In this document: positions 1 through 64,000 of the stretch, piece by piece
Position numbering within the stretch: position 1 is the stretch's first letter
Layout: every line of letters starts with the position of its first letter
Source: Malaciobacter marinus
GTDB taxonomy: Bacteria > Campylobacterota > Campylobacteria > Campylobacterales > Arcobacteraceae
DNA length: 64,000 nt
Reading direction: 5' to 3'
NCBI RefSeq assembly: GCF_003544855.1
Contig: NZ_CP032101.1
Span: forward strand, 2,480,001-2,544,000
Position numbers and translations under genes: made by a program
The notes under the pieces: generated by a model
Database searches by the model: none
What the model was told of the DNA's origin: nothing
Seen by the model: only the letters and a program-made list of their open reading frames with translations

Positions 1-1
1 T

Positions 2-316
2 ACATTACTTTCACATGGCTTTTTTATGAAAGATGGACTTATGGGTGAATTTGCAAAAAATAAAATTTCAAAAATATTAAAATTTTTAAGTGAGGAAAAT
101 AAATTTATCGATTTAGAAGTTAAAATTTTACCTCCATTAAAAATACAAAATAACTTTTTTGAAAAAAATTTAAAACCTATTATTGAGTTTATTGGAGAAG
201 AGTTTTTAAAAGAAAAGCTTTTAAAAATGTATGAAATTAAATTTCCAAAATGTAATGAAGCAAAAATAAAAGAATTAGAAAATGAAATAAAAAGATTAAA
301 AAATGCTTCAAATTAA
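2..316 (+). CDS. C-terminal part of a Septu-like AAA ATPase (PtuA-like), cut by window edge
   Basis: The reading frame is open from base 2 and has no start in the window, so this is the 3' end of a larger gene. The first residues read TLLSHGFFMKDGLMGEF, which resembles the segment after Walker B in SMC/ABC-like AAA_21 ATPases (usually TTHSPFLLSD). The C-terminal stretch IGEEFLKEKLLKMYEIKF is typical of the tail of ATPases that precede HNH nucleases in Septu-type defence pairs. The protein ends in a short coiled coil (KIKELENEIKRLK). It overlaps the HNH gene by 14 bases, so the two are translationally coupled. No Walker A is visible because it lies outside the window, so the family call rests mostly on the partner gene. 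An RloC/retron-associated ATPase is an alternative. Confidence 0.6.
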   Translation, partial: TLLSHGFFMKDGLMGEFAKNKISKILKFLSEENKFIDLEVKILPPLKIQNNFFEKNLKPIIEFIGEEFLKEKLLKMYEIKFPKCNEAKIKELENEIKRLKNASN

Positions 317-1226
317 ATTTAATAAAACACTTTTTGATACGCATATCAAAGAAATATCTAAATCAATAAAAAAGTCTATTGAAAAACAATTGATGAAAAA
401 TCTAGAGCAAAAAGAAAAAGAGTGTTTAAGTTATATAAAAGATAATTTAAAAGATATTTTAGAAGCTAATAACTCTAAAATGAAAGAATTTATAAAATAT
501 TTTAAAAACAATTTTCCTAATAGTATTGGAAAAATAAATACAAAAGAAAAAAACTGGAAAAGAATATATAAAATACTAAGAAAAGATATTTTTGAAAAAG
601 AGTATGTCAATTGGACAAAAAGAACAGAATATGGGGCATATAAATTTGTTCAAGATTTGGATTTAAAATCTTGTCCTTATTGTAATAGAAATTATACTTT
701 TGTAGTAGATGAAAAAAATGGAAAGTTAAGACCAGAGATAGACCACTTTTATCCAAAGTCAATTTATCCTTTTTTAGCAATGAGTTTTTATAATCTTATA
801 CCAAGTTGTTCTATTTGTAACCATACAAAAAAAGATAAAGTAAATTTAGACTTACTTAATCCATATGAAATAAAAGAAAATGATTTTAAACTAACTTACA
901 TACCAAATGATATTGATTTCTTTAATATAGAAAAAGAAAAATACAATTATGATAGTTTTGAAATAGATTTTGTATCAACAAATAAAAATATAGAAACATT
1001 TAAACTAAAAGAGTTATACAAACAACATAAAGATATTGTTCTAGAGCTTTTGATAAAAAAAGCTTATTATCCAAAAAGCTATATAGAAGAATTAAAAGGT
1101 TTTGACTTTAGTGAAGATGAGATTTATAGATATTTACTTGGTAATTATAAAAAAGATGAAGATTTGCACAAACGACCTCTTTCAAAACTTATAAAAGATA
1201 TTAGTGAGGAATTGGACTTGATATGA
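303..1226 (+). CDS. HNH endonuclease of a Septu-like defence pair (PtuB-like)
   Basis: The product has 307 residues. About residues 120-180 hold an HNH/zinc-finger core: CPYCNRNYTF, then RPEIDHFYPKS, then IPSCSICNHTKKDK. That gives two CxxC pairs for structural zinc and a DH plus N/H set expected for a beta-beta-alpha-metal nuclease. The N-terminal 110 residues are lysine-rich and helical. In Septu systems the ATPase partner senses phage and the HNH protein cuts nucleic acid; that role is inferred here from the overlap with the upstream ATPase. The last bases of the gene, including the TGA stop, are the first bases of the 226-bp repeat, so the C-terminus may have been trimmed or reset by the repeat. 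The start is the ATG inside the end of the ATPase gene. Confidence 0.72.
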   Translation: MLQIKFNKTLFDTHIKEISKSIKKSIEKQLMKNLEQKEKECLSYIKDNLKDILEANNSKMKEFIKYFKNNFPNSIGKINTKEKNWKRIYKILRKDIFEKEYVNWTKRTEYGAYKFVQDLDLKSCPYCNRNYTFVVDEKNGKLRPEIDHFYPKSIYPFLAMSFYNLIPSCSICNHTKKDKVNLDLLNPYEIKENDFKLTYIPNDIDFFNIEKEKYNYDSFEIDFVSTNKNIETFKLKELYKQHKDIVLELLIKKAYYPKSYIEELKGFDFSEDEIYRYLLGNYKKDEDLHKRPLSKLIKDISEELDLI

Positions 1227-1446
1227 TAGCTTAAATTCTCTTCTCCCCAGACTTTGATGAAGCTGGAAGTTAAATATTTGTTTTGGTAAAGCCCGAAACT
1301 GTTTGAGCGTAAAAAAGAGTGCCAAATGCACTCTTTAGCGAGTTTTGTGCAGGGCAAAAATAAATATATAACTGTAAGGTAGCTTTGCCTTCATCAACTT
1401 GTCTGGTTGCTTTTTGTCTTACTTTTTACAATTAAAAAGTAAGAAA
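1221..1446. repeat. Long-hairpin repeat, copy 1
   Basis: This 226-base unit matches 1971-2194 with six substitutions and one 2-base gap. Its body is one imperfect palindrome: CCAGACTTTGATGAAG near the left pairs with CTTCATCAACTTGTCTGG near the right, AGTTAAATATTTGTTTT pairs with AAAAATAAATATATAACT (two mismatches here), GCCC pairs with GGGC, and AAAGAGTG/CACTCTTT closes the tip. A separate small hairpin (CTTACTTTTT/AAAAAGTAAG) sits at the right end. The unit carries the stop codon of the HNH gene. I find no transposase and no canonical integron core sites. It could be a MITE, a cassette-type recombination site or a structured RNA. Confidence 0.85.
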
Positions 1447-1543
1447 GCTAAAAGGTATGATATTAATATTGCATATTGCCATATTTTTTTACTTACTAAA
1501 TAAATTTTAATATAATAATACAAATTTATATTATGGAGTTAAA

Positions 1544-1903
1544 ATGAATGAAAAACCAAAATTTGGCTTTGTTGTTGAGTATGTAAAAGATATAAATATA
1601 GCAAAAAAATTTTATGTTGAAACTATGAATCTTGATATCCAAAGAGAACATCCAAATTATATACAGTTTGATACTTTTGCTATTGCTACAGATGAACCAA
1701 TGGGTGCAGAAACAAAACAAGAAATATATTGGCTTGTAAATGATATAGATAATGTGTTTGATTTTCTTTCACAAAAAGCTGAAATTTGTCTAGCAATACA
1801 AGAGGTTCCTTTTGGAAAAGTATTTGGAGTAAGAGATCCAGATGGTTTTCCATGCTATATTCTTGAATTAGCAACTAAGCGACCTAGTAAAAAAATATTA
1901 TAA
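1544..1903 (+). CDS. VOC-fold (glyoxalase/bleomycin-resistance-like) protein
   Basis: This 119-residue protein matches the single-domain vicinal oxygen chelate family. It opens with FGFVVEYVKDINIAKKFY, the typical first beta-alpha unit, and ends with FGVRDPDGFPCYILEL, the typical last motif (the family's DPDGN/F...E metal-ligand strand). The second module (IYWLVNDIDNVFDFL) follows the same pattern. Such proteins are usually dimeric metal-dependent lyases, dioxygenases or resistance proteins; the substrate cannot be read from sequence. A GGAG ribosome site precedes the ATG. The gene stands alone between two copies of the long-hairpin repeat in the same orientation, an arrangement that resembles a mobile gene cassette. 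Confidence 0.8.
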   Translation: MNEKPKFGFVVEYVKDINIAKKFYVETMNLDIQREHPNYIQFDTFAIATDEPMGAETKQEIYWLVNDIDNVFDFLSQKAEICLAIQEVPFGKVFGVRDPDGFPCYILELATKRPSKKIL

Positions 1904-1935
1904 ATTGTTTATAGAACATTTGTTCTTTAAACAAT
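1904..1935 (+). terminator. Hairpin directly after the VOC gene
   Basis: ATTGTTTATAGAACA pairs with TGTTCTTTAAACAAT with one mismatch over 15 bases and almost no loop. It starts immediately after the TAA stop. There is no clean T-run behind it, so it may protect the RNA or end transcription only weakly. Confidence 0.45.
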
Positions 1936-1970
1936 ATCTAAACCTTAACTCTTCACTTTTGTAAATTTAC

Positions 1971-2194
1971 ATATGATAGCTCAAACTCTCTTCTTCCCAG
2001 ACTTTGATGAAGCTGGAAGTTATATATTTATTTTGGTAAAGCCCGAAACTGTTTGAGCGTAAAAAAGAGTGCTAAATGCACTCTTTAGCGAGTTTTGCAG
2101 GGCAAAAATAAATATATAACTGTAAGGTAGCTTTGCCTTCATCAACTTGTCTGGTTGCTTTTTGTCTTACTTTTTACAATTAAAAAGTAAGAAA
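1971..2194. repeat. Long-hairpin repeat, copy 2
   Basis: Second copy of the unit at 1221-1446, in the same orientation. Its middle stem is perfect here: AGTTATATATTTATTTT opposite AAAATAAATATATAACT. Together with the outer CCAGAC/GTCTGG arms and the inner GCCC/GGGC and AAAGAGTG/CACTCTTT arms this gives a rod of roughly 170 bases. At least one difference between the copies (T/A in the stem) restores pairing in this copy, which hints that structure matters. It ends 41 bases before the stop of the convergent LysE gene. Confidence 0.85.
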
Positions 2195-2235
2195 ACGAAG
2201 AATAAGTTCTTCAAGAGAAAAATATAGATTACTTA

Positions 2236-2865
2236 TCACATTTCACTCATCGCTACTTTTATACCTAAAGCAATTAATATCACTCCTATTACTTTATCAA
2301 ATATCTTTCCAAAAGAGTTAAAAAAACCTCTTACTTTTTTCCCTGTTAAAACAAATGATAAAAAACCAAACCATAAAAAAGTAGATATTACAAAAAAGAT
2401 TGCATAAAAACCTTGGATATATAAAGGAGTATTTATATCCACAATAACAGTAAATAAAGATAAAAAAAATAGTGTTGCTTTTGGATTTAGTGCATTTGTA
2501 AAAAATCCTATACTAAATGCTTTAAATTTTGTTATCTCTTTTTGTGTTTTACCTTTTTCAAACTTGTCTAGTTTAAAAGAGTTTGATTTTAAAGCTTTAA
2601 TTCCTAAGTATATTAAATATAAAGCTGCTAAGTATTTTATAATAGTATAAATAATTATAGACTTTGAAATAATCAAACCTATTCCTAATACTGTATAACT
2701 TACATGTACCAAAATTCCTATACTAATTCCAAAGCTAGTCCATAAAGATTTTTCTCTTCCATGGGTAATACTTTGTTTTAATATAATTGCAAAATCAGGT
2801 CCAGGAGACATAAGTGCTATTATATGTGCAACTGCTATTAATAAAAATTGGTCTAAATATTGCAT
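2236..2865 (-). CDS. LysE/RhtB-family amino-acid or metabolite exporter
   Basis: The 209-residue integral membrane protein shows the LysE/RhtB signature near the N-terminus (ALMSPGPDFAIILKQSI, with the conserved SPGPD) and a second family stretch, NPKATLFFLSLF, after a central basic loop (residues about 88-105). Five to six hydrophobic segments are visible. Members export amino acids or homoserine lactone-like compounds; the substrate here is not predictable. Its start codon overlaps the stop of the upstream regulator as TAATG, so both are read from one message, although the regulator probably serves the divergent prp genes. A second member of the family lies at 45952-46602. Confidence 0.85.
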   Translation of the reverse strand: MQYLDQFLLIAVAHIIALMSPGPDFAIILKQSITHGREKSLWTSFGISIGILVHVSYTVLGIGLIISKSIIIYTIIKYLAALYLIYLGIKALKSNSFKLDKFEKGKTQKEITKFKAFSIGFFTNALNPKATLFFLSLFTVIVDINTPLYIQGFYAIFFVISTFLWFGFLSFVLTGKKVRGFFNSFGKIFDKVIGVILIALGIKVAMSEM

Positions 2866-3842
2866 TAATTTCTTCTTTGTCCTTGTTTTGGAGCACTAAC
2901 TTGTCTTTGTAAATCTATAGATAGATTATTAAAAAACAGTTCTCCATAATCAGTAGTTCTATTTATATTTTCATAAGCTTGAGCTAAAGAGTTATTATAT
3001 TTTAAAGCATCTTGTAAAATCTTAATAATTTTAACTGATTCTAAAAAGTTTACATGACTTGGCGCTTCAATTGGTGAAGAGTAATATCTATGCATTCTTT
3101 CTACTAAGTTTTTATTTCTAATTTCAATAAAAACTGATTCAATTGGTGATTTAAAAAATAAGATTTTTTGTTTTACATTTATAGAGATATATGTAGTTTC
3201 CATTCCATAAATTTTTCTTGAAAATGAGTCAAAAAGAAACAATTTTTTATTATAGTTATTGTTAAAAAGTTCATAAATCAATTCTAATATTTTTATTTTT
3301 TCTTCTTTTGTAAAGAAATTACCAATTTCAGCATAACAAAAACTAAGTATTGATTTGATTGAATACCACTCAGTTGTATCATAATCATATCTAAGCATTT
3401 GATCAATTCTATTTTGTTTAAGCTCTTCTATGTTTTTATCTGTTCTTGTTCTATATACTCTTTGAACTGCTGTATCTCTATACATAGGTCCAGGAAATTG
3501 TCCTTGGATTACAAATCTTCTATTTTTTTCGATGTCCATTATATATTTTAATCTACCTTGATAATCTTCATCTATTATTCGAACCTCTTTTTGTGGTATT
3601 TGAGTAATTGATTTTAAAAATTCTTCATCCATACAGCCATCTTCCCATATATAATCAGGGTACCTAAAAAGAGAACAGATTTTTTTCTTAACTTCATCAT
3701 TTGGTTCAACGTCTGTTAATCCATCAACCCAAGATGTTACAGTTCTTCTATCTTTTTGAATTAATGATGAAAATTTTGATATACTTAAATGAGATCTTTT
3801 ATATATTTCAATAATTTTTTCTATTCCTGTTTTATATGACAT
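2865..3842 (-). CDS. HTH regulator, probably controlling the methylcitrate genes
   Basis: The product has 325 residues from the ATG at 3842, which has AAGGA eight bases upstream; a TTG 18 bases further upstream lacks a proper site. Residues about 18-45 (SISKFSSLIQKDRRTVTSWVDG) look like an XRE-type helix-turn-helix. The remainder has no motif I recognise: it is neither the sigma-54-type PrpR nor a GntR/LysR-like regulator. It is divergent from prpB with 181 bases between the two start codons, which by the usual rule suggests local control of prpBC-acnD-prpF and perhaps autoregulation. Its stop is shared with the start of the LysE gene. The DNA-binding role is inferred from the N-terminus and the effector is unknown. 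Confidence 0.6.
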   Translation of the reverse strand: MSYKTGIEKIIEIYKRSHLSISKFSSLIQKDRRTVTSWVDGLTDVEPNDEVKKKICSLFRYPDYIWEDGCMDEEFLKSITQIPQKEVRIIDEDYQGRLKYIMDIEKNRRFVIQGQFPGPMYRDTAVQRVYRTRTDKNIEELKQNRIDQMLRYDYDTTEWYSIKSILSFCYAEIGNFFTKEEKIKILELIYELFNNNYNKKLFLFDSFSRKIYGMETTYISINVKQKILFFKSPIESVFIEIRNKNLVERMHRYYSSPIEAPSHVNFLESVKIIKILQDALKYNNSLAQAYENINRTTDYGELFFNNLSIDLQRQVSAPKQGQRRN

Positions 3843-3872
3843 ACTAAAATCCTTAAACAATTTTTATCACAT

Positions 3873-3900
3873 ATTGTACTACTTTTAAACATAAAAACAA
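3873..3900 (-). promoter_or_regulatory. Candidate promoter of the HTH regulator
   Basis: On the minus strand TTGTTT (3900-3895) and TACAAT (3878-3873) are 16 bases apart, ending 30 bases before the chosen start. The fit is good for a sigma-70 promoter, but AT-rich sequence gives many chance matches. Confidence 0.35.
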
Positions 3901-3944
3901 ATTTTGTACATAATATACTATTACGCAAGAAAGTTGAGTTTTGC

Positions 3945-3963
3945 TATACAATAATTATACAAT
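3945..3963 (+). promoter_or_regulatory. Direct TATACAAT pair, candidate operator
   Basis: TATACAAT occurs at 3945-3952 and again at 3956-3963, 11 bases apart, about one helical turn. The pair sits just upstream of the likely prpB promoter and between the two divergent genes, where a local regulator would bind. A GTACAA-type motif (3876-3879 region and 3906-3909) is also repeated nearby. Confidence 0.3.
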
Positions 3964-3983
3964 CTTTTGTTTCTTGAATGGTG

Positions 3984-3989
3984 TATAAT
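3984..3989 (+). promoter_or_regulatory. Candidate -10 of the prpB promoter
   Basis: A perfect TATAAT lies 35 bases before the prpB ATG, preceded by a T-rich tract without a clear -35 box, as is common for housekeeping promoters in Campylobacterota. The predicted leader of about 28 bases carries the AAGGA ribosome site. Confidence 0.45.
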
Positions 3990-4023
3990 AGTTTTATAAA
4001 TTTAATATGAAGGAACTTTTATT

Positions 4024-4908
4024 ATGAGCGCAGGGAAAAAATTTAGAGAAGCACTTAAGGAAGAAACTCCTTTACAAATTGTAGGAACAATTAATGCTTA
4101 CCAAGCTTTACAAGCTACAAAAGTAGGATTTAAAGCTATTTATTTATCAGGTGGTGGAATTGCAAATGCATCATATGGTTTACCAGATTTAGGTATGACA
4201 ATGATTGAGGATGTATGTATTGATATTAGAAGAGTAACATCAATTTGTGATACTCCATTAATTGTTGATGCAGATACTGGTTGGGGACATGCTTTTAATG
4301 TTGCAAGAACTGTTAAAGAGTTCATTAGAGCTGGAGCTGCTGGACTTCATATAGAAGATCAAGTTGCTGCTAAAAGATGTGGACATAGACCAAATAAAGA
4401 GTTAGTTTCAATAGAAGAGATGTGCGATAGAATAAGAGCTGCTGTGGATGCTAAAAAAGATTTAGATCCTGATTTTTATATTATTGCAAGAACTGATGCT
4501 CATGCAAGTGAAGGTCAAGAAGCTGCAATAACTAGAGCAAAAGCTTATGTTGAAGCTGGAGCTGATGCAATATTTGCAGAAGCAATTCACACTTTAAAAG
4601 AGTATAAAGAGTTTACTAGCGCTATTGATATTCCTGTATTAGCAAATATTACAGAATTTGGTGCAACTCCAATGTTTACAACTGATGAGTTAGGTTCAGT
4701 TGGTATTGATATGGTACTTTATCCATTATCAGCATTTAGAGCTATGAATAAAGCTGCGCTAAATGTATATCAAGAACTAAGAGAAAAAGGGACACAAGAA
4801 AGTGTTCTTGATACAATGCAAACAAGAATGGAACTTTATGATATGTTAGGTTACCACGAGTATGAACAAAAAATGGATGAACTTTTTGCAAAAAGCAAAT
4901 CAAACTAA
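4024..4908 (+). CDS. prpB: 2-Methylisocitrate lyase
   Basis: The 294-residue enzyme belongs to the isocitrate lyase/PEP mutase superfamily and cleaves 2-methylisocitrate to pyruvate and succinate, the last step of the methylcitrate cycle. The family hallmark KRCGH lies near residue 117, after LHIEDQ; the magnesium-binding aspartates are in VDADTGWG, and IIARTDA follows. [17 protein letters not shown] near the N-terminus is typical. Length matches known PrpB (about 295). The start has AAGGA upstream. It is first of prpB-prpC-acnD-prpF and 36 bases ahead of prpC, so co-transcription is likely. Confidence 0.95.
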
Positions 4909-4944
4909 AATAAATTAAAAAAATCAAATAGAAAAGGGAAAATT

Positions 4945-6093
4945 ATGAGTACTACAACTACAGGATTTAAACCAAAAAAATCTGTTGCACTTTCAGGTAC
5001 TGCTGCTGGAAATACAGCTATTTGTACAGTTGGTGTTACTGGTAATGATTTGCATTATAGAGGTTATGATATTTTAGAGTTTGCTGATAAAGCTGAATTT
5101 GAAGAAATTGCACATTTAATTGTACATGAAAAACTACCAAATAAAGAAGAGTTAAAAGCTTATAAAGAAAAATTAAGAGGTATGAGAGATTTACCAGATG
5201 GTGTTAAAGTTGCATTAGAACAATTACCAAAAACTTCTCATCCAATGGATGTAATGAGAACAGGTTGTTCAGTTCTTGGTGCAATTATGTCAGAAGATGA
5301 AGCTCATCCAAAAGATGAAGCACAAAATATCGTTGACAAACTAATGGCTTCATTTGGTTCTATGCTTACATATTGGTATCACTATGCATTCAATGGAAAA
5401 AGAATTGATGTTGTAACAGATGATGATACTATTGGTGGACACTTTTTACACTTATTACATGGTGAGAAACCAAGTGAATCTTGGGTTAAAGCTATGCATG
5501 TATCTTTGATTTTATATGCTGAACATGAATTTAATGCTTCTACATTTACATCAAGAGTAATTTCTGGAACAAATTCAGATATGTTCTCATGTATAACTGG
5601 ATCAATTGGTGCATTAAGAGGTCCAAAACATGGTGGAGCAAACGAAGTTGCCTTTAGAATTCAAGAAAGATATAGTTCTGCTGATGAAGCAGAAAAAGAC
5701 ATCAAAGAAAGAATGGCAAGAAAAGAAATCATCATAGGATTTGGACATCCTGTATATACTACAAGTGACCCAAGAAATGTTGTTATCAAAAAAGTTGCAA
5801 AAGATTTATCTGAAGAAAATAATGACATGCTTATGTATGATGTAGCTGAAAGAATTGAAACAATTATGTGGGAACAAAAGAAAATGTTCCCAAATCTTGA
5901 CTGGTTCTCAGCAGTTTCATATAATCAAATGGGAATTCCAACAGATATGTTTACACCAATTTTTGTAATCTCAAGAGTTACAGGATGGGGAGCACACGTA
6001 ATTGAACAAAGAGAAGATGGAAAGATTATTAGACCATCAGCTAACTATACTGGTCCTGAAAATTTAAAATTCGTTCCTTTAGAAGAGAGATAA
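4945..6093 (+). CDS. prpC: 2-Methylcitrate synthase
   Basis: A 382-residue citrate-synthase-fold enzyme that condenses propionyl-CoA with oxaloacetate. Visible motifs include [14 protein letters not shown] and LHYRGYDI at the N-terminus, [13 protein letters not shown] with the first catalytic histidine, [12 protein letters not shown] with the second, and the arginine-containing C-terminus around RPSANYTGP. Its size and the 36-base gap to prpB support PrpC rather than the main citrate synthase. The ribosome site AAAGGG precedes the ATG. A hairpin in the 90-base gap before acnD may lower expression of the downstream genes. Confidence 0.94.
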
Positions 6094-6132
6094 AACTTTA
6101 GTACCTTATATGGTGCACTACTTAAAAATACT

Positions 6133-6159
6133 AAAAGGGTAAGTAAAACTTATCCTTTT
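6133..6159 (+). terminator. Hairpin between prpC and acnD
   Basis: AAAAGGGTAAGT pairs with ACTTATCCTTTT around an AAA loop, with one G-T pair. The right arm ends in a short T-run, so it can act as a partial terminator or RNA-stabilising structure inside the operon. Confidence 0.5.
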
Positions 6160-6183
6160 AAATACAAACTAAATGGATATAAA

Positions 6184-8775
6184 ATGACAAATGAAAAATA
6201 TCTTAAACAATTAGATAAATTAGATGTTAAATATTATGATGTAAAAACTGCTGTTGAAGAGATTACTCCTGGTTCATTTGAAAAACTAAACTACACATCA
6301 AGAGTATTAGCAGAAAACTTAATTAGAAAATGCCCAAGTGAAAAATTAGAAGATTCACTTATTCAATTAATCGAAAAAAGAACTGATAAAGATTTTCCTT
6401 GGTATCCAAGTAGAGTTATCTGCCATGATATTTTAGGTTTAACTGCTTTTGTTGACTTAGCAGGTCTTAGAGAAGCAGTAGCAAGAGATGGAGGAGATCC
6501 AGATAAAGTTAATCCAGTTGTACCTACTCAACTAATCGTTGACCACTCATTAGCAGTTGAATGTGGTGGATTTGATCCAGATGCATTCCAAAAAAATAGA
6601 GATATTGAAGATAGAAGAAATGCAGATAGATTTCACTTTATAAACTGGACAAAAGAAGCTTTTAATAATGTAGATGTTATTCCTCCTGGAAATGGTATCA
6701 TGCACCAAATTAACTTAGAAAAAATGTCTCCAGTTGTTCATTTAAATGAGGGGATTGCAAGTCCTGATACTTTAGTTGGAACTGATTCACATACTCCTCA
6801 TGTTGATGCACTTGGTGTAATTGCTGTTGGTGTTGGTGGTTTAGAAGCTGAAAATGTAATGCTTGGAAATCCATCTTATATGAGAGTTCCTGATATTGTT
6901 GGAGTTAAAATAACAGGAAAAAGAGCACCTGGTATAACTGCAACTGATATTGCCCTTGCTATGACTTCATTTTTAAGAGAAAATGATGTAATTTCTGCAT
7001 ACTTAGAGTTCTTTGGTGATGGAATCAAATATCTTAATTTAGGAGATAGAGCAACAATAGCTAATATGACTCCTGAATATGGTGCAAGTGCAGGTATGTT
7101 TGCTATTGATGAACAAACTATTGATTATTTAAAAGTAACAGGACGTGAGCAAAAACAAGTTGAACTTGTAGAAGCGTATGCAAAAGCAAATGGTTTATGG
7201 GCAAGTCAATTAGAAAATGCTACATATGCAAGAACTATTGAATTTGATTTATCAAAAGTTACTAGAAGTTTAGCAGGGCCATCTAAACCTCATAAACTAG
7301 TGCCTACAACAACTTTAAAAGAAGAAGGTATTGTAAAAGATTTTGTACAAGAAGGTGATAAGATGCCAGATGGTGCAATTTTAATTGCTGCTATTACTTC
7401 ATGTACAAATACTTCAAATCCAAGAAATGTTATCGCTGCAGGATTATTAGCTAAAAAAGCAAATGAGCTTGGACTTACAAGAAAACCATGGGTTAAATCT
7501 TCATTAGCACCTGGTTCAAAAGTAATTGAAGTTTACTTAAAAGAAGCAGGATTATTAAGTGAGATGGAAAAACTTGGATTTGGTGTAGTTGGTTTTGCAT
7601 GTACTACTTGTAATGGTATGAGTGGAGCACTTGATCCAAAAATCCAACAAGAAGTTATAGATAGAGATATTTATTCAACTGCTGTATTATCTGGAAATAG
7701 AAACTTTGATGGAAGAATTCACCCTTATGTAAAAGAGGCATTTTTAGCAAGTCCAGCACTTGTAATTGCTTATGCATTAGCAGGTTCAATTAGATTTGAT
7801 ATTGAAAATGATTCATTAGGAAAAGATAAAGACGGAAATGATATTACATTAAAAGATTTATGGCCATCAGATGAAGAGATTGATTCAGTTGAAAAATCAT
7901 GTGTAAAACCTCAAATGTTCAATGATATTTATGAGCCAATGTTCAATAGAGATGGTTTGAGTGCTATTAAAGTTGAGCCATTTTATAGCTGGAATCCAAA
8001 CTCTACATATATTCAAAAACCACCATATTGGGAAGATGAGTTTATGGGAATGCCTGCACTTAAAGATTTAAGACCTTTAGGAGTATTCCCTGACAATATT
8101 ACAACAGATCACCTTTCTCCTTCAAATGCAATCTTACCAGATTCTGCTTCAGGGGAATATTGTTTAAAAATGGGATTACCAGTAGAAGATTTAAACTCAT
8201 ATGCAACACATAGAGGGGATCACCATACAGCTTCAAGAGCAACATTGGCAAATCCAAAACTATTTAATGAAATGGTAAAAGATAAAGATGGAAATGTAAA
8301 ACAAGGTTCTTTGACAAAAGTTATGCCTGAGGGTACTGAATCAAGAATGTGGGAAGCAATTGAGACATATAGACAAAGAGGTCAAGGTCTTATTATTATT
8401 GCTGGAACTAACTATGGTCAAGGGAGTTCAAGAGATTGGGCAGCAAAAGGTGTAAGACTTGCAGGTGTTGAAGTACTTATAGCTGAATCAATTGAAAGAA
8501 TTCACAGAACTAACTTAGTTGGTATGGGTGTATTACCACTTCAATTTAAAGATGGGGACACAAGACACACATATAATATCGATGGAAGTGAAACTTATGA
8601 AGTAATTGGTAAGATAACTCCAAGATGTGACTTAACAGTAGTTATGACAAGAGAAAATGGGGAAAAGATAGATATTCCAGTAACTTGCAGATTAGATACA
8701 ACTGCAGAAGTTGAAGTTTATAAAGCTGGTGGAATTTTACAAAAATTTGCAAAAGAAGTTGTTGCAAACAAATAA
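6184..8775 (+). CDS. acnD: Fe/S-dependent 2-methylcitrate dehydratase
   Basis: The 863-residue protein is an aconitase-superfamily enzyme. LIVDHSL, GTDSHTPHVDALG and the cluster ligands in ITSCTNTSNPRN plus GFACTTCNGMSGAL are present, as is the swivel-domain motif TNYGQGSSRDWAAKG. AcnD makes 2-methyl-cis-aconitate and works with PrpF, which lies next, replacing the iron-free PrpD, for which no gene is seen here. The PrpF neighbour is the main reason for calling it AcnD rather than AcnA. An A-rich leader with a weak site precedes the ATG. A strong terminator follows the stop. Confidence 0.92.
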   Translation: MTNEKYLKQLDKLDVKYYDVKTAVEEITPGSFEKLNYTSRVLAENLIRKCPSEKLEDSLIQLIEKRTDKDFPWYPSRVICHDILGLTAFVDLAGLREAVARDGGDPDKVNPVVPTQLIVDHSLAVECGGFDPDAFQKNRDIEDRRNADRFHFINWTKEAFNNVDVIPPGNGIMHQINLEKMSPVVHLNEGIASPDTLVGTDSHTPHVDALGVIAVGVGGLEAENVMLGNPSYMRVPDIVGVKITGKRAPGITATDIALAMTSFLRENDVISAYLEFFGDGIKYLNLGDRATIANMTPEYGASAGMFAIDEQTIDYLKVTGREQKQVELVEAYAKANGLWASQLENATYARTIEFDLSKVTRSLAGPSKPHKLVPTTTLKEEGIVKDFVQEGDKMPDGAILIAAITSCTNTSNPRNVIAAGLLAKKANELGLTRKPWVKSSLAPGSKVIEVYLKEAGLLSEMEKLGFGVVGFACTTCNGMSGALDPKIQQEVIDRDIYSTAVLSGNRNFDGRIHPYVKEAFLASPALVIAYALAGSIRFDIENDSLGKDKDGNDITLKDLWPSDEEIDSVEKSCVKPQMFNDIYEPMFNRDGLSAIKVEPFYSWNPNSTYIQKPPYWEDEFMGMPALKDLRPLGVFPDNITTDHLSPSNAILPDSASGEYCLKMGLPVEDLNSYATHRGDHHTASRATLANPKLFNEMVKDKDGNVKQGSLTKVMPEGTESRMWEAIETYRQRGQGLIIIAGTNYGQGSSRDWAAKGVRLAGVEVLIAESIERIHRTNLVGMGVLPLQFKDGDTRHTYNIDGSETYEVIGKITPRCDLTVVMTRENGEKIDIPVTCRLDTTAEVEVYKAGGILQKFAKEVVANK

Positions 8776-8778
8776 GAA

Positions 8779-8815
8779 AAATTAAAGGGTTTATTCCCTT
8801 TAATTTATCTTTTTT
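8779..8815 (+). terminator. Rho-independent terminator after acnD
   Basis: AAATTAAAGGG pairs perfectly with CCCTTTAATTT around TTTATT, and a T-rich run ends at 8815. It separates acnD from prpF, so prpF should depend on readthrough or its own promoter. Confidence 0.8.
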
Positions 8816-8875
8816 AGTGTGAATATTGTTCATATTCAAAAAGATATTACAAGACTAATAATAAGGAAATATATT

Positions 8876-10051
8876 ATGGCTTATAAACCACAGTTTAAAG
8901 TAAAAGCTACTTATATGAGAGGTGGAACTTCAAAAGGCACTTTCTTTAATATTGAAGACCTTCCAAAAGAAGCATTAGAAGATTCAAAAAAAAGAGATAA
9001 GTTACTTCAAAGAATCGTAGGAAGTCCAGATATTTATAAAAAACAAATGGATGGTATGGGTGGAGCTTCTTCATCTACATCTAAAGCTATTTTAGTTGGA
9101 AAATCTGATGTTCCAAATCATGATGTAGATTATTACTTTTGTCAAGTTGCAATTGATAAAGATTTTGTAGATATGAGTGGAAACTGTGGAAACTTATCAA
9201 GTGCAGTTGGACCTTTTGCCATAAAAGAAGGTTTAGTGGATAATGTACCTCAAAATGGTGTTTGTTGTGTAAGAATTTGGCAAGCAAATATTAAAAAAAC
9301 TATTCTATGTTATGTAACAATGGAAAATGGAATGGTAAAAGAAATGGGTGATTATGAAATTGATGGTGTTGCCTTTCCTGCAGAAGAGATTAAGTTAGAG
9401 TTTGTTGAGCCAGTTGATCCAAGCGAAGAGTTATTTCCAACTGGTAATTTAGTAGATGACTTAGAAGTTGAAGGTGTTGGTACTTTTAAAGCTACTATGA
9501 TTACAGCTGGTATTCCAACTGTATTTGTAAATGCTGATGAGATTGGATACAAAGGAACTGAACTTCAAGGTGATATTAACTCTGATACTAAAGCTTTAGA
9601 GAAATTTGAGAAAATTAGAATTGCAGGGGCACTTAAAATGGGACTAATTTCTGATGCTAAAGAAGCCTTAACTAAACAACATACACCAAAAATTGCATTT
9701 GTATCTCCTGCGCAAGATTTTACTACATCTTCAGGAAAAGAACTAAAAGCAGATGAAATGGATTTGCATGTTAGAGCTTTATCTATGCAACAACTACACC
9801 ATGCAATGATGGGTACAGCTTCAGTTGCAATTGGTGTTGCTGCTTGTATTCCAGGAACATTAGTTAATTTAGCTAGTGGTGGTGGAGAAAAAAATACAGT
9901 TACTTTTGGTCATCCAAGTGGTACTATTAAAGTTGGTGCAACATTATCACAAAAAGATGGAAAGTATATTGTAGAAAAAGCAAGTATGAGTAGAAGTGCA
10001 AGAATTATTATGGATGGTAATGTATATGTTCCTGCTGGAACAATGGATTAA
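8876..10051 (+). CDS. prpF: 2-Methylaconitate cis-trans isomerase
   Basis: The 391-residue protein has the diaminopimelate-epimerase-like fold of PrpF. The N-terminus TYMRGGTSKGTFF is the family signature, DMSGNCGNLSSAVGPFA carries the conserved glycine/cysteine segment, and MQQLHHAMMGTASVA with the C-terminal FGHPSGTI match known PrpF. It isomerises 2-methyl-trans/cis-aconitate so that AcnD can function in the methylcitrate cycle. I start it at the ATG at 8876, which has AAGGAA upstream; a GTG 57 bases earlier is in frame but has no site. The inverted GAATAT/ATATTC at 8821-8837 could belong to its own promoter region. Confidence 0.94.
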   Translation: MAYKPQFKVKATYMRGGTSKGTFFNIEDLPKEALEDSKKRDKLLQRIVGSPDIYKKQMDGMGGASSSTSKAILVGKSDVPNHDVDYYFCQVAIDKDFVDMSGNCGNLSSAVGPFAIKEGLVDNVPQNGVCCVRIWQANIKKTILCYVTMENGMVKEMGDYEIDGVAFPAEEIKLEFVEPVDPSEELFPTGNLVDDLEVEGVGTFKATMITAGIPTVFVNADEIGYKGTELQGDINSDTKALEKFEKIRIAGALKMGLISDAKEALTKQHTPKIAFVSPAQDFTTSSGKELKADEMDLHVRALSMQQLHHAMMGTASVAIGVAACIPGTLVNLASGGGEKNTVTFGHPSGTIKVGATLSQKDGKYIVEKASMSRSARIIMDGNVYVPAGTMD

Positions 10052-10062
10052 TATTTTTTAAT

Positions 10063-10091
10063 AAAAAGGTCTTGATTATTCAAGACCTTTT
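10063..10091. terminator. Bidirectional terminator between prpF and the isochorismatase-like gene
   Basis: AAAAGGTCTTGA and TCAAGACCTTTT form a perfect 12-base stem around TTAT. A-run and T-run flank the stem, so it works for both convergent genes. Confidence 0.85.
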
Positions 10092-10632
10092 ATTTTATCA
10101 ATGAAGAAATCTCTTTAAATACTGGATTTTTAGCATTTACTGTTAATTCAAAAAGTAATGACTCATAAGTTGTAGGAACTACTCCAGCTTGAATTAATCT
10201 ATCTAAAGCTACTTTTGTATCATGCTCTTTTCTTGAACTTATACAATCAGTTACTATTACAGGTTGTAATCCAGCTTCAAGTAAATCTATACAAGTTTGT
10301 AAGACACAAACATGAGATTCTATACCAGCAACAATTACAAACTTTTTATTTTGTGCTTTTATTGCTTCTAATGTTGTTTCATTTTTACAACAAGAAAATG
10401 TTGTTTTCTCAAAATGAGGATCTTCATCAACAAACTCTCTTAAACTAGGAATAGTTTCACCAATTCCTTTTTTATACTGTTCATTAACTATAAAAGGAAC
10501 TTCTAATATTTTAAGACCTTTTATTAATGTAACAAGATGCTTTTCTAACTGCTCATTGTCTCTCATATGAGGGAAAAGTCGCTCTTGCACATCAACTAAA
10601 CAAAATAGACTCTGTTCAACATTTATTCTCAT
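10090..10632 (-). CDS. Isochorismatase-family (YcaC-like) hydrolase
   Basis: The product has 180 residues from the ATG at 10632, which has TAGGAG ten bases upstream; an earlier in-frame ATG at 10662 lacks a site. The cysteine hydrolase triad is visible: Asp in FCLVDVQERL, Lys in the FEKTTFSC region and Cys in IESHVCVLQT. TDCISSRKEHDTKVAL is typical of the YcaC/nicotinamidase-like branch. The substrate is unknown; isochorismate itself is unlikely because no siderophore synthesis genes are near. It lies 45 bases downstream of hemC on the same strand and ends at the terminator shared with prpF. Confidence 0.82.
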   Translation of the reverse strand: MRINVEQSLFCLVDVQERLFPHMRDNEQLEKHLVTLIKGLKILEVPFIVNEQYKKGIGETIPSLREFVDEDPHFEKTTFSCCKNETTLEAIKAQNKKFVIVAGIESHVCVLQTCIDLLEAGLQPVIVTDCISSRKEHDTKVALDRLIQAGVVPTTYESLLFELTVNAKNPVFKEISSLIK

Positions 10633-10676
10633 TGTCACTCCTAATTTATCTAAGATTGACATTAATTATACACAAA

Positions 10677-11618
10677 TTATTGAAAAGCAACCTTTTCTGC
10701 TTTAAGTAATAACTCTTTTGCACCTTTTTGTATGAATTTTTGTGCCATTTCTTTACCAACTGTTTCATATTTACTTACATCTACTGTCATACTATCTTGA
10801 ATATATTCACTTGCATCTGGCATTCCAACGATTGCATCAACTTTTATACTTTTTTTATCTTCACTTAAAGTAGCTTTTATTCCAATAGGAACTTGACATC
10901 CACCTTCTAAAACTCTAACAAAATCTCTTTCAATTGTAGATTCAATATGAGCATCATCATCATGTAAAACAGATAATAATTCAATTAATTCTTTATTGTC
11001 TAAAGTTTCAATTCCAAGTGTTGCTTGTCCCATTGATGGAGTCATATCTTCTGTTGAAACTGGAACAAAATAATTAACTTCATCTTCAATTTGAAGTTTT
11101 TGTACCCCAGTTGCTGCTAAAATAATAGCATCATACTCACCTGCTTTTAGTTTTGCAATTCTAGTATTAATATTTCCTCTTAAATCTTTTAGCACAACAT
11201 CTGGTCTTAGCATTTTTATTTCCATTCTTCTTCTAAGACTAGTTGTTCCAACTACTGCATTTTGTGGTAAGTTTTCAATACTATCATAGTTTTGACTTAA
11301 AAATGCATCCCTTGGGTCAAATCTTTTTGTAACTGCTGCAAGTTTAAAACCATCTTCAAACTCTACTGGAACATCTTTTAAACTATGAACTGCAATATCT
11401 GCTTGTTTATTTGAAAGTGCAATCTCTAACTCTTTAGTAAATAAACCCTTTCCCCCAATTTTAGCTAAAGGTACATCTAAAATCTTATCAGCTTTTGTTG
11501 AAAATGTTTCTAACTCAATTTGCATATCTGGATAATGCTTAAGTAGTTGTTCTTTTATATATTCACTTTGCCATAAAGCTAATTTACTTTTTCTTGTTGC
11601 TATTACTAATTTTTTCAT
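10677..11618 (-). CDS. hemC: Porphobilinogen deaminase (hydroxymethylbilane synthase)
   Basis: The 313-residue enzyme polymerises four porphobilinogens into hydroxymethylbilane for haem and sirohaem. The start KLVIATRKSKLALWQSEYI, the active-site VHSLKDVP, TTSLRRRMEI, RGNINTRIAKL and the cofactor-attachment cysteine in LEGGCQVPIGI are all present and in the usual order. Length is standard. A single base separates it from the upstream DsbC-like gene, so the two are co-transcribed. Confidence 0.97.
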   Translation of the reverse strand: MKKLVIATRKSKLALWQSEYIKEQLLKHYPDMQIELETFSTKADKILDVPLAKIGGKGLFTKELEIALSNKQADIAVHSLKDVPVEFEDGFKLAAVTKRFDPRDAFLSQNYDSIENLPQNAVVGTTSLRRRMEIKMLRPDVVLKDLRGNINTRIAKLKAGEYDAIILAATGVQKLQIEDEVNYFVPVSTEDMTPSMGQATLGIETLDNKELIELLSVLHDDDAHIESTIERDFVRVLEGGCQVPIGIKATLSEDKKSIKVDAIVGMPDASEYIQDSMTVDVSKYETVGKEMAQKFIQKGAKELLLKAEKVAFQ

Positions 11619-11619
11619 A

Positions 11620-12456
11620 TTACCTTCCTAATTGTTTGTATTTATTTTTTGTTTTATCTTGTTCACCATTTACAAAAATTGTTGGTGTACCCTCAACCAT
11701 AACATATTCACCCATAAGTATATCAGTTTCAATCTCTTTTTGAATCTCTTTACTTTGAATTTCATCAAGTTTAATATTAGTTTTTAAAACTTTATTAAAA
11801 GCATTTAAAATCTTTTTTTCATCTGTCTCATTAGAGTTAAAATATGGATCAAAATCTGCTTCATAAACTTTTAAAGTAACATCTTTTACGCCTTTATTAG
11901 AAGCAACTAACATAGCTTTTGATAAAGCATTTGCAGCTTTATGTATTTGAAGTAAAGGAAAGTGATAATAGTATAAAGCAATATTTTGGCTATTTTTATT
12001 TACAAATTTAATAATATCTGGCACATAATCTAAACAAAATGGACATAAAGGATCAGAAAATATCACTATTTTATCTTTTGCATTATGATTACCAGCAATT
12101 AATCTTTTTTTATCATAATACTTGCTTGTTAAAGGTAATGTCATCATCTCTTTTAAAGAATTACCAGTTTTAATATCAAATAAATCTGGTGAAACAACTG
12201 TTCCATTAGAGAATACAATATCTTTAGCTTTTACATTTTTATCAGCTATTTTAGCATCAATATCAATAATATAACCATACCAATTTTTTACAGATAGGGA
12301 TTTTTTAAAGTTAATTGATAAGTTTTTAATCTCAACTCGTTTATTATTTGAAAACCTATTTTTTTCAAACTCTAATATTTTATCATCAATACTATTTGCA
12401 GAAATACTAGTAATTAAAAATAAACTTATGAATAATATTTTTGAAATAAAAGACAT
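11620..12456 (-). CDS. Periplasmic DsbC/DsbG-like thiol:disulfide interchange protein
   Basis: The 278-residue protein starts with a lysine and hydrophobic signal peptide (ISKILFISLFLITSISANS, residues about 4-22). The thioredoxin-fold half carries IVIFSDPLCPFCLDYVPDI with the CPFC redox motif, then FPLLQIHKAANALSKA, and ends with the cis-proline segment VEGTPTIFVNGEQ. The N-terminal part resembles a dimerisation domain as in DsbC. It probably isomerises or reduces disulfides in the periplasm, perhaps of c-type cytochromes. The haem gene hemC follows after one base. Confidence 0.82.
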   Translation of the reverse strand: MSFISKILFISLFLITSISANSIDDKILEFEKNRFSNNKRVEIKNLSINFKKSLSVKNWYGYIIDIDAKIADKNVKAKDIVFSNGTVVSPDLFDIKTGNSLKEMMTLPLTSKYYDKKRLIAGNHNAKDKIVIFSDPLCPFCLDYVPDIIKFVNKNSQNIALYYYHFPLLQIHKAANALSKAMLVASNKGVKDVTLKVYEADFDPYFNSNETDEKKILNAFNKVLKTNIKLDEIQSKEIQKEIETDILMGEYVMVEGTPTIFVNGEQDKTKNKYKQLGR

Positions 12457-12528
12457 AAAATCTCCTTATTTAAATTTCGAATTATTATATTCAAAGATGA
12501 CTTAAATGCAATTAGTAAAGAGCATTTT

Positions 12529-14658
12529 TTAAGTTTTAGTCTTTACTGTTATTTTTTTTATGTCAAAAAGTTCTTTTGCTTTATTTAACATCTTTGAATT
12601 TAATATATCATTGATTTGTAATTCTTGTTGTGAGGGTTCTGGTTTAGCACTATTATGCATAGTTGCAACACAACCTGAACCACCAGCTAAATCTTCTTCA
12701 ATTGCTTGTGGTTCAACTATTTGTTCTTTTTCAATCTCTTGATTTGTTTGTTTCTCTTGGTTTTCTATTTTAGATTTTTTTTTTTGACTTTCTACTTCAG
12801 ATTCATCTTTTATAAAATCCAATTCAGTTTCATCTCCAAAAACATCATAAATAAATGTTTTTAAAATTCCAAAATGTTTAAATAAAAATTTTCTTTCTTC
12901 ACCTTTTGCATATGAAATAATCTCTAGTTTATTAGCTTCAAAACTTTTAAATACAAAGTTATCTTCAAAGCATTCTCCAAGTCTTACATCTCTATCATAA
13001 ACTCTATTTATTACTTGATCATAAAGCTTCTCATTTGGATCACTTTCTTGATTTAATCTTGAACTAATTGCTTCATCTAAAGCATCTAAATTATCTTCTT
13101 TTACATTTTCATTTAAAGTTGGCTCTTGCATTTCTTCTAAAGAACTATTTTCATTATTTGAAATACTTTCCGTAGTAGTATTAGGAACTATTTGCTCTTC
13201 TTTTGGTTTACCAATTGAAGTATTATTATTTATAATTTCATCAATATCATCATCAAATGGTGTTTCAAAAGGAATTGCATCAATGCTATCTAAAGGAATA
13301 GTGTTTTCACTAAACATTGCAGTATCTGCAAGATTTGGCTCTTGTATTTTTGTTTCTTCAAAAACATTGTGATTTTCTTCTTGTACTATTTTTGTTTCTT
13401 GTTTAGTATCTATATTTGACTGAAGTGTTTGCTCTACATTTGATATTGCTTCATTTTTAGTTTGCTGTTCAATCTCATTTACGCTAGTGTCTTTCTCTTT
13501 TGCTTCTTCATAAACATGTTCAGTATCATTTTGTGCATGCTCTAAAACTTTTTGTTTAGATATTGCATCTTTTACTGCTGGTTGAACTTCAATTTGTTCA
13601 ACTTGATTTATAATATCTTGAATACTTTTTAAATTTGTAGCTTCTTGCATTTTTAGAAGTGTTAAAATCAAAACAAAACTAGCATCAGAATTTAAAGCTA
13701 AAAGATGTTTTGCATCACCTAAAACTCTAAAGAATCTATCAAATAATAAAAGATCAAATTTAGCATCTTTTTCAAGCATTTTTTGTCTTAAATAAATAGT
13801 TATTTCATCACAAACTTGTGAAATTTCATAGTTTTCTAACTCTTTAACTAAATTTGTAATATCTTTTTTATTTAAAACAATATCAAAAATTTCATCCATT
13901 ACTTTTGGTTCAATCAAACCTAACATCTCTACAACAGATATTGTATTTACTTTTCCTTTTGAAAAAATAATTGCTTGATCAAGTAGCGTTAAAGTATCTC
14001 TTAAACTTCCTTGCCCACTTCTTGAAAGTATCTCTAAAGCTTCTGTTTCATAATCAATATTTTCTTCATTTAAAATATGTGATAAATGATGTATTACATC
14101 TGCATTTGATATTTTATTAAATCTAAAGTGTTGAGTTCTACTTAAAATTGTAGCTGGAAGTTTTAAAGGGTCAGTAGTTGCAAGAATAAACTTAACAAAA
14201 CCTGGAGGTTCTTCTAGTGTTTTAAGTAAAGCATTAAAAGCTTGAGTTGTTAACATATGAACTTCATCGATTATAAACACTTTAAATCTTGCACTACTTG
14301 GTTTATATTTTGTATGCTCAATTAAATCTTTAATATCATCAATACCTCTATTACTAGCTGCATCCATTTCAATAATATCTAAGTGTCTATTTGAGTTTGC
14401 ACTTTGACAATTTTCACAAACTTCACAAGGTTTTGATGTTGGACCATTTGTACATAAAAGCGCTTTTGCCATGATTCTAGCTGTACTTGTTTTTCCACTA
14501 CCTCTTAGACCACTAAAAAGATATGCATGGGATAATCTATTTGAATCTAAAGCAAGTGATAGAGTTTGTGAAATAGTACTTTGTCCTACTAAGTCTTCAA
14601 ATCTTTTTGGTCTATATTTTAATGCTAATACTTTTTTTTCAATATCTAATTCACTCAT
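12529..14658 (-). CDS. dnaX: DNA polymerase III subunit gamma/tau
   Basis: The 709-residue clamp-loader ATPase shows Walker A (GLRGSGKTSTAR), the zinc module from CTNGPTSKPCEVCENC, Walker B with DEVHML (VFIIDEVHMLT), the SRC-like motif ILSRTQHFRF, and sensor 2 around SGQGSLRDTLTLLDQA. After about residue 370 comes a long acidic, glutamine- and asparagine-rich linker of about 170 residues, then a small C-terminal domain. No obvious A-run slippery site with an early stop stands out in the linker, so a shorter gamma form is not evident. It overlaps murI by four bases. Confidence 0.95.
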   Translation of the reverse strand: MSELDIEKKVLALKYRPKRFEDLVGQSTISQTLSLALDSNRLSHAYLFSGLRGSGKTSTARIMAKALLCTNGPTSKPCEVCENCQSANSNRHLDIIEMDAASNRGIDDIKDLIEHTKYKPSSARFKVFIIDEVHMLTTQAFNALLKTLEEPPGFVKFILATTDPLKLPATILSRTQHFRFNKISNADVIHHLSHILNEENIDYETEALEILSRSGQGSLRDTLTLLDQAIIFSKGKVNTISVVEMLGLIEPKVMDEIFDIVLNKKDITNLVKELENYEISQVCDEITIYLRQKMLEKDAKFDLLLFDRFFRVLGDAKHLLALNSDASFVLILTLLKMQEATNLKSIQDIINQVEQIEVQPAVKDAISKQKVLEHAQNDTEHVYEEAKEKDTSVNEIEQQTKNEAISNVEQTLQSNIDTKQETKIVQEENHNVFEETKIQEPNLADTAMFSENTIPLDSIDAIPFETPFDDDIDEIINNNTSIGKPKEEQIVPNTTTESISNNENSSLEEMQEPTLNENVKEDNLDALDEAISSRLNQESDPNEKLYDQVINRVYDRDVRLGECFEDNFVFKSFEANKLEIISYAKGEERKFLFKHFGILKTFIYDVFGDETELDFIKDESEVESQKKKSKIENQEKQTNQEIEKEQIVEPQAIEEDLAGGSGCVATMHNSAKPEPSQQELQINDILNSKMLNKAKELFDIKKITVKTKT

Positions 14659-15452
14659 ATCTCACACTTCCTTACTTTAATCTCATCTATATTTTTATTA
14701 TTTTCAAAAATTTTCTTTATCATATTTTTATTTATATTTCCTGTGTGTAAAATTGATATTTTAATAGGATCAAAATTACAGTGTCCTTTTATTTTACACA
14801 AATATTCTAACCTGTTTGCTATTGCTTGTCCAGTTTCAATTAAATTGATGTTTTCACCCATTATATTTTTTATATTATCACTAACTATTGGATAGTGTGT
14901 ACATCCTAAAACAATTGTATCAACACTATTTTCAATCATTGGCTTAAGCCATTTTTTTAACATTTCATTGGTTTTGAAAGAGTTGATTTCACCTTTTTCA
15001 ATCTGCTCAACTAAACCAATACAAGCTTGTTCATAAAGTTTAATAGGCTTTTGCTTTGAAAGCTGATTTACTAATAGTTGATACTTTTCACCTTTTAGTG
15101 TGGCAGCTGTTGCTAAAACACCAATGTTTAAAGTTTTTGTTAATTCAATTGCTGGCTTAATTCCTGGTTCTGTACCAATTACTATTAAATTTGGATATAA
15201 GTTTCTTAACTCTTTTATTGCAGCTGATGTTGCAGTATTACAAGCAACAATCAAAGCTTCAATATTGTGATTCTTAATTAAAAACTCACTTATTAAGATG
15301 CATCTATTTTTTATAGCTTCATGGGTTTTATTTCCATATGGAGCAAAAATAGTATCTGCAATATATAAAATATCTGCACCTTTAAAATATTTATTTATAG
15401 CTTTTACTACTGTTAATCCGCCAAGTCCAGAATCAAAAACCCCAATTTTCAA
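14655..15452 (-). CDS. murI: Glutamate racemase
   Basis: The 265-residue enzyme makes D-glutamate for peptidoglycan. FDSGLGGLTVVKAI at the N-terminus, the first catalytic cysteine in IVACNTATSAA and the second in VLGCTHYPIV are the diagnostic motifs, with the catalytic aspartate in DSGLGG. Length is normal. Its stop overlaps the dnaX start (ATGA type), so it heads a murI-dnaX message. The promoter should lie in the 109 bases shared with the divergent UDG-fold gene. Confidence 0.96.
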   Translation of the reverse strand: MKIGVFDSGLGGLTVVKAINKYFKGADILYIADTIFAPYGNKTHEAIKNRCILISEFLIKNHNIEALIVACNTATSAAIKELRNLYPNLIVIGTEPGIKPAIELTKTLNIGVLATAATLKGEKYQLLVNQLSKQKPIKLYEQACIGLVEQIEKGEINSFKTNEMLKKWLKPMIENSVDTIVLGCTHYPIVSDNIKNIMGENINLIETGQAIANRLEYLCKIKGHCNFDPIKISILHTGNINKNMIKKIFENNKNIDEIKVRKCEI

Positions 15453-15561
15453 CTTTTGCCTTATATCAATTTTGGCTGATTATAACAAAAAATTGATAAC
15501 TACTTTGTTAAAATAATTACATTAAAAGTAAAATCTATAAATACTAGTTTAAAGGCACATC

Positions 15562-16218
15562 ATGTTTAATCATTTTCATCCATATAAACCTTTTATATTT
15601 GAAGATACTAATACTTTAATAATTGGAACTTTGCCTCCTCCAAGATTTTGCAAAAAAGATTTCAAATCTAAAGATGTTGATTTTTGTTATGGTTCGCAAG
15701 ATAATCTTCTTTGGCAAGTTCTTAATAAAATATTTAAACTTAATTTGCTATTTGACAATTCCCAAGAAGCAGTAAAAATGAGAAAAGATTTTTTAATCTT
15801 GAATAATATAGGTATATGCGATATTGTTGATTCTTGTAAAAGAGAAAAAATCAATGCAAGTGATTTAGGTATGAAAGATGTAATATTAAGAGATTTAATT
15901 TTTTATTTAAAAAAATATAAAAATATAAATAAAATAGTATTTACTGGCAAAAGTAGTAAAAATGGTCCAGAATATTTTTTCAAGCAACTAATAAAAAAGC
16001 ATTGTTTAAATATTCAAACAAGCAATAATAAACAAATTAAAGAGCAAATATTATATTTTGATAATAGAAGCATTAAACTTTTTAGCCTAACATCTCCATC
16101 AAATGCTGCAAATCGATCAATTGGTGCAAACACTTTTTACAAAGAAAGAAAAAAAATAAATCCTAATTATTCTACATTTGATTTTAGAGTAGATGAATAT
16201 AAGTTAGCTTTTACATAA
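15562..16218 (+). CDS. Uracil-DNA glycosylase superfamily protein
   Basis: This 218-residue protein resembles the Mug/deoxyinosine-glycosylase-like branch of the UDG superfamily. The N-terminal TLIIGTLPPPRFCK corresponds to motif 1 (GxxP-type water-activating loop) and LFSLTSPSNAANRS near residue 175 corresponds to motif 2 (SPS plus an intercalating loop). A tract of NLLWQVLNKIF matches the helix that follows motif 1. It probably excises a deaminated base, but a role in nucleic-acid binding without cleavage cannot be excluded. AAAGG lies before the ATG. It is divergent from murI and monocistronic. Confidence 0.7.
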   Translation: MFNHFHPYKPFIFEDTNTLIIGTLPPPRFCKKDFKSKDVDFCYGSQDNLLWQVLNKIFKLNLLFDNSQEAVKMRKDFLILNNIGICDIVDSCKREKINASDLGMKDVILRDLIFYLKKYKNINKIVFTGKSSKNGPEYFFKQLIKKHCLNIQTSNNKQIKEQILYFDNRSIKLFSLTSPSNAANRSIGANTFYKERKKINPNYSTFDFRVDEYKLAFT

Positions 16219-16271
16219 TCAGTTAATTCATCTCTAATGAAAAAAGGCATAAAATTAGTTATTAATAAGTG

Positions 16272-16285
16272 AATGAGCGTTCATT
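16272..16285. promoter_or_regulatory. Small inverted repeat, possible repressor site
   Basis: AATGAGCGTTCATT has AATGA/TCATT arms around four bases, the shape of many TetR-family operators. It is 18 bases upstream of the 31-codon gene. No TetR gene is in the window. Confidence 0.25.
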
Positions 16286-16302
16286 TAATTAAAGGCAGGA
16301 AG

Positions 16303-16398
16303 ATGTTAATATTAGAGATATTTCTATTTATTGTATTTGCTCTTATATCATTTGCAATATTTAGTTGGATTGTAGGGGTTTTTGTTAAGGAAAAATAG
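16303..16398 (+). CDS. 31-residue single-pass membrane peptide
   Basis: An ATG preceded by AGGAAG opens 31 codons encoding MLILEIFLFIVFALISFA, IFSWIVGVFVKEK: one long hydrophobic helix followed by KEK, giving a likely N-out/C-in single-span peptide. Coding is supported by the ribosome site, lysine tail and lack of anything else in the 195-base gap. Similar tiny proteins often act as subunits of respiratory or transport complexes (CydX-like, CcoQ-like) or as stress peptides; no partner is adjacent. The kinase on the other strand ends 16 bases after it. Confidence 0.5.
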   Translation: MLILEIFLFIVFALISFAIFSWIVGVFVKEK

Positions 16399-16413
16399 TA
16401 AAAGGATTAGAAG

Positions 16414-18237
16414 CTATCTTTTAATCTCAAAAATGATTTGAAAGTTAGCTCCTTTTTCATAGAAATATTCAAGTTTACTAGATAATTGTCCTTTTGTAAT
16501 ATTTGAAATTATTTGAAAACCTAAAGTTTTAGTATTATTAACATCTATATTTTCATTAAGACCTTTTCCATTATCTTTTACTTCCAAAATATACTTTTTA
16601 GCACTTTTTTTTAAACTTACAAATATTTCTCCTTTATCTTTAAAAGCATATTTAAAACTATTTGTTATTAGCTCAGTTATTATAAGACCTAAAGGTAATG
16701 CATAATCAATATTCATATGTACTTGCTCAATATCCGTATTAATAGATATTTTTTCTTCAACAAAATAGCTAGCAGTTAAATCTTGGCAAATGTCTTCAAT
16801 AAAATTTTTCAAAGGAATAAGATTTAAATCTTTAGATTCATATAATTTTCTATGAAGTAGTTCCATTACAAAAATTTTCTCTTGTATATTTGTTAAAGTA
16901 TCTTTTGTCTTTTTATCTTTGATTTTTGATTTTTCTAATTTAATTAAATCTATTGTAATTGCTAAATTATTTTTTACTCTATGATGTATCTCTTTTAGTA
17001 AAGTCTCTTTTTCTTTCAAAGAATCACTTAAAAGTTTTGTTTTAATTTCAACTTTTTTATCTAAAAGTGAAATATTCTCTTCTATAGAGTCCAGCATATT
17101 ATCAAAAGCTTTTGCAAGTACTGCAATATCATCTTTACCTTTTATATTACTTCTTATATTTTTTTCTCCTTTATTAACTTTAAATGCAACATCTTTTAAA
17201 ATATTTATACTTTTAAAAAGTCTATTAAATATAATAAGGGCAACAACTATTGCGATAAAAAAGGAGATAATTGCAGCAGGAATTATACTCAGATAAGCTA
17301 AACCTACATGTTTTAAAAAATCTTTTTCATAAATTGTTACAAGATATAAAAAATATTCATTTTCATTTAAATTAATACTTTTTACCCATGTTAAACTCTT
17401 TTTTCCATTTAGTAAATGATTTATTGGTTCTTTATCAATAGCTTGAATAATCTCTTTAGGTGTCAAATCTCCTGTTTTGGGAAATGTAAAATTTGATATT
17501 TTGCTCAAACAATATTTTTCATTTAAATATTTATCTTCTTTACTATATAAAGGTTTATCATCTTTTATATTTGGATTAAGCCACATTAAGTACGCTTTAC
17601 CTTTATGAAAACTATCAAGCAATGAAAAGCTCTTTTGTATCTCTTTTTTTAATTTTAATTCAAACTCTTCACCTTTTGTAGAAAAATTATCTATATCACA
17701 AGAGATAACTAAAAATTTATTATGTTTTTTAATCTTTTTTGTATAGTATAATTTTCTTATTCCAGTTGAACATATATATTTATTTTTTATATCTCTTCTT
17801 AAAAAAGTTGAATCTTTTAATTCATCTTTAAACTCTTTGAAACTCTCATCTTTTAATTGAAAAAGAGTATGTTTATTACTATTTAAAATAGAAGTATTAC
17901 AACTAATCTTTTTTGAACTAAACTGATATGATTTATCTTTTATTTTATATATTGAATTATCTAAATTTAATCTATTTGTGATTCTAATTGCTTCATGTTC
18001 AATTATAGATTTCAACTCTTCTTTTCTTATTTCTCCATTATTCTTTTTTGAACGCATAACAAGTTTTATTTGTTGATTAGTTAGATATATCATATTCTCT
18101 ATTTGCTTTATTGTATGCTTTTTTTCCTCTTTATTCATTTGAGGAATAACTTGCAAGAAAAATAAAGACAATAAAAAAATACCTAAAATAAAAAAGCTTA
18201 AGAAAATTTTTGAGTTTAAAGAGTTTATTTTAATCAT
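16414..18237 (-). CDS. Membrane sensor histidine kinase, HisKA_2 type
   Basis: The 607-residue kinase has a first membrane helix at about 10-30, a periplasmic sensor of about 280 residues, a second helix around 315-345 and a HAMP segment (FNRLFKSINILKDVAF). The phosphoacceptor motif is KEIHHRVKNNLAI, the HisKA_2/HWE-like type, at about residue 415. The ATPase domain shows ELITNSFKYAFKDKG and VKDNGKGLNEN. The sensor has no family I can name with confidence; a Cache-like fold is possible. It overlaps its response regulator gene by eight bases. Being next to a TonB receptor suggests, but does not prove, a role in nutrient or metal sensing. Confidence 0.87.
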   Translation of the reverse strand: MIKINSLNSKIFLSFFILGIFLLSLFFLQVIPQMNKEEKKHTIKQIENMIYLTNQQIKLVMRSKKNNGEIRKEELKSIIEHEAIRITNRLNLDNSIYKIKDKSYQFSSKKISCNTSILNSNKHTLFQLKDESFKEFKDELKDSTFLRRDIKNKYICSTGIRKLYYTKKIKKHNKFLVISCDIDNFSTKGEEFELKLKKEIQKSFSLLDSFHKGKAYLMWLNPNIKDDKPLYSKEDKYLNEKYCLSKISNFTFPKTGDLTPKEIIQAIDKEPINHLLNGKKSLTWVKSINLNENEYFLYLVTIYEKDFLKHVGLAYLSIIPAAIISFFIAIVVALIIFNRLFKSINILKDVAFKVNKGEKNIRSNIKGKDDIAVLAKAFDNMLDSIEENISLLDKKVEIKTKLLSDSLKEKETLLKEIHHRVKNNLAITIDLIKLEKSKIKDKKTKDTLTNIQEKIFVMELLHRKLYESKDLNLIPLKNFIEDICQDLTASYFVEEKISINTDIEQVHMNIDYALPLGLIITELITNSFKYAFKDKGEIFVSLKKSAKKYILEVKDNGKGLNENIDVNNTKTLGFQIISNITKGQLSSKLEYFYEKGANFQIIFEIKR

Positions 18238-18961
18238 CTAATAGTTTTAATTTGTAACCTAAATCAAATACATTCTCTATGAAATTAATTTCAAATTTTT
18301 GTTTAAGTCTATATATTAATGCTCTTAATCTACCTATATCATTAATTTCATCCCTATAAATATAGTTCTGTATTTTTTCAAAAGGTACTGGTTGAGTAGG
18401 AGTATCACTTAAAATCTCTAAAAGTCTTGTCTCATTTCCTGTTAATTTTAAATAGTTACTTTGTTTAGTTACAACTGAATTTGTTTTATCATAAATAATT
18501 TCATTTTCAAATTTAAAAATATGTTTTTTTTCTTTATCTAAATTACTTTTATGTTTAAAAAAATAGTTATGTTTATTTAGTGCAGTTTGAATTGTTACTT
18601 CTAACTCTTTATCTTTATATGGTTTAACTAAATAGCCATATGGTTCACTTTGCATTGCTTCTTTGATTGTTTTATCATCTGTATAAGAAGTTAAAAAGAT
18701 AATTGGAATTTTATAGTATTGCCAAATATACTTAGCTGCTTTTATTCCTGAAGAGTTATCTTTTAGATGAATATCCATAAAAATTAAATCTGGTTTTTGT
18801 TTTTTTACATGCTGTATTGCATCATCTGCACTTGTTTCTATACCACAAACACTATAACCAAACTCATTTAAAGTAAGTTTTATACCCATTGCTAATATTG
18901 TTTCATCTTCTACAATTAAAATTTCTATATCTTTTTTTAAAATATTTGGAATTTTTGTCAT
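18230..18961 (-). CDS. Response regulator with a winged-helix-like output domain
   Basis: The 243-residue protein has a receiver domain (about 14-130) with acidic pair VEDE, phosphorylation aspartate in IFMDIHLKD, threonine/serine in FLTSYTDD and lysine in LVKPYKDKE. The C-terminal part, LTGNETRLLEIL to DIGRLRALIYRLKQKF and DLGYKL, looks like a trans_reg_C (OmpR-type) winged helix. It is upstream of and overlapping its kinase, and divergent from the TonB receptor with 72 bases between starts, so it may regulate that receptor. Confidence 0.88.
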   Translation of the reverse strand: MTKIPNILKKDIEILIVEDETILAMGIKLTLNEFGYSVCGIETSADDAIQHVKKQKPDLIFMDIHLKDNSSGIKAAKYIWQYYKIPIIFLTSYTDDKTIKEAMQSEPYGYLVKPYKDKELEVTIQTALNKHNYFFKHKSNLDKEKKHIFKFENEIIYDKTNSVVTKQSNYLKLTGNETRLLEILSDTPTQPVPFEKIQNYIYRDEINDIGRLRALIYRLKQKFEINFIENVFDLGYKLKLLDD

Positions 18962-19001
18962 TTTTCTATTCTCGTAATTTTATTATCATTCTTTTCAGTT
19001 A

Positions 19002-19016
19002 TGATACTCAATATCA
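19002..19016. promoter_or_regulatory. Fur-box-like site before the TonB receptor gene
   Basis: TGATACTCAATATCA matches the 7-1-7 Fur consensus TGATAATNATTATCA at 12 of 14 positions and has perfect TGATA/TATCA arms. It lies 18 bases ahead of the receptor start and between divergent genes. Iron repression is an inference from this match and the siderophore-type genes that follow. Confidence 0.5.
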
Positions 19017-19033
19017 TTTTAAAGGAGAGTTAA

Positions 19034-21049
19034 ATGAATCAAAATAAAAAAATTATTTTGTCTTTTTGTGCTATTACTTTATTAACAAGCAATATATATG
19101 CAAAAGAAAAAATAGAGCCAAAAGAAGAAATCTCTTATGGAGAAATAACAGTAACTGGTGAAAAGATAGATAAAACACTTCTTGAAACTACAACTGCTAT
19201 ATCAGTTTTTGATGAAAAAACAATAAATATAGGTAATTATAAAAAAATTGAGAATATCGTTGAACAATTACCAAATGTAGTTTTAAGTGATTTAGGTGTT
19301 CCAAATATTAGAGGTATAGACTCTACTGGAGTTTCAAAGGGAACAAAAAGTTTAATGGCAGGTGCAAGACCAAGAGTAAATACAATAATAGATGGAGTTA
19401 ATAATACATGGATTGGAGTTAATTATATTAGTGGGGAATTATGGGATTTAGAACAAATTGAAGTTTTAAAAGGTACTCAATCTACTACTCAAGGAAGAAA
19501 TTCAATTGGTGGTTCTATAATAATGAAAACAAAAGATCCAACTTTTGATTTTGAAGGTAAAATTAAAACTGCTTTTGAAAACCAAGAGAATAAAAATCAA
19601 TTAGCTGCAGTAATTTCTGGACCATTAATTGAAGATCAATTAGCTTTTAGATTAGCAGTTGATAGAAATAGTGGTGATGGATATATTAAATATAAAAATT
19701 TTAAAAATAATGATAGATTAAATGAATCAACAAATACAAACCTTAGAGCAAAACTACTTTATCTTCCAAAATCAATGGAAAATTTATCTTTAAAATTTAC
19801 CTTAAATCATAGAGAAGCAGAAGGTGGATATTTAAACTTTGTAACAAATCCAAAAGATTATGTATTTGAAGCAAGTAAAGCAAATAGAACAAACTCAAGA
19901 TATCACGATTCAAAAGATAAAACATATATTACAAATATTGATTATATTATAAATGATGACATAAGCTTACAAACGCAACTTTCATTTAAAGATTATAATA
20001 GTGAAATAACACAAGTACCAAGTCCTTTAAAAGTTTTTGTTGATGAGAAAAGTAAAACATTTGAAAGTAAATTAATATACAAAAAACCATTTATAAAAGG
20101 TGTTGCAGGAGTTTACTATTATGATAGAGACCAAGATATAGATGCACACTTACCAAAACCATCATACTTTCCTTTACATTTAGGTAATGATGAAATTAAA
20201 TCTATCTCATTTTATACAGATAATACTATTGCTTTAAATAATAGTTTTGATTTATTATTAGGTGCAAGATTAGAAAAAGAGAATCAAAAAAGAGATTCAG
20301 TATCTTGGGGTGCAAATTTAAAAAAAGATATTGATGAAACAATATTTTTGCCAAAAATCGGCTTAGCATATAAACCTTCAACTGAATCTATGATTAGTTT
20401 AGTTGCACAAAAAGGATATAACCAAGGTGGTGGTTCATTAGATTGGGATGATTTAAAATATTATGAATATGATAAAGAAGAAGTTAATTCATATGAATTA
20501 ACTTATAGAACTTATCTAAATGATAAAAAAATCAATTTAAGTTCAAATATATTTTATAATGATTTTGATGGCTTCCAAGCAGATGCTGCAAATAGATTTA
20601 GAAATCTTTCAAAAGTTGAAAGTTATGGTTTAGAAACTCAAATAGATGCACAAATAACAGACAAATTTAATATCTTTGCTGCTATTGGGCTTTTAAAAAC
20701 AAAAATAAGTAATAGTGTAAAAGAAGCGAAAGAGTTAGAAGGAAATGAACTATCAACAACACCTACTTATAGTGCAAACTTAGGCTTTACTCATAAAATA
20801 CATAATAATCTTGAATGGGGTGGTAATGTAAGTTTTACAGATGATTATTACTCAGATAATGAAAATACTCAAAAGTTAGATGGATATACATTAGTTAATT
20901 TACATGCAAGCTATACATATAAAGATTTTACATTTAGAACATATGTAAATAATCTTACTGATGAAGAAGTAATCTATAAAGCTGAAACAAATAGAACAAC
21001 AGTTGGTTCTCCAAGAGTAATAGGAGCTGCACTTGAGTATAAATTTTAA
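19034..21049 (+). CDS. TonB-dependent outer-membrane receptor, probably siderophore uptake
   Basis: The 671-residue protein has a signal peptide (KKIILSFCAITLLTSNIYA), a TonB-box-like stretch (YGEITVTGEK), a plug domain with LPNVVLSDLGVPNIRG and LEQIEVLKGTQSTTQGRNSIGG, and a beta barrel that ends in ALEYKF with the terminal phenylalanine needed for assembly. AAGGAGAG precedes the ATG. The gene following it encodes a periplasmic Fes-like esterase overlapping by 17 bases, so the likely substrate is a ferric catecholate or other ester-linked siderophore. A Fur-like box is upstream. Confidence 0.9.
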   Translation: MNQNKKIILSFCAITLLTSNIYAKEKIEPKEEISYGEITVTGEKIDKTLLETTTAISVFDEKTINIGNYKKIENIVEQLPNVVLSDLGVPNIRGIDSTGVSKGTKSLMAGARPRVNTIIDGVNNTWIGVNYISGELWDLEQIEVLKGTQSTTQGRNSIGGSIIMKTKDPTFDFEGKIKTAFENQENKNQLAAVISGPLIEDQLAFRLAVDRNSGDGYIKYKNFKNNDRLNESTNTNLRAKLLYLPKSMENLSLKFTLNHREAEGGYLNFVTNPKDYVFEASKANRTNSRYHDSKDKTYITNIDYIINDDISLQTQLSFKDYNSEITQVPSPLKVFVDEKSKTFESKLIYKKPFIKGVAGVYYYDRDQDIDAHLPKPSYFPLHLGNDEIKSISFYTDNTIALNNSFDLLLGARLEKENQKRDSVSWGANLKKDIDETIFLPKIGLAYKPSTESMISLVAQKGYNQGGGSLDWDDLKYYEYDKEEVNSYELTYRTYLNDKKINLSSNIFYNDFDGFQADAANRFRNLSKVESYGLETQIDAQITDKFNIFAAIGLLKTKISNSVKEAKELEGNELSTTPTYSANLGFTHKIHNNLEWGGNVSFTDDYYSDNENTQKLDGYTLVNLHASYTYKDFTFRTYVNNLTDEEVIYKAETNRTTVGSPRVIGAALEYKF

Positions 21050-22604
21050 AACTCTTTTTAAGCTTTTTTCTATTTTTTTATATAGTTTTTCTTTTGCAAA
21101 CTCTTTTGAAGTAGATGAAATATTAAATCATAATAGTGAAAAATTGTATCAATTAAATCTACAAAAAAGAAGTTTTATAACAGGAAGTTTTAAAGCCACA
21201 TCAAGTTTTGAGACTCTTGAACTTTTAGATAAAAATAGAGTTTTTATAAAATCATTACTAATAAATAAGAAGCCACAAGGTAATTTTTACTTTGTGGCTA
21301 ACTACACAGGAAAATATTATTTAAAAGTAAAAAATAGAAATAAACAAAGTAGACTTAAACTAAAAATAGACAAGATTTTTCATCACCAAAAAGAGATAAA
21401 ACCTCAAAATAAAATTATAAGTGCTTTTTTAAAACAAGAACTGAAAAATATAGAAAAAACAAAAAGCAGTAAAGCCTTTTGGGAAAAAGTTAAAAAAAGA
21501 GGAACTCCATTAATAGAGCATTTAAAAGCAGATGAATATATTTTGACTTTTTTACACAAAGGATTAAACTACAATGTTAAATTACTAGGTGGACCTACAG
21601 CTGATTATACAGATTTTATTAGATATAAAAATAGTGAAATATGGTATAAAAGTTTTATAGTAAAAAAGGGAATTAGAATGTCATATCAAATTGCCACAGA
21701 TATTCCTAAACTTAATGCCCCAAGATTTACTCAAAAAATGGCTTTAATATCAAATGCAACAGCTGATCCTTTTAATAAAACTCCTTATATTTATACTAAA
21801 GAAAAAAATATAGATAAATACCATGCTTTGTCAACTTTTTTTATAAAAGATGATAAAATTAAAGATTGGGGCGTAGAAGAAGGAAACAAAAAAGGTGAAA
21901 CTAGTACATATAATCTTAAAAGCAAAATATTAAATAATAGTAGAGATATTACTATTTATAAGCCACACAATTACAATTATAAAAAAGAGCATGATATACT
22001 CTTTGTTTTTGATGGAAAAAATTATCAAAATAAAATCAATACTACATTAATTTTAGATAACTTAATTGCAAACAATAAAATAAAACCTACAATTGCTATT
22101 TTTATTAATAATGCTTCAAAAAAGTCAAGAAGTAAAGAGTTACCTCCAAATAAAGAGTTCGCAAAATTTATGGTAAAAGAGTTATTTCCTTTTATAAAAA
22201 CAAAAGTTAAATTTACTCATAAATCTTCAAATACAATTATAACAGGTTCTAGCTATGGAGGATTAGCTTCATCATATATAGCATTTTTATATCCTGATTT
22301 TTTTGGAAAAGTATTAAGTCAATCAGGTTCATACTGGTGGGCACCTAAAAATAAAGATGAAGCACAATGGCTAACAAAAGAGTTTTCAAAAGTTAAGAAA
22401 AAAGATATTAAGTTTTATTTAAATGCTGGAACTTATGAAACAGGCTTTTTACCTTTAGATATTTTAGAAACAAATAGACATTTTAGAACTGTATTAGTGG
22501 CAAAAAATTATGATTTAACATATGAAGAGTTTATTGGAGGTCATGACTATTTTGCATGGAAAATATATTTGGCAAATGGATTAATTGCCTTAAGTAACAA
22601 ATAG
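21033..22604 (+). CDS. Periplasmic enterochelin-esterase-like (Fes/IroE-type) hydrolase
   Basis: The 523-residue protein starts at a TTG (TTGAGTATAAAT) with GGAG eight bases upstream, inside the end of the receptor gene; no in-frame ATG lies near. A signal peptide follows (FKTLFKLFSIFLYSFSFA). The N-terminal half is a beta-rich domain similar to that of Fes; the C-terminal half is an alpha/beta-hydrolase with DILFVFDGKNY, the nucleophile elbow TGSSYGGLASS near residue 405, and the histidine in GGHDYFAWK near 503. It would release iron by cutting the siderophore backbone, and its export means this happens in the periplasm. The substrate is not determined. Confidence 0.82.
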   Translation: MSINFKTLFKLFSIFLYSFSFANSFEVDEILNHNSEKLYQLNLQKRSFITGSFKATSSFETLELLDKNRVFIKSLLINKKPQGNFYFVANYTGKYYLKVKNRNKQSRLKLKIDKIFHHQKEIKPQNKIISAFLKQELKNIEKTKSSKAFWEKVKKRGTPLIEHLKADEYILTFLHKGLNYNVKLLGGPTADYTDFIRYKNSEIWYKSFIVKKGIRMSYQIATDIPKLNAPRFTQKMALISNATADPFNKTPYIYTKEKNIDKYHALSTFFIKDDKIKDWGVEEGNKKGETSTYNLKSKILNNSRDITIYKPHNYNYKKEHDILFVFDGKNYQNKINTTLILDNLIANNKIKPTIAIFINNASKKSRSKELPPNKEFAKFMVKELFPFIKTKVKFTHKSSNTIITGSSYGGLASSYIAFLYPDFFGKVLSQSGSYWWAPKNKDEAQWLTKEFSKVKKKDIKFYLNAGTYETGFLPLDILETNRHFRTVLVAKNYDLTYEEFIGGHDYFAWKIYLANGLIALSNK

Positions 22605-22623
22605 ACCTTTAAAGGTCTATTTG
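22598..22623. terminator. Bidirectional terminator between esterase and rho
   Basis: A perfect 26-base palindrome whose halves are CAAATAGACCTTT and AAAGGTCTATTTG. It sits between two convergent genes, starting within the last codon of the esterase gene. Confidence 0.75.
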
Positions 22624-22641
22624 TTTAAAATTAAAAGTTTA

Positions 22642-23985
22642 CTACTCATTCATAGAGTTAAAAAACTCTTCGTTATCTTTTGTTCTTTGCATTTTTGAAT
22701 ATAAGAATTTTAAAGCTTCAACTTCATCCATTTGTGAAATTGCATTTCTTAATATCCATGTTCTTTGAAGAACTTCAGGAGTTAATAGTAACTCTTCTTT
22801 TCTAGTTCCAGATTTAATAATATCTAAAGCTGGATAAACTCTTCTATTTGAAGCATTTCTACTTAATACAACTTCACTATTACCAGTTCCTTTAAACTCT
22901 TCAAAAATTACTTCATCCATTTTCGAACCAGTTTCAATAAGTGCAGTTGATATAATAGTTAAAGAGCCACCCTCTTCTATATTTCTAGCAGCTCCAAAAA
23001 ATCTTTTTGGTTTATGTAATGCATTTGCATCCACACCACCTGAAAGTACTTTTCCAGAACTTGGTGTTACAGTATTATAAGCACGAGCTAGTCTTGTAAT
23101 AGAATCAAGTAAAATTACTACATCTTTTTTCATTTCAACAAGTCTTTTTGCTTTTTCAATTACAATTTCAGCAACTCTTACATGATTATGAGCAGGTAAA
23201 TCAAAAGTAGAAGAATAAACTTCCCCTTTTACACTTCTTTGCATATCAGTTACTTCTTCTGGTCTTTCATCAATTAATAAAACCATTAAATTTGTTTCAG
23301 GATGATTTTTTGTAATACCATGAGCTAACTCTTTTAATAACTCTGTTTTACCAGTTTTTGGAGGAGCAACTATTAAACTTCTTTGTCCTTTACCCATTGG
23401 AGCAAAAAGATCAAGTATTCTACCTGTCATTTTATTTGAATTATATTCAAATTTGAATTTATCAGTTGAGTATAAAGGAGTTAAGTTATCAAATAAAGGT
23501 CTATTTTTTGATTCATTTACAGGTAAGTAGTTTATAGCTTCAATTTTTAATAAAGCATAATATTTTTCACTCTCTTTGTTTGGAGGTCTTACTTGTCCAG
23601 TTACGATATCACCAGTTCTTAATGCAAATTTTCTAATTTGAGTTGCTGATACATAAGAATCACTTGAAGTATCAGAGAAGTTTCCATCAATTGCCCTTAA
23701 AAAACCAAATCCACCCTCTTTTATTTCTAAAATACCTGTGAATAAGACAAATCCCCCTGCATCGATTTGATTTTTCAAAATCGAGAACATCAAGTCTTGT
23801 CTTTTTAGCTCTTGTGGGTTTTCAACTCTTAGCTCTTTTGCTATTTTAAGAAGGTCCTGTAAAGGATATTCTCTTAATTTTTCAATTGTGTGCCCTTCAA
23901 CAGGAATATGAGTTCTAGTTTTTCTACTAGAATTCCCATTTGTTTTGGGACTTTTTGTTTTAGATTGAGTTTTTGACTCTTCCAT
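22642..23985 (-). CDS. rho: Transcription termination factor Rho
   Basis: The protein has 447 residues from the ATG at 23985 (MEESKTQSK), chosen because AAAAGG lies 12-15 bases upstream; an ATG 33 bases earlier has no site. A basic, serine-rich N-terminus is followed by the Rho N-domain ([11 protein letters not shown]), the cold-shock RNA-binding domain with GGFGFLRA, Walker [15 protein letters not shown], Walker [17 protein letters not shown], and the Q/R-loop region [10 protein letters not shown]. It is a hexameric RNA helicase ending transcription. It stands alone on the minus strand. Confidence 0.97.
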
Positions 23986-24103
23986 AAGTTTATTTAACCT
24001 TTTAATTTCGATATACATAAAGTTATGTAGTTTTTGAAGTTTAGTTTAAAATTTTAAGTTGTGTAATTGTAGTCTTTATTTTTTAAAAAGTCAATTAAAC
24101 GGA

Positions 24104-24128
24104 AGAAGTACCTTTAAAAGGTACTTCT
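24104..24128 (-). terminator. Terminator downstream of the peroxiredoxin gene
   Basis: AGAAGTACCTTT and AAAGGTACTTCT pair perfectly over 12 bases around a single A. It lies 20 bases past the peroxiredoxin stop on the minus strand. The T-tract is weak and displaced. Confidence 0.6.
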
Positions 24129-24148
24129 AAGAATTTTTTTATTAAAAA

Positions 24149-24745
24149 TTATAAATTATTTTCATTTTTTGCAAGATAATCAGCAACACCATTTGTATCA
24201 GGTTTCATTCCCTCATCACCTTTATTCCATCCTGCTGGACAAACTTCACCATGTTCATTAGTAAATAACATTGTATCAACCATTCTAATCATTTCGTCAA
24301 TGTTTCTTCCTAATGGTAAATCATTAATAACTGCATGTCTTATTGTTCCATCTTTATCAATTAAAAAAGATCCTCTTAATGCTACAGATTCATCAAATAA
24401 AACATCATAATCTTTTGAAATTTGCTTGCTTAAATCAGCTACTAGTGGATATTTAACTCTTCCTATTCCACCGTTTTCAACAGCTGTTTCTCTCCAAGCA
24501 AAATGAGAAAATTGAGAATCGACAGAAACACCAATAACATTGATACCTCTTTCTTTAAACTCATCAACTCTTTTAGAAAATGCAATGATTTCTGATGGAC
24601 AAACAAATGTAAAATCTAATGGATAAAAGAACAATACTGAACCATTTTCTCCAATGTTTTCATAAAGATTAAAATCTTCAACAATTTGTCCGTCTGCAAG
24701 TACAGCATTAGCTGTAAAATCTGGAGCTTTTTTAGTTACTAACAT
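24149..24745 (-). CDS. Typical 2-Cys peroxiredoxin (AhpC/Prx type)
   Basis: The 198-residue enzyme reduces hydrogen peroxide and organic peroxides. The peroxidatic cysteine is in LDFTFVCPSEIIAFS, the resolving cysteine in GEVCPAGWNKG, and the catalytic arginine in LRGSFLIDKDG. Size and both cysteines match the Prx1/AhpC group common in Campylobacterota. A GGAAAT site precedes ATG. In the upstream gap TTATAATTA occurs twice (24810 and 24823), resembling the TTATAAT half-sites bound by PerR; oxidative-stress control is therefore plausible but unproven. Confidence 0.94.
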   Translation of the reverse strand: MLVTKKAPDFTANAVLADGQIVEDFNLYENIGENGSVLFFYPLDFTFVCPSEIIAFSKRVDEFKERGINVIGVSVDSQFSHFAWRETAVENGGIGRVKYPLVADLSKQISKDYDVLFDESVALRGSFLIDKDGTIRHAVINDLPLGRNIDEMIRMVDTMLFTNEHGEVCPAGWNKGDEGMKPDTNGVADYLAKNENNL

Positions 24746-24995
24746 GTGATTTCCTTTTTAATTTAAATTAACACTTATTATATTGAATTTTTCTAAAAAA
24801 AACATTAGTTTATAATTAGCTTTTATAATTAAGAAAATTCTTACTTCATAATAAAACTTTTCCAATATCATAAGCTAATCTTATAATAATACTCATTAAA
24901 TATATTTATCAATATGCTAAGACTTATAAGCAATATTTAAACATAGATTTATTAAGAGTGTGATAAAGTTTCTAAAATTTTCCAAGGAGATTAAT

Positions 24996-25271
24996 ATGGC
25001 AGTTAAAATTACTGACATCTGTATTAGTTGTGATGCTTGTTTAGATGAGTGTCCAGTAGAAGCAATTGTAGACAATGATGAGAACCCAACAGGTGAGGAT
25101 ATATATTATGTATATTCTGACAAATGTGTTGAATGTGTAGATCATCATGATTCTCCTGCATGTGCAGATGCATGTCCTACAGAAGGATGTATTGTTTGGG
25201 ATGCACCAGGTGCAGGTTCTGTTGAAAGCCCAGATAGAGGTGAAGCTGGAACACCAGTTGTAGAAGACTAA
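24996..25271 (+). CDS. 4Fe-4S ferredoxin, two-cluster YfhL type
   Basis: The protein has 91 residues from the ATG at 24996, which has AAGGAG seven bases upstream; the GTG at 24960 in the same frame has none. The first cluster motif is CISCDACLDECPVEAI; the second set is CVECVDHHDSPACADACP, with the extended spacing between the second and third cysteine typical of the Allochromatium/YfhL-like ferredoxins. It likely carries electrons for reductases such as pyruvate or 2-oxoglutarate ferredoxin oxidoreductase. A strong terminator follows, so the gene is monocistronic. Confidence 0.92.
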   Translation: MAVKITDICISCDACLDECPVEAIVDNDENPTGEDIYYVYSDKCVECVDHHDSPACADACPTEGCIVWDAPGAGSVESPDRGEAGTPVVED

Positions 25272-25303
25272 TTTTCAGATAAAAATTACACATATTTATA
25301 TAG

Positions 25304-25342
25304 AAAAAGGCAAGTGGATTAAACTCTACTTGCCTTTTTTTT
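25304..25342 (+). terminator. Rho-independent terminator after the ferredoxin gene
   Basis: AAAAAGGCAAGTGGA pairs with TCTACTTGCCTTTTT with one G-T pair, followed by a run of eight or more T. This is among the strongest terminators in the window. Confidence 0.9.
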
Positions 25343-25394
25343 ATTTTTTAGGTATAATCCGCGACTTAATAAAATTAGTAGAGGAATATACTTT

Positions 25395-25808
25395 ATGGAA
25401 CAAACATTATCAATCATCAAACCTGATGCAGTGGCAAAGAACGTTGTTGGAAAAATCTTAGATAGATTTGAATCTGCTGGACTAAAAATAGCAGCAACAA
25501 GAAAAATACAATTAAGCAAAGCTGACGCTGAAGCTTTTTATGCTGTTCACGCTGAAAGACCTTTCTTTGGAGAGTTAGTAGAATTCATGATTTCTGGACC
25601 AGTTGTTGTTACTGTTTTAGAAGGTGAAAATGCTATGGCTAAAAATAGAGAATTAATGGGAGCAACAAACCCAAAAGAAGCTGCAGAGGGAACAATCAGA
25701 GCTGATTTTGCTGAATCAATTGATGCAAATGCAGTACATGGTTCTGATTCATTAGAAAATGCAGCTAATGAAATTAAATTTTTCTTCTCTGATAGAGAAA
25801 TCTGTTAA
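25395..25808 (+). CDS. ndk: Nucleoside diphosphate kinase
   Basis: The 137-residue enzyme transfers gamma-phosphate between nucleotides through a phosphohistidine. [16 protein letters not shown] at the start, the Kpn-loop region and the active site [12 protein letters not shown] with the catalytic histidine are clear. It begins a run ndk-yceD-rpmF-plsX-fabH with gaps of at most 18 bases, so it likely shares a transcript with the fatty acid genes. The site GAGGAA precedes the ATG. Confidence 0.97.
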
Positions 25809-25825
25809 GAAATTAAAATTAATCT

Positions 25826-26200
25826 ATGAAAATAGAGTTTAGAAAAGTACCAACAACACCAAAAGAGTTTACTAATAATTTTGCTTCAGTAAAATTAGAG
25901 GGGACTTTTTGTAAAATGTCGCCAACTCTAATCAAAGTTGATGCAACACTAACAGGACAAAGCTCTGTTTTGTGTATAAGATGTGGTGAAGAAGAAAATA
26001 TTAATTTAGATGAAAATTTATTTTTTCTACTAAGTGATGGTATTTATAATAATGAATCAAAAGATTTAATTATAGAAGTAGAAGATGGTATAATTGACTT
26101 TGACCAAATTTGTGAAAGTGAACTTTCATCACTTGAAAGTGATTACCATATTTGTAAAAGTTGTTTAGAGGACAACGAAAAAATAGAAAAAGAATTTTAA
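25826..26200 (+). CDS. YceD/DUF177-family protein upstream of rpmF
   Basis: This 124-residue protein matches the YceD (DUF177) pattern: an N-terminal beta-rich region, CIRCGEE in the middle, an acidic DGIIDFDQICESELSS segment and a C-terminal CKSC. The two Cys pairs probably bind zinc. YceD homologues sit next to rpmF in most bacteria and are linked to 23S rRNA processing; the operon position here (11 bases before rpmF) is the strongest evidence. The molecular role in this phylum is not established. Confidence 0.75.
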   Translation: MKIEFRKVPTTPKEFTNNFASVKLEGTFCKMSPTLIKVDATLTGQSSVLCIRCGEEENINLDENLFFLLSDGIYNNESKDLIIEVEDGIIDFDQICESELSSLESDYHICKSCLEDNEKIEKEF

Positions 26201-26211
26201 GGAGATAAATT

Positions 26212-26364
26212 ATGGCAGTACCAAAGAGAAGAGTATCTCATTCAAGAGCAGCGAAAAGAAGAACTCATTATAAGGTGGCTTTAAAAAGACCAGTTAAAGA
26301 TAGTGATGGAACTTGGAAAATGCCTCATACTGTTAACCCAAATACGGGTGAATATAAAAGCTAA
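26212..26364 (+). CDS. rpmF: 50S ribosomal protein L32
   Basis: A 50-residue protein beginning [20 protein letters not shown], the standard L32 start, followed by the lysine- and proline-containing tail ending [15 protein letters not shown] lies seven bases before the ATG. It has no zinc-finger cysteines, so it is the C-minus form. Its stop overlaps plsX as TAATG, giving tight coupling of ribosome protein and phospholipid synthesis genes. Confidence 0.96.
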
Positions 26365-27353
26365 TGATTAAAATAGCTATTGACGCGATGGGCGGGGACT
26401 TTGGTCCTGAACCCATTGTTGATGGACTAGTTGCAGCACTTAGAAGCAACACTAATTTTACAGCTATAGCTGTAGGAAAAAAAGAAGAACTACTTAACCT
26501 TATACCTAGTAACTTTTTAAGCAGAATAGAAATAGTTGATACTGATGATGTTATATCTATGACAGATAGTGCTACTGATGCTTTAAAAAGAAAAGATTCT
26601 ACAATATATAAAGCAATTGAATTAGTTAGAAATGAAGAAGCTGATGCTGTTGTTTCAGCAGGTCATTCAGGTGCTTCAATGTCACTTGCAACTCTTAGAA
26701 TAGGAAGAATCAAAGGTATATCAAGACCTGCAATTGCAACTTTAATGCCAACAAGTGAAAATCAAAACACTTTAGTTTTAGATGTTGGTGCAAATGTAGA
26801 TTGTGATGCTAAAAACCTTTATGAATTTGCTGTCATGGGTCAAGTTTATGCACAAGATGTATTAAAACTTGATGAACCTATTGTTGGATTACTAAGCAAT
26901 GGAGAAGAAGAAAGCAAAGGAAATGAAGTTAGTAAAGAAGCTTACCAATTAATAAGAAAAATTCCTAACTTTGCAGGAAATGTAGAGGGAAGCGATATCT
27001 TTAAAGGTTCAGTAGATGTTGTTGTTTGTGATGGATTTATAGGTAATATATTACTTAAAACTGCAGAAGGTGTTGCAGATACCATTGGAACAATTATAAA
27101 GAAAAATCTTAAACGATCACTTATTTCTATTGCCGGTGCTGTATTAATGCGAAAAGTATTTAGAAACTTAAAAGTAAGAGTTGATTATGCTGAATATGGT
27201 GGTGCTCCACTATTAGGTGTAAAAGCTCCTGTTATTATTGCACATGGTAAATCTAATGCAAAAGCAGTTAAAAATGCAATTTTCCAAGCTATTACTGCAG
27301 CAAGTTCTAATTTGAGTTATAATATAGAAGATAGAATAAATAAGTATAAATAA
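26364..27353 (+). CDS. plsX: Phosphate acyltransferase PlsX
   Basis: The 329-residue enzyme converts acyl-ACP to acyl-phosphate for phospholipid synthesis. [18 protein letters not shown] at the N-terminus, [32 protein letters not shown] and the C-terminal [17 protein letters not shown] are classical PlsX blocks. The start is the ATG that overlaps the rpmF stop. fabH follows after 18 bases, the usual order. Confidence 0.97.
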
Positions 27354-27371
27354 CAATTAAGGATTTTGTAA

Positions 27372-28370
27372 ATGGCTTACGCAGCTTTTAGATCTATTGG
27401 TGCATATATTCCGCCAAAGATTATGACAAACCAAGACTTTGAAAAAATCATTGATACAAGTGATGAATGGATCACTAAAAGAACAGGAATAAAAGAAAGA
27501 AGATTATCTGAAGAGAATGAAGCTTCTTCTGATTTAGGTGCAAGAGCAGCTCAAGTTGCTATTGATAGAGCGGGAATTGCAAAAGAAGATATTGATTTAG
27601 TAATCTGTGCAACTGTAACACCTGATTATTTATGTATGCCCTCAACTGCATGTTTAATTGCATCAAAATTAGATTTACCTCCTGTAATGGCTTATGATAT
27701 TAGTGCAGCTTGTACTGGTTTTGTATATGCACTTTCTATTGCAAAAGCATTTATTGAATCTGGAATGAAAAAAAATGTTCTAATTATTGGGGCAGAAACA
27801 TACTCTTCAATTTTAGATTATACAGATAGAGGAACTTGTTTTATATTTGGAGATGGTGCTGGAGCAGCTATTATATCTGCTACAGAAGATAAAAATGAAG
27901 CTATAACTGAAGTTAGTTGTTCAAGTGATGGAAACTATGATGATTTAATAAAAACTCCAGGTGGAGGAAGTAAACATCCTTGTTCACAAGAAGTATTAGA
28001 CAATAAAATGGCTTGTATTAAAATGAAAGGAAATGAAACTTTCAAACTTGCTGTAAAAACACTTACATCAGATGTTAAAACTTTACTTGAAAAACATAAC
28101 TTAACAAATAATGATATCACTCACTTTATTCCTCATCAAGCAAACTATAGAATTATAAAAGCTGTTGGTGATGCTTTAGGCTTAGAAGAAGAAAAAATTG
28201 TAGTTACAGTTGATAAGTATGCTAATACATCAGCTGCTTCAATTCCAATGGCAATGAATTATGCTTTTGAAGAAGGTAAAATTAAAAAAGGCGATACAAT
28301 ACTTTTTGATGCCTTTGGTGCTGGACTTACATGGGGAAGTGCACTATTTAAATTCTCACCAAAAAGTTAG
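27372..28370 (+). CDS. fabH: 3-Oxoacyl-ACP synthase III
   Basis: The 332-residue enzyme starts fatty acid elongation by condensing acetyl-CoA with malonyl-ACP. The catalytic triad is visible: Cys in ISAACTGFVYAL, His in FIPHQANYRI and Asn in KYANTSAASIPMA. WITKRTGIKERR is the usual N-terminal motif. It ends the operon; a hairpin overlaps its stop codon. Confidence 0.97.
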   Translation: MAYAAFRSIGAYIPPKIMTNQDFEKIIDTSDEWITKRTGIKERRLSEENEASSDLGARAAQVAIDRAGIAKEDIDLVICATVTPDYLCMPSTACLIASKLDLPPVMAYDISAACTGFVYALSIAKAFIESGMKKNVLIIGAETYSSILDYTDRGTCFIFGDGAGAAIISATEDKNEAITEVSCSSDGNYDDLIKTPGGGSKHPCSQEVLDNKMACIKMKGNETFKLAVKTLTSDVKTLLEKHNLTNNDITHFIPHQANYRIIKAVGDALGLEEEKIVVTVDKYANTSAASIPMAMNYAFEEGKIKKGDTILFDAFGAGLTWGSALFKFSPKS

Positions 28371-28393
28371 TAAAAGGGCTTTGCCCTTACTAA
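28367..28393 (+). terminator. Hairpin overlapping the fabH stop
   Basis: TTAGTAAAAGGGC pairs with GCCCTTACTAA around TTT with a two-A bulge. It lacks a long T-tract, so it is a moderate terminator candidate. Confidence 0.5.
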
Positions 28394-28462
28394 TCTTACA
28401 CTTTGTAATAAAATAATCAATCTATTAAAATTTTTTGTACAATTCTTTTTTAAGGAGTTAAT

Positions 28463-28819
28463 ATGATATTAGGCACATGTCCATATTGTAAAGGAAATGT
28501 AATTTCAAAAAAAATAACTGCACAAGGCAAAAAAATCAAGCTTTATACTTGTGAAAATTCAAAAAAAGAGTATGATGAAAGTGATTCATATGTATTTACA
28601 GCTGATTCAACATGTAGATTTAGAGTATATTCAAATGTCTTTTTAAAATGGAATAAAAGAAGTTTTTCTGAAAATGAAATGAAAAGACTATTAAAAGATG
28701 AACAAGTAGTTATAAGATTACATGGAAGAAAAGGAACAAAAGAGTATTTTAAATATGCAATACCCCATGAAGAGTATGGAGTATCAATACTTTGGGATGA
28801 AGAAGTCGAAGAAGATTAA
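28463..28819 (+). CDS. Small zinc-ribbon protein of unknown role
   Basis: The 118-residue protein opens with LGTCPYCKGNVISKKI, a CxxC knuckle, and has a further cysteine in YTCENSKKEYDESD; this resembles the C-terminal zinc ribbons of topoisomerase-type proteins. A basic middle (FLKWNKRSFSENEMKRLLK) and a C-terminal strand-rich segment with VVIRLHGRKG follow, and it ends very acidic (DEEVEED). It could bind nucleic acid. AAGGAG precedes the ATG. It ends overlapping the convergent azlD gene by four bases. I do not recognise a named family. Confidence 0.6.
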   Translation: MILGTCPYCKGNVISKKITAQGKKIKLYTCENSKKEYDESDSYVFTADSTCRFRVYSNVFLKWNKRSFSENEMKRLLKDEQVVIRLHGRKGTKEYFKYAIPHEEYGVSILWDEEVEED

Positions 28820-29139
28820 TTAATATATTGAATTAAAGCCATATAAAAAATTGTTCCACCAAAAATTGAGATTAAATAATTTTTAATACTTAAATGCAAA
28901 AATGCCGTAAATATTACTGATGATACTTCTTTTAATCCATAAGGATAAACTGCAAACTCAATATCTTTTAAAGTATAAACAATTAAAATCACCATAATAA
29001 TTGCAGGAAAAAATCTCTCAATAAATATAATTGAAGAGGGAGGATCTTTTCTTATAAAAAAGATAAAAGGAAAAACCCTTGTAAAATAGTTCACTAAGGC
29101 CATAACCCCAATTGCTAAATATATCTCTATACCCGTCAC
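28816..29139 (-). CDS. azlD: AzlD-like subunit of a branched-chain amino acid exporter
   Basis: A 107-residue membrane protein with four hydrophobic segments (ALVNYFTRVFPFIFF, FFPAIIMVILIVYTL and two more), the size and pattern of AzlD. AzlC lies directly upstream with a four-base overlap (29136-29139), the normal AzlCD order. The pair exports branched-chain amino acids or related compounds. Confidence 0.85.
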   Translation of the reverse strand: MTGIEIYLAIGVMALVNYFTRVFPFIFFIRKDPPSSIIFIERFFPAIIMVILIVYTLKDIEFAVYPYGLKEVSSVIFTAFLHLSIKNYLISIFGGTIFYMALIQYIN

Positions 29140-29819
29140 TTTTCAATCCTTTTTCTAAAGAAAAACATCATTATTAAAGCTATAATAATAGATACAATTA
29201 ACATCTTATCACTTGGTATAAAAATCAATGCAAAGATTGAAGAAATAGCTCCTATTAAAAAAGGATAAATATTTTTCAAACTTTTATATTGCTCTATACA
29301 TAAAACAACAAATAATGCTGTTAAAGAAAACTCTAAACCTGCTGTATTAAAATCTACATATGAGCCAATAACTGCCCCACTTGTACATCCTATAATCCAA
29401 TAAAATTGATTTAATAATCCTAAAAATAAATAATAATACTTTTTATTTAAAGTTTCATCATCTTTTATTGTGGTTAATAAAGCATATGTTTCATCAGTTA
29501 AACTAAAGATTAAAAAGGGTTTTAATTTTCCACTATTTTTAAATCTTTTAAGCAAAGACAAGCCATAAAAAGATTGTCTAATATTTATAAACCAAGAAGC
29601 AATTGCAATATCAATAAGTCCAGCTTTTGCATTAAAAAAATTAATTGCAACAAACTGTAAAGCTCCCGCATAAATAAAAATTGACATAATTGGTGCTAAA
29701 TACCAAGGATAATCAAAACTTGTTAATAATAAACCAAAAGCAAATCCTAAAACTATATATCCCATTAATACAGGAATAGAAATAGAAAAAGCTTTTTTAA
29801 GCTCTTTTTCGTATTTCAT
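29136..29819 (-). CDS. azlC: AzlC-like branched-chain amino acid permease
   Basis: The 227-residue integral membrane protein has the AzlC pattern: PVLMGYIVLGFAFGLLL near the start, APIMSIFIYAGALQFVA, the conserved NIRQSFYGLSLL, and LTDETYALL in the middle. About six membrane helices are seen. It overlaps azlD downstream and shares its start with the stop of the SspB-like gene upstream (TAATG arrangement), so three genes form one message. Confidence 0.9.
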   Translation of the reverse strand: MKYEKELKKAFSISIPVLMGYIVLGFAFGLLLTSFDYPWYLAPIMSIFIYAGALQFVAINFFNAKAGLIDIAIASWFINIRQSFYGLSLLKRFKNSGKLKPFLIFSLTDETYALLTTIKDDETLNKKYYYLFLGLLNQFYWIIGCTSGAVIGSYVDFNTAGLEFSLTALFVVLCIEQYKSLKNIYPFLIGAISSIFALIFIPSDKMLIVSIIIALIMMFFFRKRIEK

Positions 29820-30259
29820 TAATTAATAAGATTTTTATTTTTTGGATTGTTTTTAAAAACATTAAGTGATTTTTCTTTAGGATTTGAGTTAAACTTATCC
29901 ACAGTTGCTAAAGGGTTTAGATATAAAATTGCATCATCAATAATTATTTGAAAAATTGAATGAAGTGGTAATTGTACTTTAGAACCAAAATTTTCACTTC
30001 CAAATCCTGCTTCAAAACTCATAATATTTTTATCATTAATCTCTATTGTTGTATATGTATAATTTGCTAATATATACAATGAAAATTTTGACAATTGAGA
30101 TTTTATATTTTTAGGCAATTCTGGTGTAAACTCCATTGCTTCTATATTTGCAGTTATTGCAAACTCTTCATTGTTTTCAAGTAAGTAATCAATAATATCT
30201 TTTATTTGTGAATTTATTAACTCTTTATAACTATCTTGTTCTATAATATTGCTAATCAT
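29819..30259 (-). CDS. SspB-like putative ClpXP adaptor
   Basis: The 146-residue protein begins with a helix ending in YLLENNEEFAITANIEA and then has the segment MSFEAGFGSENFGSKVQLPL followed by HSIFQIIIDD. In SspB the matching stretch reads as F-A-FG, V-VPL, then a hydrophobic AI helix, so I suggest an SspB-like fold. SspB carries ssrA-tagged proteins to ClpXP and has a flexible tail with a ClpX-binding end; the tail here is Asn/Lys-rich (KNNPKNKNLIN). The identity is by remembered motif and is not secure. It is first in the operon with azlC and azlD. Confidence 0.45.
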   Translation of the reverse strand: MISNIIEQDSYKELINSQIKDIIDYLLENNEEFAITANIEAMEFTPELPKNIKSQLSKFSLYILANYTYTTIEINDKNIMSFEAGFGSENFGSKVQLPLHSIFQIIIDDAILYLNPLATVDKFNSNPKEKSLNVFKNNPKNKNLIN

Positions 30260-30302
30260 TAAGATTTATCCTTTTTTATAAATTAACTTGTTATTATAAC
30301 TT

Positions 30303-30944
30303 ATGAAACAGATAATCTTACTTATTTTAATACCTTTTTTTATACTTGAAGCAAAAAACATTACTCTTTCACAAGAAGAGTATAACAATATCTTAAAAAT
30401 GCAAAATGCTTCACAAATATCAGCAAGATTAGTAAAATATAAAAGACTACTTTCTAAAGCAAAAGACTTTTCAACAATAAAAAAATTATCATATACAAAT
30501 AGTTTTTACAATAAAATTCTACCAATAAATGATGAAACCAAATATCAAGTTGATGATTACTGGGCTACACCAAAAGAGTTTTTGATTGAAGGAAGAGGTG
30601 ATTGCGAAGATTATGCAATAGCAAAATACTTCACACTACTAAGCTTAGGAATAAAAGAAAATAAACTATTTCTTGCAGTTGTTAAAGTTAAAAATGCTAC
30701 AAATTATCACATGATTTTATTATATATTGAAAATAAAAACTCTATGCCTTTAGTTTTAGATAACTTAAGTTTTAAAGTAGTGCCTTTAAATAAAAGACCT
30801 AAATTAAAAGTAAAATTTATTTTTAATGAAAAAGAATCTTTTATTTTAAAAAATAAAAAGATTCATAAAAAAGTAAAAGTTGACTGGGGGAAAGAGAATA
30901 AATGGGAAAATATTTTAAAAAGAGTTTATGAAAACAATGAATAA
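30303..30944 (+). CDS. LapG-like transglutaminase-type cysteine protease
   Basis: The 213-residue protein has a signal peptide (QIILLILIPFFILEAKN) and a BTLCP (transglutaminase-like) core. The catalytic triad is Cys in EGRGDCEDYAIAKY (about residue 100), His in NYHMILLY (about 137) and Asp in LVLDNLSF (about 152). DDYWATPKEFL matches the upstream LapG motif. LapG cuts giant surface adhesins under control of the c-di-GMP receptor LapD; neither partner is in the window. The ATG has no ribosome site and is directly preceded by TATTATAACTT, so the mRNA may be leaderless. Its end overlaps the convergent PabC-like gene by 19 bases. Confidence 0.8.
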   Translation: MKQIILLILIPFFILEAKNITLSQEEYNNILKMQNASQISARLVKYKRLLSKAKDFSTIKKLSYTNSFYNKILPINDETKYQVDDYWATPKEFLIEGRGDCEDYAIAKYFTLLSLGIKENKLFLAVVKVKNATNYHMILLYIENKNSMPLVLDNLSFKVVPLNKRPKLKVKFIFNEKESFILKNKKIHKKVKVDWGKENKWENILKRVYENNE

Positions 30945-31501
30945 TCTTCTAAAATATCAAAATCTATCATAGCATTTAAAAGTGCAATTTTTTTTGCATT
31001 TTTCAACATCGCTAATGTAATATCTGCTTCTTTTATAAAACCACTATTTATATATCTTTGCCTTGTTGTTCCATTTAATAAAGGTTTTTTTGGAGTAATC
31101 CAACTATTATCATAAAAAATTGCAATATTTGCAATTGAAGTATCAGTTAATAAAGAGTTTTTAAATATCATTATTTCATCACATGATTCTTTTTGTTCAA
31201 AAAGCTTATTTAAGGAATCTCTATTTAAATATTTTTTTGAATACTCTATCTTGTCATTTTTTATTATTTTAAAATTTTTTATCTCTTTCTTTTTATACTC
31301 AAAATATTTAATATCTATAATTTCATCACTGTTATAAATTACTTTACATCTTAATAACTTTTCATTTAAAGGAGATATATATTCACTTAAATCAAAATTT
31401 CTTGCAATTGTTTTTGCGATTCTTTTATTGTGATATGATAAATTAAAAACTTCATAATCCTCACATTTTATTGTTTCAAAATAATTTATTGTTCCATTCA
31501 T
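30926..31501 (-). CDS. Class IV aminotransferase, PabC-like (aminodeoxychorismate lyase)
   Basis: The 191-residue protein has the second half of the fold-type IV pattern: DEIMIFKNSLLTDTSIANIA followed by WITPKKPLLNGTTRQRYI. This is typical of PabC, which cleaves 4-amino-4-deoxychorismate to p-aminobenzoate. Its length is short against about 270 for classic PabC, as in the shorter forms paired with PabB in this phylum. pabB lies about 2.5 kb away on the same strand, with two genes between. N-terminal HNKRIAKTIARNF is the usual PLP-pocket region. Confidence 0.7.
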   Translation of the reverse strand: MNGTINYFETIKCEDYEVFNLSYHNKRIAKTIARNFDLSEYISPLNEKLLRCKVIYNSDEIIDIKYFEYKKKEIKNFKIIKNDKIEYSKKYLNRDSLNKLFEQKESCDEIMIFKNSLLTDTSIANIAIFYDNSWITPKKPLLNGTTRQRYINSGFIKEADITLAMLKNAKKIALLNAMIDFDILEDYSLFS

Positions 31502-31572
31502 ATAGTTTTTATTTAATCCTTACTTTTTTTAGTTTTGTTATAATAACAAAAAAAATTTTAGGATAACTAAAA

Positions 31573-32337
31573 GTGGTAGAGATAAAAAAAACAATTAAAA
31601 AATATGACAATTTTGAAGACACTTATAAACAAGGTTATATTGGTTTACCAAAGGGATTTGAGGGAATAAAAGAACCAATATTTTTAACTATTAAAGAGTT
31701 TAAAAAAAAATTTAAATCACTTAAAAATAAGAAAAAATATCCAGTTTTATTTTATATGCACGGCTCAGTAGGACTTGCATATGGAAAAAAATACAAAGAT
31801 GCTGTTTTAAAAGAGAATTTTATTTTCTTTGCCCCAAACTCATATAAATTAAAAGATAGACCAACATATAAAACACCTACTAAAATTCAAAACTATGAAC
31901 AAGTTCATAAAGTAAGAGTGGCAGAGGTTTTTTACAATATTAAAAGATTAAAAGAGTTTGATTTTTTGGATTTAAAAAATATTTTTTTAATGGGAAGTAG
32001 CGAGGGAGCATTAGCAGCTGCACAATACAAAGGAAAAGACTTTAAAGGAAGAATTGTTGCAGCATATGCATGTGAAAATGGATATTACAGTCGTGACTTT
32101 AAAATAGGTGCACGAAAAAAAGACCCTTTTTTAAATATAATAGGTACGCACGACCAATATTTTGGAAAATATTCTCCATATGAAGAGAATAACAATAATG
32201 GTCATTGTGCAATGGCACTACTTGAATTTAAAAATGCAAAAGTAGTTTTACTTCCTAAAACAAAACATAATGTAATTGAAAATAAATATACAATTCCAGA
32301 AGTTGTCAATTTCTTAAAATTTCACACTAGCAAGTAA
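31573..32337 (+). CDS. Alpha/beta-hydrolase (dienelactone-hydrolase-like)
   Basis: The 254-residue protein starts at GTG with TTAGGATA upstream; there is no nearby ATG. LFYMHGSVGLAYG is the oxyanion strand, FLMGSSEGALAA is the nucleophile elbow, IIGTHDQYFG carries the aspartate and LPKTKHNVIE the histidine. It has no signal peptide, so it is cytoplasmic. The substrate is unknown. It ends one base from the convergent ATP-grasp gene, with a shared hairpin across both stop codons. Confidence 0.72.
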   Translation: MVEIKKTIKKYDNFEDTYKQGYIGLPKGFEGIKEPIFLTIKEFKKKFKSLKNKKKYPVLFYMHGSVGLAYGKKYKDAVLKENFIFFAPNSYKLKDRPTYKTPTKIQNYEQVHKVRVAEVFYNIKRLKEFDFLDLKNIFLMGSSEGALAAAQYKGKDFKGRIVAAYACENGYYSRDFKIGARKKDPFLNIIGTHDQYFGKYSPYEENNNNGHCAMALLEFKNAKVVLLPKTKHNVIENKYTIPEVVNFLKFHTSK

Positions 32338-32360
32338 TTTAACTTACTGCTTGTGAAATT
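32318..32360. terminator. Shared hairpin over the ends of two convergent genes
   Basis: ATTTCACA, AGCA and GTAA on the left pair with TTAC, TGCT and TGTGAAAT on the right, with small bulges. The structure includes the last codons of the hydrolase and of the ATP-grasp gene, so terminator and coding sequence overlap. Confidence 0.55.
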
Positions 32361-33409
32361 AAAATATTATCTAAATCTTCTATGATTATATCTTTTTTAA
32401 AAATTTTAGCTACTTCTTTTGCATACTCTAAATGGGTTGTTATACCAACACAAGAACAATTTGTTTCACTTAAAACATAAATATCATTTTGATTTTCATC
32501 ATAATCTAAAATATAATCCATTGTCCATAAAAGTGGAAAATCATGTCCTTGGCAATATGGCTTAATATCCTTTAAACCTTTTAATGTTAAATCAATTACA
32601 TCTTTCCATTTTGCTTCTCTTGGCGATTCATAATTATATTGTGCTCCTGAAAAAAGAGTTGCAGAAAACTCACCATCTTGTGGTTTTTTATGCACAACAG
32701 AAATAGGTTCATTATTTACTAATAAAACTCTAATTTCTCCTTCTTTTATTCTTTTTAAATATTTACAAGAAACAAAACCTTTTTTTTCTTTAAAATATAC
32801 TGCACTTTCATTCTCTTCTTCAAATTTCCAAGAAAAATCAGTTATAAAATCATCTAATGTTTTAAAGTGTATTTTTTCATTATTAACAGCTTCTGTAGAA
32901 GTTACACTATTATCTTCATTTAAACAAACTAAATAAACACCCTCACCTGTTGAGCCATAGTTAGTTTTTAGAACTCTTATCTTTTCTTTTTTTAATTCAT
33001 AAGGGAAGCTTCTTTGAAAATCATCAAATTTTTGATAAAACATAGTGCTTTTTTCACCTAAGTAAGTATCCTTAAGTTTATAAAGAATATCTTTAAAGTC
33101 AAGGTTAATCATAACATCAGGGTGAGTATGAACATGAATATTTTCTTGACTAAGTTTATTTAAAAATTGAAAATATTCATCGATTTCTTTTAAATTACCT
33201 GGATTTATTCTGCTAATAACTGCAACTGCATGTTTTTTTAAATAATCAAAAAGCTTATGCTTTTTATTGGGAATATAAAAAACCACTTCTGTGTCATATG
33301 AAGTATTATTTTGAATTTCTTTCAATATAGGCTTAGTATCAGGTCTAAATCCATCAAAACCTTTGTCACTTCCAACTGCGTATTCAATGATAAAAACTTT
33401 AGTTCTCAT
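32339..33409 (-). CDS. Cj0069-like ATP-grasp-type protein
   Basis: The protein has 356 residues from the ATG at 33409, which has AGGAGACATAT upstream; an ATG 18 bases earlier would include that site in its own coding part. It resembles the Cj0069 family of Campylobacterota: FIIEYAVGSDKGFDGFRPDT at the start, RVLKTNYGSTGEGVYLV (nucleotide-binding loop), KEGEIRVLLV in the middle and DYILDYDENQND with LSETNCSCVG near the end, the pattern of an ATP-grasp ligase. The substrate is unknown. It lies between the folate genes pabC-like and pabB on the same strand. Confidence 0.6.
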   Translation of the reverse strand: MRTKVFIIEYAVGSDKGFDGFRPDTKPILKEIQNNTSYDTEVVFYIPNKKHKLFDYLKKHAVAVISRINPGNLKEIDEYFQFLNKLSQENIHVHTHPDVMINLDFKDILYKLKDTYLGEKSTMFYQKFDDFQRSFPYELKKEKIRVLKTNYGSTGEGVYLVCLNEDNSVTSTEAVNNEKIHFKTLDDFITDFSWKFEEENESAVYFKEKKGFVSCKYLKRIKEGEIRVLLVNNEPISVVHKKPQDGEFSATLFSGAQYNYESPREAKWKDVIDLTLKGLKDIKPYCQGHDFPLLWTMDYILDYDENQNDIYVLSETNCSCVGITTHLEYAKEVAKIFKKDIIIEDLDNILISQAVS

Positions 33410-33491
33410 ATATGTCTCCTGTAACATATTTAATGCTTAATTATAAATTACAGTGAGTTTATAATATAACAGTTACAGAATAATTACAGAT

Positions 33492-34445
33492 TTAAGAAGG
33501 AATATAGATTTTGTCTTGTAATTCTTCATACTCTAAATTTATATTTGAATCACAAGTAATTCCACCTCCACTTTTGTAATAATAGATATCTTCTATTTTT
33601 TCTATAAACCTAATAAGAACAAAACTATAAAGTGAAGTTCCATCATAAATACCTGCTATACCAGTATAATAATCTCTTTTATAGTTTTCAATTTCATCAA
33701 GAATTTGTACAGTTTTTTTCTTAGGAGTTCCAGTTATTGAGCCAGCAGGTAAAAGTGAAGTTAAAATATCTCCAATATTTTTATGCCAATCTTTTTTTAA
33801 TTCACCAGATATTTTAGAACTTATTTGTAAAAGCTCTTTTTCTCCTGCATTTATTTTATCACAATATCTAAACTTATCAACTCTTACTTTTGAAGAGACA
33901 ATTGATAAGTCATTTCTTAACAAATCAACAACCATTGTATGCTCAGCCATCTCTTTAGTATCCCTAAGAATTTTTGCTTGGGCATTAGGAACTTTTGCAT
34001 CAATAGTACCTTTCATAGGATATGTATAAATTTTATCTTTTTTTATTTCAATAAATTTTTCAGGAGAAAAACATACGAATTCATCTTTATATTTTAATTT
34101 AAATAAAGCCTGAGCTTTTTTATAAATCTCATCTAAACTCAAAGAAGTATCAATCTTAGTTTTAAAAGTAAGATTTAATAAATAAGAATTTCCTTCTTTT
34201 ATATGATTTTGTATGGAAGTAAAAGCTTTTTTATAAGCACTATAATCTATTGGAAATTTTGATAAAGCAATTTTTTCAAGGCTTTTAAAATTACTATTTT
34301 TTGATAATTCAAATTTAATATCATTTGGTAATTCATTTAGTTTATAAATTTCATATCTTGATAAATCATATGATATCATAAAAAAAAATGGCTCATTTAA
34401 TGAGCCATTTTTATTTAGTTCTTGTCTAATAATTTCTTTTCTCAA
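33492..34445 (-). CDS. pabB: Aminodeoxychorismate synthase component I
   Basis: The 317-residue protein is the chorismate-binding domain of the anthranilate/aminodeoxychorismate synthase family. YTYPMKGTIDAK matches the PabB/TrpE active site segment, HTMVVDLLRNDLS and LLPAGSITGTPK follow, and the C-terminus has GGGITCDSNINLEYEE. It makes 4-amino-4-deoxychorismate for folate. Its start is seven bases after the stop of the shrunken pyrB gene. Its terminal A-rich sequence and the ATG are preceded by weak ribosome signals in the pyrB remnant. Confidence 0.92.
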   Translation of the reverse strand: MRKEIIRQELNKNGSLNEPFFFMISYDLSRYEIYKLNELPNDIKFELSKNSNFKSLEKIALSKFPIDYSAYKKAFTSIQNHIKEGNSYLLNLTFKTKIDTSLSLDEIYKKAQALFKLKYKDEFVCFSPEKFIEIKKDKIYTYPMKGTIDAKVPNAQAKILRDTKEMAEHTMVVDLLRNDLSIVSSKVRVDKFRYCDKINAGEKELLQISSKISGELKKDWHKNIGDILTSLLPAGSITGTPKKKTVQILDEIENYKRDYYTGIAGIYDGTSLYSFVLIRFIEKIEDIYYYKSGGGITCDSNINLEYEELQDKIYIPS

Positions 34446-34452
34446 ATAAAAC

Positions 34453-34641
34453 TTACTTTATTAATTTCTTTAAAATTGCCATTCTAATAGCAACTCCATT
34501 TCTAACTTGCTCTAAAACTTTACTTCTTGAATCTTGCAACATTTCATCACTAATATCAATATTTCTATTTACTAATCTTTGATATAATGACTTTAAAATC
34601 TCTTCATTAGAAAAGTCTGAAATAGATGTCAAGTGTTGCAT
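34453..34641 (-). pseudogene. pyrB: Internally deleted pyrB (aspartate carbamoyltransferase) remnant, 62 codons
   Basis: The start [19 protein letters not shown] matches the N-terminus of epsilon-type PyrB, and the rest ([19 protein letters not shown] then [19 protein letters not shown]) matches the conserved C-terminus after the HPGPVNR motif. About 240 middle residues, with all carbamoyl-phosphate and aspartate ligands (STRTRTSFE-type and HPTQ motifs), are absent. The frame stays open, with AAGGAAG before the ATG and a proper stop, so this is an in-frame deletion. It cannot be catalytic. It lies seven bases before pabB on the same strand. A working pyrB elsewhere or pyrimidine need is implied. 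The match is by recalled motifs, not alignment. Confidence 0.72.
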
Positions 34642-34761
34642 TTTCTTCCTTTAATTTTAGTTTTGATTATATCTAAAAGCAATTGAAAAGTAGAATACAT
34701 AAAAACATAAAATCAAAAAAAATGATTTTTCTTGATTAACAATTTGTTCAATAAAATTAGA

Positions 34762-34767
34762 TATAAT
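34762..34767 (+). promoter_or_regulatory. Candidate -10 of the argD promoter
   Basis: TATAAT 38 bases before the argD ATG with T-rich upstream sequence and no good -35 at normal spacing. The leader includes AACAGGAAA. Confidence 0.4.
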
Positions 34768-34805
34768 CTATTTTAAAGTTAAAATTAACATTAACAGGAA
34801 AAAAA

Positions 34806-35999
34806 ATGTCAGAAGAGTTAAAAAACATTGATAAAAAATATGTTTTAAACACATATTCAAAAAATTATACAAATTTTAAAAGTGGTATTAATGCTACATT
34901 ATTTGATGATAGTGGCAAGGACTATGTAGATTTCACTTCAGGTATTGGAGTAGTATCAGTAGGACATGGGAATAAACAAGTAGCAGATACAATATATAAA
35001 CAAGTAAGCAATATTACTCATACTTCAAATCTTTATATGATTGAACCTCAAATAAAATTAGCCCAACAAATAACAAAACTTGCAGGATATGAAGTTGGGA
35101 CTTTTTTTGCCAATAGTGGTGCTGAAGCCAATGAAGGTGCAATTAAAATCGCAAGAAAATATGGCGAAAAAAACTTTGAGAAAAAAAGATACAAAGTAAT
35201 TACACTAAAGCACTCATTTCATGGAAGAACTATTACTACAGTTAAAGCAACAGGACAAGACAAGTTTCATGCTCCGCATTTTGCTCCATACCCAGATGGT
35301 TTTTCTTATGATAATACAATTGACGATATTTACAATTCAATTGATGATGAAACAGTTGCAGTTATGATTGAGTTAGTTCAAGGAGAAGGTGGAGTTCAGC
35401 CTTTTGATAAAAAAGATATTCAAGAATTAGCAAAATTTTTAAATGATAATAAAATATTATTAATAGTAGATGAAGTACAAACAGGAGTTTATAGAACAGG
35501 AGAGTTTCTAGCTTCAAACCTTTATGAAATACAGCCAGATATTATAACTTTAGCTAAAGGTTTAGGTGGAGGAGTTCCTATTGGAGCAGTTATTACTAAA
35601 CATAAAGATATTTTAGAACCAGGAGATCATGGTTCAACTTTTGGAGGAAATTACTTAAGTACAGCAACTGGATTAGAAGTTTTAAATATTTTAGAAGATT
35701 ATAAAGTAAGTGGAAAATTAGATGAAGCAATAATATACTTTGAAGAGAAATTAGATACTTTATATAAAAAATATTCAAATCTATTTTTAGAAAGTGTTGG
35801 ATTAGGTTTAATGAGAGGACTTAGAGTAAGAGATGAACAAACTTTAGCTTCTATTGTATCAAAAGCTTTTGAGAATGGTGTTTTAGTATTAAAAGCTGGA
35901 AAAAATACTTTAAGACTTCTACCTGTGCTTACAATTTCTAAAGAAGAAATTGATGAAGGTTTTAAAAGGTTAGGTGATGCCCTTGAAGAAATCTCTTAG
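34806..35999 (+). CDS. argD: Acetylornithine aminotransferase
   Basis: The 397-residue class III PLP aminotransferase has FTSGIGVVSVGHGNKQV, FFANSGAEANEGAIKIARK, the PLP lysine in TLAKGLGGGVPIGA and LIVDEVQTGVYRTG. It transfers the amino group in arginine and possibly lysine synthesis. The long GGNYLSTATGLEVL segment is standard. CAGGAAA precedes the ATG. Its end overlaps the start of the TolC-like gene by about 20 bases, so both may be co-expressed. Confidence 0.93.
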   Translation: MSEELKNIDKKYVLNTYSKNYTNFKSGINATLFDDSGKDYVDFTSGIGVVSVGHGNKQVADTIYKQVSNITHTSNLYMIEPQIKLAQQITKLAGYEVGTFFANSGAEANEGAIKIARKYGEKNFEKKRYKVITLKHSFHGRTITTVKATGQDKFHAPHFAPYPDGFSYDNTIDDIYNSIDDETVAVMIELVQGEGGVQPFDKKDIQELAKFLNDNKILLIVDEVQTGVYRTGEFLASNLYEIQPDIITLAKGLGGGVPIGAVITKHKDILEPGDHGSTFGGNYLSTATGLEVLNILEDYKVSGKLDEAIIYFEEKLDTLYKKYSNLFLESVGLGLMRGLRVRDEQTLASIVSKAFENGVLVLKAGKNTLRLLPVLTISKEEIDEGFKRLGDALEEIS

Positions 36000-37164
36000 A
36001 AAAGGACTACTTCTTAGTAGTCTTTTACCTATGTTTTTAAATGCAAATACAGATGAAAATATATTATCACAAGATAGGCTAAAGCAGTTTGAATTAAGTG
36101 AAAAAAAGGTAATTGAAGATAGTAGCAAGTTAAAAAAAGACTGGATTAATCCTATTACATTATCATACACAAAAATCGATGGAGAATATACAGACTCAGA
36201 AAAAAGTGTAATTAGAGTTGATCAACCAATCTTTAAAAGTGGTGGAATTTATAAAGCTATTAAATATGCCAATGCAAGTGAAAAATATTCAAATTTGGAT
36301 ATAGATGTACAAAGAAAAAATCTAATAAAAGATGCCTATGAAACTCTTTTTAATATAAATAAAATTGAGTTTGAAATAAAAAAAGCAAATTATGTTGTTA
36401 AAAATGCACAAATTGATGTAATAAGAAAAAAAGAACAAGTATTAAATGGATTTTTAGATACTTCTTTTTTAGATAATGCAATTTTAGATGCAAATACTGC
36501 TAAAAAGAATCTAATAGATTTAAAATATCAAAAAAGTGAGCTAATCAATAGTTTTAATAATCTTGCAAGTAAAGACTATAAACTTTTTTCTCTTCCTACT
36601 TTTGAGCTTGTAAGTAAAAAAAAGTTTTTAAATAAAAACCTTGAATTATCAAAGGCAAAAGCAGATATACAAACTAAATATGAATATAAAGGTATGACTT
36701 TATCTAAATATTTGCCAACAGTAAGCGCAACTTTTGATTATACAAAAAACCATAAGTTTAGTCCTACAAATACAAATATAGATGATGATTCTGTACATAA
36801 TGTAGGAATATCAATATCAATGCCACTTGATGTTAGAACATTCAATGATATAGAATCAACACAAATTGATTATTTAAAAGCTAAACTATCTTTAAAAAAT
36901 AAGATTTTAGAAGAACAAAATTTTTTCAAAACAAAACTTGAAAAGATAAAAACAATAGAGAGAAAAATAGAAATAACAAAAGATGACTATAAACTTTACA
37001 ACTCATTACTTGATACAATAGTTGAAGAAAAAAATGCTGGATTAAAAACAAAAAGTGATGTTGATACATTATTAAACTCATCTATGGTAAAAAAAATTGA
37101 ACTTAAAGTTTATGAATTAGAAAAACAAATAGAATTATTAAAACTTTATGCTAAAATAGAATAA
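35977..37164 (+). CDS. TolC-family outer-membrane efflux protein
   Basis: The product has about 395 residues, started at the ATG at 35977 (GTG at 35974 and TTG at 35983 are also possible). The signal segment is LLLSSLLPMFLNA. Two copies of the OEP pattern are seen: SVIRVDQPIFKSGGIYKAIKYA in the first half and SMPLDVRTFNDIESTQIDYL in the second, with long coiled-coil helices between. It would form the outer-membrane tunnel of an efflux or type I secretion machine; no adaptor or pump is next to it. The last 42 codons lie in the 201-bp repeat (37036-37236), and a decayed partial copy of this gene is at 43626-43861. Confidence 0.82.
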   Translation: MPLKKSLRKGLLLSSLLPMFLNANTDENILSQDRLKQFELSEKKVIEDSSKLKKDWINPITLSYTKIDGEYTDSEKSVIRVDQPIFKSGGIYKAIKYANASEKYSNLDIDVQRKNLIKDAYETLFNINKIEFEIKKANYVVKNAQIDVIRKKEQVLNGFLDTSFLDNAILDANTAKKNLIDLKYQKSELINSFNNLASKDYKLFSLPTFELVSKKKFLNKNLELSKAKADIQTKYEYKGMTLSKYLPTVSATFDYTKNHKFSPTNTNIDDDSVHNVGISISMPLDVRTFNDIESTQIDYLKAKLSLKNKILEEQNFFKTKLEKIKTIERKIEITKDDYKLYNSLLDTIVEEKNAGLKTKSDVDTLLNSSMVKKIELKVYELEKQIELLKLYAKIE

Positions 37165-37236
37165 CTATTAACGTAGGAGGATTTATGTTCAATAGTAGAT
37201 TATTATTAACTTATTGGATTATAATTCTTCCAATTA
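37036..37236 (+). repeat. 201-bp perfect direct repeat, left copy
   Basis: Bases here are identical, as far as I can read, to 43733-43933 in the same orientation (offset 6697). The unit includes the final TolC codons, the 20-base gap with its GGAGG ribosome site, and the first 17 codons of the kinase that is intact only after the right copy. It therefore marks a 6.7-kb insertion or duplication between two once-adjacent genes. Confidence 0.95.
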
Positions 37237-37257
37237 CCTTAGTCAAAATTTTATATA

Positions 37258-37284
37258 CAAATGAGATTGTTCTCATTTGTCTCT
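37258..37284 (+). terminator. Terminator-like hairpin at the left island edge
   Basis: CAAATGAGA pairs with TCTCATTTG around TTGT, followed by TCTCTTTTT. It would stop transcription entering the island from tolC. Confidence 0.65.
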
Positions 37285-37350
37285 TTTTGGAAGTCCTGAT
37301 ATTTTTAATTATAACTCATGCTTTTTATATTTTTATTGCATCATCTGCTT
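37285..37350 (-). pseudogene. Decayed fragment of a Sel1-type paralogue
   Basis: On the minus strand this short stretch aligns with the coding segment around DDETIKKGYELQLTMPRLP of the large Sel1/ankyrin gene (near 42540-42600), with matches such as GATGAT, CAATAAAAA and GACTTCCA, but stops and indels break it. A second remnant of the same module is at 43314-43553. Confidence 0.55.
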
Positions 37351-37406
37351 CTTGGCTATATATTTAAATAAAATAGATATTATTATCAATCTGATAAATA
37401 CTTGAA

Positions 37407-39521
37407 TCATAAAGTATCTTCTTTAGTAGCAAAATAGATCTTTAAAATTATTCCTATAAAACTAGTATAAATAAGAAATAATAAAAATATAGAAAATATA
37501 TTTCCTAATGAATATTTTAAATCAATAGAGTTAACAAGTACATAATTTTTATTTTCTTGATGCTTAATATTCTCTACTAATAAAGACATGTCTTTTAAAT
37601 CTTTAGATTTTTCAATAGGTATATTTTTTTTAAATAAATCAAGTCTAATATTCTTATATGGGACTAAAATATAATTTATTTTATATTTTTCTATAAGATT
37701 ATTTTGAACATCTTTAAAAATATACTGCAATTCTTCTTTTAATCTTTCATTAAAGTAATCTTTCTTTGATTCTGATATTTCATCATATCTATAAACAAGC
37801 ATCTTAATATTATTTTTACTTTTTGCCCATCTTTTTATTGAATCTGAAGCATCAAATCTATTCCCAAAATATAAATTATAAAAAATGTAATTTATTCTAT
37901 CAAATTCTATACCATCAAACTCTTCAAGTGATTTTTCTAAATCATTAGTTAGCTTATTAGTAACATTAGTTATTTTAAGATTCCATATTGTATTTTTATT
38001 ATAGAAACTACCGGGAACATTTTTACCTTCATCTAATAAATACCATGAAGACTCTATAAACTTATAATATTCTTCAAAAAGATTCTTATATTTGTATATC
38101 TGTTTTTTTAATAAGTCATATTTCTTTTTATCTTTTAATAAACTTATTTCTTCACATTTAGCAAATCTTTCTAGTATACTAAACTTTGTACATAAGGCAT
38201 TAAAAGACAATTTATTAACTTCAAAACTTGATGTTTTCTTTAAATCTTTGAATTTAGTAATCACTTTTGGCTGTGTATAGAAAAGCAATGTAAGTCTTTC
38301 ATCAACGGAATCAATAAAACTCTTTTCTTTTATTAAATTAAAATTTATCATTGTAAAAACACAAAGGCATATCGCAATAAAAATAAATCTACCACCAACA
38401 TATGGACTATTTGTATTAGCAAAGAATAAATTAAAATATGAATCTCTTGATGGTACATTTGTACTTATATTAAAGCTTAATTTATCTTCTTGTGATAGTT
38501 TACTTATTTTATTTAAAGATGTATTTTCTTTATTTTTTGTTTCATTCAAATCAACATCTATTTGTTTATCTTTTTCTTTTAATAATAAATTAGAAATATT
38601 GTTTTTTTCAATTTTTAAAGTTTCATTATAAGAACTCTTTTTTATAGATGATAACGTAAATTCAAAACAATCAATTAACTTAAAAATAAAAAATATTCTT
38701 TCTTCTATATCTTTTAAGTTTTCATTAATATTTTGAGAATTAATTTCTGTTTCAAATAAATCCTTTTTTATAGAAAAAATATTATAGTTTTTAAAATGTA
38801 TAATTAATTTATTAGAAAATATATTAATTTCAAATTCTTTATTCATATTTTTATTTATTAATTTAACTAAATTATCCATAACTATTGGGCTTAGGATAAA
38901 GTTTATAGTAGTTGCATCACTTCCATTTACATAAAAATTATTCATAAAATCTTTATTACTAAAATTAATTGAATTCTCAAAATATTTTGCTTTTCTTATA
39001 ATAATAAGATCATCTATAGAAAAAGGCAATCTCATAATAAAAAGAGTTCCATCAAATAATGTACTTTTATATTTATCTTTACCTATTGTTAAATGTGAAT
39101 AAGCTAATAAAGAACTAAAACCTTTATATTTAAGATCAAAAATATTATTTGAATAATATGAAAATTCTTTTTCTTTATCAAAATCAAAATCAACTAATTG
39201 AGAAAATAGTTCTTTATATTCTTCATCTTTATTATCTCTAAAAAAGCCATTAAATTTTTTTACTAAAAAGGGTTTTACTAATAGCTTACGATATTCACTA
39301 TAAAGCTTATATGTTTTACTATTAAATAATATTATAAAAGATATACCTAAAAGTAATACGCCTAGAAGTCCAATTCCTACATTATTTGCTAAGTAACTAA
39401 TAATTATCATGAAAAATGATATTGAAAATAAAAATCCTACAAACTTATCAATTATTTGATTTATTTTTAGCTTTTTTCTTAACTTTTCTAATATCACCAC
39501 TTCATCATCAAATTTTATCAT
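37407..39521 (-). CDS. DUF3137 membrane protein with an extra C-terminal half
   Basis: The 704-residue protein has two membrane helices at about 27-66 and a DUF3137-like domain to about residue 300 (FDLKYKGFSSLLAYSHL, FDGTLFIMRLPF). DUF3137 proteins are often partnered with LemA, as here with a four-base overlap. Unlike typical members of about 300-400 residues, a second half follows: a helix at about 375-395 (FIFIAICLCVFTMINFNLI), an extracytoplasmic region of about 270 residues and a last helix near 670-695 (IFSIFLLFLIYTSFIGIIL). I do not recognise this half. It is last in the island operon. Confidence 0.72.
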   Translation of the reverse strand: MIKFDDEVVILEKLRKKLKINQIIDKFVGFLFSISFFMIIISYLANNVGIGLLGVLLLGISFIILFNSKTYKLYSEYRKLLVKPFLVKKFNGFFRDNKDEEYKELFSQLVDFDFDKEKEFSYYSNNIFDLKYKGFSSLLAYSHLTIGKDKYKSTLFDGTLFIMRLPFSIDDLIIIRKAKYFENSINFSNKDFMNNFYVNGSDATTINFILSPIVMDNLVKLINKNMNKEFEINIFSNKLIIHFKNYNIFSIKKDLFETEINSQNINENLKDIEERIFFIFKLIDCFEFTLSSIKKSSYNETLKIEKNNISNLLLKEKDKQIDVDLNETKNKENTSLNKISKLSQEDKLSFNISTNVPSRDSYFNLFFANTNSPYVGGRFIFIAICLCVFTMINFNLIKEKSFIDSVDERLTLLFYTQPKVITKFKDLKKTSSFEVNKLSFNALCTKFSILERFAKCEEISLLKDKKKYDLLKKQIYKYKNLFEEYYKFIESSWYLLDEGKNVPGSFYNKNTIWNLKITNVTNKLTNDLEKSLEEFDGIEFDRINYIFYNLYFGNRFDASDSIKRWAKSKNNIKMLVYRYDEISESKKDYFNERLKEELQYIFKDVQNNLIEKYKINYILVPYKNIRLDLFKKNIPIEKSKDLKDMSLLVENIKHQENKNYVLVNSIDLKYSLGNIFSIFLLFLIYTSFIGIILKIYFATKEDTL

Positions 39522-40093
39522 AAATAGTCTTCTGCTTTTATCTCTTTCTTTTCTTCATCTTTTATCTCAAACATTGGTTTTGATTTTACTTTTAAAAAAG
39601 CATCATTTATGAATTTTCCAGGATATATTTCAATACTATTTTTTAAATATGCAATAGATTGATTATAGTTTCTTCTTGCAGCAGATATATTTCTTTCTAC
39701 TTCACTATAAGATTGTTGAGCTTCTATTAACAATTTATGAGAATATAAGTCAGGATAATTCTCCAAAGAAATATTTAATTCTTTCATCTTTAAATCTAAC
39801 TCATCTTCTAATTTAAATCTCTCTTGTATATTTTTATTATTATCATTTTCTTTGTAGTTTCTTTCAAGTTTTGTACGTATATTTGTAATATCAACTAATA
39901 CGTTCTTTTCATGGTCCATGTATTTTTTTGCAATTGTTAAAATATTTGGAATTAGGTCATACCTCTTTTTTAATTGAACATCAATATTTGCATATGCTGC
40001 ATCACCAAAATTTTTATTTGATATTATGTTAGAATAACTTCTATATAATATCAACCCTATTACAAATATAATAGTATAAAAAAACAAACTCAT
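39518..40093 (-). CDS. lemA: LemA-family protein
   Basis: The 191-residue protein has an N-terminal membrane helix (FFYTIIFVIGLILYRSY) and the LemA core: YANIDVQLKKRYDLIPNIL, then an antiparallel helix pair and YSEVERNISAARRNYNQSI, with PGKFINDAF as the usual closing motif. LemA proteins are membrane-tethered four-helix bundles of poorly known role, often with DUF3137 or TPM-domain partners. GGAG is 11 bases before the ATG. Its stop overlaps the DUF3137 gene by four bases. Confidence 0.92.
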   Translation of the reverse strand: MSLFFYTIIFVIGLILYRSYSNIISNKNFGDAAYANIDVQLKKRYDLIPNILTIAKKYMDHEKNVLVDITNIRTKLERNYKENDNNKNIQERFKLEDELDLKMKELNISLENYPDLYSHKLLIEAQQSYSEVERNISAARRNYNQSIAYLKNSIEIYPGKFINDAFLKVKSKPMFEIKDEEKKEIKAEDYL

Positions 40094-40205
40094 AATTTAC
40101 ATACTCCTTTTAAATTTATATAATATATATTATTATTTATATACTTAAAATATATAGTCATATATTCTATTTTAAATCTATTTTTTTAAATTTTCTCTTT
40201 TTCTC

Positions 40206-40844
40206 TTAATTTTTAAGTTGTTTATATAATGAAAAACTAAATATAAAGATAGTTATAAAAAATGAATGATTTATAATTTCGTTTAAATGTTTAAATATGT
40301 CAAATAAATTATTTAAGATATAAAGATTTGTATTACTCAAACTAATATAAAGACTTATAGCAAATAAAAATGGGAAACTTGATAAAATTAAAATTAAAAA
40401 ATAAATTTTTTTATTTACAAAATTAAAGTGAGTTTTAATAAAAAATCCAAGAATTAAAATAATAAAAGGTAGTTGATAAAATATATACCTTATATAAACA
40501 AATCCAAGCTGATATTCTAAATCGCTCAATTGAGTAGATAGTTCTGTCTCACTTGAATAAGTAGCAATAAGAAGGCTTATATCCATTAAAAATACTAATC
40601 CAGTAAAAATCAAAGCTATTAAAGATAAGTTACGAAATAATTTTATATTATATTGCGGTACTTTAGAAAAATAAAATATTAATAAGGCCTGAGCAATAAT
40701 CATAAAAAAAACTAAAGTCTGCAATATATAATATTTAAAATATTCTGCCAATAAAAAATGATGGAAATTATCAAGAAATATTAATCCTATAATTAAAATT
40801 GTTGAAATAATCATTACTACCATAAGTATATTTTTTACATTCAT
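40206..40844 (-). CDS. Polytopic membrane protein of unknown function
   Basis: The product has 212 residues from the ATG at 40844, which follows the stop of the upstream gene and has AGGA eight bases ahead; an ATG at 40859 inside the upstream gene is less likely. Six hydrophobic segments are visible: ILMVVMIISTILIIGLIF, YYILQTLVFFMIIAQALLIF, LIALIFTGLVFLMDISLL, YIFYQLPFIILILGFFI, IYFLILILSSFPFLFAISLY and FFITIFIFSFSLY. No family motif stands out. It lies between the Sel1/ankyrin gene and lemA on the same strand. Confidence 0.65.
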   Translation of the reverse strand: MNVKNILMVVMIISTILIIGLIFLDNFHHFLLAEYFKYYILQTLVFFMIIAQALLIFYFSKVPQYNIKLFRNLSLIALIFTGLVFLMDISLLIATYSSETELSTQLSDLEYQLGFVYIRYIFYQLPFIILILGFFIKTHFNFVNKKIYFLILILSSFPFLFAISLYISLSNTNLYILNNLFDIFKHLNEIINHSFFITIFIFSFSLYKQLKN

Positions 40845-40845
40845 T

Positions 40846-43311
40846 TTATAATCCTGCATTATTTATTTTAGATTTATTGTTATCTAATATTTTGATAAAC
40901 GATTCATTCTTCCTTAATTTAGCAACTTCTAAAGCTGTATAGCCATTATCATTTTTAATAGTAAAATCAATTTTTTTATTTATTAATCTTTTAGCAATAT
41001 CTAAAAAGATACTTTTTGATGTCTGGGAATAACGATTAACACATAAATGTAATAATGAATTATTAAACTCATCAGTAACATTAATATCTGCTCCTGCATC
41101 AATTAATCTTTTTACCATACTATATTGACCAAAGCCAAGTGCAACAAAAATAGGTTCTTTCATAATATTACTTGTTACTAAATTTAATTCAGGTTTGTAC
41201 TTTAGTAGTAAATTAAATATTTTTAAATCTTTACTAAATATAGCTCTAATTAATGGTGTTCTTCCATCTGGAGAATAATGATTAATATTTGCTCCATTTT
41301 CCAAAAGGACTTTTACTCTAATATATTTTTTATCATCAATTGCATTCATAAGCTCAGAATAACCAATTTCATCAACTTTTTCTTTTGGATTATTTTTATA
41401 TTTTCTTTTAAAGTAAATATATTTTTTTACAAATTTATTATTATAAAATCTGGATTTTGGATCTTGTGTTGAATCATAAAGATCTGAAGACTTATCTAAA
41501 TAAGGATTATTCCCTCTTATTTTATTATAATAATCAGTTACGTCTTTATCTGTAATCCCATAATAATCTACATTAGAATTATTATTTGAAATAGGTTTTT
41601 CAACTTTTTTTATAGTATTTACATTATTGATATTTGTAGTTTTTTTTAGTGTCTTATCTTTATTTAAAATACCTAGTATTTTTTTTGATGCTAGGTCTCC
41701 GTTCTCAACTCCTTTTCTAAACCATTTTTTAGCTTCTTTTATATTTTCTCTTGTTGAAGATTTAATATTATTATCAATTTTATCTAGATACATCATAGTA
41801 CTTCCTCCACTTAGAGGTAAAGTTCTTAAATAACTAGTCTGATTTATAAAATAAAGTTCACCAATATTATAAGCAAGTTCTTTACAACCTGAGAAATAAA
41901 ATCTTCTATAAGAAGCTAGTTTTTCACCAAATTCTTTTTCTGCATAAGCAAGTGAAATAGGATTAAAATTATTATTAACATCACGTATATATGCTTTTTT
42001 ATATTCTTTAATTTTGATTTTTACAGCTTCGCAATTACCATTCTCATAAGCAATATTTAACCATTTTTTAGAATTTCTTCTATCTAATTTATATAAACTA
42101 AATGGATCAAAACCTAGCTTATAAGCTTCATTAAACCAATACTCTTTTTTATTTTCTTCAGTATATGCTAATCTTATTGCAGCCATTGGATTTTCTTGAT
42201 CTACTGATTTTTTGAACCAATATATAGCTTTTTCTTTTTTGCCATGGTTAAGATAAAATAATGCTAATTCAAAAGTTGAATTAGCATCATCTCTATTTTC
42301 ATATAACAATTTTGCATGTGGGTAATTTTCTAACTCTTCATCATATCCATAAGGATATATATATAAGATAAAACCTAGTACTACTATTACTAGAAGTAGT
42401 AAGAAAGGTATTGTTTTTTTTCCATCTAATTTATATTTATTAGGTTTATTTTTAATAGTTTTTTTATCTTTTTTTTCTAAACTACTATCTTCACTTATAT
42501 TTATTTTTAAATTAAGTTTTCCTTTATATCTTCTTGGAAGTCTTGGCATTGTTAGTTGTAGTTCGTAGCCTTTTTTTATTGTTTCATCATCAATGTTAAG
42601 ATCTTCTCTTAAGATTTTTAAAACTTCATCTTTTGAATATTTTATATCAATTAATGCTATATAATAAGCACTTGCTCTTACATTATCATTTAAAATCGTA
42701 TGATAAAAAAGTGCTAAATTTTGCATAGAATCAAGATTTCCTATTTTTACTGATTCTATGAAAAACTCTTTTGCTTTATCATTATCATTTAATTTATTTT
42801 TATAAATAAGTCCTATAATATTTAGTGAATTTTCATTACCTTGCATATAAGCTTTTTCATACCATAAAATTGCTTTTTCATAATCTTTTAATATTTCTTC
42901 ATAAAATATTGCTAATTTAAAAGCATTATTATTTTCATAATATTCTAATGCTTCAGGATAATCCTTTAATCTATCATCAATAATCTCTTCTTGAGGTAAA
43001 AAAGATTTTTTTAGAAGTTCTAATTCTTCTTGCGTATTAAAAGCATAAACTTTTCTAGTAAATAACATATTAAAAATTATAAATAACATTATTATAAGTA
43101 CTGTTATTTTTAATGGAGGAGCTAAAAGATAACTTACGAAAAACAAAACAGAGACAACAATAAATATAATAGGATTTTCTTCATTGAATTTTAAATTTGG
43201 ATAGTAAGATTGTTTATTACATATTCTGCAAGTTAATATTTTTTCTTTACTACTAAAAGTATTGACATCAAAAAAAGACAGACCTTCTTCTTTACAATGT
43301 GGACATTCCAT
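40846..43311 (-). CDS. Zinc-ribbon, Sel1-repeat and ankyrin-repeat membrane protein
   Basis: This 821-residue protein has an unusual chain of modules. Residues 3-31 form a zinc ribbon (CPHC and CRIC). Two helices follow at about 45-87. Sel1-like repeats cover about 115-225 (for example AILWYEKAYMQGNENSL). A third helix lies near 305-325 (IPFLLLLVIVVLGFILYIY), then further Sel1 repeats to about 560 (KEAKKWFRKGVENGDLASK). The end holds ankyrin repeats (GRTPLIRAI, DAGADINVTDEFNNSLLHL, NGYTALEVA). The repeats suggest protein binding on both sides of the membrane. It heads an operon with a membrane protein, LemA and DUF3137. A degraded paralogue lies just upstream. Confidence 0.75.
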   Translation of the reverse strand: MECPHCKEEGLSFFDVNTFSSKEKILTCRICNKQSYYPNLKFNEENPIIFIVVSVLFFVSYLLAPPLKITVLIIMLFIIFNMLFTRKVYAFNTQEELELLKKSFLPQEEIIDDRLKDYPEALEYYENNNAFKLAIFYEEILKDYEKAILWYEKAYMQGNENSLNIIGLIYKNKLNDNDKAKEFFIESVKIGNLDSMQNLALFYHTILNDNVRASAYYIALIDIKYSKDEVLKILREDLNIDDETIKKGYELQLTMPRLPRRYKGKLNLKINISEDSSLEKKDKKTIKNKPNKYKLDGKKTIPFLLLLVIVVLGFILYIYPYGYDEELENYPHAKLLYENRDDANSTFELALFYLNHGKKEKAIYWFKKSVDQENPMAAIRLAYTEENKKEYWFNEAYKLGFDPFSLYKLDRRNSKKWLNIAYENGNCEAVKIKIKEYKKAYIRDVNNNFNPISLAYAEKEFGEKLASYRRFYFSGCKELAYNIGELYFINQTSYLRTLPLSGGSTMMYLDKIDNNIKSSTRENIKEAKKWFRKGVENGDLASKKILGILNKDKTLKKTTNINNVNTIKKVEKPISNNNSNVDYYGITDKDVTDYYNKIRGNNPYLDKSSDLYDSTQDPKSRFYNNKFVKKYIYFKRKYKNNPKEKVDEIGYSELMNAIDDKKYIRVKVLLENGANINHYSPDGRTPLIRAIFSKDLKIFNLLLKYKPELNLVTSNIMKEPIFVALGFGQYSMVKRLIDAGADINVTDEFNNSLLHLCVNRYSQTSKSIFLDIAKRLINKKIDFTIKNDNGYTALEVAKLRKNESFIKILDNNKSKINNAGL

Positions 43312-43313
43312 TA

Positions 43314-43553
43314 TTAAATCCTACCTTTATGTCTTACTGGAAACCCTGGTATCTTTAATTGTAATTCATAAATAAGCCCTGTAATATTTAGTGAGTCTTG
43401 ACTGCCTTGAGTATAGGCTTTTTCATACCATAAAATTACTTTTGTATCATTTTTATAATACTCTAATGATTTAAGGTTCTCTTCTAATCTTATATCAAAA
43501 AAAAATTTCTTAATGAAAAGATTTTTTTTACACTCATTATATTCATCACTCAT
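43314..43553 (-). pseudogene. Internally deleted Sel1-type paralogue remnant, 79 codons
   Basis: It is open with an AGGA site, but its parts match separated segments of the neighbouring gene: DIRLEENLKSLEYY resembles DDRLKDYPEALEYY, VILWYEKAYTQGSQDSLNI resembles AILWYEKAYMQGNENSLNI, and YELQLKIPGFPVRHKGRI resembles YELQLTMPRLPRRYKGKL. The repeats between these are lost. It is a decayed or minimised copy; its expression is unknown. Confidence 0.7.
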
Positions 43554-43625
43554 GATTTTCCTAATAATTTTTTCATATCATAGTTAAAAATAATTTAAAA
43601 TCTTATTATTGCAATAAGAATTATA

Positions 43626-43861
43626 GATATTTAATATAAATAAAATTGAGCTTAAAATAAAAAAACAATTTATATTGCAAAAAATACACAAATTGATATA
43701 ATTAGAAAGAACAAGTATCAAATTAATTTTTAGCTGGATTAAAAACAAAAAGTGATGTTGATACATTATTAAACTCATCTATGGTAAAAAAAATTGAACT
43801 TAAAGTTTATGAATTAGAAAAACAAATAGAATTATTAAAACTTTATGCTAAAATAGAATAA
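43626..43861 (+). pseudogene. Partial, decayed copy of the TolC-like gene
   Basis: Bases 43626-43732 resemble 36349-36457 of the TolC gene but with many substitutions and frame breaks (shared runs include TTTAATATAAATAAAATTGAG-like sequence and CACAAATTGAT). At TTTTTAG the copy jumps about 580 bases and continues as the perfect repeat, giving the last 42 TolC codons to the stop at 43861. The front is old and diverged, while the back is identical. Confidence 0.75.
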
Positions 43862-43933
43862 CTATTAACGTAGGAGGATTTATGTTCAATAGTAGATTAT
43901 TATTAACTTATTGGATTATAATTCTTCCAATTA
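43733..43933 (+). repeat. 201-bp perfect direct repeat, right copy
   Basis: Same-orientation copy of 37036-37236. It leads straight into the intact kinase gene. Beyond its ends the two copies differ: the left copy continues into CCTTAGTC and the right into TTACTATC. Confidence 0.95.
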
Positions 43934-45849
43934 TTACTATCTTTATCACCTCTTTTTTATTTACTTACAAATTTATAAAATATGAAAAAGTAAAATTCGA
44001 ACAAGAAAATAAACAACTTGAAAAAAACTATACAAAAGAGATTAAAGAAAGAACAAAAAAACGTATCCAAAGAGTAATAAAAATAATTGAAACAAATATT
44101 GAAATAACTAGAAATGAAGAAAAAGAGAACTTAAAAAATATAGTAAATATAGCACATGAAACAATAATAAAAACCTTTGAAAGATACAAAAATAGTTTAT
44201 CAAAAGAACAAATACTAAATGAAATAAAAAAGCAATTAGAACACCATAGATTTTATAATAATCAAAGTGGATATTTTTTTATTATTGATTTAAATAATAC
44301 TGTAATAATGCAACCACAAGTTAAAGAACATGAAGAGTTAAAATTAGATGATATTCAAGATATTAAAGGAAAGTTTTTTATAAAAGAGTTGACAAATATT
44401 GCAAAATCAAAGAAAGAAGGATTTAGCACTTGGTATTGGACTAAACCAAAAGAGAATAAGCATAAAAAGAAAATCGGTTTCATAAAAGTTTTTGAACCTT
44501 TAAATATTTATATAGGTACGGCAAGATATGAAGAAGATATTAATAACAAAATAGAAAAAGATGCTTTAAAGATTATAAATTCAATTAGATATGGCAAAGA
44601 TGAATATCTTTTTGCTTTGAAACAAAATGGAGTTACAATATCACATATAAATAAAGATTTTATAAATATACCATTTTCTAATTTATCTAAAATTGAACAA
44701 AAAATTATAAAGAACATTATATTAGAAGCTAAAAAAAATAATAGTGGTTTCATATATTATACACCTACTAGCTATAACTTGAAAGAAAATATTTCAAAAA
44801 AAATATCTTATGTATCAATAATACCTTCATTAAAGTGGATAATTGGGACAGGACAATATACAACAAAAATAGACAAGCAAATAAAACAAAAAAAACTTTT
44901 ATTAATAGAAAAACTCAATAATACAATCAACTCAATAATATTAGTAGCTACAATAATAACTATTATTTTAATTTTAATCATGACCTTAATTGCAAGAAAG
45001 ATACAATCAAAAATTTTAGAATATGAAAAAGAGTTACATCAAAAAAATCAAAAACTAAAAGAACTAAATGAAAATTTAGAAAAAAAAGTTTATGAGCAAA
45101 CTCAAAAAAACCTAGAAAAAGACCAAATACTTCATCATCAATCAAAACTTGCTTCTATGGGTGAAATGATAGGAAATATTGCTCATCAATGGAGACAACC
45201 ACTAAGTGCAATTAGTACAGCTGCATCTGGAATAAAATTACATGATGAAATGAATATTCTAAAAAAAGATATTATGAATGACTCTTTAGATGCTATTATC
45301 TCAAATACAAAACTTCTTTCAAATACAATTGATGATTTTAGTAATTTTTTTAAAAAAGATAAAGTAAAAATAGTATTTGATATAAATAAGTCAATAGATA
45401 AAGTATTAAAACTTATAAGCGCAAATTTAAAAAATAAAAACATTGAAATAATAAATGTAACAAAACAATGTAAAATTTATAATCTAGAAAATGAATTAAT
45501 CCAAGCACTTTTAAATATTATCAATAACGCAAAAGATGCATTATTAGAAAATGATAATTTAAAAGAGAAATATATTTTTATTTCACAAGAAGAAAACAAT
45601 ACTCAAGTAATTATAAAAATAAAAGATAATGCAGGTGGAATTAATGAGAGAATAATAGATAAAATTTTTGAACCATACTTTACAACAAAATTCAAATCAC
45701 AAGGTACAGGAATTGGATTATATATGTCACAAATAATAATTGCAAATCATATGAATGGAGAATTAAATGCAGCAAATAAAATTTTTGAGTATAAAAATAA
45801 ATCTTATAAAGGTGCAGAATTTACAATAATTTTAAAAAAGAACAGTTAA
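43882..45849 (+). CDS. Cache-domain sensor histidine kinase
   Basis: The 655-residue kinase has a helix at about 5-30, a large extracytoplasmic double Cache-type sensor (GYFFIIDLNNTVIMQPQ, YLFALKQNGVTISHINK and WIIGTGQYTTKID are recurring Cache strands), a second helix at about 345-365, a coiled coil, HisKA with NIAHQWRQPLSAIST as phosphoacceptor, and an ATPase domain with NIINNAKDALLEN, DNAGGI and GTGIGLYMSQ. The HQWRQP form is typical of this phylum. GGAGG is eight bases before the ATG. No response regulator is adjacent. It was probably next to tolC before the island arose. Confidence 0.9.
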   Translation: MFNSRLLLTYWIIILPIITIFITSFLFTYKFIKYEKVKFEQENKQLEKNYTKEIKERTKKRIQRVIKIIETNIEITRNEEKENLKNIVNIAHETIIKTFERYKNSLSKEQILNEIKKQLEHHRFYNNQSGYFFIIDLNNTVIMQPQVKEHEELKLDDIQDIKGKFFIKELTNIAKSKKEGFSTWYWTKPKENKHKKKIGFIKVFEPLNIYIGTARYEEDINNKIEKDALKIINSIRYGKDEYLFALKQNGVTISHINKDFINIPFSNLSKIEQKIIKNIILEAKKNNSGFIYYTPTSYNLKENISKKISYVSIIPSLKWIIGTGQYTTKIDKQIKQKKLLLIEKLNNTINSIILVATIITIILILIMTLIARKIQSKILEYEKELHQKNQKLKELNENLEKKVYEQTQKNLEKDQILHHQSKLASMGEMIGNIAHQWRQPLSAISTAASGIKLHDEMNILKKDIMNDSLDAIISNTKLLSNTIDDFSNFFKKDKVKIVFDINKSIDKVLKLISANLKNKNIEIINVTKQCKIYNLENELIQALLNIINNAKDALLENDNLKEKYIFISQEENNTQVIIKIKDNAGGINERIIDKIFEPYFTTKFKSQGTGIGLYMSQIIIANHMNGELNAANKIFEYKNKSYKGAEFTIILKKNS

Positions 45850-45951
45850 AACATTGTTTACAAATTTTGAGAAGTTTCAAAGAATTTATTTAGAAATAGT
45901 GTTAAAACTAAAATATGATAAAATTACAAAATTAATATTTAGGATTTATAA

Positions 45952-46602
45952 ATGCCATCAATAGAAATACTTCTTACTTTTACTTTAGCTACATTGATTA
46001 TGCATATTTCACCAGGACCATCAAATTTATATGTAATGGCCAGATCAATTTCACAAGGAGTATCGGGAGGAATTGCTGCTGCAATTGGCTTAGCTGTAGG
46101 AGGTCTTTTTCATGTTCTTGCAACAGTACTAGGCTTAGCCACAATTTTCAAACACTCACCTACTTTATATACTGCTGTAAAACTTTTGGGTGCTGTTTAT
46201 TTGATTTATTTAGGTATAAAATATTTTAAAACAAACTCTAGTGATGAAGATATAAAAGTAAAAAAATCAAAGTATAAACCTCTTTCAAGAATTTTTTATG
46301 AAAGTGTTTTAATAGAAATTACAAATCCTAAAACTGCACTATTTTTTATCGCATTTTTACCTCAGTTTGTTAATCCTGAAATTGGTTCTATATCATTTCA
46401 ATTATTTATTTTTGGAATTATAGTTGTTGTTTCTGCAATTCCTATTGATACTTCAGTTGCTATTTTCTCTAGTAAAGTTGCTTCTTTAATCAATAAAAGT
46501 AAAAAAGCACAAGTTATTCAAGAAAGAGTTTCAGGCTCAATTTTATTTGGTTTGGGTTCATTTATAGGCTTAAAAGAAATAAAAACTATTTTATTAAGAT
46601 AA
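45952..46602 (+). CDS. LysE/RhtB-family exporter
   Basis: The 216-residue membrane protein has the family start LIMHISPGPSNLYVMARSI and the central VLIEITNPKTALFFIAFLPQF. About six helices are visible. It most resembles the RhtB-like amino-acid exporters; the substrate is unknown. TTAGGA precedes the ATG. It is alone on the plus strand, about 100 bases after the kinase, and convergent with the Tle1-like gene, with 96 bases between them that contain no strong hairpin. Confidence 0.88.
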   Translation: MPSIEILLTFTLATLIMHISPGPSNLYVMARSISQGVSGGIAAAIGLAVGGLFHVLATVLGLATIFKHSPTLYTAVKLLGAVYLIYLGIKYFKTNSSDEDIKVKKSKYKPLSRIFYESVLIEITNPKTALFFIAFLPQFVNPEIGSISFQLFIFGIIVVVSAIPIDTSVAIFSSKVASLINKSKKAQVIQERVSGSILFGLGSFIGLKEIKTILLR

Positions 46603-46698
46603 ATTAAATTATTCTAAGTAATTAGGATAAAATAAGTTCAACAAAGTGTAAAATAAGTAGCAAAAGATACACTGTGATATTATTTTAATAAATACTTA

Positions 46699-49440
46699 TC
46701 ACCCTCTAGTAAACTCTTTGCCCTCAGTAGAATAAATAACTCTCTTTCCATATAGCTCATATTCATCTTTTTTCTCATTTGAAGGTTTATTTACAAAGTT
46801 TCCAACTTGTGAAGAGTGGTGTAAATAGTTGTTTTTTAACTCTTTATATATTTTTGTATTCTCTTTTTTTAAAACTTTGTGCTCTTTAAGTGCTTTATAT
46901 GTTTCTTTTAAAGTTTCATCATCTTTAAAACTATGATCAAATTTACCAAAAGGAACCATCTCAAACTCATCTTTTCTATTTTTTTGTGTTTTTGAATCTA
47001 CATATATAGCTTTATCATACATTAATCTCATAGCTACATGTTCATATTTATTTGATACTTTTGGTTTATACATATATAAATGTAAATGATATTCCCAATT
47101 TGAAGAGTTTCCCCAAATATCTTCTCTTGTATTTAAATTATATACATTTTTTATATAGTAATAAAAACCTTCTTTATTTTCCAATTTTTCAATATCATCT
47201 TTTAGTTTCTCTTTCTCATTTTTTGATTTATTTTCTTTTTCTAGTTCTTTTTTTAATTTCTCTATTTCACTTTCTCTTTCTTTTTGTTTTTCTTTCATTT
47301 CTTTTATTTCTTTTTTTGAATCTTTTTGTATTAATGCATTATTTTTTAACCAATTATATTTATTATTCCACTTTTGTATATTTTTTCTTAAGTAATCAGG
47401 TAGTTTTTTTTCTTCTATTATAAAATCACCAAGATAAACCAATTCATTTTCTTCATTATATCCCCCTCCTACATCTGCATGTGCTCCAGGAACATAAAAC
47501 TCTTCAAATCTTGCACCACCATCTTCTCTTTTTTCTGTACTTTCTTTATAATAGTGCTTATTTATATTTGTAAAGATAGAGTATGCTTCAAAGTTATATC
47601 TAAACTCATCATCTGCCATTAGATGAACTACATGCCCTACTTTTTTATTATTATCATTTTCAAAAAAGTTTATATTTAAATCATCAGAATCATTTGATTG
47701 CATAATTCCATAATGTGTTACTGTATCAAACAATCCTGCAAATCTAAAAGAGATTGATTCAATTGTTATCTCTTTTTCTTTATAAAAAGGATTATAAACT
47801 CTATGATTATTGTTATTTGGATTAATATACTCTATATCTGTTCTAAGTGGATTAAAAATAGTCTTACTTCCAATTCTTACATAACCATTACTTCCAAAAA
47901 ATTCATAAAAAATATCTTTACTATCTTTTGTTTTTATTGTATATTCTCTTTTTTCATTTTTTACCAATTGTGTATTTTTCAAAAGTGTACAAATAAAATG
48001 TCTTGCACTAGTAGAACCTCTACTAAATCCAAATACATCTAAAACTAGTTCATCTATATGTGTTATTGAATCTTTTCTTAATTATTCAACCATTTTTATA
48101 CAAGAGTATAAACAATGTGCTATTACTCCACTCTCTCCCATTCCAAGACCCAGTCCAACTACAGAGTCATCTTCATAATCTTTTTGTATAAAAGGATTAA
48201 AAGTTCCAGAACCACTTTCATAAAGTTTAAATCTAGTATTTGGAAGAGCATCTTTGTTTTTCTTTACATCATCTCCATCATATAATTCATATAATCTACT
48301 TATGTTTGTTTCACCATTTGTAAAGCTACTATCTTCATTATCATCTGGAAGTATTTCTTTTATTATATAATCAGAAATAGTTTTTTCTTGGGCATCTTTT
48401 TTACTATTTTTTACATCAAGTAAATAATCAAATACTTTTTTTGAATCTTTTTCTGCTTTTTTAGTAGTTATAATTTCATCATGATCTAATTTAAGAACTA
48501 ATTTACTATCAAAATATCTTATTGAAGCATTATTCATTTGATTTATAATCATTTTTTTTGTTTTTTTTGTAAACTCTGGGTTATCTATTGAAAGGATGTA
48601 TTCTTCAATTGTTCCTTGTTTTCTATCTTTTAGTTTTTCTCTGTCTTCTAATTCATCATTTCCATTTAAGCCATCTTCTATATCTTTTGCTGGCTCTTTT
48701 AAAAACTTTTTAAAGTTTTTATAAAAATCTATATTATATATATTATTATTTGTTCCATCAAAAAACACTCCATATTCGACTATTAACTCAGGCATAAATG
48801 ATGCTATTATTTTATCTTCATAAGACATTAGTTCTAACTCTTTTGTTTTAGAATCATCTTTTATATTATAAACATATGGCATAGATAGTACTATATATGC
48901 CTGTTCATCTTTATTTGGTTTTTTTGAAGTTTTATTTACTTCTTTTTTTATAATTTCATTACAACTATCTTTAGTAAAAGTCAAAGCAGAAGTACTTTTT
49001 TTTTCAAGATTTTCTTTTAGATTTTTTTGCAGTACTTTTTTATATGCATGATGATACTTTTTTGCTTTTAATACACTTCCATAAGATTTTGAGTTATACA
49101 ATTGAGAGGTACAAAGTTTTACCAATTTTTTATCAACTATTTGTTCAGTTATACCACGTAAATCATCAAAAATTAAGGGTTTATTATTTTTAGTACTCTC
49201 TTTTTCTACAGCTTTTATCAAATAAGGTTTATATTCTTCTATTACTTTATCTAAGATTATTTGTTTATCATCAGTTGAATTCAATAACTCTTTTATATCT
49301 TCATTTGATATAACCATATAAGCGATTCTAGTTTTTATATCTTCTTCTATTGCTTCATTCTCTTTGGTACAAAATTCATTTAAGTGTACTACTTCACCCT
49401 CTTTATGAAATGCATTTCCTTTAGTTATATCATTACTCAT
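46699..49440 (-). pseudogene. Tle1/DUF2235 type VI lipase effector gene, interrupted by one in-frame TAA
   Basis: Two open stretches, 49440-48082 (452 codons) and 48081-46699, are in the same frame and separated only by TAA at 48084-48082. The first has VEYGVFFDGTNNNIYN and TNISRLYELYDG, the second LVLDVFGFSRGSTSARHF with the GFSRGS nucleophile elbow, RFAGLFDTVTHYG, VHLMADDEFRYNF and PGAHADVGGGY; together these form a full DUF2235 phospholipase of about 912 residues. Termination at the TAA removes the catalytic serine and everything after it. No ATG lies between the stop and the elbow. The second open stretch read alone starts at a TTG after the elbow. A coiled region (KEMKEKQKERESEIEKLKK) is in the second part. 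The gene overlaps the Sel1 gene by eight bases. Confidence 0.82.
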
Positions 49441-50533
49441 ATGATACTCCTAAATCATTTAGTTTATTAATAGCTTTTTTATGTCCTAATTTAGCAGCTT
49501 TTTTATACCATATAATTGCATTTTTTTCATCTTTATATGTATAATTGTAAATATATCCTAAATTATTTGCAGCTTTTCCACTTCCTAATTTGTATCCTAT
49601 TTTATACCACTTTTCAGCTTTTTTATAATCTTTTAAATCTATTTGATATGTATATCCTATATCAGCTGCACATCCTGAATATTTAAATTCTTCATAACAT
49701 TTCTTATACCAATAAATTGACTTATTAAAATCTTTTAATATTGTTGCATATAAAAGACCTAATTTTTGAAGAGAACCTCTATATTGAAGTTTAACACCTT
49801 TTTTATACCACTCAATTGCTTTTTTGTAATCTTTTTCGTCTTCTTCATAATACTCTCCTATTGCTGAGGCACATTTTCCATATCCCATCTCATAACATTT
49901 TTTATAATAATTTATTCCTTTTTCTTTATCTTGCATATCTTTATTTAATTGGTAAAAAGTCCCCAGTTCATAATAACCTCTTGGCTCACCTAATTCTCCA
50001 ACTTTTTTAAAAGTACTTATTGCTTCATCATATTTTTTTTGGTCTATATACATCAGTCCAATAGAAATTAGTGAGTTAATATCACCCATTTCATATGATT
50101 TCATAAACCATTTATATGCTTCATCATATTTAAAGTTTTTATAATAATACACACCTAAATTATGTGCTGATTTTCCATGTCCTGCATTTGCTGCTACTTT
50201 AAAGTTTTTAACTGCTTTTTTATTATCATGTAAAAAACTTAAATATAGACTTCCTAATTGTGCATATGATTCTATACTTCCTTTTTCTTTTCCTTTATTA
50301 AAGTAATCTATTGCTTCATCAAAGTTACCTTGTCTTGCATAGTATATACCTGCACAACTATATCCTTGTAGTTCACCCTCTTGTATTAGTTTTTTATATT
50401 TTTTTATATCTTCTTTTGTATATTCTATTTTTATGCATTGGTTTATATCATATTCACTTTTTTTTAATTCTTGTGCATTTAATACTACTGTTGTTATACA
50501 TATTATTAGTAGGGTTTTTATTATATTTTGCAT
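49433..50533 (-). CDS. Exported Sel1-repeat protein, likely immunity protein of the Tle1-like lipase
   Basis: The 366-residue protein has a signal peptide (IIKTLLIICITTVVLNAQE) and about eight Sel1 repeats of 36 residues (for example KAVKNFKVAANAGHGKSA, KAIEWYKKGVKLQYRG and KNAIIWYKKAAKLGHKKA). It would form a periplasmic solenoid. Tle1 acts on membrane phospholipid in the periplasm, and its known immunity partners are exported proteins encoded beside it, several of them with Sel1-type repeats. The eight-base overlap with the effector gene supports that role; it has not been shown. AGGAAA precedes the ATG. Confidence 0.75.
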   Translation of the reverse strand: MQNIIKTLLIICITTVVLNAQELKKSEYDINQCIKIEYTKEDIKKYKKLIQEGELQGYSCAGIYYARQGNFDEAIDYFNKGKEKGSIESYAQLGSLYLSFLHDNKKAVKNFKVAANAGHGKSAHNLGVYYYKNFKYDEAYKWFMKSYEMGDINSLISIGLMYIDQKKYDEAISTFKKVGELGEPRGYYELGTFYQLNKDMQDKEKGINYYKKCYEMGYGKCASAIGEYYEEDEKDYKKAIEWYKKGVKLQYRGSLQKLGLLYATILKDFNKSIYWYKKCYEEFKYSGCAADIGYTYQIDLKDYKKAEKWYKIGYKLGSGKAANNLGYIYNYTYKDEKNAIIWYKKAAKLGHKKAINKLNDLGVSYE

Positions 50534-50627
50534 ACTATTTTTCCTGTTTATTTGTTTTTGTATTAATATAGTATAACATAGTAGCTAAAATAATATAATA
50601 AATTATTTATATAAAGATTTTGATTTA

Positions 50628-50665
50628 TAACCTACCTTTATTAAAATATAATTCAAGGTAGGTTA
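50628..50665 (-). terminator. Hairpin downstream of pyk
   Basis: TAACCTACCTT pairs perfectly with AAGGTAGGTTA around 16 bases. It lies 17 bases past the pyk stop on the minus strand, and the arm is followed by a short T-rich stretch. Confidence 0.6.
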
Positions 50666-50681
50666 AAAAGTAGAGTTTAAA

Positions 50682-52130
50682 TTATAATTTTTTACTTGGT
50701 AAACTTAAATAATATTTAATTTCACTTTGTGTTAAAATTTTAATCGTATTTGTGCTTCCTGGTGTTCCTACTGGATATCCTACAGTTGCAACATAAGGTC
50801 CTGTTTTGTCAAGTAAACCTTTTTCATCAAGTGTCTTAAGCATTTTTTGAAACATTTTAGAAGCTTGAGACTCTTTAATTGTACCAATTGGATAAATACC
50901 CCATACAGCAGTTAATGAACTTAATATTCTTTTTTTATGTGCAAAAGTATAAATTTTAGTTTTTGGTCTATATCTTGACATTCTAATAGCAGATTGTCCT
51001 GAGCTTGTTAATGCTAAAATACCTTTTGCATTTATATCATCAGCTAACTTTGTAACAGTTGCTTGTATAACATCAAACTCATCAATATAATGCATTTTTG
51101 ATTGTTTATCAAAAGCATAAATCTCTTCTGTTTTAGAAATAATATTTTTCATTGTTTTTACAACATTTATTGGGTCTTCTCCAACTGCACTCTCTTCACT
51201 TAACATAACAACATCAGTTCCATCTAAAACTGCATTTGCCACATCAGAAATTTCTGCTCTTGTTGCTCTTTCATTTTGTGTCATTGATAAAAGCATTTGT
51301 GTTGCAGTAATTACTGGTTTACAAGCAAGATTTGCTTTATGAATAAGATTTTTTTGAATTGTAGGTACTTCATAATAAGGAACTTCAATACCTAAATCTC
51401 CCCTTGCAACCATAAGTCCATCACTTGCTTCTAAGATTTCATCAATATTTTCAACAGCATCAAATTTTTCAATTTTTGCAATTAATTTTCCTTTATAATT
51501 TCCAAGAAGTTTTCTAGCATTTTCCATATCATTTTTATTTTGTACAAATGAAATAGCAAAATAATCAACTTTATTTTCTACTCCCCATTTTATATCTTCT
51601 TCATCTTTTTTCGTAATTACATCAATATCAATTACAGTATTAGGGAAGTTCACACCTTTTCTTGAACTTAAAACTCCATGATTTTCTACTTTAGCTTTTA
51701 TCTCAATTCCTGTTTCAATAACTTTAGCTCTAATAGTTCCATCATATAAGTAAATATATTCACCCTCTTTTACTTTATCAAGTAATTCTGGATAATTTAT
51801 AGATACAACATAACTTTTATTACTCTCTTTATATCCTAAGATATCTTCTTTTAGAAAAGTTATTATATCTCCACGATGAAGTTCAAAAGGTTCTTTTATA
51901 TCTCCAATTCTTACTTTTGGTCCAGAAATATCTTGTAATATACCTACTGTTTTATCTAAATTCTTCATAGCTGTTTTTATATTTTTCAATGTTTGTAAGT
52001 GATACTTGTGATCACCATGTGAAAAGTTTAATCTAAACATATTAGCACCAGCTTTCATAAGCCCTTCAATTACCTCAACGCTATCACTTGCTGGCCCTAA
52101 AGTTGCTAAAATTTTAGTTCTTTTTATCAT
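50682..52130 (-). CDS. pyk: Pyruvate kinase
   Basis: The 482-residue glycolytic enzyme shows KILATLGPASDS, MFRLNFSHGDHKYH, LIAKIEKFDAVEN with the catalytic lysine, GLMVARGDLGIEVPY, TATQMLLSMTQNERATRAE and DVVMLSEESAVGEDP. The C-terminal domain includes TSSGQSAIRMSRYRPK. It converts phosphoenolpyruvate to pyruvate with ATP formation. The AGGAGA site precedes the ATG. It is monocistronic on the minus strand. Confidence 0.96.
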   Translation of the reverse strand: MIKRTKILATLGPASDSVEVIEGLMKAGANMFRLNFSHGDHKYHLQTLKNIKTAMKNLDKTVGILQDISGPKVRIGDIKEPFELHRGDIITFLKEDILGYKESNKSYVVSINYPELLDKVKEGEYIYLYDGTIRAKVIETGIEIKAKVENHGVLSSRKGVNFPNTVIDIDVITKKDEEDIKWGVENKVDYFAISFVQNKNDMENARKLLGNYKGKLIAKIEKFDAVENIDEILEASDGLMVARGDLGIEVPYYEVPTIQKNLIHKANLACKPVITATQMLLSMTQNERATRAEISDVANAVLDGTDVVMLSEESAVGEDPINVVKTMKNIISKTEEIYAFDKQSKMHYIDEFDVIQATVTKLADDINAKGILALTSSGQSAIRMSRYRPKTKIYTFAHKKRILSSLTAVWGIYPIGTIKESQASKMFQKMLKTLDEKGLLDKTGPYVATVGYPVGTPGSTNTIKILTQSEIKYYLSLPSKKL

Positions 52131-52252
52131 GGGCTTCTCCTTTAATAATTTGTTTTCTTTGTAGCATTATACCTAAAATCTATTACATTGAAGTAACACT
52201 GTAATTAATGATAATAAAAACAATCTAACATAGTTTTAGATAAAATCTTAAA

Positions 52253-53251
52253 ATGAAAAAATTCAATGATTATATGAACTCATGGCTTTATGAAAAAAAT
52301 GGTTATTATGCAAAATACAAACAAATAGGAAAGCAAGGAGATTTCTTTACTTCTGTATCTACAAGTAGCTTTTTTGGTGGAGCAATAGCAAATAAAATAG
52401 TATCTTTAATAAAAGAAAAAAAATTAGACAAAAGTACATCAATTGTAGAGATTGGAGCGCATCATGGATATTTACTTGCTGATATAATACAGTTTATATA
52501 TACTCTTGATTCAAAGCTTTTAAAAACTCTAAATTTTATAATTGTTGAAAGATTTGAGTCTTTACAAAAGATACAAAAAGAGTATTTGCAAGACTGTTTT
52601 GGTGATGAAATAAACTTAAGCTTTTATCAAAGTATTGAGGAAGTAAGATTAAAAGAAGCATTTATTGTTGCAAATGAGATTTTTGATGCTTTTGCTTGTG
52701 ACTTAGTATATACAAAAAATAATACTTTGCAACAAGCTTTTATAAAAAAAGATAAGATTATATTTGAAACGTGTACAGATGAAAAGATATTAAGCCATTG
52801 TAAAAGATATAATATACAAAAAGGCGAAGTCTGTTTAGAATATAAAACTTTTGTAGATTCAATTATGAAAAATATAGATGATTTTTATTTTCTAACTTTT
52901 GATTATGGAGATAAACTTGTAAGAAATGACTTTTCTTGTAGAGTATATAAAAACCACAAAGTTTTTCCTATCTTTGAGCAAGATTTACATTTAAAATCCT
53001 TATATAAAAATAGCGATATAACATATGATGTTCATTTTAACTATTTAAGTGATTTATTTAGTAGTTGTGAAAATGTTGATTTTAATACACAAGCAAATAG
53101 ATTAATAGATTTTGATATTACAAAACTTTTAGAGATTTTAAAGCAGCATGTTTCAAATGAGACTTATTTAAAAGAAGTTCAAAAGGTTAAGTTACTAATT
53201 CAACCAACAGGTATGGGAGATAGATTTAAGTCTTTATTTATAAAAAAATAA
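52253..53251 (+). CDS. MidA/NDUFAF7-like SAM-dependent methyltransferase
   Basis: The 332-residue protein has the N-terminal motif GQKGDFFTSVSTSSFFG-like sequence (IGKQGDFFTSVSTSSFFGG), the SAM-binding strand SIVEIGAHHGYLLADI and VANEIFDAFACDLVY, as in the DUF185/NDUFAF7 family, where the human member methylates an arginine of complex I. A role in assembling the complex I (nuo) machine is possible but not shown. There is no ribosome site: TAAAAT sits seven bases ahead of the ATG, which hints at a leaderless message. It is convergent with the DUF779 gene, three bases apart. Confidence 0.85.
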   Translation: MKKFNDYMNSWLYEKNGYYAKYKQIGKQGDFFTSVSTSSFFGGAIANKIVSLIKEKKLDKSTSIVEIGAHHGYLLADIIQFIYTLDSKLLKTLNFIIVERFESLQKIQKEYLQDCFGDEINLSFYQSIEEVRLKEAFIVANEIFDAFACDLVYTKNNTLQQAFIKKDKIIFETCTDEKILSHCKRYNIQKGEVCLEYKTFVDSIMKNIDDFYFLTFDYGDKLVRNDFSCRVYKNHKVFPIFEQDLHLKSLYKNSDITYDVHFNYLSDLFSSCENVDFNTQANRLIDFDITKLLEILKQHVSNETYLKEVQKVKLLIQPTGMGDRFKSLFIKK

Positions 53252-53254
53252 AGA

Positions 53255-53626
53255 CTATTTAGCATCTTCTAAATTTCTATATTCTTCATCTGTAAAAATT
53301 CTTGATATGGTTAAAAACTGATAACCTAAATCTATTTCTAAAGAAAAAGAGTTACCAAAAGCTGTCTCTTTTTTCACATCAATAGTTATATGTGAATGTT
53401 TAAAGTATTCAAACTGATCTTTATCTATAAAAAATTCACACCCACAAATTTCACCAAGTTTTACATTTCTACTTGGAACATAAAAATCATCTTTTGCATA
53501 ACACATAGGTGCTGTTCCATCACAACATCCACCACTTTGATTAAATAAAAGTTCTCCATGCTCTTTTTTAAGTTTTTCAATAATCTCACAAGCTTCAGGA
53601 GTTACATCAACTCTTTTTACTTCCAT
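53255..53626 (-). CDS. DUF779-family protein, aldehyde dehydrogenase companion
   Basis: This 123-residue protein has the DUF779 pattern: FNQSGGCCDGTAPMCYAKDD with three cysteines, EICGCEFFIDKDQFEYF and DVKKETAFGNSFSLE. DUF779 genes are routinely next to acetaldehyde-type dehydrogenase genes, as here (49 bases after the stop of the dehydrogenase). The cysteine-rich segment could bind metal or be redox-active. A hairpin lies between the two genes. AGGAGA precedes the ATG. Confidence 0.88.
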   Translation of the reverse strand: MEVKRVDVTPEACEIIEKLKKEHGELLFNQSGGCCDGTAPMCYAKDDFYVPSRNVKLGEICGCEFFIDKDQFEYFKHSHITIDVKKETAFGNSFSLEIDLGYQFLTISRIFTDEEYRNLEDAK

Positions 53627-53640
53627 GATCTCTCCTTTAT

Positions 53641-53665
53641 TTCATAGGGATAAAGCCCCTATGAA
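53641..53665 (-). terminator. Hairpin between the aldehyde dehydrogenase and DUF779 genes
   Basis: TTCATAGGG pairs with CCCTATGAA around ATAAAGC. It could end part of the dehydrogenase message and so set a lower level for the DUF779 gene. Confidence 0.5.
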
Positions 53666-53674
53666 TAATATCTA

Positions 53675-55171
53675 TTAAAAGAATCCCATTGCGTTTTTGC
53701 TATAAGAAGTTAAGATATTTTTTGTATGTCTATATGAATTTAACATCATCATATGTGTTTCTCTACCAATACCTGATTTTTTATATCCACCAAATGAAGC
53801 ATGTGATGGATACATATGATAACAATTTACCCAAACTCTACCAGCTTGAATTCCTCTACTTGCTTTATGTAATTGGTGCGCATCTCTTGACCAAACACCT
53901 GACCCCAATCCATAAACTGTATCATTTGCAATCTCTAAAGCTTCCTCTTCATCTTTAAATGTAGTTACAGCTAATACAGGTCCAAAAATCTCTTCTTGGA
54001 AGATTCTCATTTTATTGTGACCTTTAAAGATTGTTGGTTTAATATAGTTTCCATTAGGGAATGTTTTACTACTATACTCTTCACCACCAATTAATAACTC
54101 TGCACCCTCTTCTTTACCAATTTTAATATACTCTAAAATTTTCTCTTTTTGAGAAACAGAAGCTTGTGCACCCATCATATTATTTGGATCTAATGGATTA
54201 TCTTGAGTGATTTTTTCTACTCTTTCAAGAACTCTTTTCATAAATGGTTCATAAATTGATTCTTGAATTAATGCTCTTGATGGACAAGTACAAACTTCAC
54301 CACTATTAAATGCAAATAAAACTAAACCTTCAATTGCTTTATCAAAAAATTCATCATCTGCATCCATGATTGATTCAAAGAAAATATTTGGTGATTTTCC
54401 ACCTAATTCCAATGTTGAAGGAATAATATTTTCAGTTGCGTATTGCATAATTAATTGACCAGTTGTAGTTTCACCAGTAAAGCCAACTTTTTTAACATCT
54501 GGATGAGTAGAAAGAGCTTTTCCAATTTTTCCACCTGCACCATTTATAATATTAATTGCACCTTTTGGTAATACATCTTGAATTACTTCCATAAGTAATA
54601 AAATTGACATTGGTGTAGCACTTGCTGGCTTCATTACAATACAATTTCCAGCAGCTAATGCAGGTGCTAATTTCCACGCTGCCATTAATAATGGGAAATT
54701 CCATGGAATAATTTGTGCAACAACTCCATATGGTTCAGTAATCTCTTGAGATACAGTATCTTGGTCTAAATCAGATACACTTCCAGATTCACCTCTAATA
54801 ACAGAAGCAAAATATCTAAAGTGATCAACTACTAAAGGAAGATCTGCATTTAATGTTTCTCTAACTGTTTTACCATTATCTAAAGTTTCTGCAACAGCAA
54901 GTCTTTCTAAATTTGCTTCAATTGCATCTGCAACTTTATTTAACATTGTACTTTTTTCTATAACTGAAGTATTTTTATAAGTTTCAAAAGCTTTTTTTGC
55001 AGCACTTACAGCAAGCTCAACATCCTCTTCATTTGATCTAGGAATTCTTGTAAGTACTTCTCCATCTACAGGTGAAGTATTATCAAAATATTCCCCACTT
55101 TTTGGAGCAACCCACTCTCCACCAATAAAATTTTCATATTGTTCTTTAAATGTTGGTTTTGAATATGCCAT
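53675..55171 (-). CDS. Aldehyde dehydrogenase (AldB/ExaC type)
   Basis: The 498-residue NAD-dependent enzyme has IIPWNFPLLMAAWKLAPAL, the GFTGETTTGQ cofactor loop, LELGGKSPN with the catalytic glutamate region, NSGEVCTCPSRALIQ with the catalytic cysteine and the C-terminal NCYHMYPSHASFGGYKKSG. The CTCPSR pattern and the partner DUF779 fit the acetaldehyde-oxidising AldB/ExaC group. It probably oxidises acetaldehyde or another short aldehyde. A promoter should lie in the 170 bases divergent from the FIST kinase gene. Confidence 0.92.
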   Translation of the reverse strand: MAYSKPTFKEQYENFIGGEWVAPKSGEYFDNTSPVDGEVLTRIPRSNEEDVELAVSAAKKAFETYKNTSVIEKSTMLNKVADAIEANLERLAVAETLDNGKTVRETLNADLPLVVDHFRYFASVIRGESGSVSDLDQDTVSQEITEPYGVVAQIIPWNFPLLMAAWKLAPALAAGNCIVMKPASATPMSILLLMEVIQDVLPKGAINIINGAGGKIGKALSTHPDVKKVGFTGETTTGQLIMQYATENIIPSTLELGGKSPNIFFESIMDADDEFFDKAIEGLVLFAFNSGEVCTCPSRALIQESIYEPFMKRVLERVEKITQDNPLDPNNMMGAQASVSQKEKILEYIKIGKEEGAELLIGGEEYSSKTFPNGNYIKPTIFKGHNKMRIFQEEIFGPVLAVTTFKDEEEALEIANDTVYGLGSGVWSRDAHQLHKASRGIQAGRVWVNCYHMYPSHASFGGYKKSGIGRETHMMMLNSYRHTKNILTSYSKNAMGFF

Positions 55172-55343
55172 ATTTGTCCTTTAAATTTTTTTGTAAAGGA
55201 AATTCTACAAGAAAAGTATAGCATGAGTTTAGCTTTAAAATAGCAAGAAAATAGCGTTCTATAAATGCCTATTTAAAGGCTCTTTGGCAATGTCTTTTAA
55301 AAAGATTTATTAAAAACTTTTATTTTTATGCTAAAATCTATCT

Positions 55344-57263
55344 ATGAAAACATATAATTTTAGTATTGATAATCAAAATATAAACAATATAATCAACTTT
55401 TCAAAATTTAAAATATATGAAAATATTTTAGTACAAATATTTTGTGGAGACTCCAAACTTCAATATTACACAAATGAAATTTTAAAAAACCTACCAAATG
55501 CAAAATGTATTGGTGCAACAACAGATGGTGAAATCATTGAAAACAAAGTTACAACAAACAACACTATCATAAGCATTTCAATATTTGAAGATACATCTAT
55601 TAAAACCAATTACAGCACAATAAAAGACTCTTTTAAAAATGGTCAAGATTTAGCAAGAAAACTAATATCAGAAGATACAAAACTTCTTATTACTTTCACA
55701 GATGGAACAATTACAAATGCAGAAGAGTTTTTAAAAGGAATTGAATCTATAAATAACAAAGTTATTATTTGTGGTGGAATGGCAGGAGATAATAGTGAAT
55801 TTATTCAAACATATATCTCTTGTAATGAAAAAATATTTAAAAGAGGATCTGTTGCAGTTGCTTTAAATTCAAAAATATTAAAAGTATATAATGATTATAG
55901 GTTTAACTGGTCAACAATTGGAGTTGGACATACTATTGATAAAGTAAAAGATAATAGAGTTTATAGTATCTCAGGTATGAAACCAACAGATTTTTATGCA
56001 AAGTATTTAGGGCATGAAGTTGCAAAAGAGCTTCCAAGTACAGGTATTGAGTTTCCATTAATTATTGAGAATGGCTCACTAAAAACTGCAAGAGCAGTTT
56101 TGAAAAAACACGAAGATAAAAGTCTTAGTTTTTCTGGAAATTTCAAAGAAGGTGATATTGTAAAACTAGGTTTTGGAAATGCAGAGATGATTATGCAAAA
56201 CCCAATAAATGAGTTAAAAAATCTACTTGAAGAGTTTAAACCAGAAAGCTTTTTTTTATACTCATGCATGGCAAGAAGAAGATTTATGCCAAACTTTATA
56301 AATGTAGAGATTGAACCTTTTTCAAATATAACTTCAACAAGTGGATTTTTTACATATGCAGAATTTTTTCACAATAAAGGGCATAATGAACTTTTAAATC
56401 AAACCCTTACTATCATTGCATTAAGTGAAAATATCAATAATGAAAAAATAAAAATTAAAGAGACTGATAATAAAAGTGATACTAAATATGCAAGAACAAT
56501 AAAAGCACTTGCACATTTAATAGAACAATCTTCACAAGATTATGATGTACAAACAAAGAAATTACATAAACAAAAAGCATATTCAAATAGACTCTTAGCA
56601 TCACAAAGACAATTTTTAAGGCATGCAATACATGAAACAAATACTCCTTTATCAGTAATTATGGGGAATATTGAGCTTTATGAGATGATTAATGGTAAAA
56701 ATGAATATATTTCAAATATCGAAGTTGCCATGAAAAACATCTCTTCTATTTATGATGACCTTAGTTTTTTAATAAAAAAAGACCAATTAGTGTATAATAA
56801 AATTCAAATTGATTTAGTTGATTATATTAGAAGCAGAATTGATTTCTTTTCACAAGTTGCACTGCAAGTGAAGTCCAATTTTATTTTAAATACAAATCAA
56901 GAAACAATGCCAATATTTTTTAGTGAATCAAAACTACAAAGAATTATTGATAACAACCTAACAAATGCAATTAAATATACTTATGAAAATGAAAATATCT
57001 ATATTGATTTAAAAAATGAAGACAATAATTATATATTAAGTATATCAAGCCACTCTTGTGTGATTCAAGATCCTAAAAAAATTTTTGAAGAGTATTATAG
57101 AGAAGAAAAAACTAAAAAAGGTTTGGGTTTAGGTTTAAACTTAGTAAAAAAAGTTTGTCAAGAAGAAAATATTCAAATTGATGTTATTTCAGACAAGAAT
57201 AATACTTGTTTTACATATACTTTTAAAGGAGAAGCTAGTGAAAATCTTATTATTAGAAGATGA
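55344..57263 (+). CDS. FIST-domain cytoplasmic sensor histidine kinase
   Basis: The 639-residue protein has FIST_N (about 30-200; NILVQIFCGDSK, GATTDGEI, ITFTDGT) and FIST_C (about 210-360; FYAKYLGHE, FFLYSCMARRRF) and then a kinase half: phosphoacceptor RHAIHETNTPLSVI and an ATPase domain with DNNLTNAIKYTYEN and GLGLGLNLVKK. There is no membrane helix, so it senses a cytoplasmic ligand, perhaps an amino acid. There is no ribosome site; GCTAAAATC lies right before the ATG, as for a leaderless transcript. It overlaps its response regulator by 26 bases. Confidence 0.88.
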   Translation: MKTYNFSIDNQNINNIINFSKFKIYENILVQIFCGDSKLQYYTNEILKNLPNAKCIGATTDGEIIENKVTTNNTIISISIFEDTSIKTNYSTIKDSFKNGQDLARKLISEDTKLLITFTDGTITNAEEFLKGIESINNKVIICGGMAGDNSEFIQTYISCNEKIFKRGSVAVALNSKILKVYNDYRFNWSTIGVGHTIDKVKDNRVYSISGMKPTDFYAKYLGHEVAKELPSTGIEFPLIIENGSLKTARAVLKKHEDKSLSFSGNFKEGDIVKLGFGNAEMIMQNPINELKNLLEEFKPESFFLYSCMARRRFMPNFINVEIEPFSNITSTSGFFTYAEFFHNKGHNELLNQTLTIIALSENINNEKIKIKETDNKSDTKYARTIKALAHLIEQSSQDYDVQTKKLHKQKAYSNRLLASQRQFLRHAIHETNTPLSVIMGNIELYEMINGKNEYISNIEVAMKNISSIYDDLSFLIKKDQLVYNKIQIDLVDYIRSRIDFFSQVALQVKSNFILNTNQETMPIFFSESKLQRIIDNNLTNAIKYTYENENIYIDLKNEDNNYILSISSHSCVIQDPKKIFEEYYREEKTKKGLGLGLNLVKKVCQEENIQIDVISDKNNTCFTYTFKGEASENLIIRR

Positions 57264-57897
57264 CATTATGCTTAATAATGCAATAAAACAGTATTTAGAA
57301 TCAGTAGGTCATGCAATAGTTTCTACAAGAGATGGAAGAGAGTGTCTTGAAATAGTAGAGAAAAAGAAGTTTGATTTACTTATTTTAGATATAAATGTTC
57401 CCAATATTGATGGACTTACTATTCTTGAAGTATTACATGAAAAGAAAAAAGCAGTTCCAACTATTTATATATCTGCATTAATAGATATTGAAGATATATC
57501 AAAAGCTTTTAATATAGGATGCAATGACTATTTAAAAAAACCTTTTCATTTAAAAGAGTTACATCTAAGAATTAATAGACTTTTACAAAATAAAGTTATT
57601 CCTTTACAACATAAAAGATTATCAAATTATTATAGTTTTGATTTAGAAACGATGACTTTATACTTTAACAATGAACCTCATATTTTACCTAAAAGACAAC
57701 TTCTAATAATCGCTTTACTTGCAAAAAATAGAAGTTTAGTTGTAAATTATGATATGTTTAGAACATATGCATATGAAGATGATGATGTAGATATAGGTAC
57801 AATTAGAGCAGAAGTAAATAGAGTAAAAAAAGTTCTAAAAGAAGATTTTATAATAAATGTTAGAGGTGTTGGATATATGGTAGAAAGACCAAATTAG
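57238..57897 (+). CDS. OmpR-type response regulator of the FIST kinase
   Basis: The product has 219 residues from the GTG at 57238 (KILLLEDDIMLNNAIKQYL), which has AAAGGAG seven bases upstream inside the kinase gene; a longer frame from 57178 has no receiver homology in its first 20 residues. The receiver has EDD, LLILDINVPN (phosphorylation Asp), TIYISAL and YLKKPFHLKE. The winged helix has LPKRQLLIIALLAKN and TIRAEVNRVKKVL with RGVGYMVE. Its targets are unknown. Confidence 0.92.
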   Translation: MKILLLEDDIMLNNAIKQYLESVGHAIVSTRDGRECLEIVEKKKFDLLILDINVPNIDGLTILEVLHEKKKAVPTIYISALIDIEDISKAFNIGCNDYLKKPFHLKELHLRINRLLQNKVIPLQHKRLSNYYSFDLETMTLYFNNEPHILPKRQLLIIALLAKNRSLVVNYDMFRTYAYEDDDVDIGTIRAEVNRVKKVLKEDFIINVRGVGYMVERPN

Positions 57898-57977
57898 AAA
57901 ATTATTTAGCAAATTTTTTTGATTGACAATAAAGATTAATTAGCTAAAATTTTATGTAAATTATCAAAAGGTTTAAA

Positions 57978-58178
57978 ATGACAATTATAATTAATGGAGA
58001 AACAAAAGAGTTTAATGAAGATATCACTCTAATTGAAATAATAAAATCTTTACAAGTTGAAGATAAAGTTATGGCTGCTGCTGTTAATATGGAGATTGTA
58101 AAAAAAGATCAGTGGAATAGTTATACTTTAAATAACGAAGACAAATTAGAGTTACTTCAGTTTGTTGGTGGTGGATGA
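57978..58178 (+). CDS. thiS: Sulfur carrier protein ThiS
   Basis: The 66-residue ubiquitin-like protein ends in QFVGGG, the Gly-Gly tail that is thiocarboxylated to donate sulfur in thiamine thiazole synthesis. TIIINGETKEFNEDITL is the usual first hairpin. AAAAGG precedes the ATG. No other thiamine gene follows here; instead its stop overlaps yraN, an unusual neighbour. Confidence 0.93.
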   Translation: MTIIINGETKEFNEDITLIEIIKSLQVEDKVMAAAVNMEIVKKDQWNSYTLNNEDKLELLQFVGGG

Positions 58179-58522
58179 TAGGCAAAACTTTGAGTAAAAA
58201 CAAAGGAAATATAGCTGAAAATAAAGCTTGTGAATTTTTAATATCACAAGACTTTAAAATAATTGAAAAAAACTTTTATGCCAAAAAACTTGGTGAAATT
58301 GATATAATTGCAAAAAAAAACAATATATATCATTTTTGTGAAGTAAAATCAGCAAATGATTATGAAACTGCTATTAATAATATAAGTAAAAGCAAAATTT
58401 CTAAACTTACAAGAAGCATAGACTACTACTTACAAATTAAAAATCTAAACACAGCTTACACTTTAGATGCAATTATTGTTATTGATGAACAAATTACTCA
58501 TTTAGAAAATATTACTTTTTAA
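58175..58522 (+). CDS. YraN/UPF0102-family nuclease-like protein
   Basis: The 115-residue protein has the UPF0102 pattern: KGNIAENKACEFLISQDF, KKLGEIDIIAKKNNIYHFCE and EVKSANDYE, giving the E, D, E-x-K set of a PD-(D/E)XK nuclease fold. Its function in the cell is unknown; it is often placed near rnhB or DNA repair genes. Its start overlaps the stop of thiS (ATGA), so both are coupled. A terminator overlaps its stop codon. Confidence 0.9.
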   Translation: MIGKTLSKNKGNIAENKACEFLISQDFKIIEKNFYAKKLGEIDIIAKKNNIYHFCEVKSANDYETAINNISKSKISKLTRSIDYYLQIKNLNTAYTLDAIIVIDEQITHLENITF

Positions 58523-58545
58523 GTATAAAGCAAAGCTTTATACTT
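58521..58545. terminator. Bidirectional terminator between yraN and the chemoreceptor gene
   Basis: AAGTATAAAGC and GCTTTATACTT pair perfectly over 11 bases around AAA, between convergent genes, with T-rich sequence on one side. Confidence 0.8.
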
Positions 58546-61065
58546 TTAATTTTTACCTTTAAACTCTTTTTCATTTGTTTCTTCTACAATTTTCGTAGCA
58601 ACTCCATCTGTTTCCATAGCAATTTCTTGTGTTTGTGTTGCTATTGAAGCATTTTTTTGTGTTTGTTGATCTAGCATTGTCACAGCATCATTTATCTGTT
58701 CAATTCCACTTTTTTGCTCTTTTGAAGCGGCATTAACTTCATCAATTAACTCTATTGTTTCATTTATATTTTCATTTAATGATTTATACCCTTCAATCAT
58801 TTTTGTCGAAATTTCTTTACCTTCATTTGCTTTAAGTGTTGCACTTTCAACTATACTTTTAATCTCAGTTGCAGCTTCTGCACTTCTACTTGCTAGATTT
58901 CTCACTTCTGCTGCTACAACTGCAAAACCTTTTCCAGCTTCACCTGCTGTTGCTGCTTCTACTGCTGCATTTAAACTTAAAATATTTGTTTGAAATGCTA
59001 TTTGGTCAATTACTGTAATTGCTTGAGCAATTAGTTGTGTTTGCTCATTTATTTCATCCATTGATTTAGTTGTTTCAGAAGCCATTTTTTCACCTGCATT
59101 TACAGAAGTAGTTAGCATCTTTGCATTGTCATTCATTTTTTGTACATTATTTGAATTATTAATTACTGTACTTGTTATCTCTTCTAATGCGGCTGCTGTT
59201 TCTTCCAAACTTGCAGCTGCTTCATTTGCACTAGTACTTAAAGTATCTACATTAGATAATAGTAAATTAGAACTATTTTTTAAACTTTCTCCACTACTTT
59301 TATTTTCTACAAGCATAGAAGTTATCGAATCTCCTAAATTGTTTATTCCACCAATTAATTGTGCCAATTCACCTTTTAACTCTTTTTTATCAACACTATT
59401 TAAGTAGTTATAGTTTGAGTACTCATTTAACACACTCAAAATATTTTCAAAATTTCCTTCTAAATTATCAAGCATACTATTTATAAGATTTTTTAACTCA
59501 TTTAAACCTTGATTATTTGAATCAAGACTTATTCTATTTGTTAATACACCTGAGTTTACAATATTAATTACACTACTTGCATCACTAATTAGTGCTTTTT
59601 CTTCTTCTAATCCTATTTTTACTTTTTGGATATTATTATTTACTTCTTTTGCCATCATTCCAATTTCATCATTTGATGAGATTTTCAATTCTTCAATATC
59701 ATCTGCTTGTTTATTTAAATATTTAAAAAAGCCTAAAAGTGATACTTGAAAACTTTTAAGAGGTTTTACTATTATTTTATTAATAAAAAATAGTATAACA
59801 GCTGATACTAAAATTATTATTACAATAGATATAATTGCTATTAAATTTCTTAAATCATATGCTGGTGATAAAGCTTCTGATTTATCAATTTCTGCAATAA
59901 TTGTCCAAGAAGTAGTTGAAAAAATATCTATTTTACTAGATATACTTAAAACATCAATACCTCGGTAATCTTTAATTATTTCTTTAAAAGTTCTATTGTT
60001 ATCTAAACTATTTAAAGCATTTTTAGTTGAAGTTGTTTTTATTTCCCAAACACCAATTGTAGAATTTAATTCTTGTACTATTTTATCATCAATTGATTTT
60101 ATAAATCTTGAGTTATTTCTCATCTTATAATCACTACCAACTAAATAAACTTCTCCACTTTCACCTAAACCTGCATCTTTATATTTCCCCTCTAAAGCCA
60201 TTATTGCATTAATTCTATCTACTGGCATTTGAAAAATAAGTACACCTTTTTTTTCATTATTTATATATATAGGTGTTGCAATAAAAGAAGCTGCCAAATT
60301 ATAACTTGGTTCATAAGGAGCAAAATCTTCAAAAGCTAATTCATCTTTATTTAAATTTAATGCCTTTTTATATACTTTTGAAATTCCAGTATTATTATAT
60401 ACTCCTGTTTTTAAGTTTGTTGCAAAATCTTTTTCTTTAAAATCTGTATAGATTAGATTTCCATTTAAATCCACCATGAAAATATCATATAATCCAAATT
60501 CTGTTAAAAACTTATCAAAACTTTTATGATATTTTTTATGCGCACTCATATAAGAAGAATCATATTTACTATTATAAACCAAAGAGTTCTTTTCACCCAA
60601 ACTCTCTTTATTATCTGTAATAAATATATATTGTGCAATTAAAGCACTATTTAAAGTAGGTAAATAGTTTCCAATTGATTTTTTTGATTGTGAATTTGGA
60701 ACATCATAATTTACAGAATTTAAATAATTTTTTGAAAAATCTTTTTTTAATTGATTTTTCACTTCAAAAATATCTAAATTTATCTCTTCTTCTAATTTAT
60801 AAAAACCATCTTCAAACTCTAAAAAAGATTTTTTTGTAGTTTCAGAATTAGCAAGAGAAACTAAAAGAGATTTTAAAGATATAAAATAATCGGACACTTC
60901 TTTTTTCTTTACAGTATTTAGTGTCATTAACTTATTAAATTCAGCATCTAATAAAGCCTCAGTTGATTTATTTACAGATATTACTGTAATCAAAGTACCT
61001 AAAAAAATCAATGCAATCACAGTTGCAATTGTAAGTTTTGTTTTTATATTTATATTTTTAAACAT
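58546..61065 (-). CDS. Methyl-accepting chemotaxis protein with large periplasmic sensor
   Basis: The 839-residue receptor has a helix at about 9-32, a long double-Cache-like periplasmic sensor to about 410 ([33 protein letters not shown]), a second helix at about 412-435, a HAMP region and the cytoplasmic signalling domain with its hairpin tip [17 protein letters not shown]. At the tip the usual Arg of VEAARAGE is Thr. It senses an extracellular ligand that I cannot name and directs CheA/CheW. The C-terminus lacks a CheR-binding pentapeptide. It has its own terminator and sits alone. Confidence 0.93.
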
Positions 61066-61472
61066 TTTGAATCCTTTTTTTATTCATTATGAAACTATAT
61101 CATTTCATGGTAATAGAAAAGTATTATTTTAAATCAACTATAATTTTATGAGTATTTTTTTATAATAAATACACTTTTCATTCATTTAATAAGAAAATTC
61201 ATAAACTTCTTAACTTTATAAAATATTTAGTAATATGCTTTTTATTCTAAAATACTCTTAAAGTTTTAATTTGACACTAATTGTAATGTTTGATTTACTA
61301 AATGTAGAAAGATAAAGTAGCTAGAATATCTAGCTACTTTAATATGAGGAGGAGTACTAAAATTAGTACAAAATTATTATAACTTTGCACTATAGCAAAA
61401 CAGTAGCACATGAAAATTTTAAGTAAAATTTAGATATTTTTAAATATAATACTAAAACTTTTAGGAGATGCC
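61066..61472. other. 407-base intergenic region with two hairpins
   Basis: No gene is seen between the divergent chemoreceptor and BioF-like genes. It holds the two promoters, a hairpin at 61314-61340, a smaller palindrome GTACTAAAATTAGTAC at 61354-61369, and AGGAGGAG at 61347-61354 without a matching start codon. A small RNA ending at the first hairpin is possible. Confidence 0.6.
61314..61340 (+). terminator. Isolated terminator-like hairpin
   Basis: AAAGTAGCTAGA pairs perfectly with TCTAGCTACTTT around ATA. No gene on the plus strand ends near it, so it may terminate a short untranslated RNA or a readthrough message. Confidence 0.5.
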
Positions 61473-62564
61473 TTGTATTCTAAAGAACTTAAATCTATCA
61501 AAAAATCTAATCGTTTTAGAACAAGAGAGATTTTTGATGAAAGTCTAATTGATTTAGCTTCAAATGATTATTTAGGTCTTACTACGAATAAACTACTTTT
61601 TCAAAAAGCTTATGAAAGAGTTTTAGAAGAAAACTACACAGCACCAAAAGCTTCTCAATTAGTAAATGGCTATAATAAAATTCATAAAGAGTTTGAAACC
61701 CTACTTTGCAAAGCAAATAAATTTGAAAGTGCAATTACAGTTGGTTCTGGTTTTTTAGCTAATATTTCACTTATTGAGGCACTAGTTAGAAAAAAAGATA
61801 GACTTTTTATAGATGAACAATATCATGCAAGTGGAATACTTGCAACTAAACTTCTAAATAAAAATCAAGTAATAACTTTTAAACACAATGATATTGATGA
61901 TTTAAAACAAAAATTCAAAGAATTTTCAGACTCTAGAAATATTATAGCAATTGAAGGTGTTTACTCTATGCAAGGAGATTTAGCCCCTAAAGAGATTTTT
62001 GATTTTGCTGATGAAGTAAAAGCTTTACTTATTGTAGATGAGGCTCATTCAAGTGGAGTAATAGGAGAAAACTTACTAGGTATTTTTGATTACTATAAAA
62101 TTCAGCCAAAAGAAAATCATATAAAAATGGGAACTCTTGGAAAAGCTTATGGAAGTTATGGTGCTTATATTTTAGGAAGCTTTCATATAATTGAGTACTT
62201 GCAAAATAGAGCAAAAGCCATTATTTACACAACTGCTCCCTCACTATTTGATATTAGCTTAGCTTTGCAATCTTTAAAATATATTTTAAATAATAAAGTA
62301 AATTTAAAATCTTCTATAAAAGCAAGACTTAATATTGTAAAAGATGTATTAAATATAAACTCAAAGAGTTTAATTATTCCAATTGATATTGGTGATAATA
62401 AAAAAGTTTTAGAAATTCAAGAAGAACTTAAAAAACATGGTTTCTTAGTTGGTGCGATACGTCAACCTACAGTAAAAAGTGCAATTATTAGACTTATTGC
62501 AAAAATTGATATTAATGAGAAAAATTTAAAGTTTGTATGTAACTTTTTAAAGGAGAATAGATGA
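61473..62564 (+). CDS. BioF-like PLP-dependent aminoacyl transferase
   Basis: The 363-residue protein belongs to the alpha-oxoamine synthase family (8-amino-7-oxononanoate synthase, BioF). LIDLASNDYLGLTTNK, VGSGFLANISLIEAL, LIVDEAHSSGVIGEN and the PLP lysine in KMGTLGKAYGSYGAYI are clear. It makes 7-keto-8-aminopelargonate from pimeloyl-ACP and alanine, or a related ketone. Start: TTG, with TTAGGAG upstream; no in-frame ATG is near. It overlaps the next gene by four bases and no other biotin gene is visible here. Confidence 0.82.
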   Translation: MYSKELKSIKKSNRFRTREIFDESLIDLASNDYLGLTTNKLLFQKAYERVLEENYTAPKASQLVNGYNKIHKEFETLLCKANKFESAITVGSGFLANISLIEALVRKKDRLFIDEQYHASGILATKLLNKNQVITFKHNDIDDLKQKFKEFSDSRNIIAIEGVYSMQGDLAPKEIFDFADEVKALLIVDEAHSSGVIGENLLGIFDYYKIQPKENHIKMGTLGKAYGSYGAYILGSFHIIEYLQNRAKAIIYTTAPSLFDISLALQSLKYILNNKVNLKSSIKARLNIVKDVLNINSKSLIIPIDIGDNKKVLEIQEELKKHGFLVGAIRQPTVKSAIIRLIAKIDINEKNLKFVCNFLKENR

Positions 62565-62800
62565 AAAAAATAGTTTTACTTTGTTTTATCACACTTTTCA
62601 CTTATGCTAAAGACAATATAATACAACCTAAAAAATGTGAGATTGTAAAACTTTCAAATTTTACAACTTTAGTTTCTTGTCATAAACTTGATTATATAGT
62701 TCAAACTAAAGAAGCAAGAAGAGATGATGAAGATAATATAAAAAAGATAACTGTTTTAACAAAACAAGACAGCAAAATTATAATAAAAAAAAGAGACTAA
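62561..62800 (+). CDS. Small exported protein of unknown function
   Basis: The 79-residue product has a signal peptide (KKIVLLCFITLFTYAKD) and a short mature part of about 60 residues with two cysteines (KKCEIV and LVSCHKLDY), which may form a disulfide, and a basic end (KIIIKKRD). It starts with AAGGAG upstream and overlaps the BioF-like gene by four bases. The carbonic anhydrase gene starts two bases after its stop. I do not recognise it. Confidence 0.6.
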   Translation: MKKIVLLCFITLFTYAKDNIIQPKKCEIVKLSNFTTLVSCHKLDYIVQTKEARRDDEDNIKKITVLTKQDSKIIIKKRD

Positions 62801-62801
62801 A

Positions 62802-63452
62802 ATGCAAGAGTTAATAAAAGGGAATAAAAGATTTAGAGAAGATAAGTTCCCAGAATTAAAAGAAAATGTTGAAAAACTAGTAAAAGATGGTCAAAAACCT
62901 GAAGTTTTATTTATTGGATGTTCAGATAGTAGAGTTACTCCTGATATAATGCTTGATGTTAATCCAGGTGATATGTTTATTTTAAGAAATGTCGGTAATT
63001 TTGTACCTCCTTTTAAGTGTGATGAAGATTATCATGGTAGTGCTGCTGCTATTGAATATGCTGTTTCAGTTTTAGAAGTTAAACACATAATAGTTTGTGG
63101 TCATTCTCATTGTGGTGCGTGTCAAAGTTTATACACTGAAATTCCTTTAGAAAAAGAGAAAGTTGTTCATGTTAAAAAATGGCTAGAGCTAGGTTCAAAA
63201 GCAAAAGAGAGAACATTAAGCTTGATTAAAGACCCAAATGACAAAGAAAAGCTTTATAGACTAACTGAAAAAATATCTGTAACTTATCAATTAAAGAACT
63301 TATTAACATATCCTGATGTAAAAAGAAGGGTTGATAATGGAAGTTTACAAATACATGGATGGTATTATAAATTAGAAGATGGTTCAATTGATTGTTATGA
63401 TCAAGAAACTCAAAAATTTAAAAATTTAGAAGAGTGTATAAATGGAAAATGA
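62802..63452 (+). CDS. Beta-class carbonic anhydrase
   Basis: The 216-residue enzyme has the zinc ligands and dyad: LFIGCSDSRVTPD (Cys, Asp, Arg), then VCGHSHCGACQSL (His and Cys). LRNVGNFVPPF and the HGSAAAIEYAV block match cyanobacterial-type beta carbonic anhydrases. It interconverts carbon dioxide and bicarbonate in the cytoplasm. It begins two bases after the small exported gene and overlaps the next gene by eleven bases. Confidence 0.94.
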   Translation: MQELIKGNKRFREDKFPELKENVEKLVKDGQKPEVLFIGCSDSRVTPDIMLDVNPGDMFILRNVGNFVPPFKCDEDYHGSAAAIEYAVSVLEVKHIIVCGHSHCGACQSLYTEIPLEKEKVVHVKKWLELGSKAKERTLSLIKDPNDKEKLYRLTEKISVTYQLKNLLTYPDVKRRVDNGSLQIHGWYYKLEDGSIDCYDQETQKFKNLEECINGK

Positions 63453-63759
63453 AGTCAGAAGAATACCCAAAAAAAGTAAAATCATAATCTTAATTTTAGC
63501 TCTAATTGCTATTATATGCTTTTTATTGTTAACTTACTTAAAAGAATTAAAAGTAACAGGGATTTTAAACTCTCTTGGCTATAAACAAATTAGTAATGTA
63601 ACAGTAATAAATAAATTAAGTGTTGAGAACAAAGAGACAAGAAGAAAGGGTTCAGTTTATAAAATCCTTTTTTATAATGATAAAACAAATCAAGAGTGTA
63701 TTGGTTTTTTACATAAAGATAATTCAAATCAATATTACGAAGACTTTGATTGTAAATAG
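63442..63759 (+). CDS. Single-pass membrane protein of unknown function
   Basis: The 105-residue product has a basic N-terminus (RRIPKKSK), one membrane helix (IIILILALIAIICFLLLTYL) and an exterior part of about 65 residues with two cysteines (TNQECIGF and EDFDCK). It starts inside the end of the carbonic anhydrase gene, so it is translationally coupled to it. No family is recognised. Confidence 0.6.
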   Translation: MENEVRRIPKKSKIIILILALIAIICFLLLTYLKELKVTGILNSLGYKQISNVTVINKLSVENKETRRKGSVYKILFYNDKTNQECIGFLHKDNSNQYYEDFDCK

Positions 63760-63768
63760 TAGGTATAA

Positions 63769-64000
63769 ATGAAAATATTAGAAAAATTAGAAAATAATGA
63801 AAGATTAGATTACGAAGATGCATTGAAACTTTACGATTTAGATTTTTTTGATCTTTCTTTTTATGCAAATAAAAGAAGAGAAGAAAAACATGGTAAAAAA
63901 ACATATTTTAATATAAATAGACATATAAATCCAACAAATATCTGTAAAGATGTTTGTCAATTCTGTGCATATAGTGCAAGTAGGAAAAATCCTAGTCCAT
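63769..64000 (+). CDS. mqnE: Aminofutalosine synthase MqnE, N-terminal part, cut by window edge
   Basis: The start of a radical-SAM enzyme: YFNINRHINPTNICKDVC then QFCAYSASRKNPSP gives the CxxxCxFC cluster motif with the histidine/asparagine lead-in that marks MqnE. It joins 3-enolpyruvoyl-benzoate with adenosine in the futalosine route to menaquinone, the route used by Campylobacterota. AGGT precedes the ATG nine bases after the previous stop. 77 codons are visible; the frame stays open to the end. The relative MqnC is less likely because of the longer N-terminus. Confidence 0.75.
   Translation, partial: MKILEKLENNERLDYEDALKLYDLDFFDLSFYANKRREEKHGKKTYFNINRHINPTNICKDVCQFCAYSASRKNPSP

Follow-up and report, generated by a model that had tools for sequence, protein, structure and literature searches.

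A putative immunity-derived module with LemA and an enlarged DUF3137 protein at a type VI secretion effector–immunity hotspot of Malaciobacter marinus

Based on the sequences analysed, we propose, with a probability of about 0.5, that a gene block of Malaciobacter marinus is a horizontally exchanged, effector-less and immunity-derived module, which is located at an effector–immunity hotspot of the type VI secretion system (T6SS) and would protect the inner membrane. The window, i.e. the whole stretch of 64,000 nucleotides that was analysed, belongs to a genome of the Arcobacter family (G000; 2.9 Mb, single contig), and positions refer to the window unless another locus is given. The block consists of four ORFs on the minus strand, found where the original prediction had placed them: P4 (40846–43311, 821 aa), P3 (40206–40859, 217 aa), LemA (39518–40093, 191 aa) and P1 (37407–39521, 704 aa). 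They are as tightly packed as expected: P4 and P3 overlap by 14 bp, LemA and P1 by 4 bp, and P3 is separated from LemA by 112 bp. In the mechanism that we favour, the Sel1 module of P4, which comes from a family presumably neutralising VasX/BTH_I2691-like effectors, probably binds incoming effectors; P4 is anchored in the inner membrane rather than by a lipid, and a second Sel1/TPR region and ankyrins are fused to the module. LemA and P1 would form a membrane complex, in which an extra domain of P1 is presumably periplasmic, and P4, LemA and P1 would together lessen or mend the harm that effectors cause at the inner membrane. The role would be that of an orphan or poly-immunity device, not of immunity to a self-made effector.

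The four ORFs do not recur as a set. P3 is a strain-specific membrane protein with ~5–6 hydrophobic segments; no homologue is present in the sole close counterpart of the locus, that of Arcobacter sp. CECT 8985 (G081), in which a gap of 24 bp separates P4 from LemA, and no convincing one was found in 298 Campylobacterota genomes. P3 is therefore not a core member but a local addition, the core being P4, LemA and P1, and the four-gene system that had been predicted is replaced by three genes. P1 is found in 2 of the 104 genomes of the family and the P4–LemA–P1 trio in two species, so the unit is a rare and mobile one of three genes. Concerning co-occurrence in other genomes, the expectation of a recurring set held for one other species only, and for three genes; the expectation that the distribution would not be a housekeeping one was clearly borne out.

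P4 contains, in order, a CxxC/CxxC arrangement, a TM hairpin (residues 44–91), a Sel1 module (~111–269), a TM segment (295–324), the second Sel1/TPR region and an ankyrin region (~645–815). The Sel1 module shares the motif ASAY...KGYELQL...P..(K/R)YKG with a family of proteins, to which it is mostly 37–45% identical over ~140–200 aa, and the C-terminal motif of the family is intact in it. The other members are mostly lipoproteins, whereas P4 is membrane-anchored. In most loci examined the genes of this family are located directly 3′ of those for large, related proteins (868–1320 aa), often in tandem; it is well supported that the P4 module belongs to this effector-adjacent, T6SS-linked family and has an immunity origin. 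P4 thus combines one clear Sel1 immunity module with a second Sel1/TPR region and ankyrins, in an operon with no toxin gene. By the simplest count of TM segments the first Sel1 module may lie on the cytoplasmic side, where binding to a periplasmic effector would be unusual, and the C-terminal part in the periplasm. A metal-sensing role, also proposed originally, was rejected: its basis is limited to the four cysteines and a sub-threshold match to the zinc-ribbon model TIGR04104 (19.6 bits, cut-off 45). Ankyrin proteins are also found outside this locus: one of ~645 aa lies beside a helicase-like gene (L029, L030), and proteins of about this size are present in most Arcobacteraceae genomes.

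The link of the Sel1 family with T6SS was scored in the 104 family genomes, using the sheath gene tssB for T6SS and E ≤ 1e-13 (residues ~110–290) for the Sel1 family. tssB is present in 19 genomes, the Sel1 family in 18 and both in 17, which means that T6SS occurs in 17/18 genomes with the Sel1 family vs 2/86 without it (Fisher p = 2e-16; the test ignores phylogeny). The overlap covers six genera, and in G080, the sole T6SS-negative member of its genus, a strong Sel1-family member was not found. The genome of the window contains genes for TssA, TssB, TssC, TssE, TssF, TssG, TssH, TssJ and FHA. The accessory, mobile and contact-toxin-linked character suggested for the block is thus upheld: the Sel1 family is effector-adjacent and T6SS-associated, and the locus is an effector–immunity hotspot.

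The large proteins encoded 5′ of the Sel1 genes are related to each other and carry hydrophobic segments late in the sequence. One of them matches NF041559 (BTH_I2691 family) with an E-value of 6e-7 and 28.5 bits (cut-off 150), and two gene products match VasX_N with E-values of 0.005–0.008, also below the cut-off (17.3 vs 27 bits); as neither profile is matched over its cut-off, the likeness to BTH_I2691/VasX proteins is one of similar size and late hydrophobic segments. Studied members of the BTH_I2691/VasX group act as T6SS toxins that form pores (PMC12909789). Searches of Pfam, NCBIfam and PDB gave no match to PAAR at the effector N-terminus, and the label PAAR-like, given below to a putative gene of G081, comes from inspection by eye. 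In G010 (L040, G010:C1:2006000-2022000) a single large effector is followed by a homogeneous array of at least 11 Sel1-family genes, among which lie two ORFs of ~220 aa which resemble effector tails.

Sel1 repeats are known from T6SS immunity: Sel1E neutralises VgrG4 in Klebsiella (PMC7108748), and three PldB/Tle5b immunity proteins are Sel1-repeat proteins according to the passage of PMC13133936 that cites them. As far as these accounts describe them, they share with the P4 family the Sel1 repeats, the location of the genes next to T6SS effectors and the tandem copies. P4 differs from them in being membrane-anchored, in its length of 821 aa, in its zinc-ribbon-like end and ankyrins and in having no adjoining effector gene, and the Arcobacteraceae family as a whole differs in that it follows VasX/BTH_I2691-like effectors. 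P4 therefore has the effector-adjacent family and the genomic T6SS of Sel1-type immunity proteins but not the effector gene immediately upstream. In that position only a leader of ~70 bp and a Sel1 remnant are found. The remnant is an ORF of 79 codons (43314–43553, minus strand), in which a short start like that of an effector operon leader is fused to a truncated Sel1-immunity end, with 80% DNA identity to the Sel1 part of P4. The leader- or promoter-like stretch (43537–43609, minus strand) recurs in G081 upstream of both the PAAR-like gene and P4, with matches of 81% over 73 bp (L035:5198-5270) and 89% over 63 bp (L035:10935-10997). It looks as if an effector–immunity pair had collapsed here, orphaning P4.

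Toxin-free immunity loci, and immunity domains fused to ankyrin or TPR, have been described before, in the polyimmunity survey PMC3482391. The loci described there resemble the block in the toxin-free operon, in the combination of an immunity domain with ankyrin/TPR and in the strain-variable content; the block differs from them in including LemA and DUF3137, and the text consulted contains no mention of LemA.

The block is enclosed by perfect direct repeats of 201 bp (plus strand, 37036–37236 and 43733–43933), in agreement with the repeat-bounded island described originally. Each repeat begins with the final 129 bp of the OEP gene, which a spacer separates from the initial 52 bp of a histidine-kinase gene, and the right one continues into the intact kinase gene; it is abutted by a degenerate fragment of a second OEP gene copy (43630–43733, plus strand; 84% to OEP 376–484). 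Recombination between the repeats would remove 6697 bp and restore the order OEP–histidine kinase, which is seen in G034, G059 and G060. It is very improbable that the block has an offensive or regulatory role, either as a part of effector delivery or as a sensor tied to the adjoining kinase: the block does adjoin effectors and this Cache-domain histidine kinase, but the kinase is part of the pre-insertion order in the three genomes just named and missing at the G081 locus, and neither a catalytic domain of a toxin nor one for targeting to secretion was detected.

The interval between OEP and pyk is an insertion hotspot. It is empty, with OEP followed directly by pyk, in G079, G082, G058, G065, G054, G057, G010 and G068. 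In G078 and G080 it contains a glutamate-dehydrogenase-like gene, so labelled from reading of the sequence, and in G030 a protein of 1549 aa (L071:2638-7287, reverse-complement coordinates; N-terminus MQNINWDKLQPYSGDTKKSFEELCYQ), which is possibly a defence protein. In another genus (G032 and G033; L062, L063) it holds a full-length effector of 1320 aa with its Sel1 partner. The hotspot of G081, read from pyk to OEP, contains, contiguously and on one strand, an effector–immunity array in the order PAAR-like protein (288 aa), effector-like protein (981 aa), Sel1 lipoprotein, ZnR-TM-Sel1 protein (346 aa), P4, LemA, P1 and a protein with two Sel1 regions (Sel1x2, 460 aa), so that two other Sel1 genes lie between the effector and P4.

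The P4 and P1 homologues of G081 are 88% and 91% identical to those of the window, and in P1 the identity is 100% for residues 1–382 and 81% for residues 383–704. At the DNA level the identity of the block swings between 67 and 100%: stretches of 765, 621 and 449 bp are identical, amid DNA at 67–97%, whereas the flanking genes are 85–89% identical with no identical run above 50 bp. In the same comparison dS is ~0.14–0.23 for the three shared block genes vs 0.44–0.63 for two flanking genes. The dN and dS values are 0.039 and 0.14 for P1, 0.029 and 0.23 for LemA and 0.061 and 0.15 for P4, which indicates that all three genes are maintained; none of the whole genes compared reaches a dN/dS of 1. 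The identical runs, the low dS of the block and the dN/dS values together show that functional genes were exchanged horizontally not long ago. For the variable segments (the C-terminal part of P1 and the middle of P4) positive selection was considered and rejected, as dN/dS stays below 1; their variation resembles the outcome of divergence and recombination, not of diversifying selection.

LemA, which has an N-terminal TM segment, matches PF04011 with 115 bits (cut-off 26.2) and PDB entry 2etd with an E-value of 3e-15. P1 matches PF11335 (DUF3137) with 43 bits (cut-off 26.1) in a fragment query or six-frame search; the domain was missed by hmmscan with the full-length protein and detected with the right fragment. 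P1 is composed of a DUF3137-like region (~11–265), a TM segment within 22–71, TM helices at ~372–399 and, C-terminally, ~666–699, and between these two helices the extra domain of ~270 residues. The second half (383–704, ~320 residues) matched no Pfam family. Among the PF11335 matches listed for 397 Campylobacterota genomes, the largest open frame other than P1 has 468 aa, with most at ~290–380 aa, so the enlargement of P1 (704 aa) is real and unusual. In the same 397 genomes just short and weak matches to P1 were found beyond G081, none was found in plasmids, and a P1 profile gave no match to PDB sequences. The AlphaFold2 model of P1, built from an alignment of two sequences, has a pLDDT of 31. 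Several copies of DUF3137 are found in some Campylobacterota genera, with 4–9 PF11335 matches per genome in G163, G299, G304, G296, G436 and others.

To our knowledge DUF3137 has no known function, and the same is true of the LemA–DUF3137 pair, which is widespread. The block resembles the known pair in that both domains exceed the Pfam cut-offs and the genes are adjacent (lemA adjoins the DUF3137 gene in 21/21 ordinary loci inspected), and differs from it in the size of the DUF3137 protein, in the partner P4 and in the location in a mobile island. Ordinary LemA/DUF3137 pairs elsewhere have no T6SS link, which counts against the proposed explanation and means that P1 and LemA may be passengers. 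A tentative but sizeable possibility is accordingly that P4 is an orphan immunity protein and that LemA and P1, unrelated to it in function, travel in the same island as a pair for envelope stress or membrane remodelling: many Campylobacterota have LemA–DUF3137 two-gene units but neither P4 nor T6SS, and the hotspot also accepts unrelated cargo (the histidine kinase, the glutamate-dehydrogenase-like gene and the 1549-aa protein). Against this, P4, LemA and P1 are contiguous and co-oriented in both species, the added domain of P1 is unique, and the tracts of identical DNA cover parts of all three genes. The more specific proposal that LemA and DUF3137 form, with P4 as an adaptor, a shield or repair complex of the inner membrane against pore-forming T6SS effectors, with an exchangeable C-terminal domain of P1, we regard as doubtful.

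Accessory, non-cognate pathways protect Pseudomonas from a BTH_I2691 toxin and from Tle3 (PMC8926400). The block could act in a comparable way, mitigating damage by bringing membrane potential or the balance of lipids back to normal, with Sel1 reused merely as a scaffold; we consider this improbable. In its favour, the proteins by which Arc2 counters the BTH_I2691-family toxin and Arc3 counters Tle3 have no relation to cognate immunity (PMC8926400), and LemA and P1 are membrane proteins. The Arc clusters of Pseudomonas aeruginosa (PMC8926400) also share with the role proposed here a membrane-associated defence against T6SS toxins. They are, however, Gac/Rsm-regulated pathways with no domains found in common with the block: Pfam scans of the block proteins gave neither the MoxR and VWA domains nor the DUF2339 that mark Arc2/Arc3, nor any lipid-metabolism domain. 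The intact C-terminal motif of the P4 Sel1 module also argues against a mere scaffold.

Two further suggestions of the original prediction are not supported. Concerning anti-phage defence, PADLOC gave only similarity to repeats, namely ankyrin (PDC-M72A, P4) and TPR/Sel1 (the neighbour of Tle1), and nothing beyond them. Concerning protection from lipases, a Tle1-like T6SS phospholipase (PF09994; 46699–49440, minus strand, two ORFs through an in-frame stop) and a Sel1 protein (366 aa; 49433–50533, minus strand) lie in the same hotspot outside the module; because the P4 Sel1 family adjoins VasX/BTH_I2691-like effectors, while a separate Sel1 partner accompanies Tle1, Tle1 is not favoured as the target. 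The Tle1–Sel1 pair is duplicated in the genome (window 46689–50614 and G000:C1:407301-411226, L089; 3926 bp, 99.6% identity). Tle1 consists of the same two ORFs through the stop codon in both copies, and in the window copy the lipase motif GFSRGS falls between the ORFs. Elsewhere in the window, an ORF at 303–1226 (plus strand) has the pattern CPYCN...DHFYPKS...CSICNHTKKD, which resembles that of HNH endonucleases from defence systems.

A limited literature search gave no published description of the effector–Sel1 families, the OEP–pyk hotspot or an orphan-immunity locus with LemA–DUF3137. The occurrence of LemA–DUF3137 beside an immunity-derived protein in a T6SS hotspot leads to the testable idea of inner-membrane protection from injected pore-formers. 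If true, the shield complex would give DUF3137 a function that can be assigned for the first time, and defence against contact toxins a new architecture. The effector–Sel1 families and the OEP–pyk hotspot are also useful for mapping how Arcobacteraceae wage T6SS warfare.
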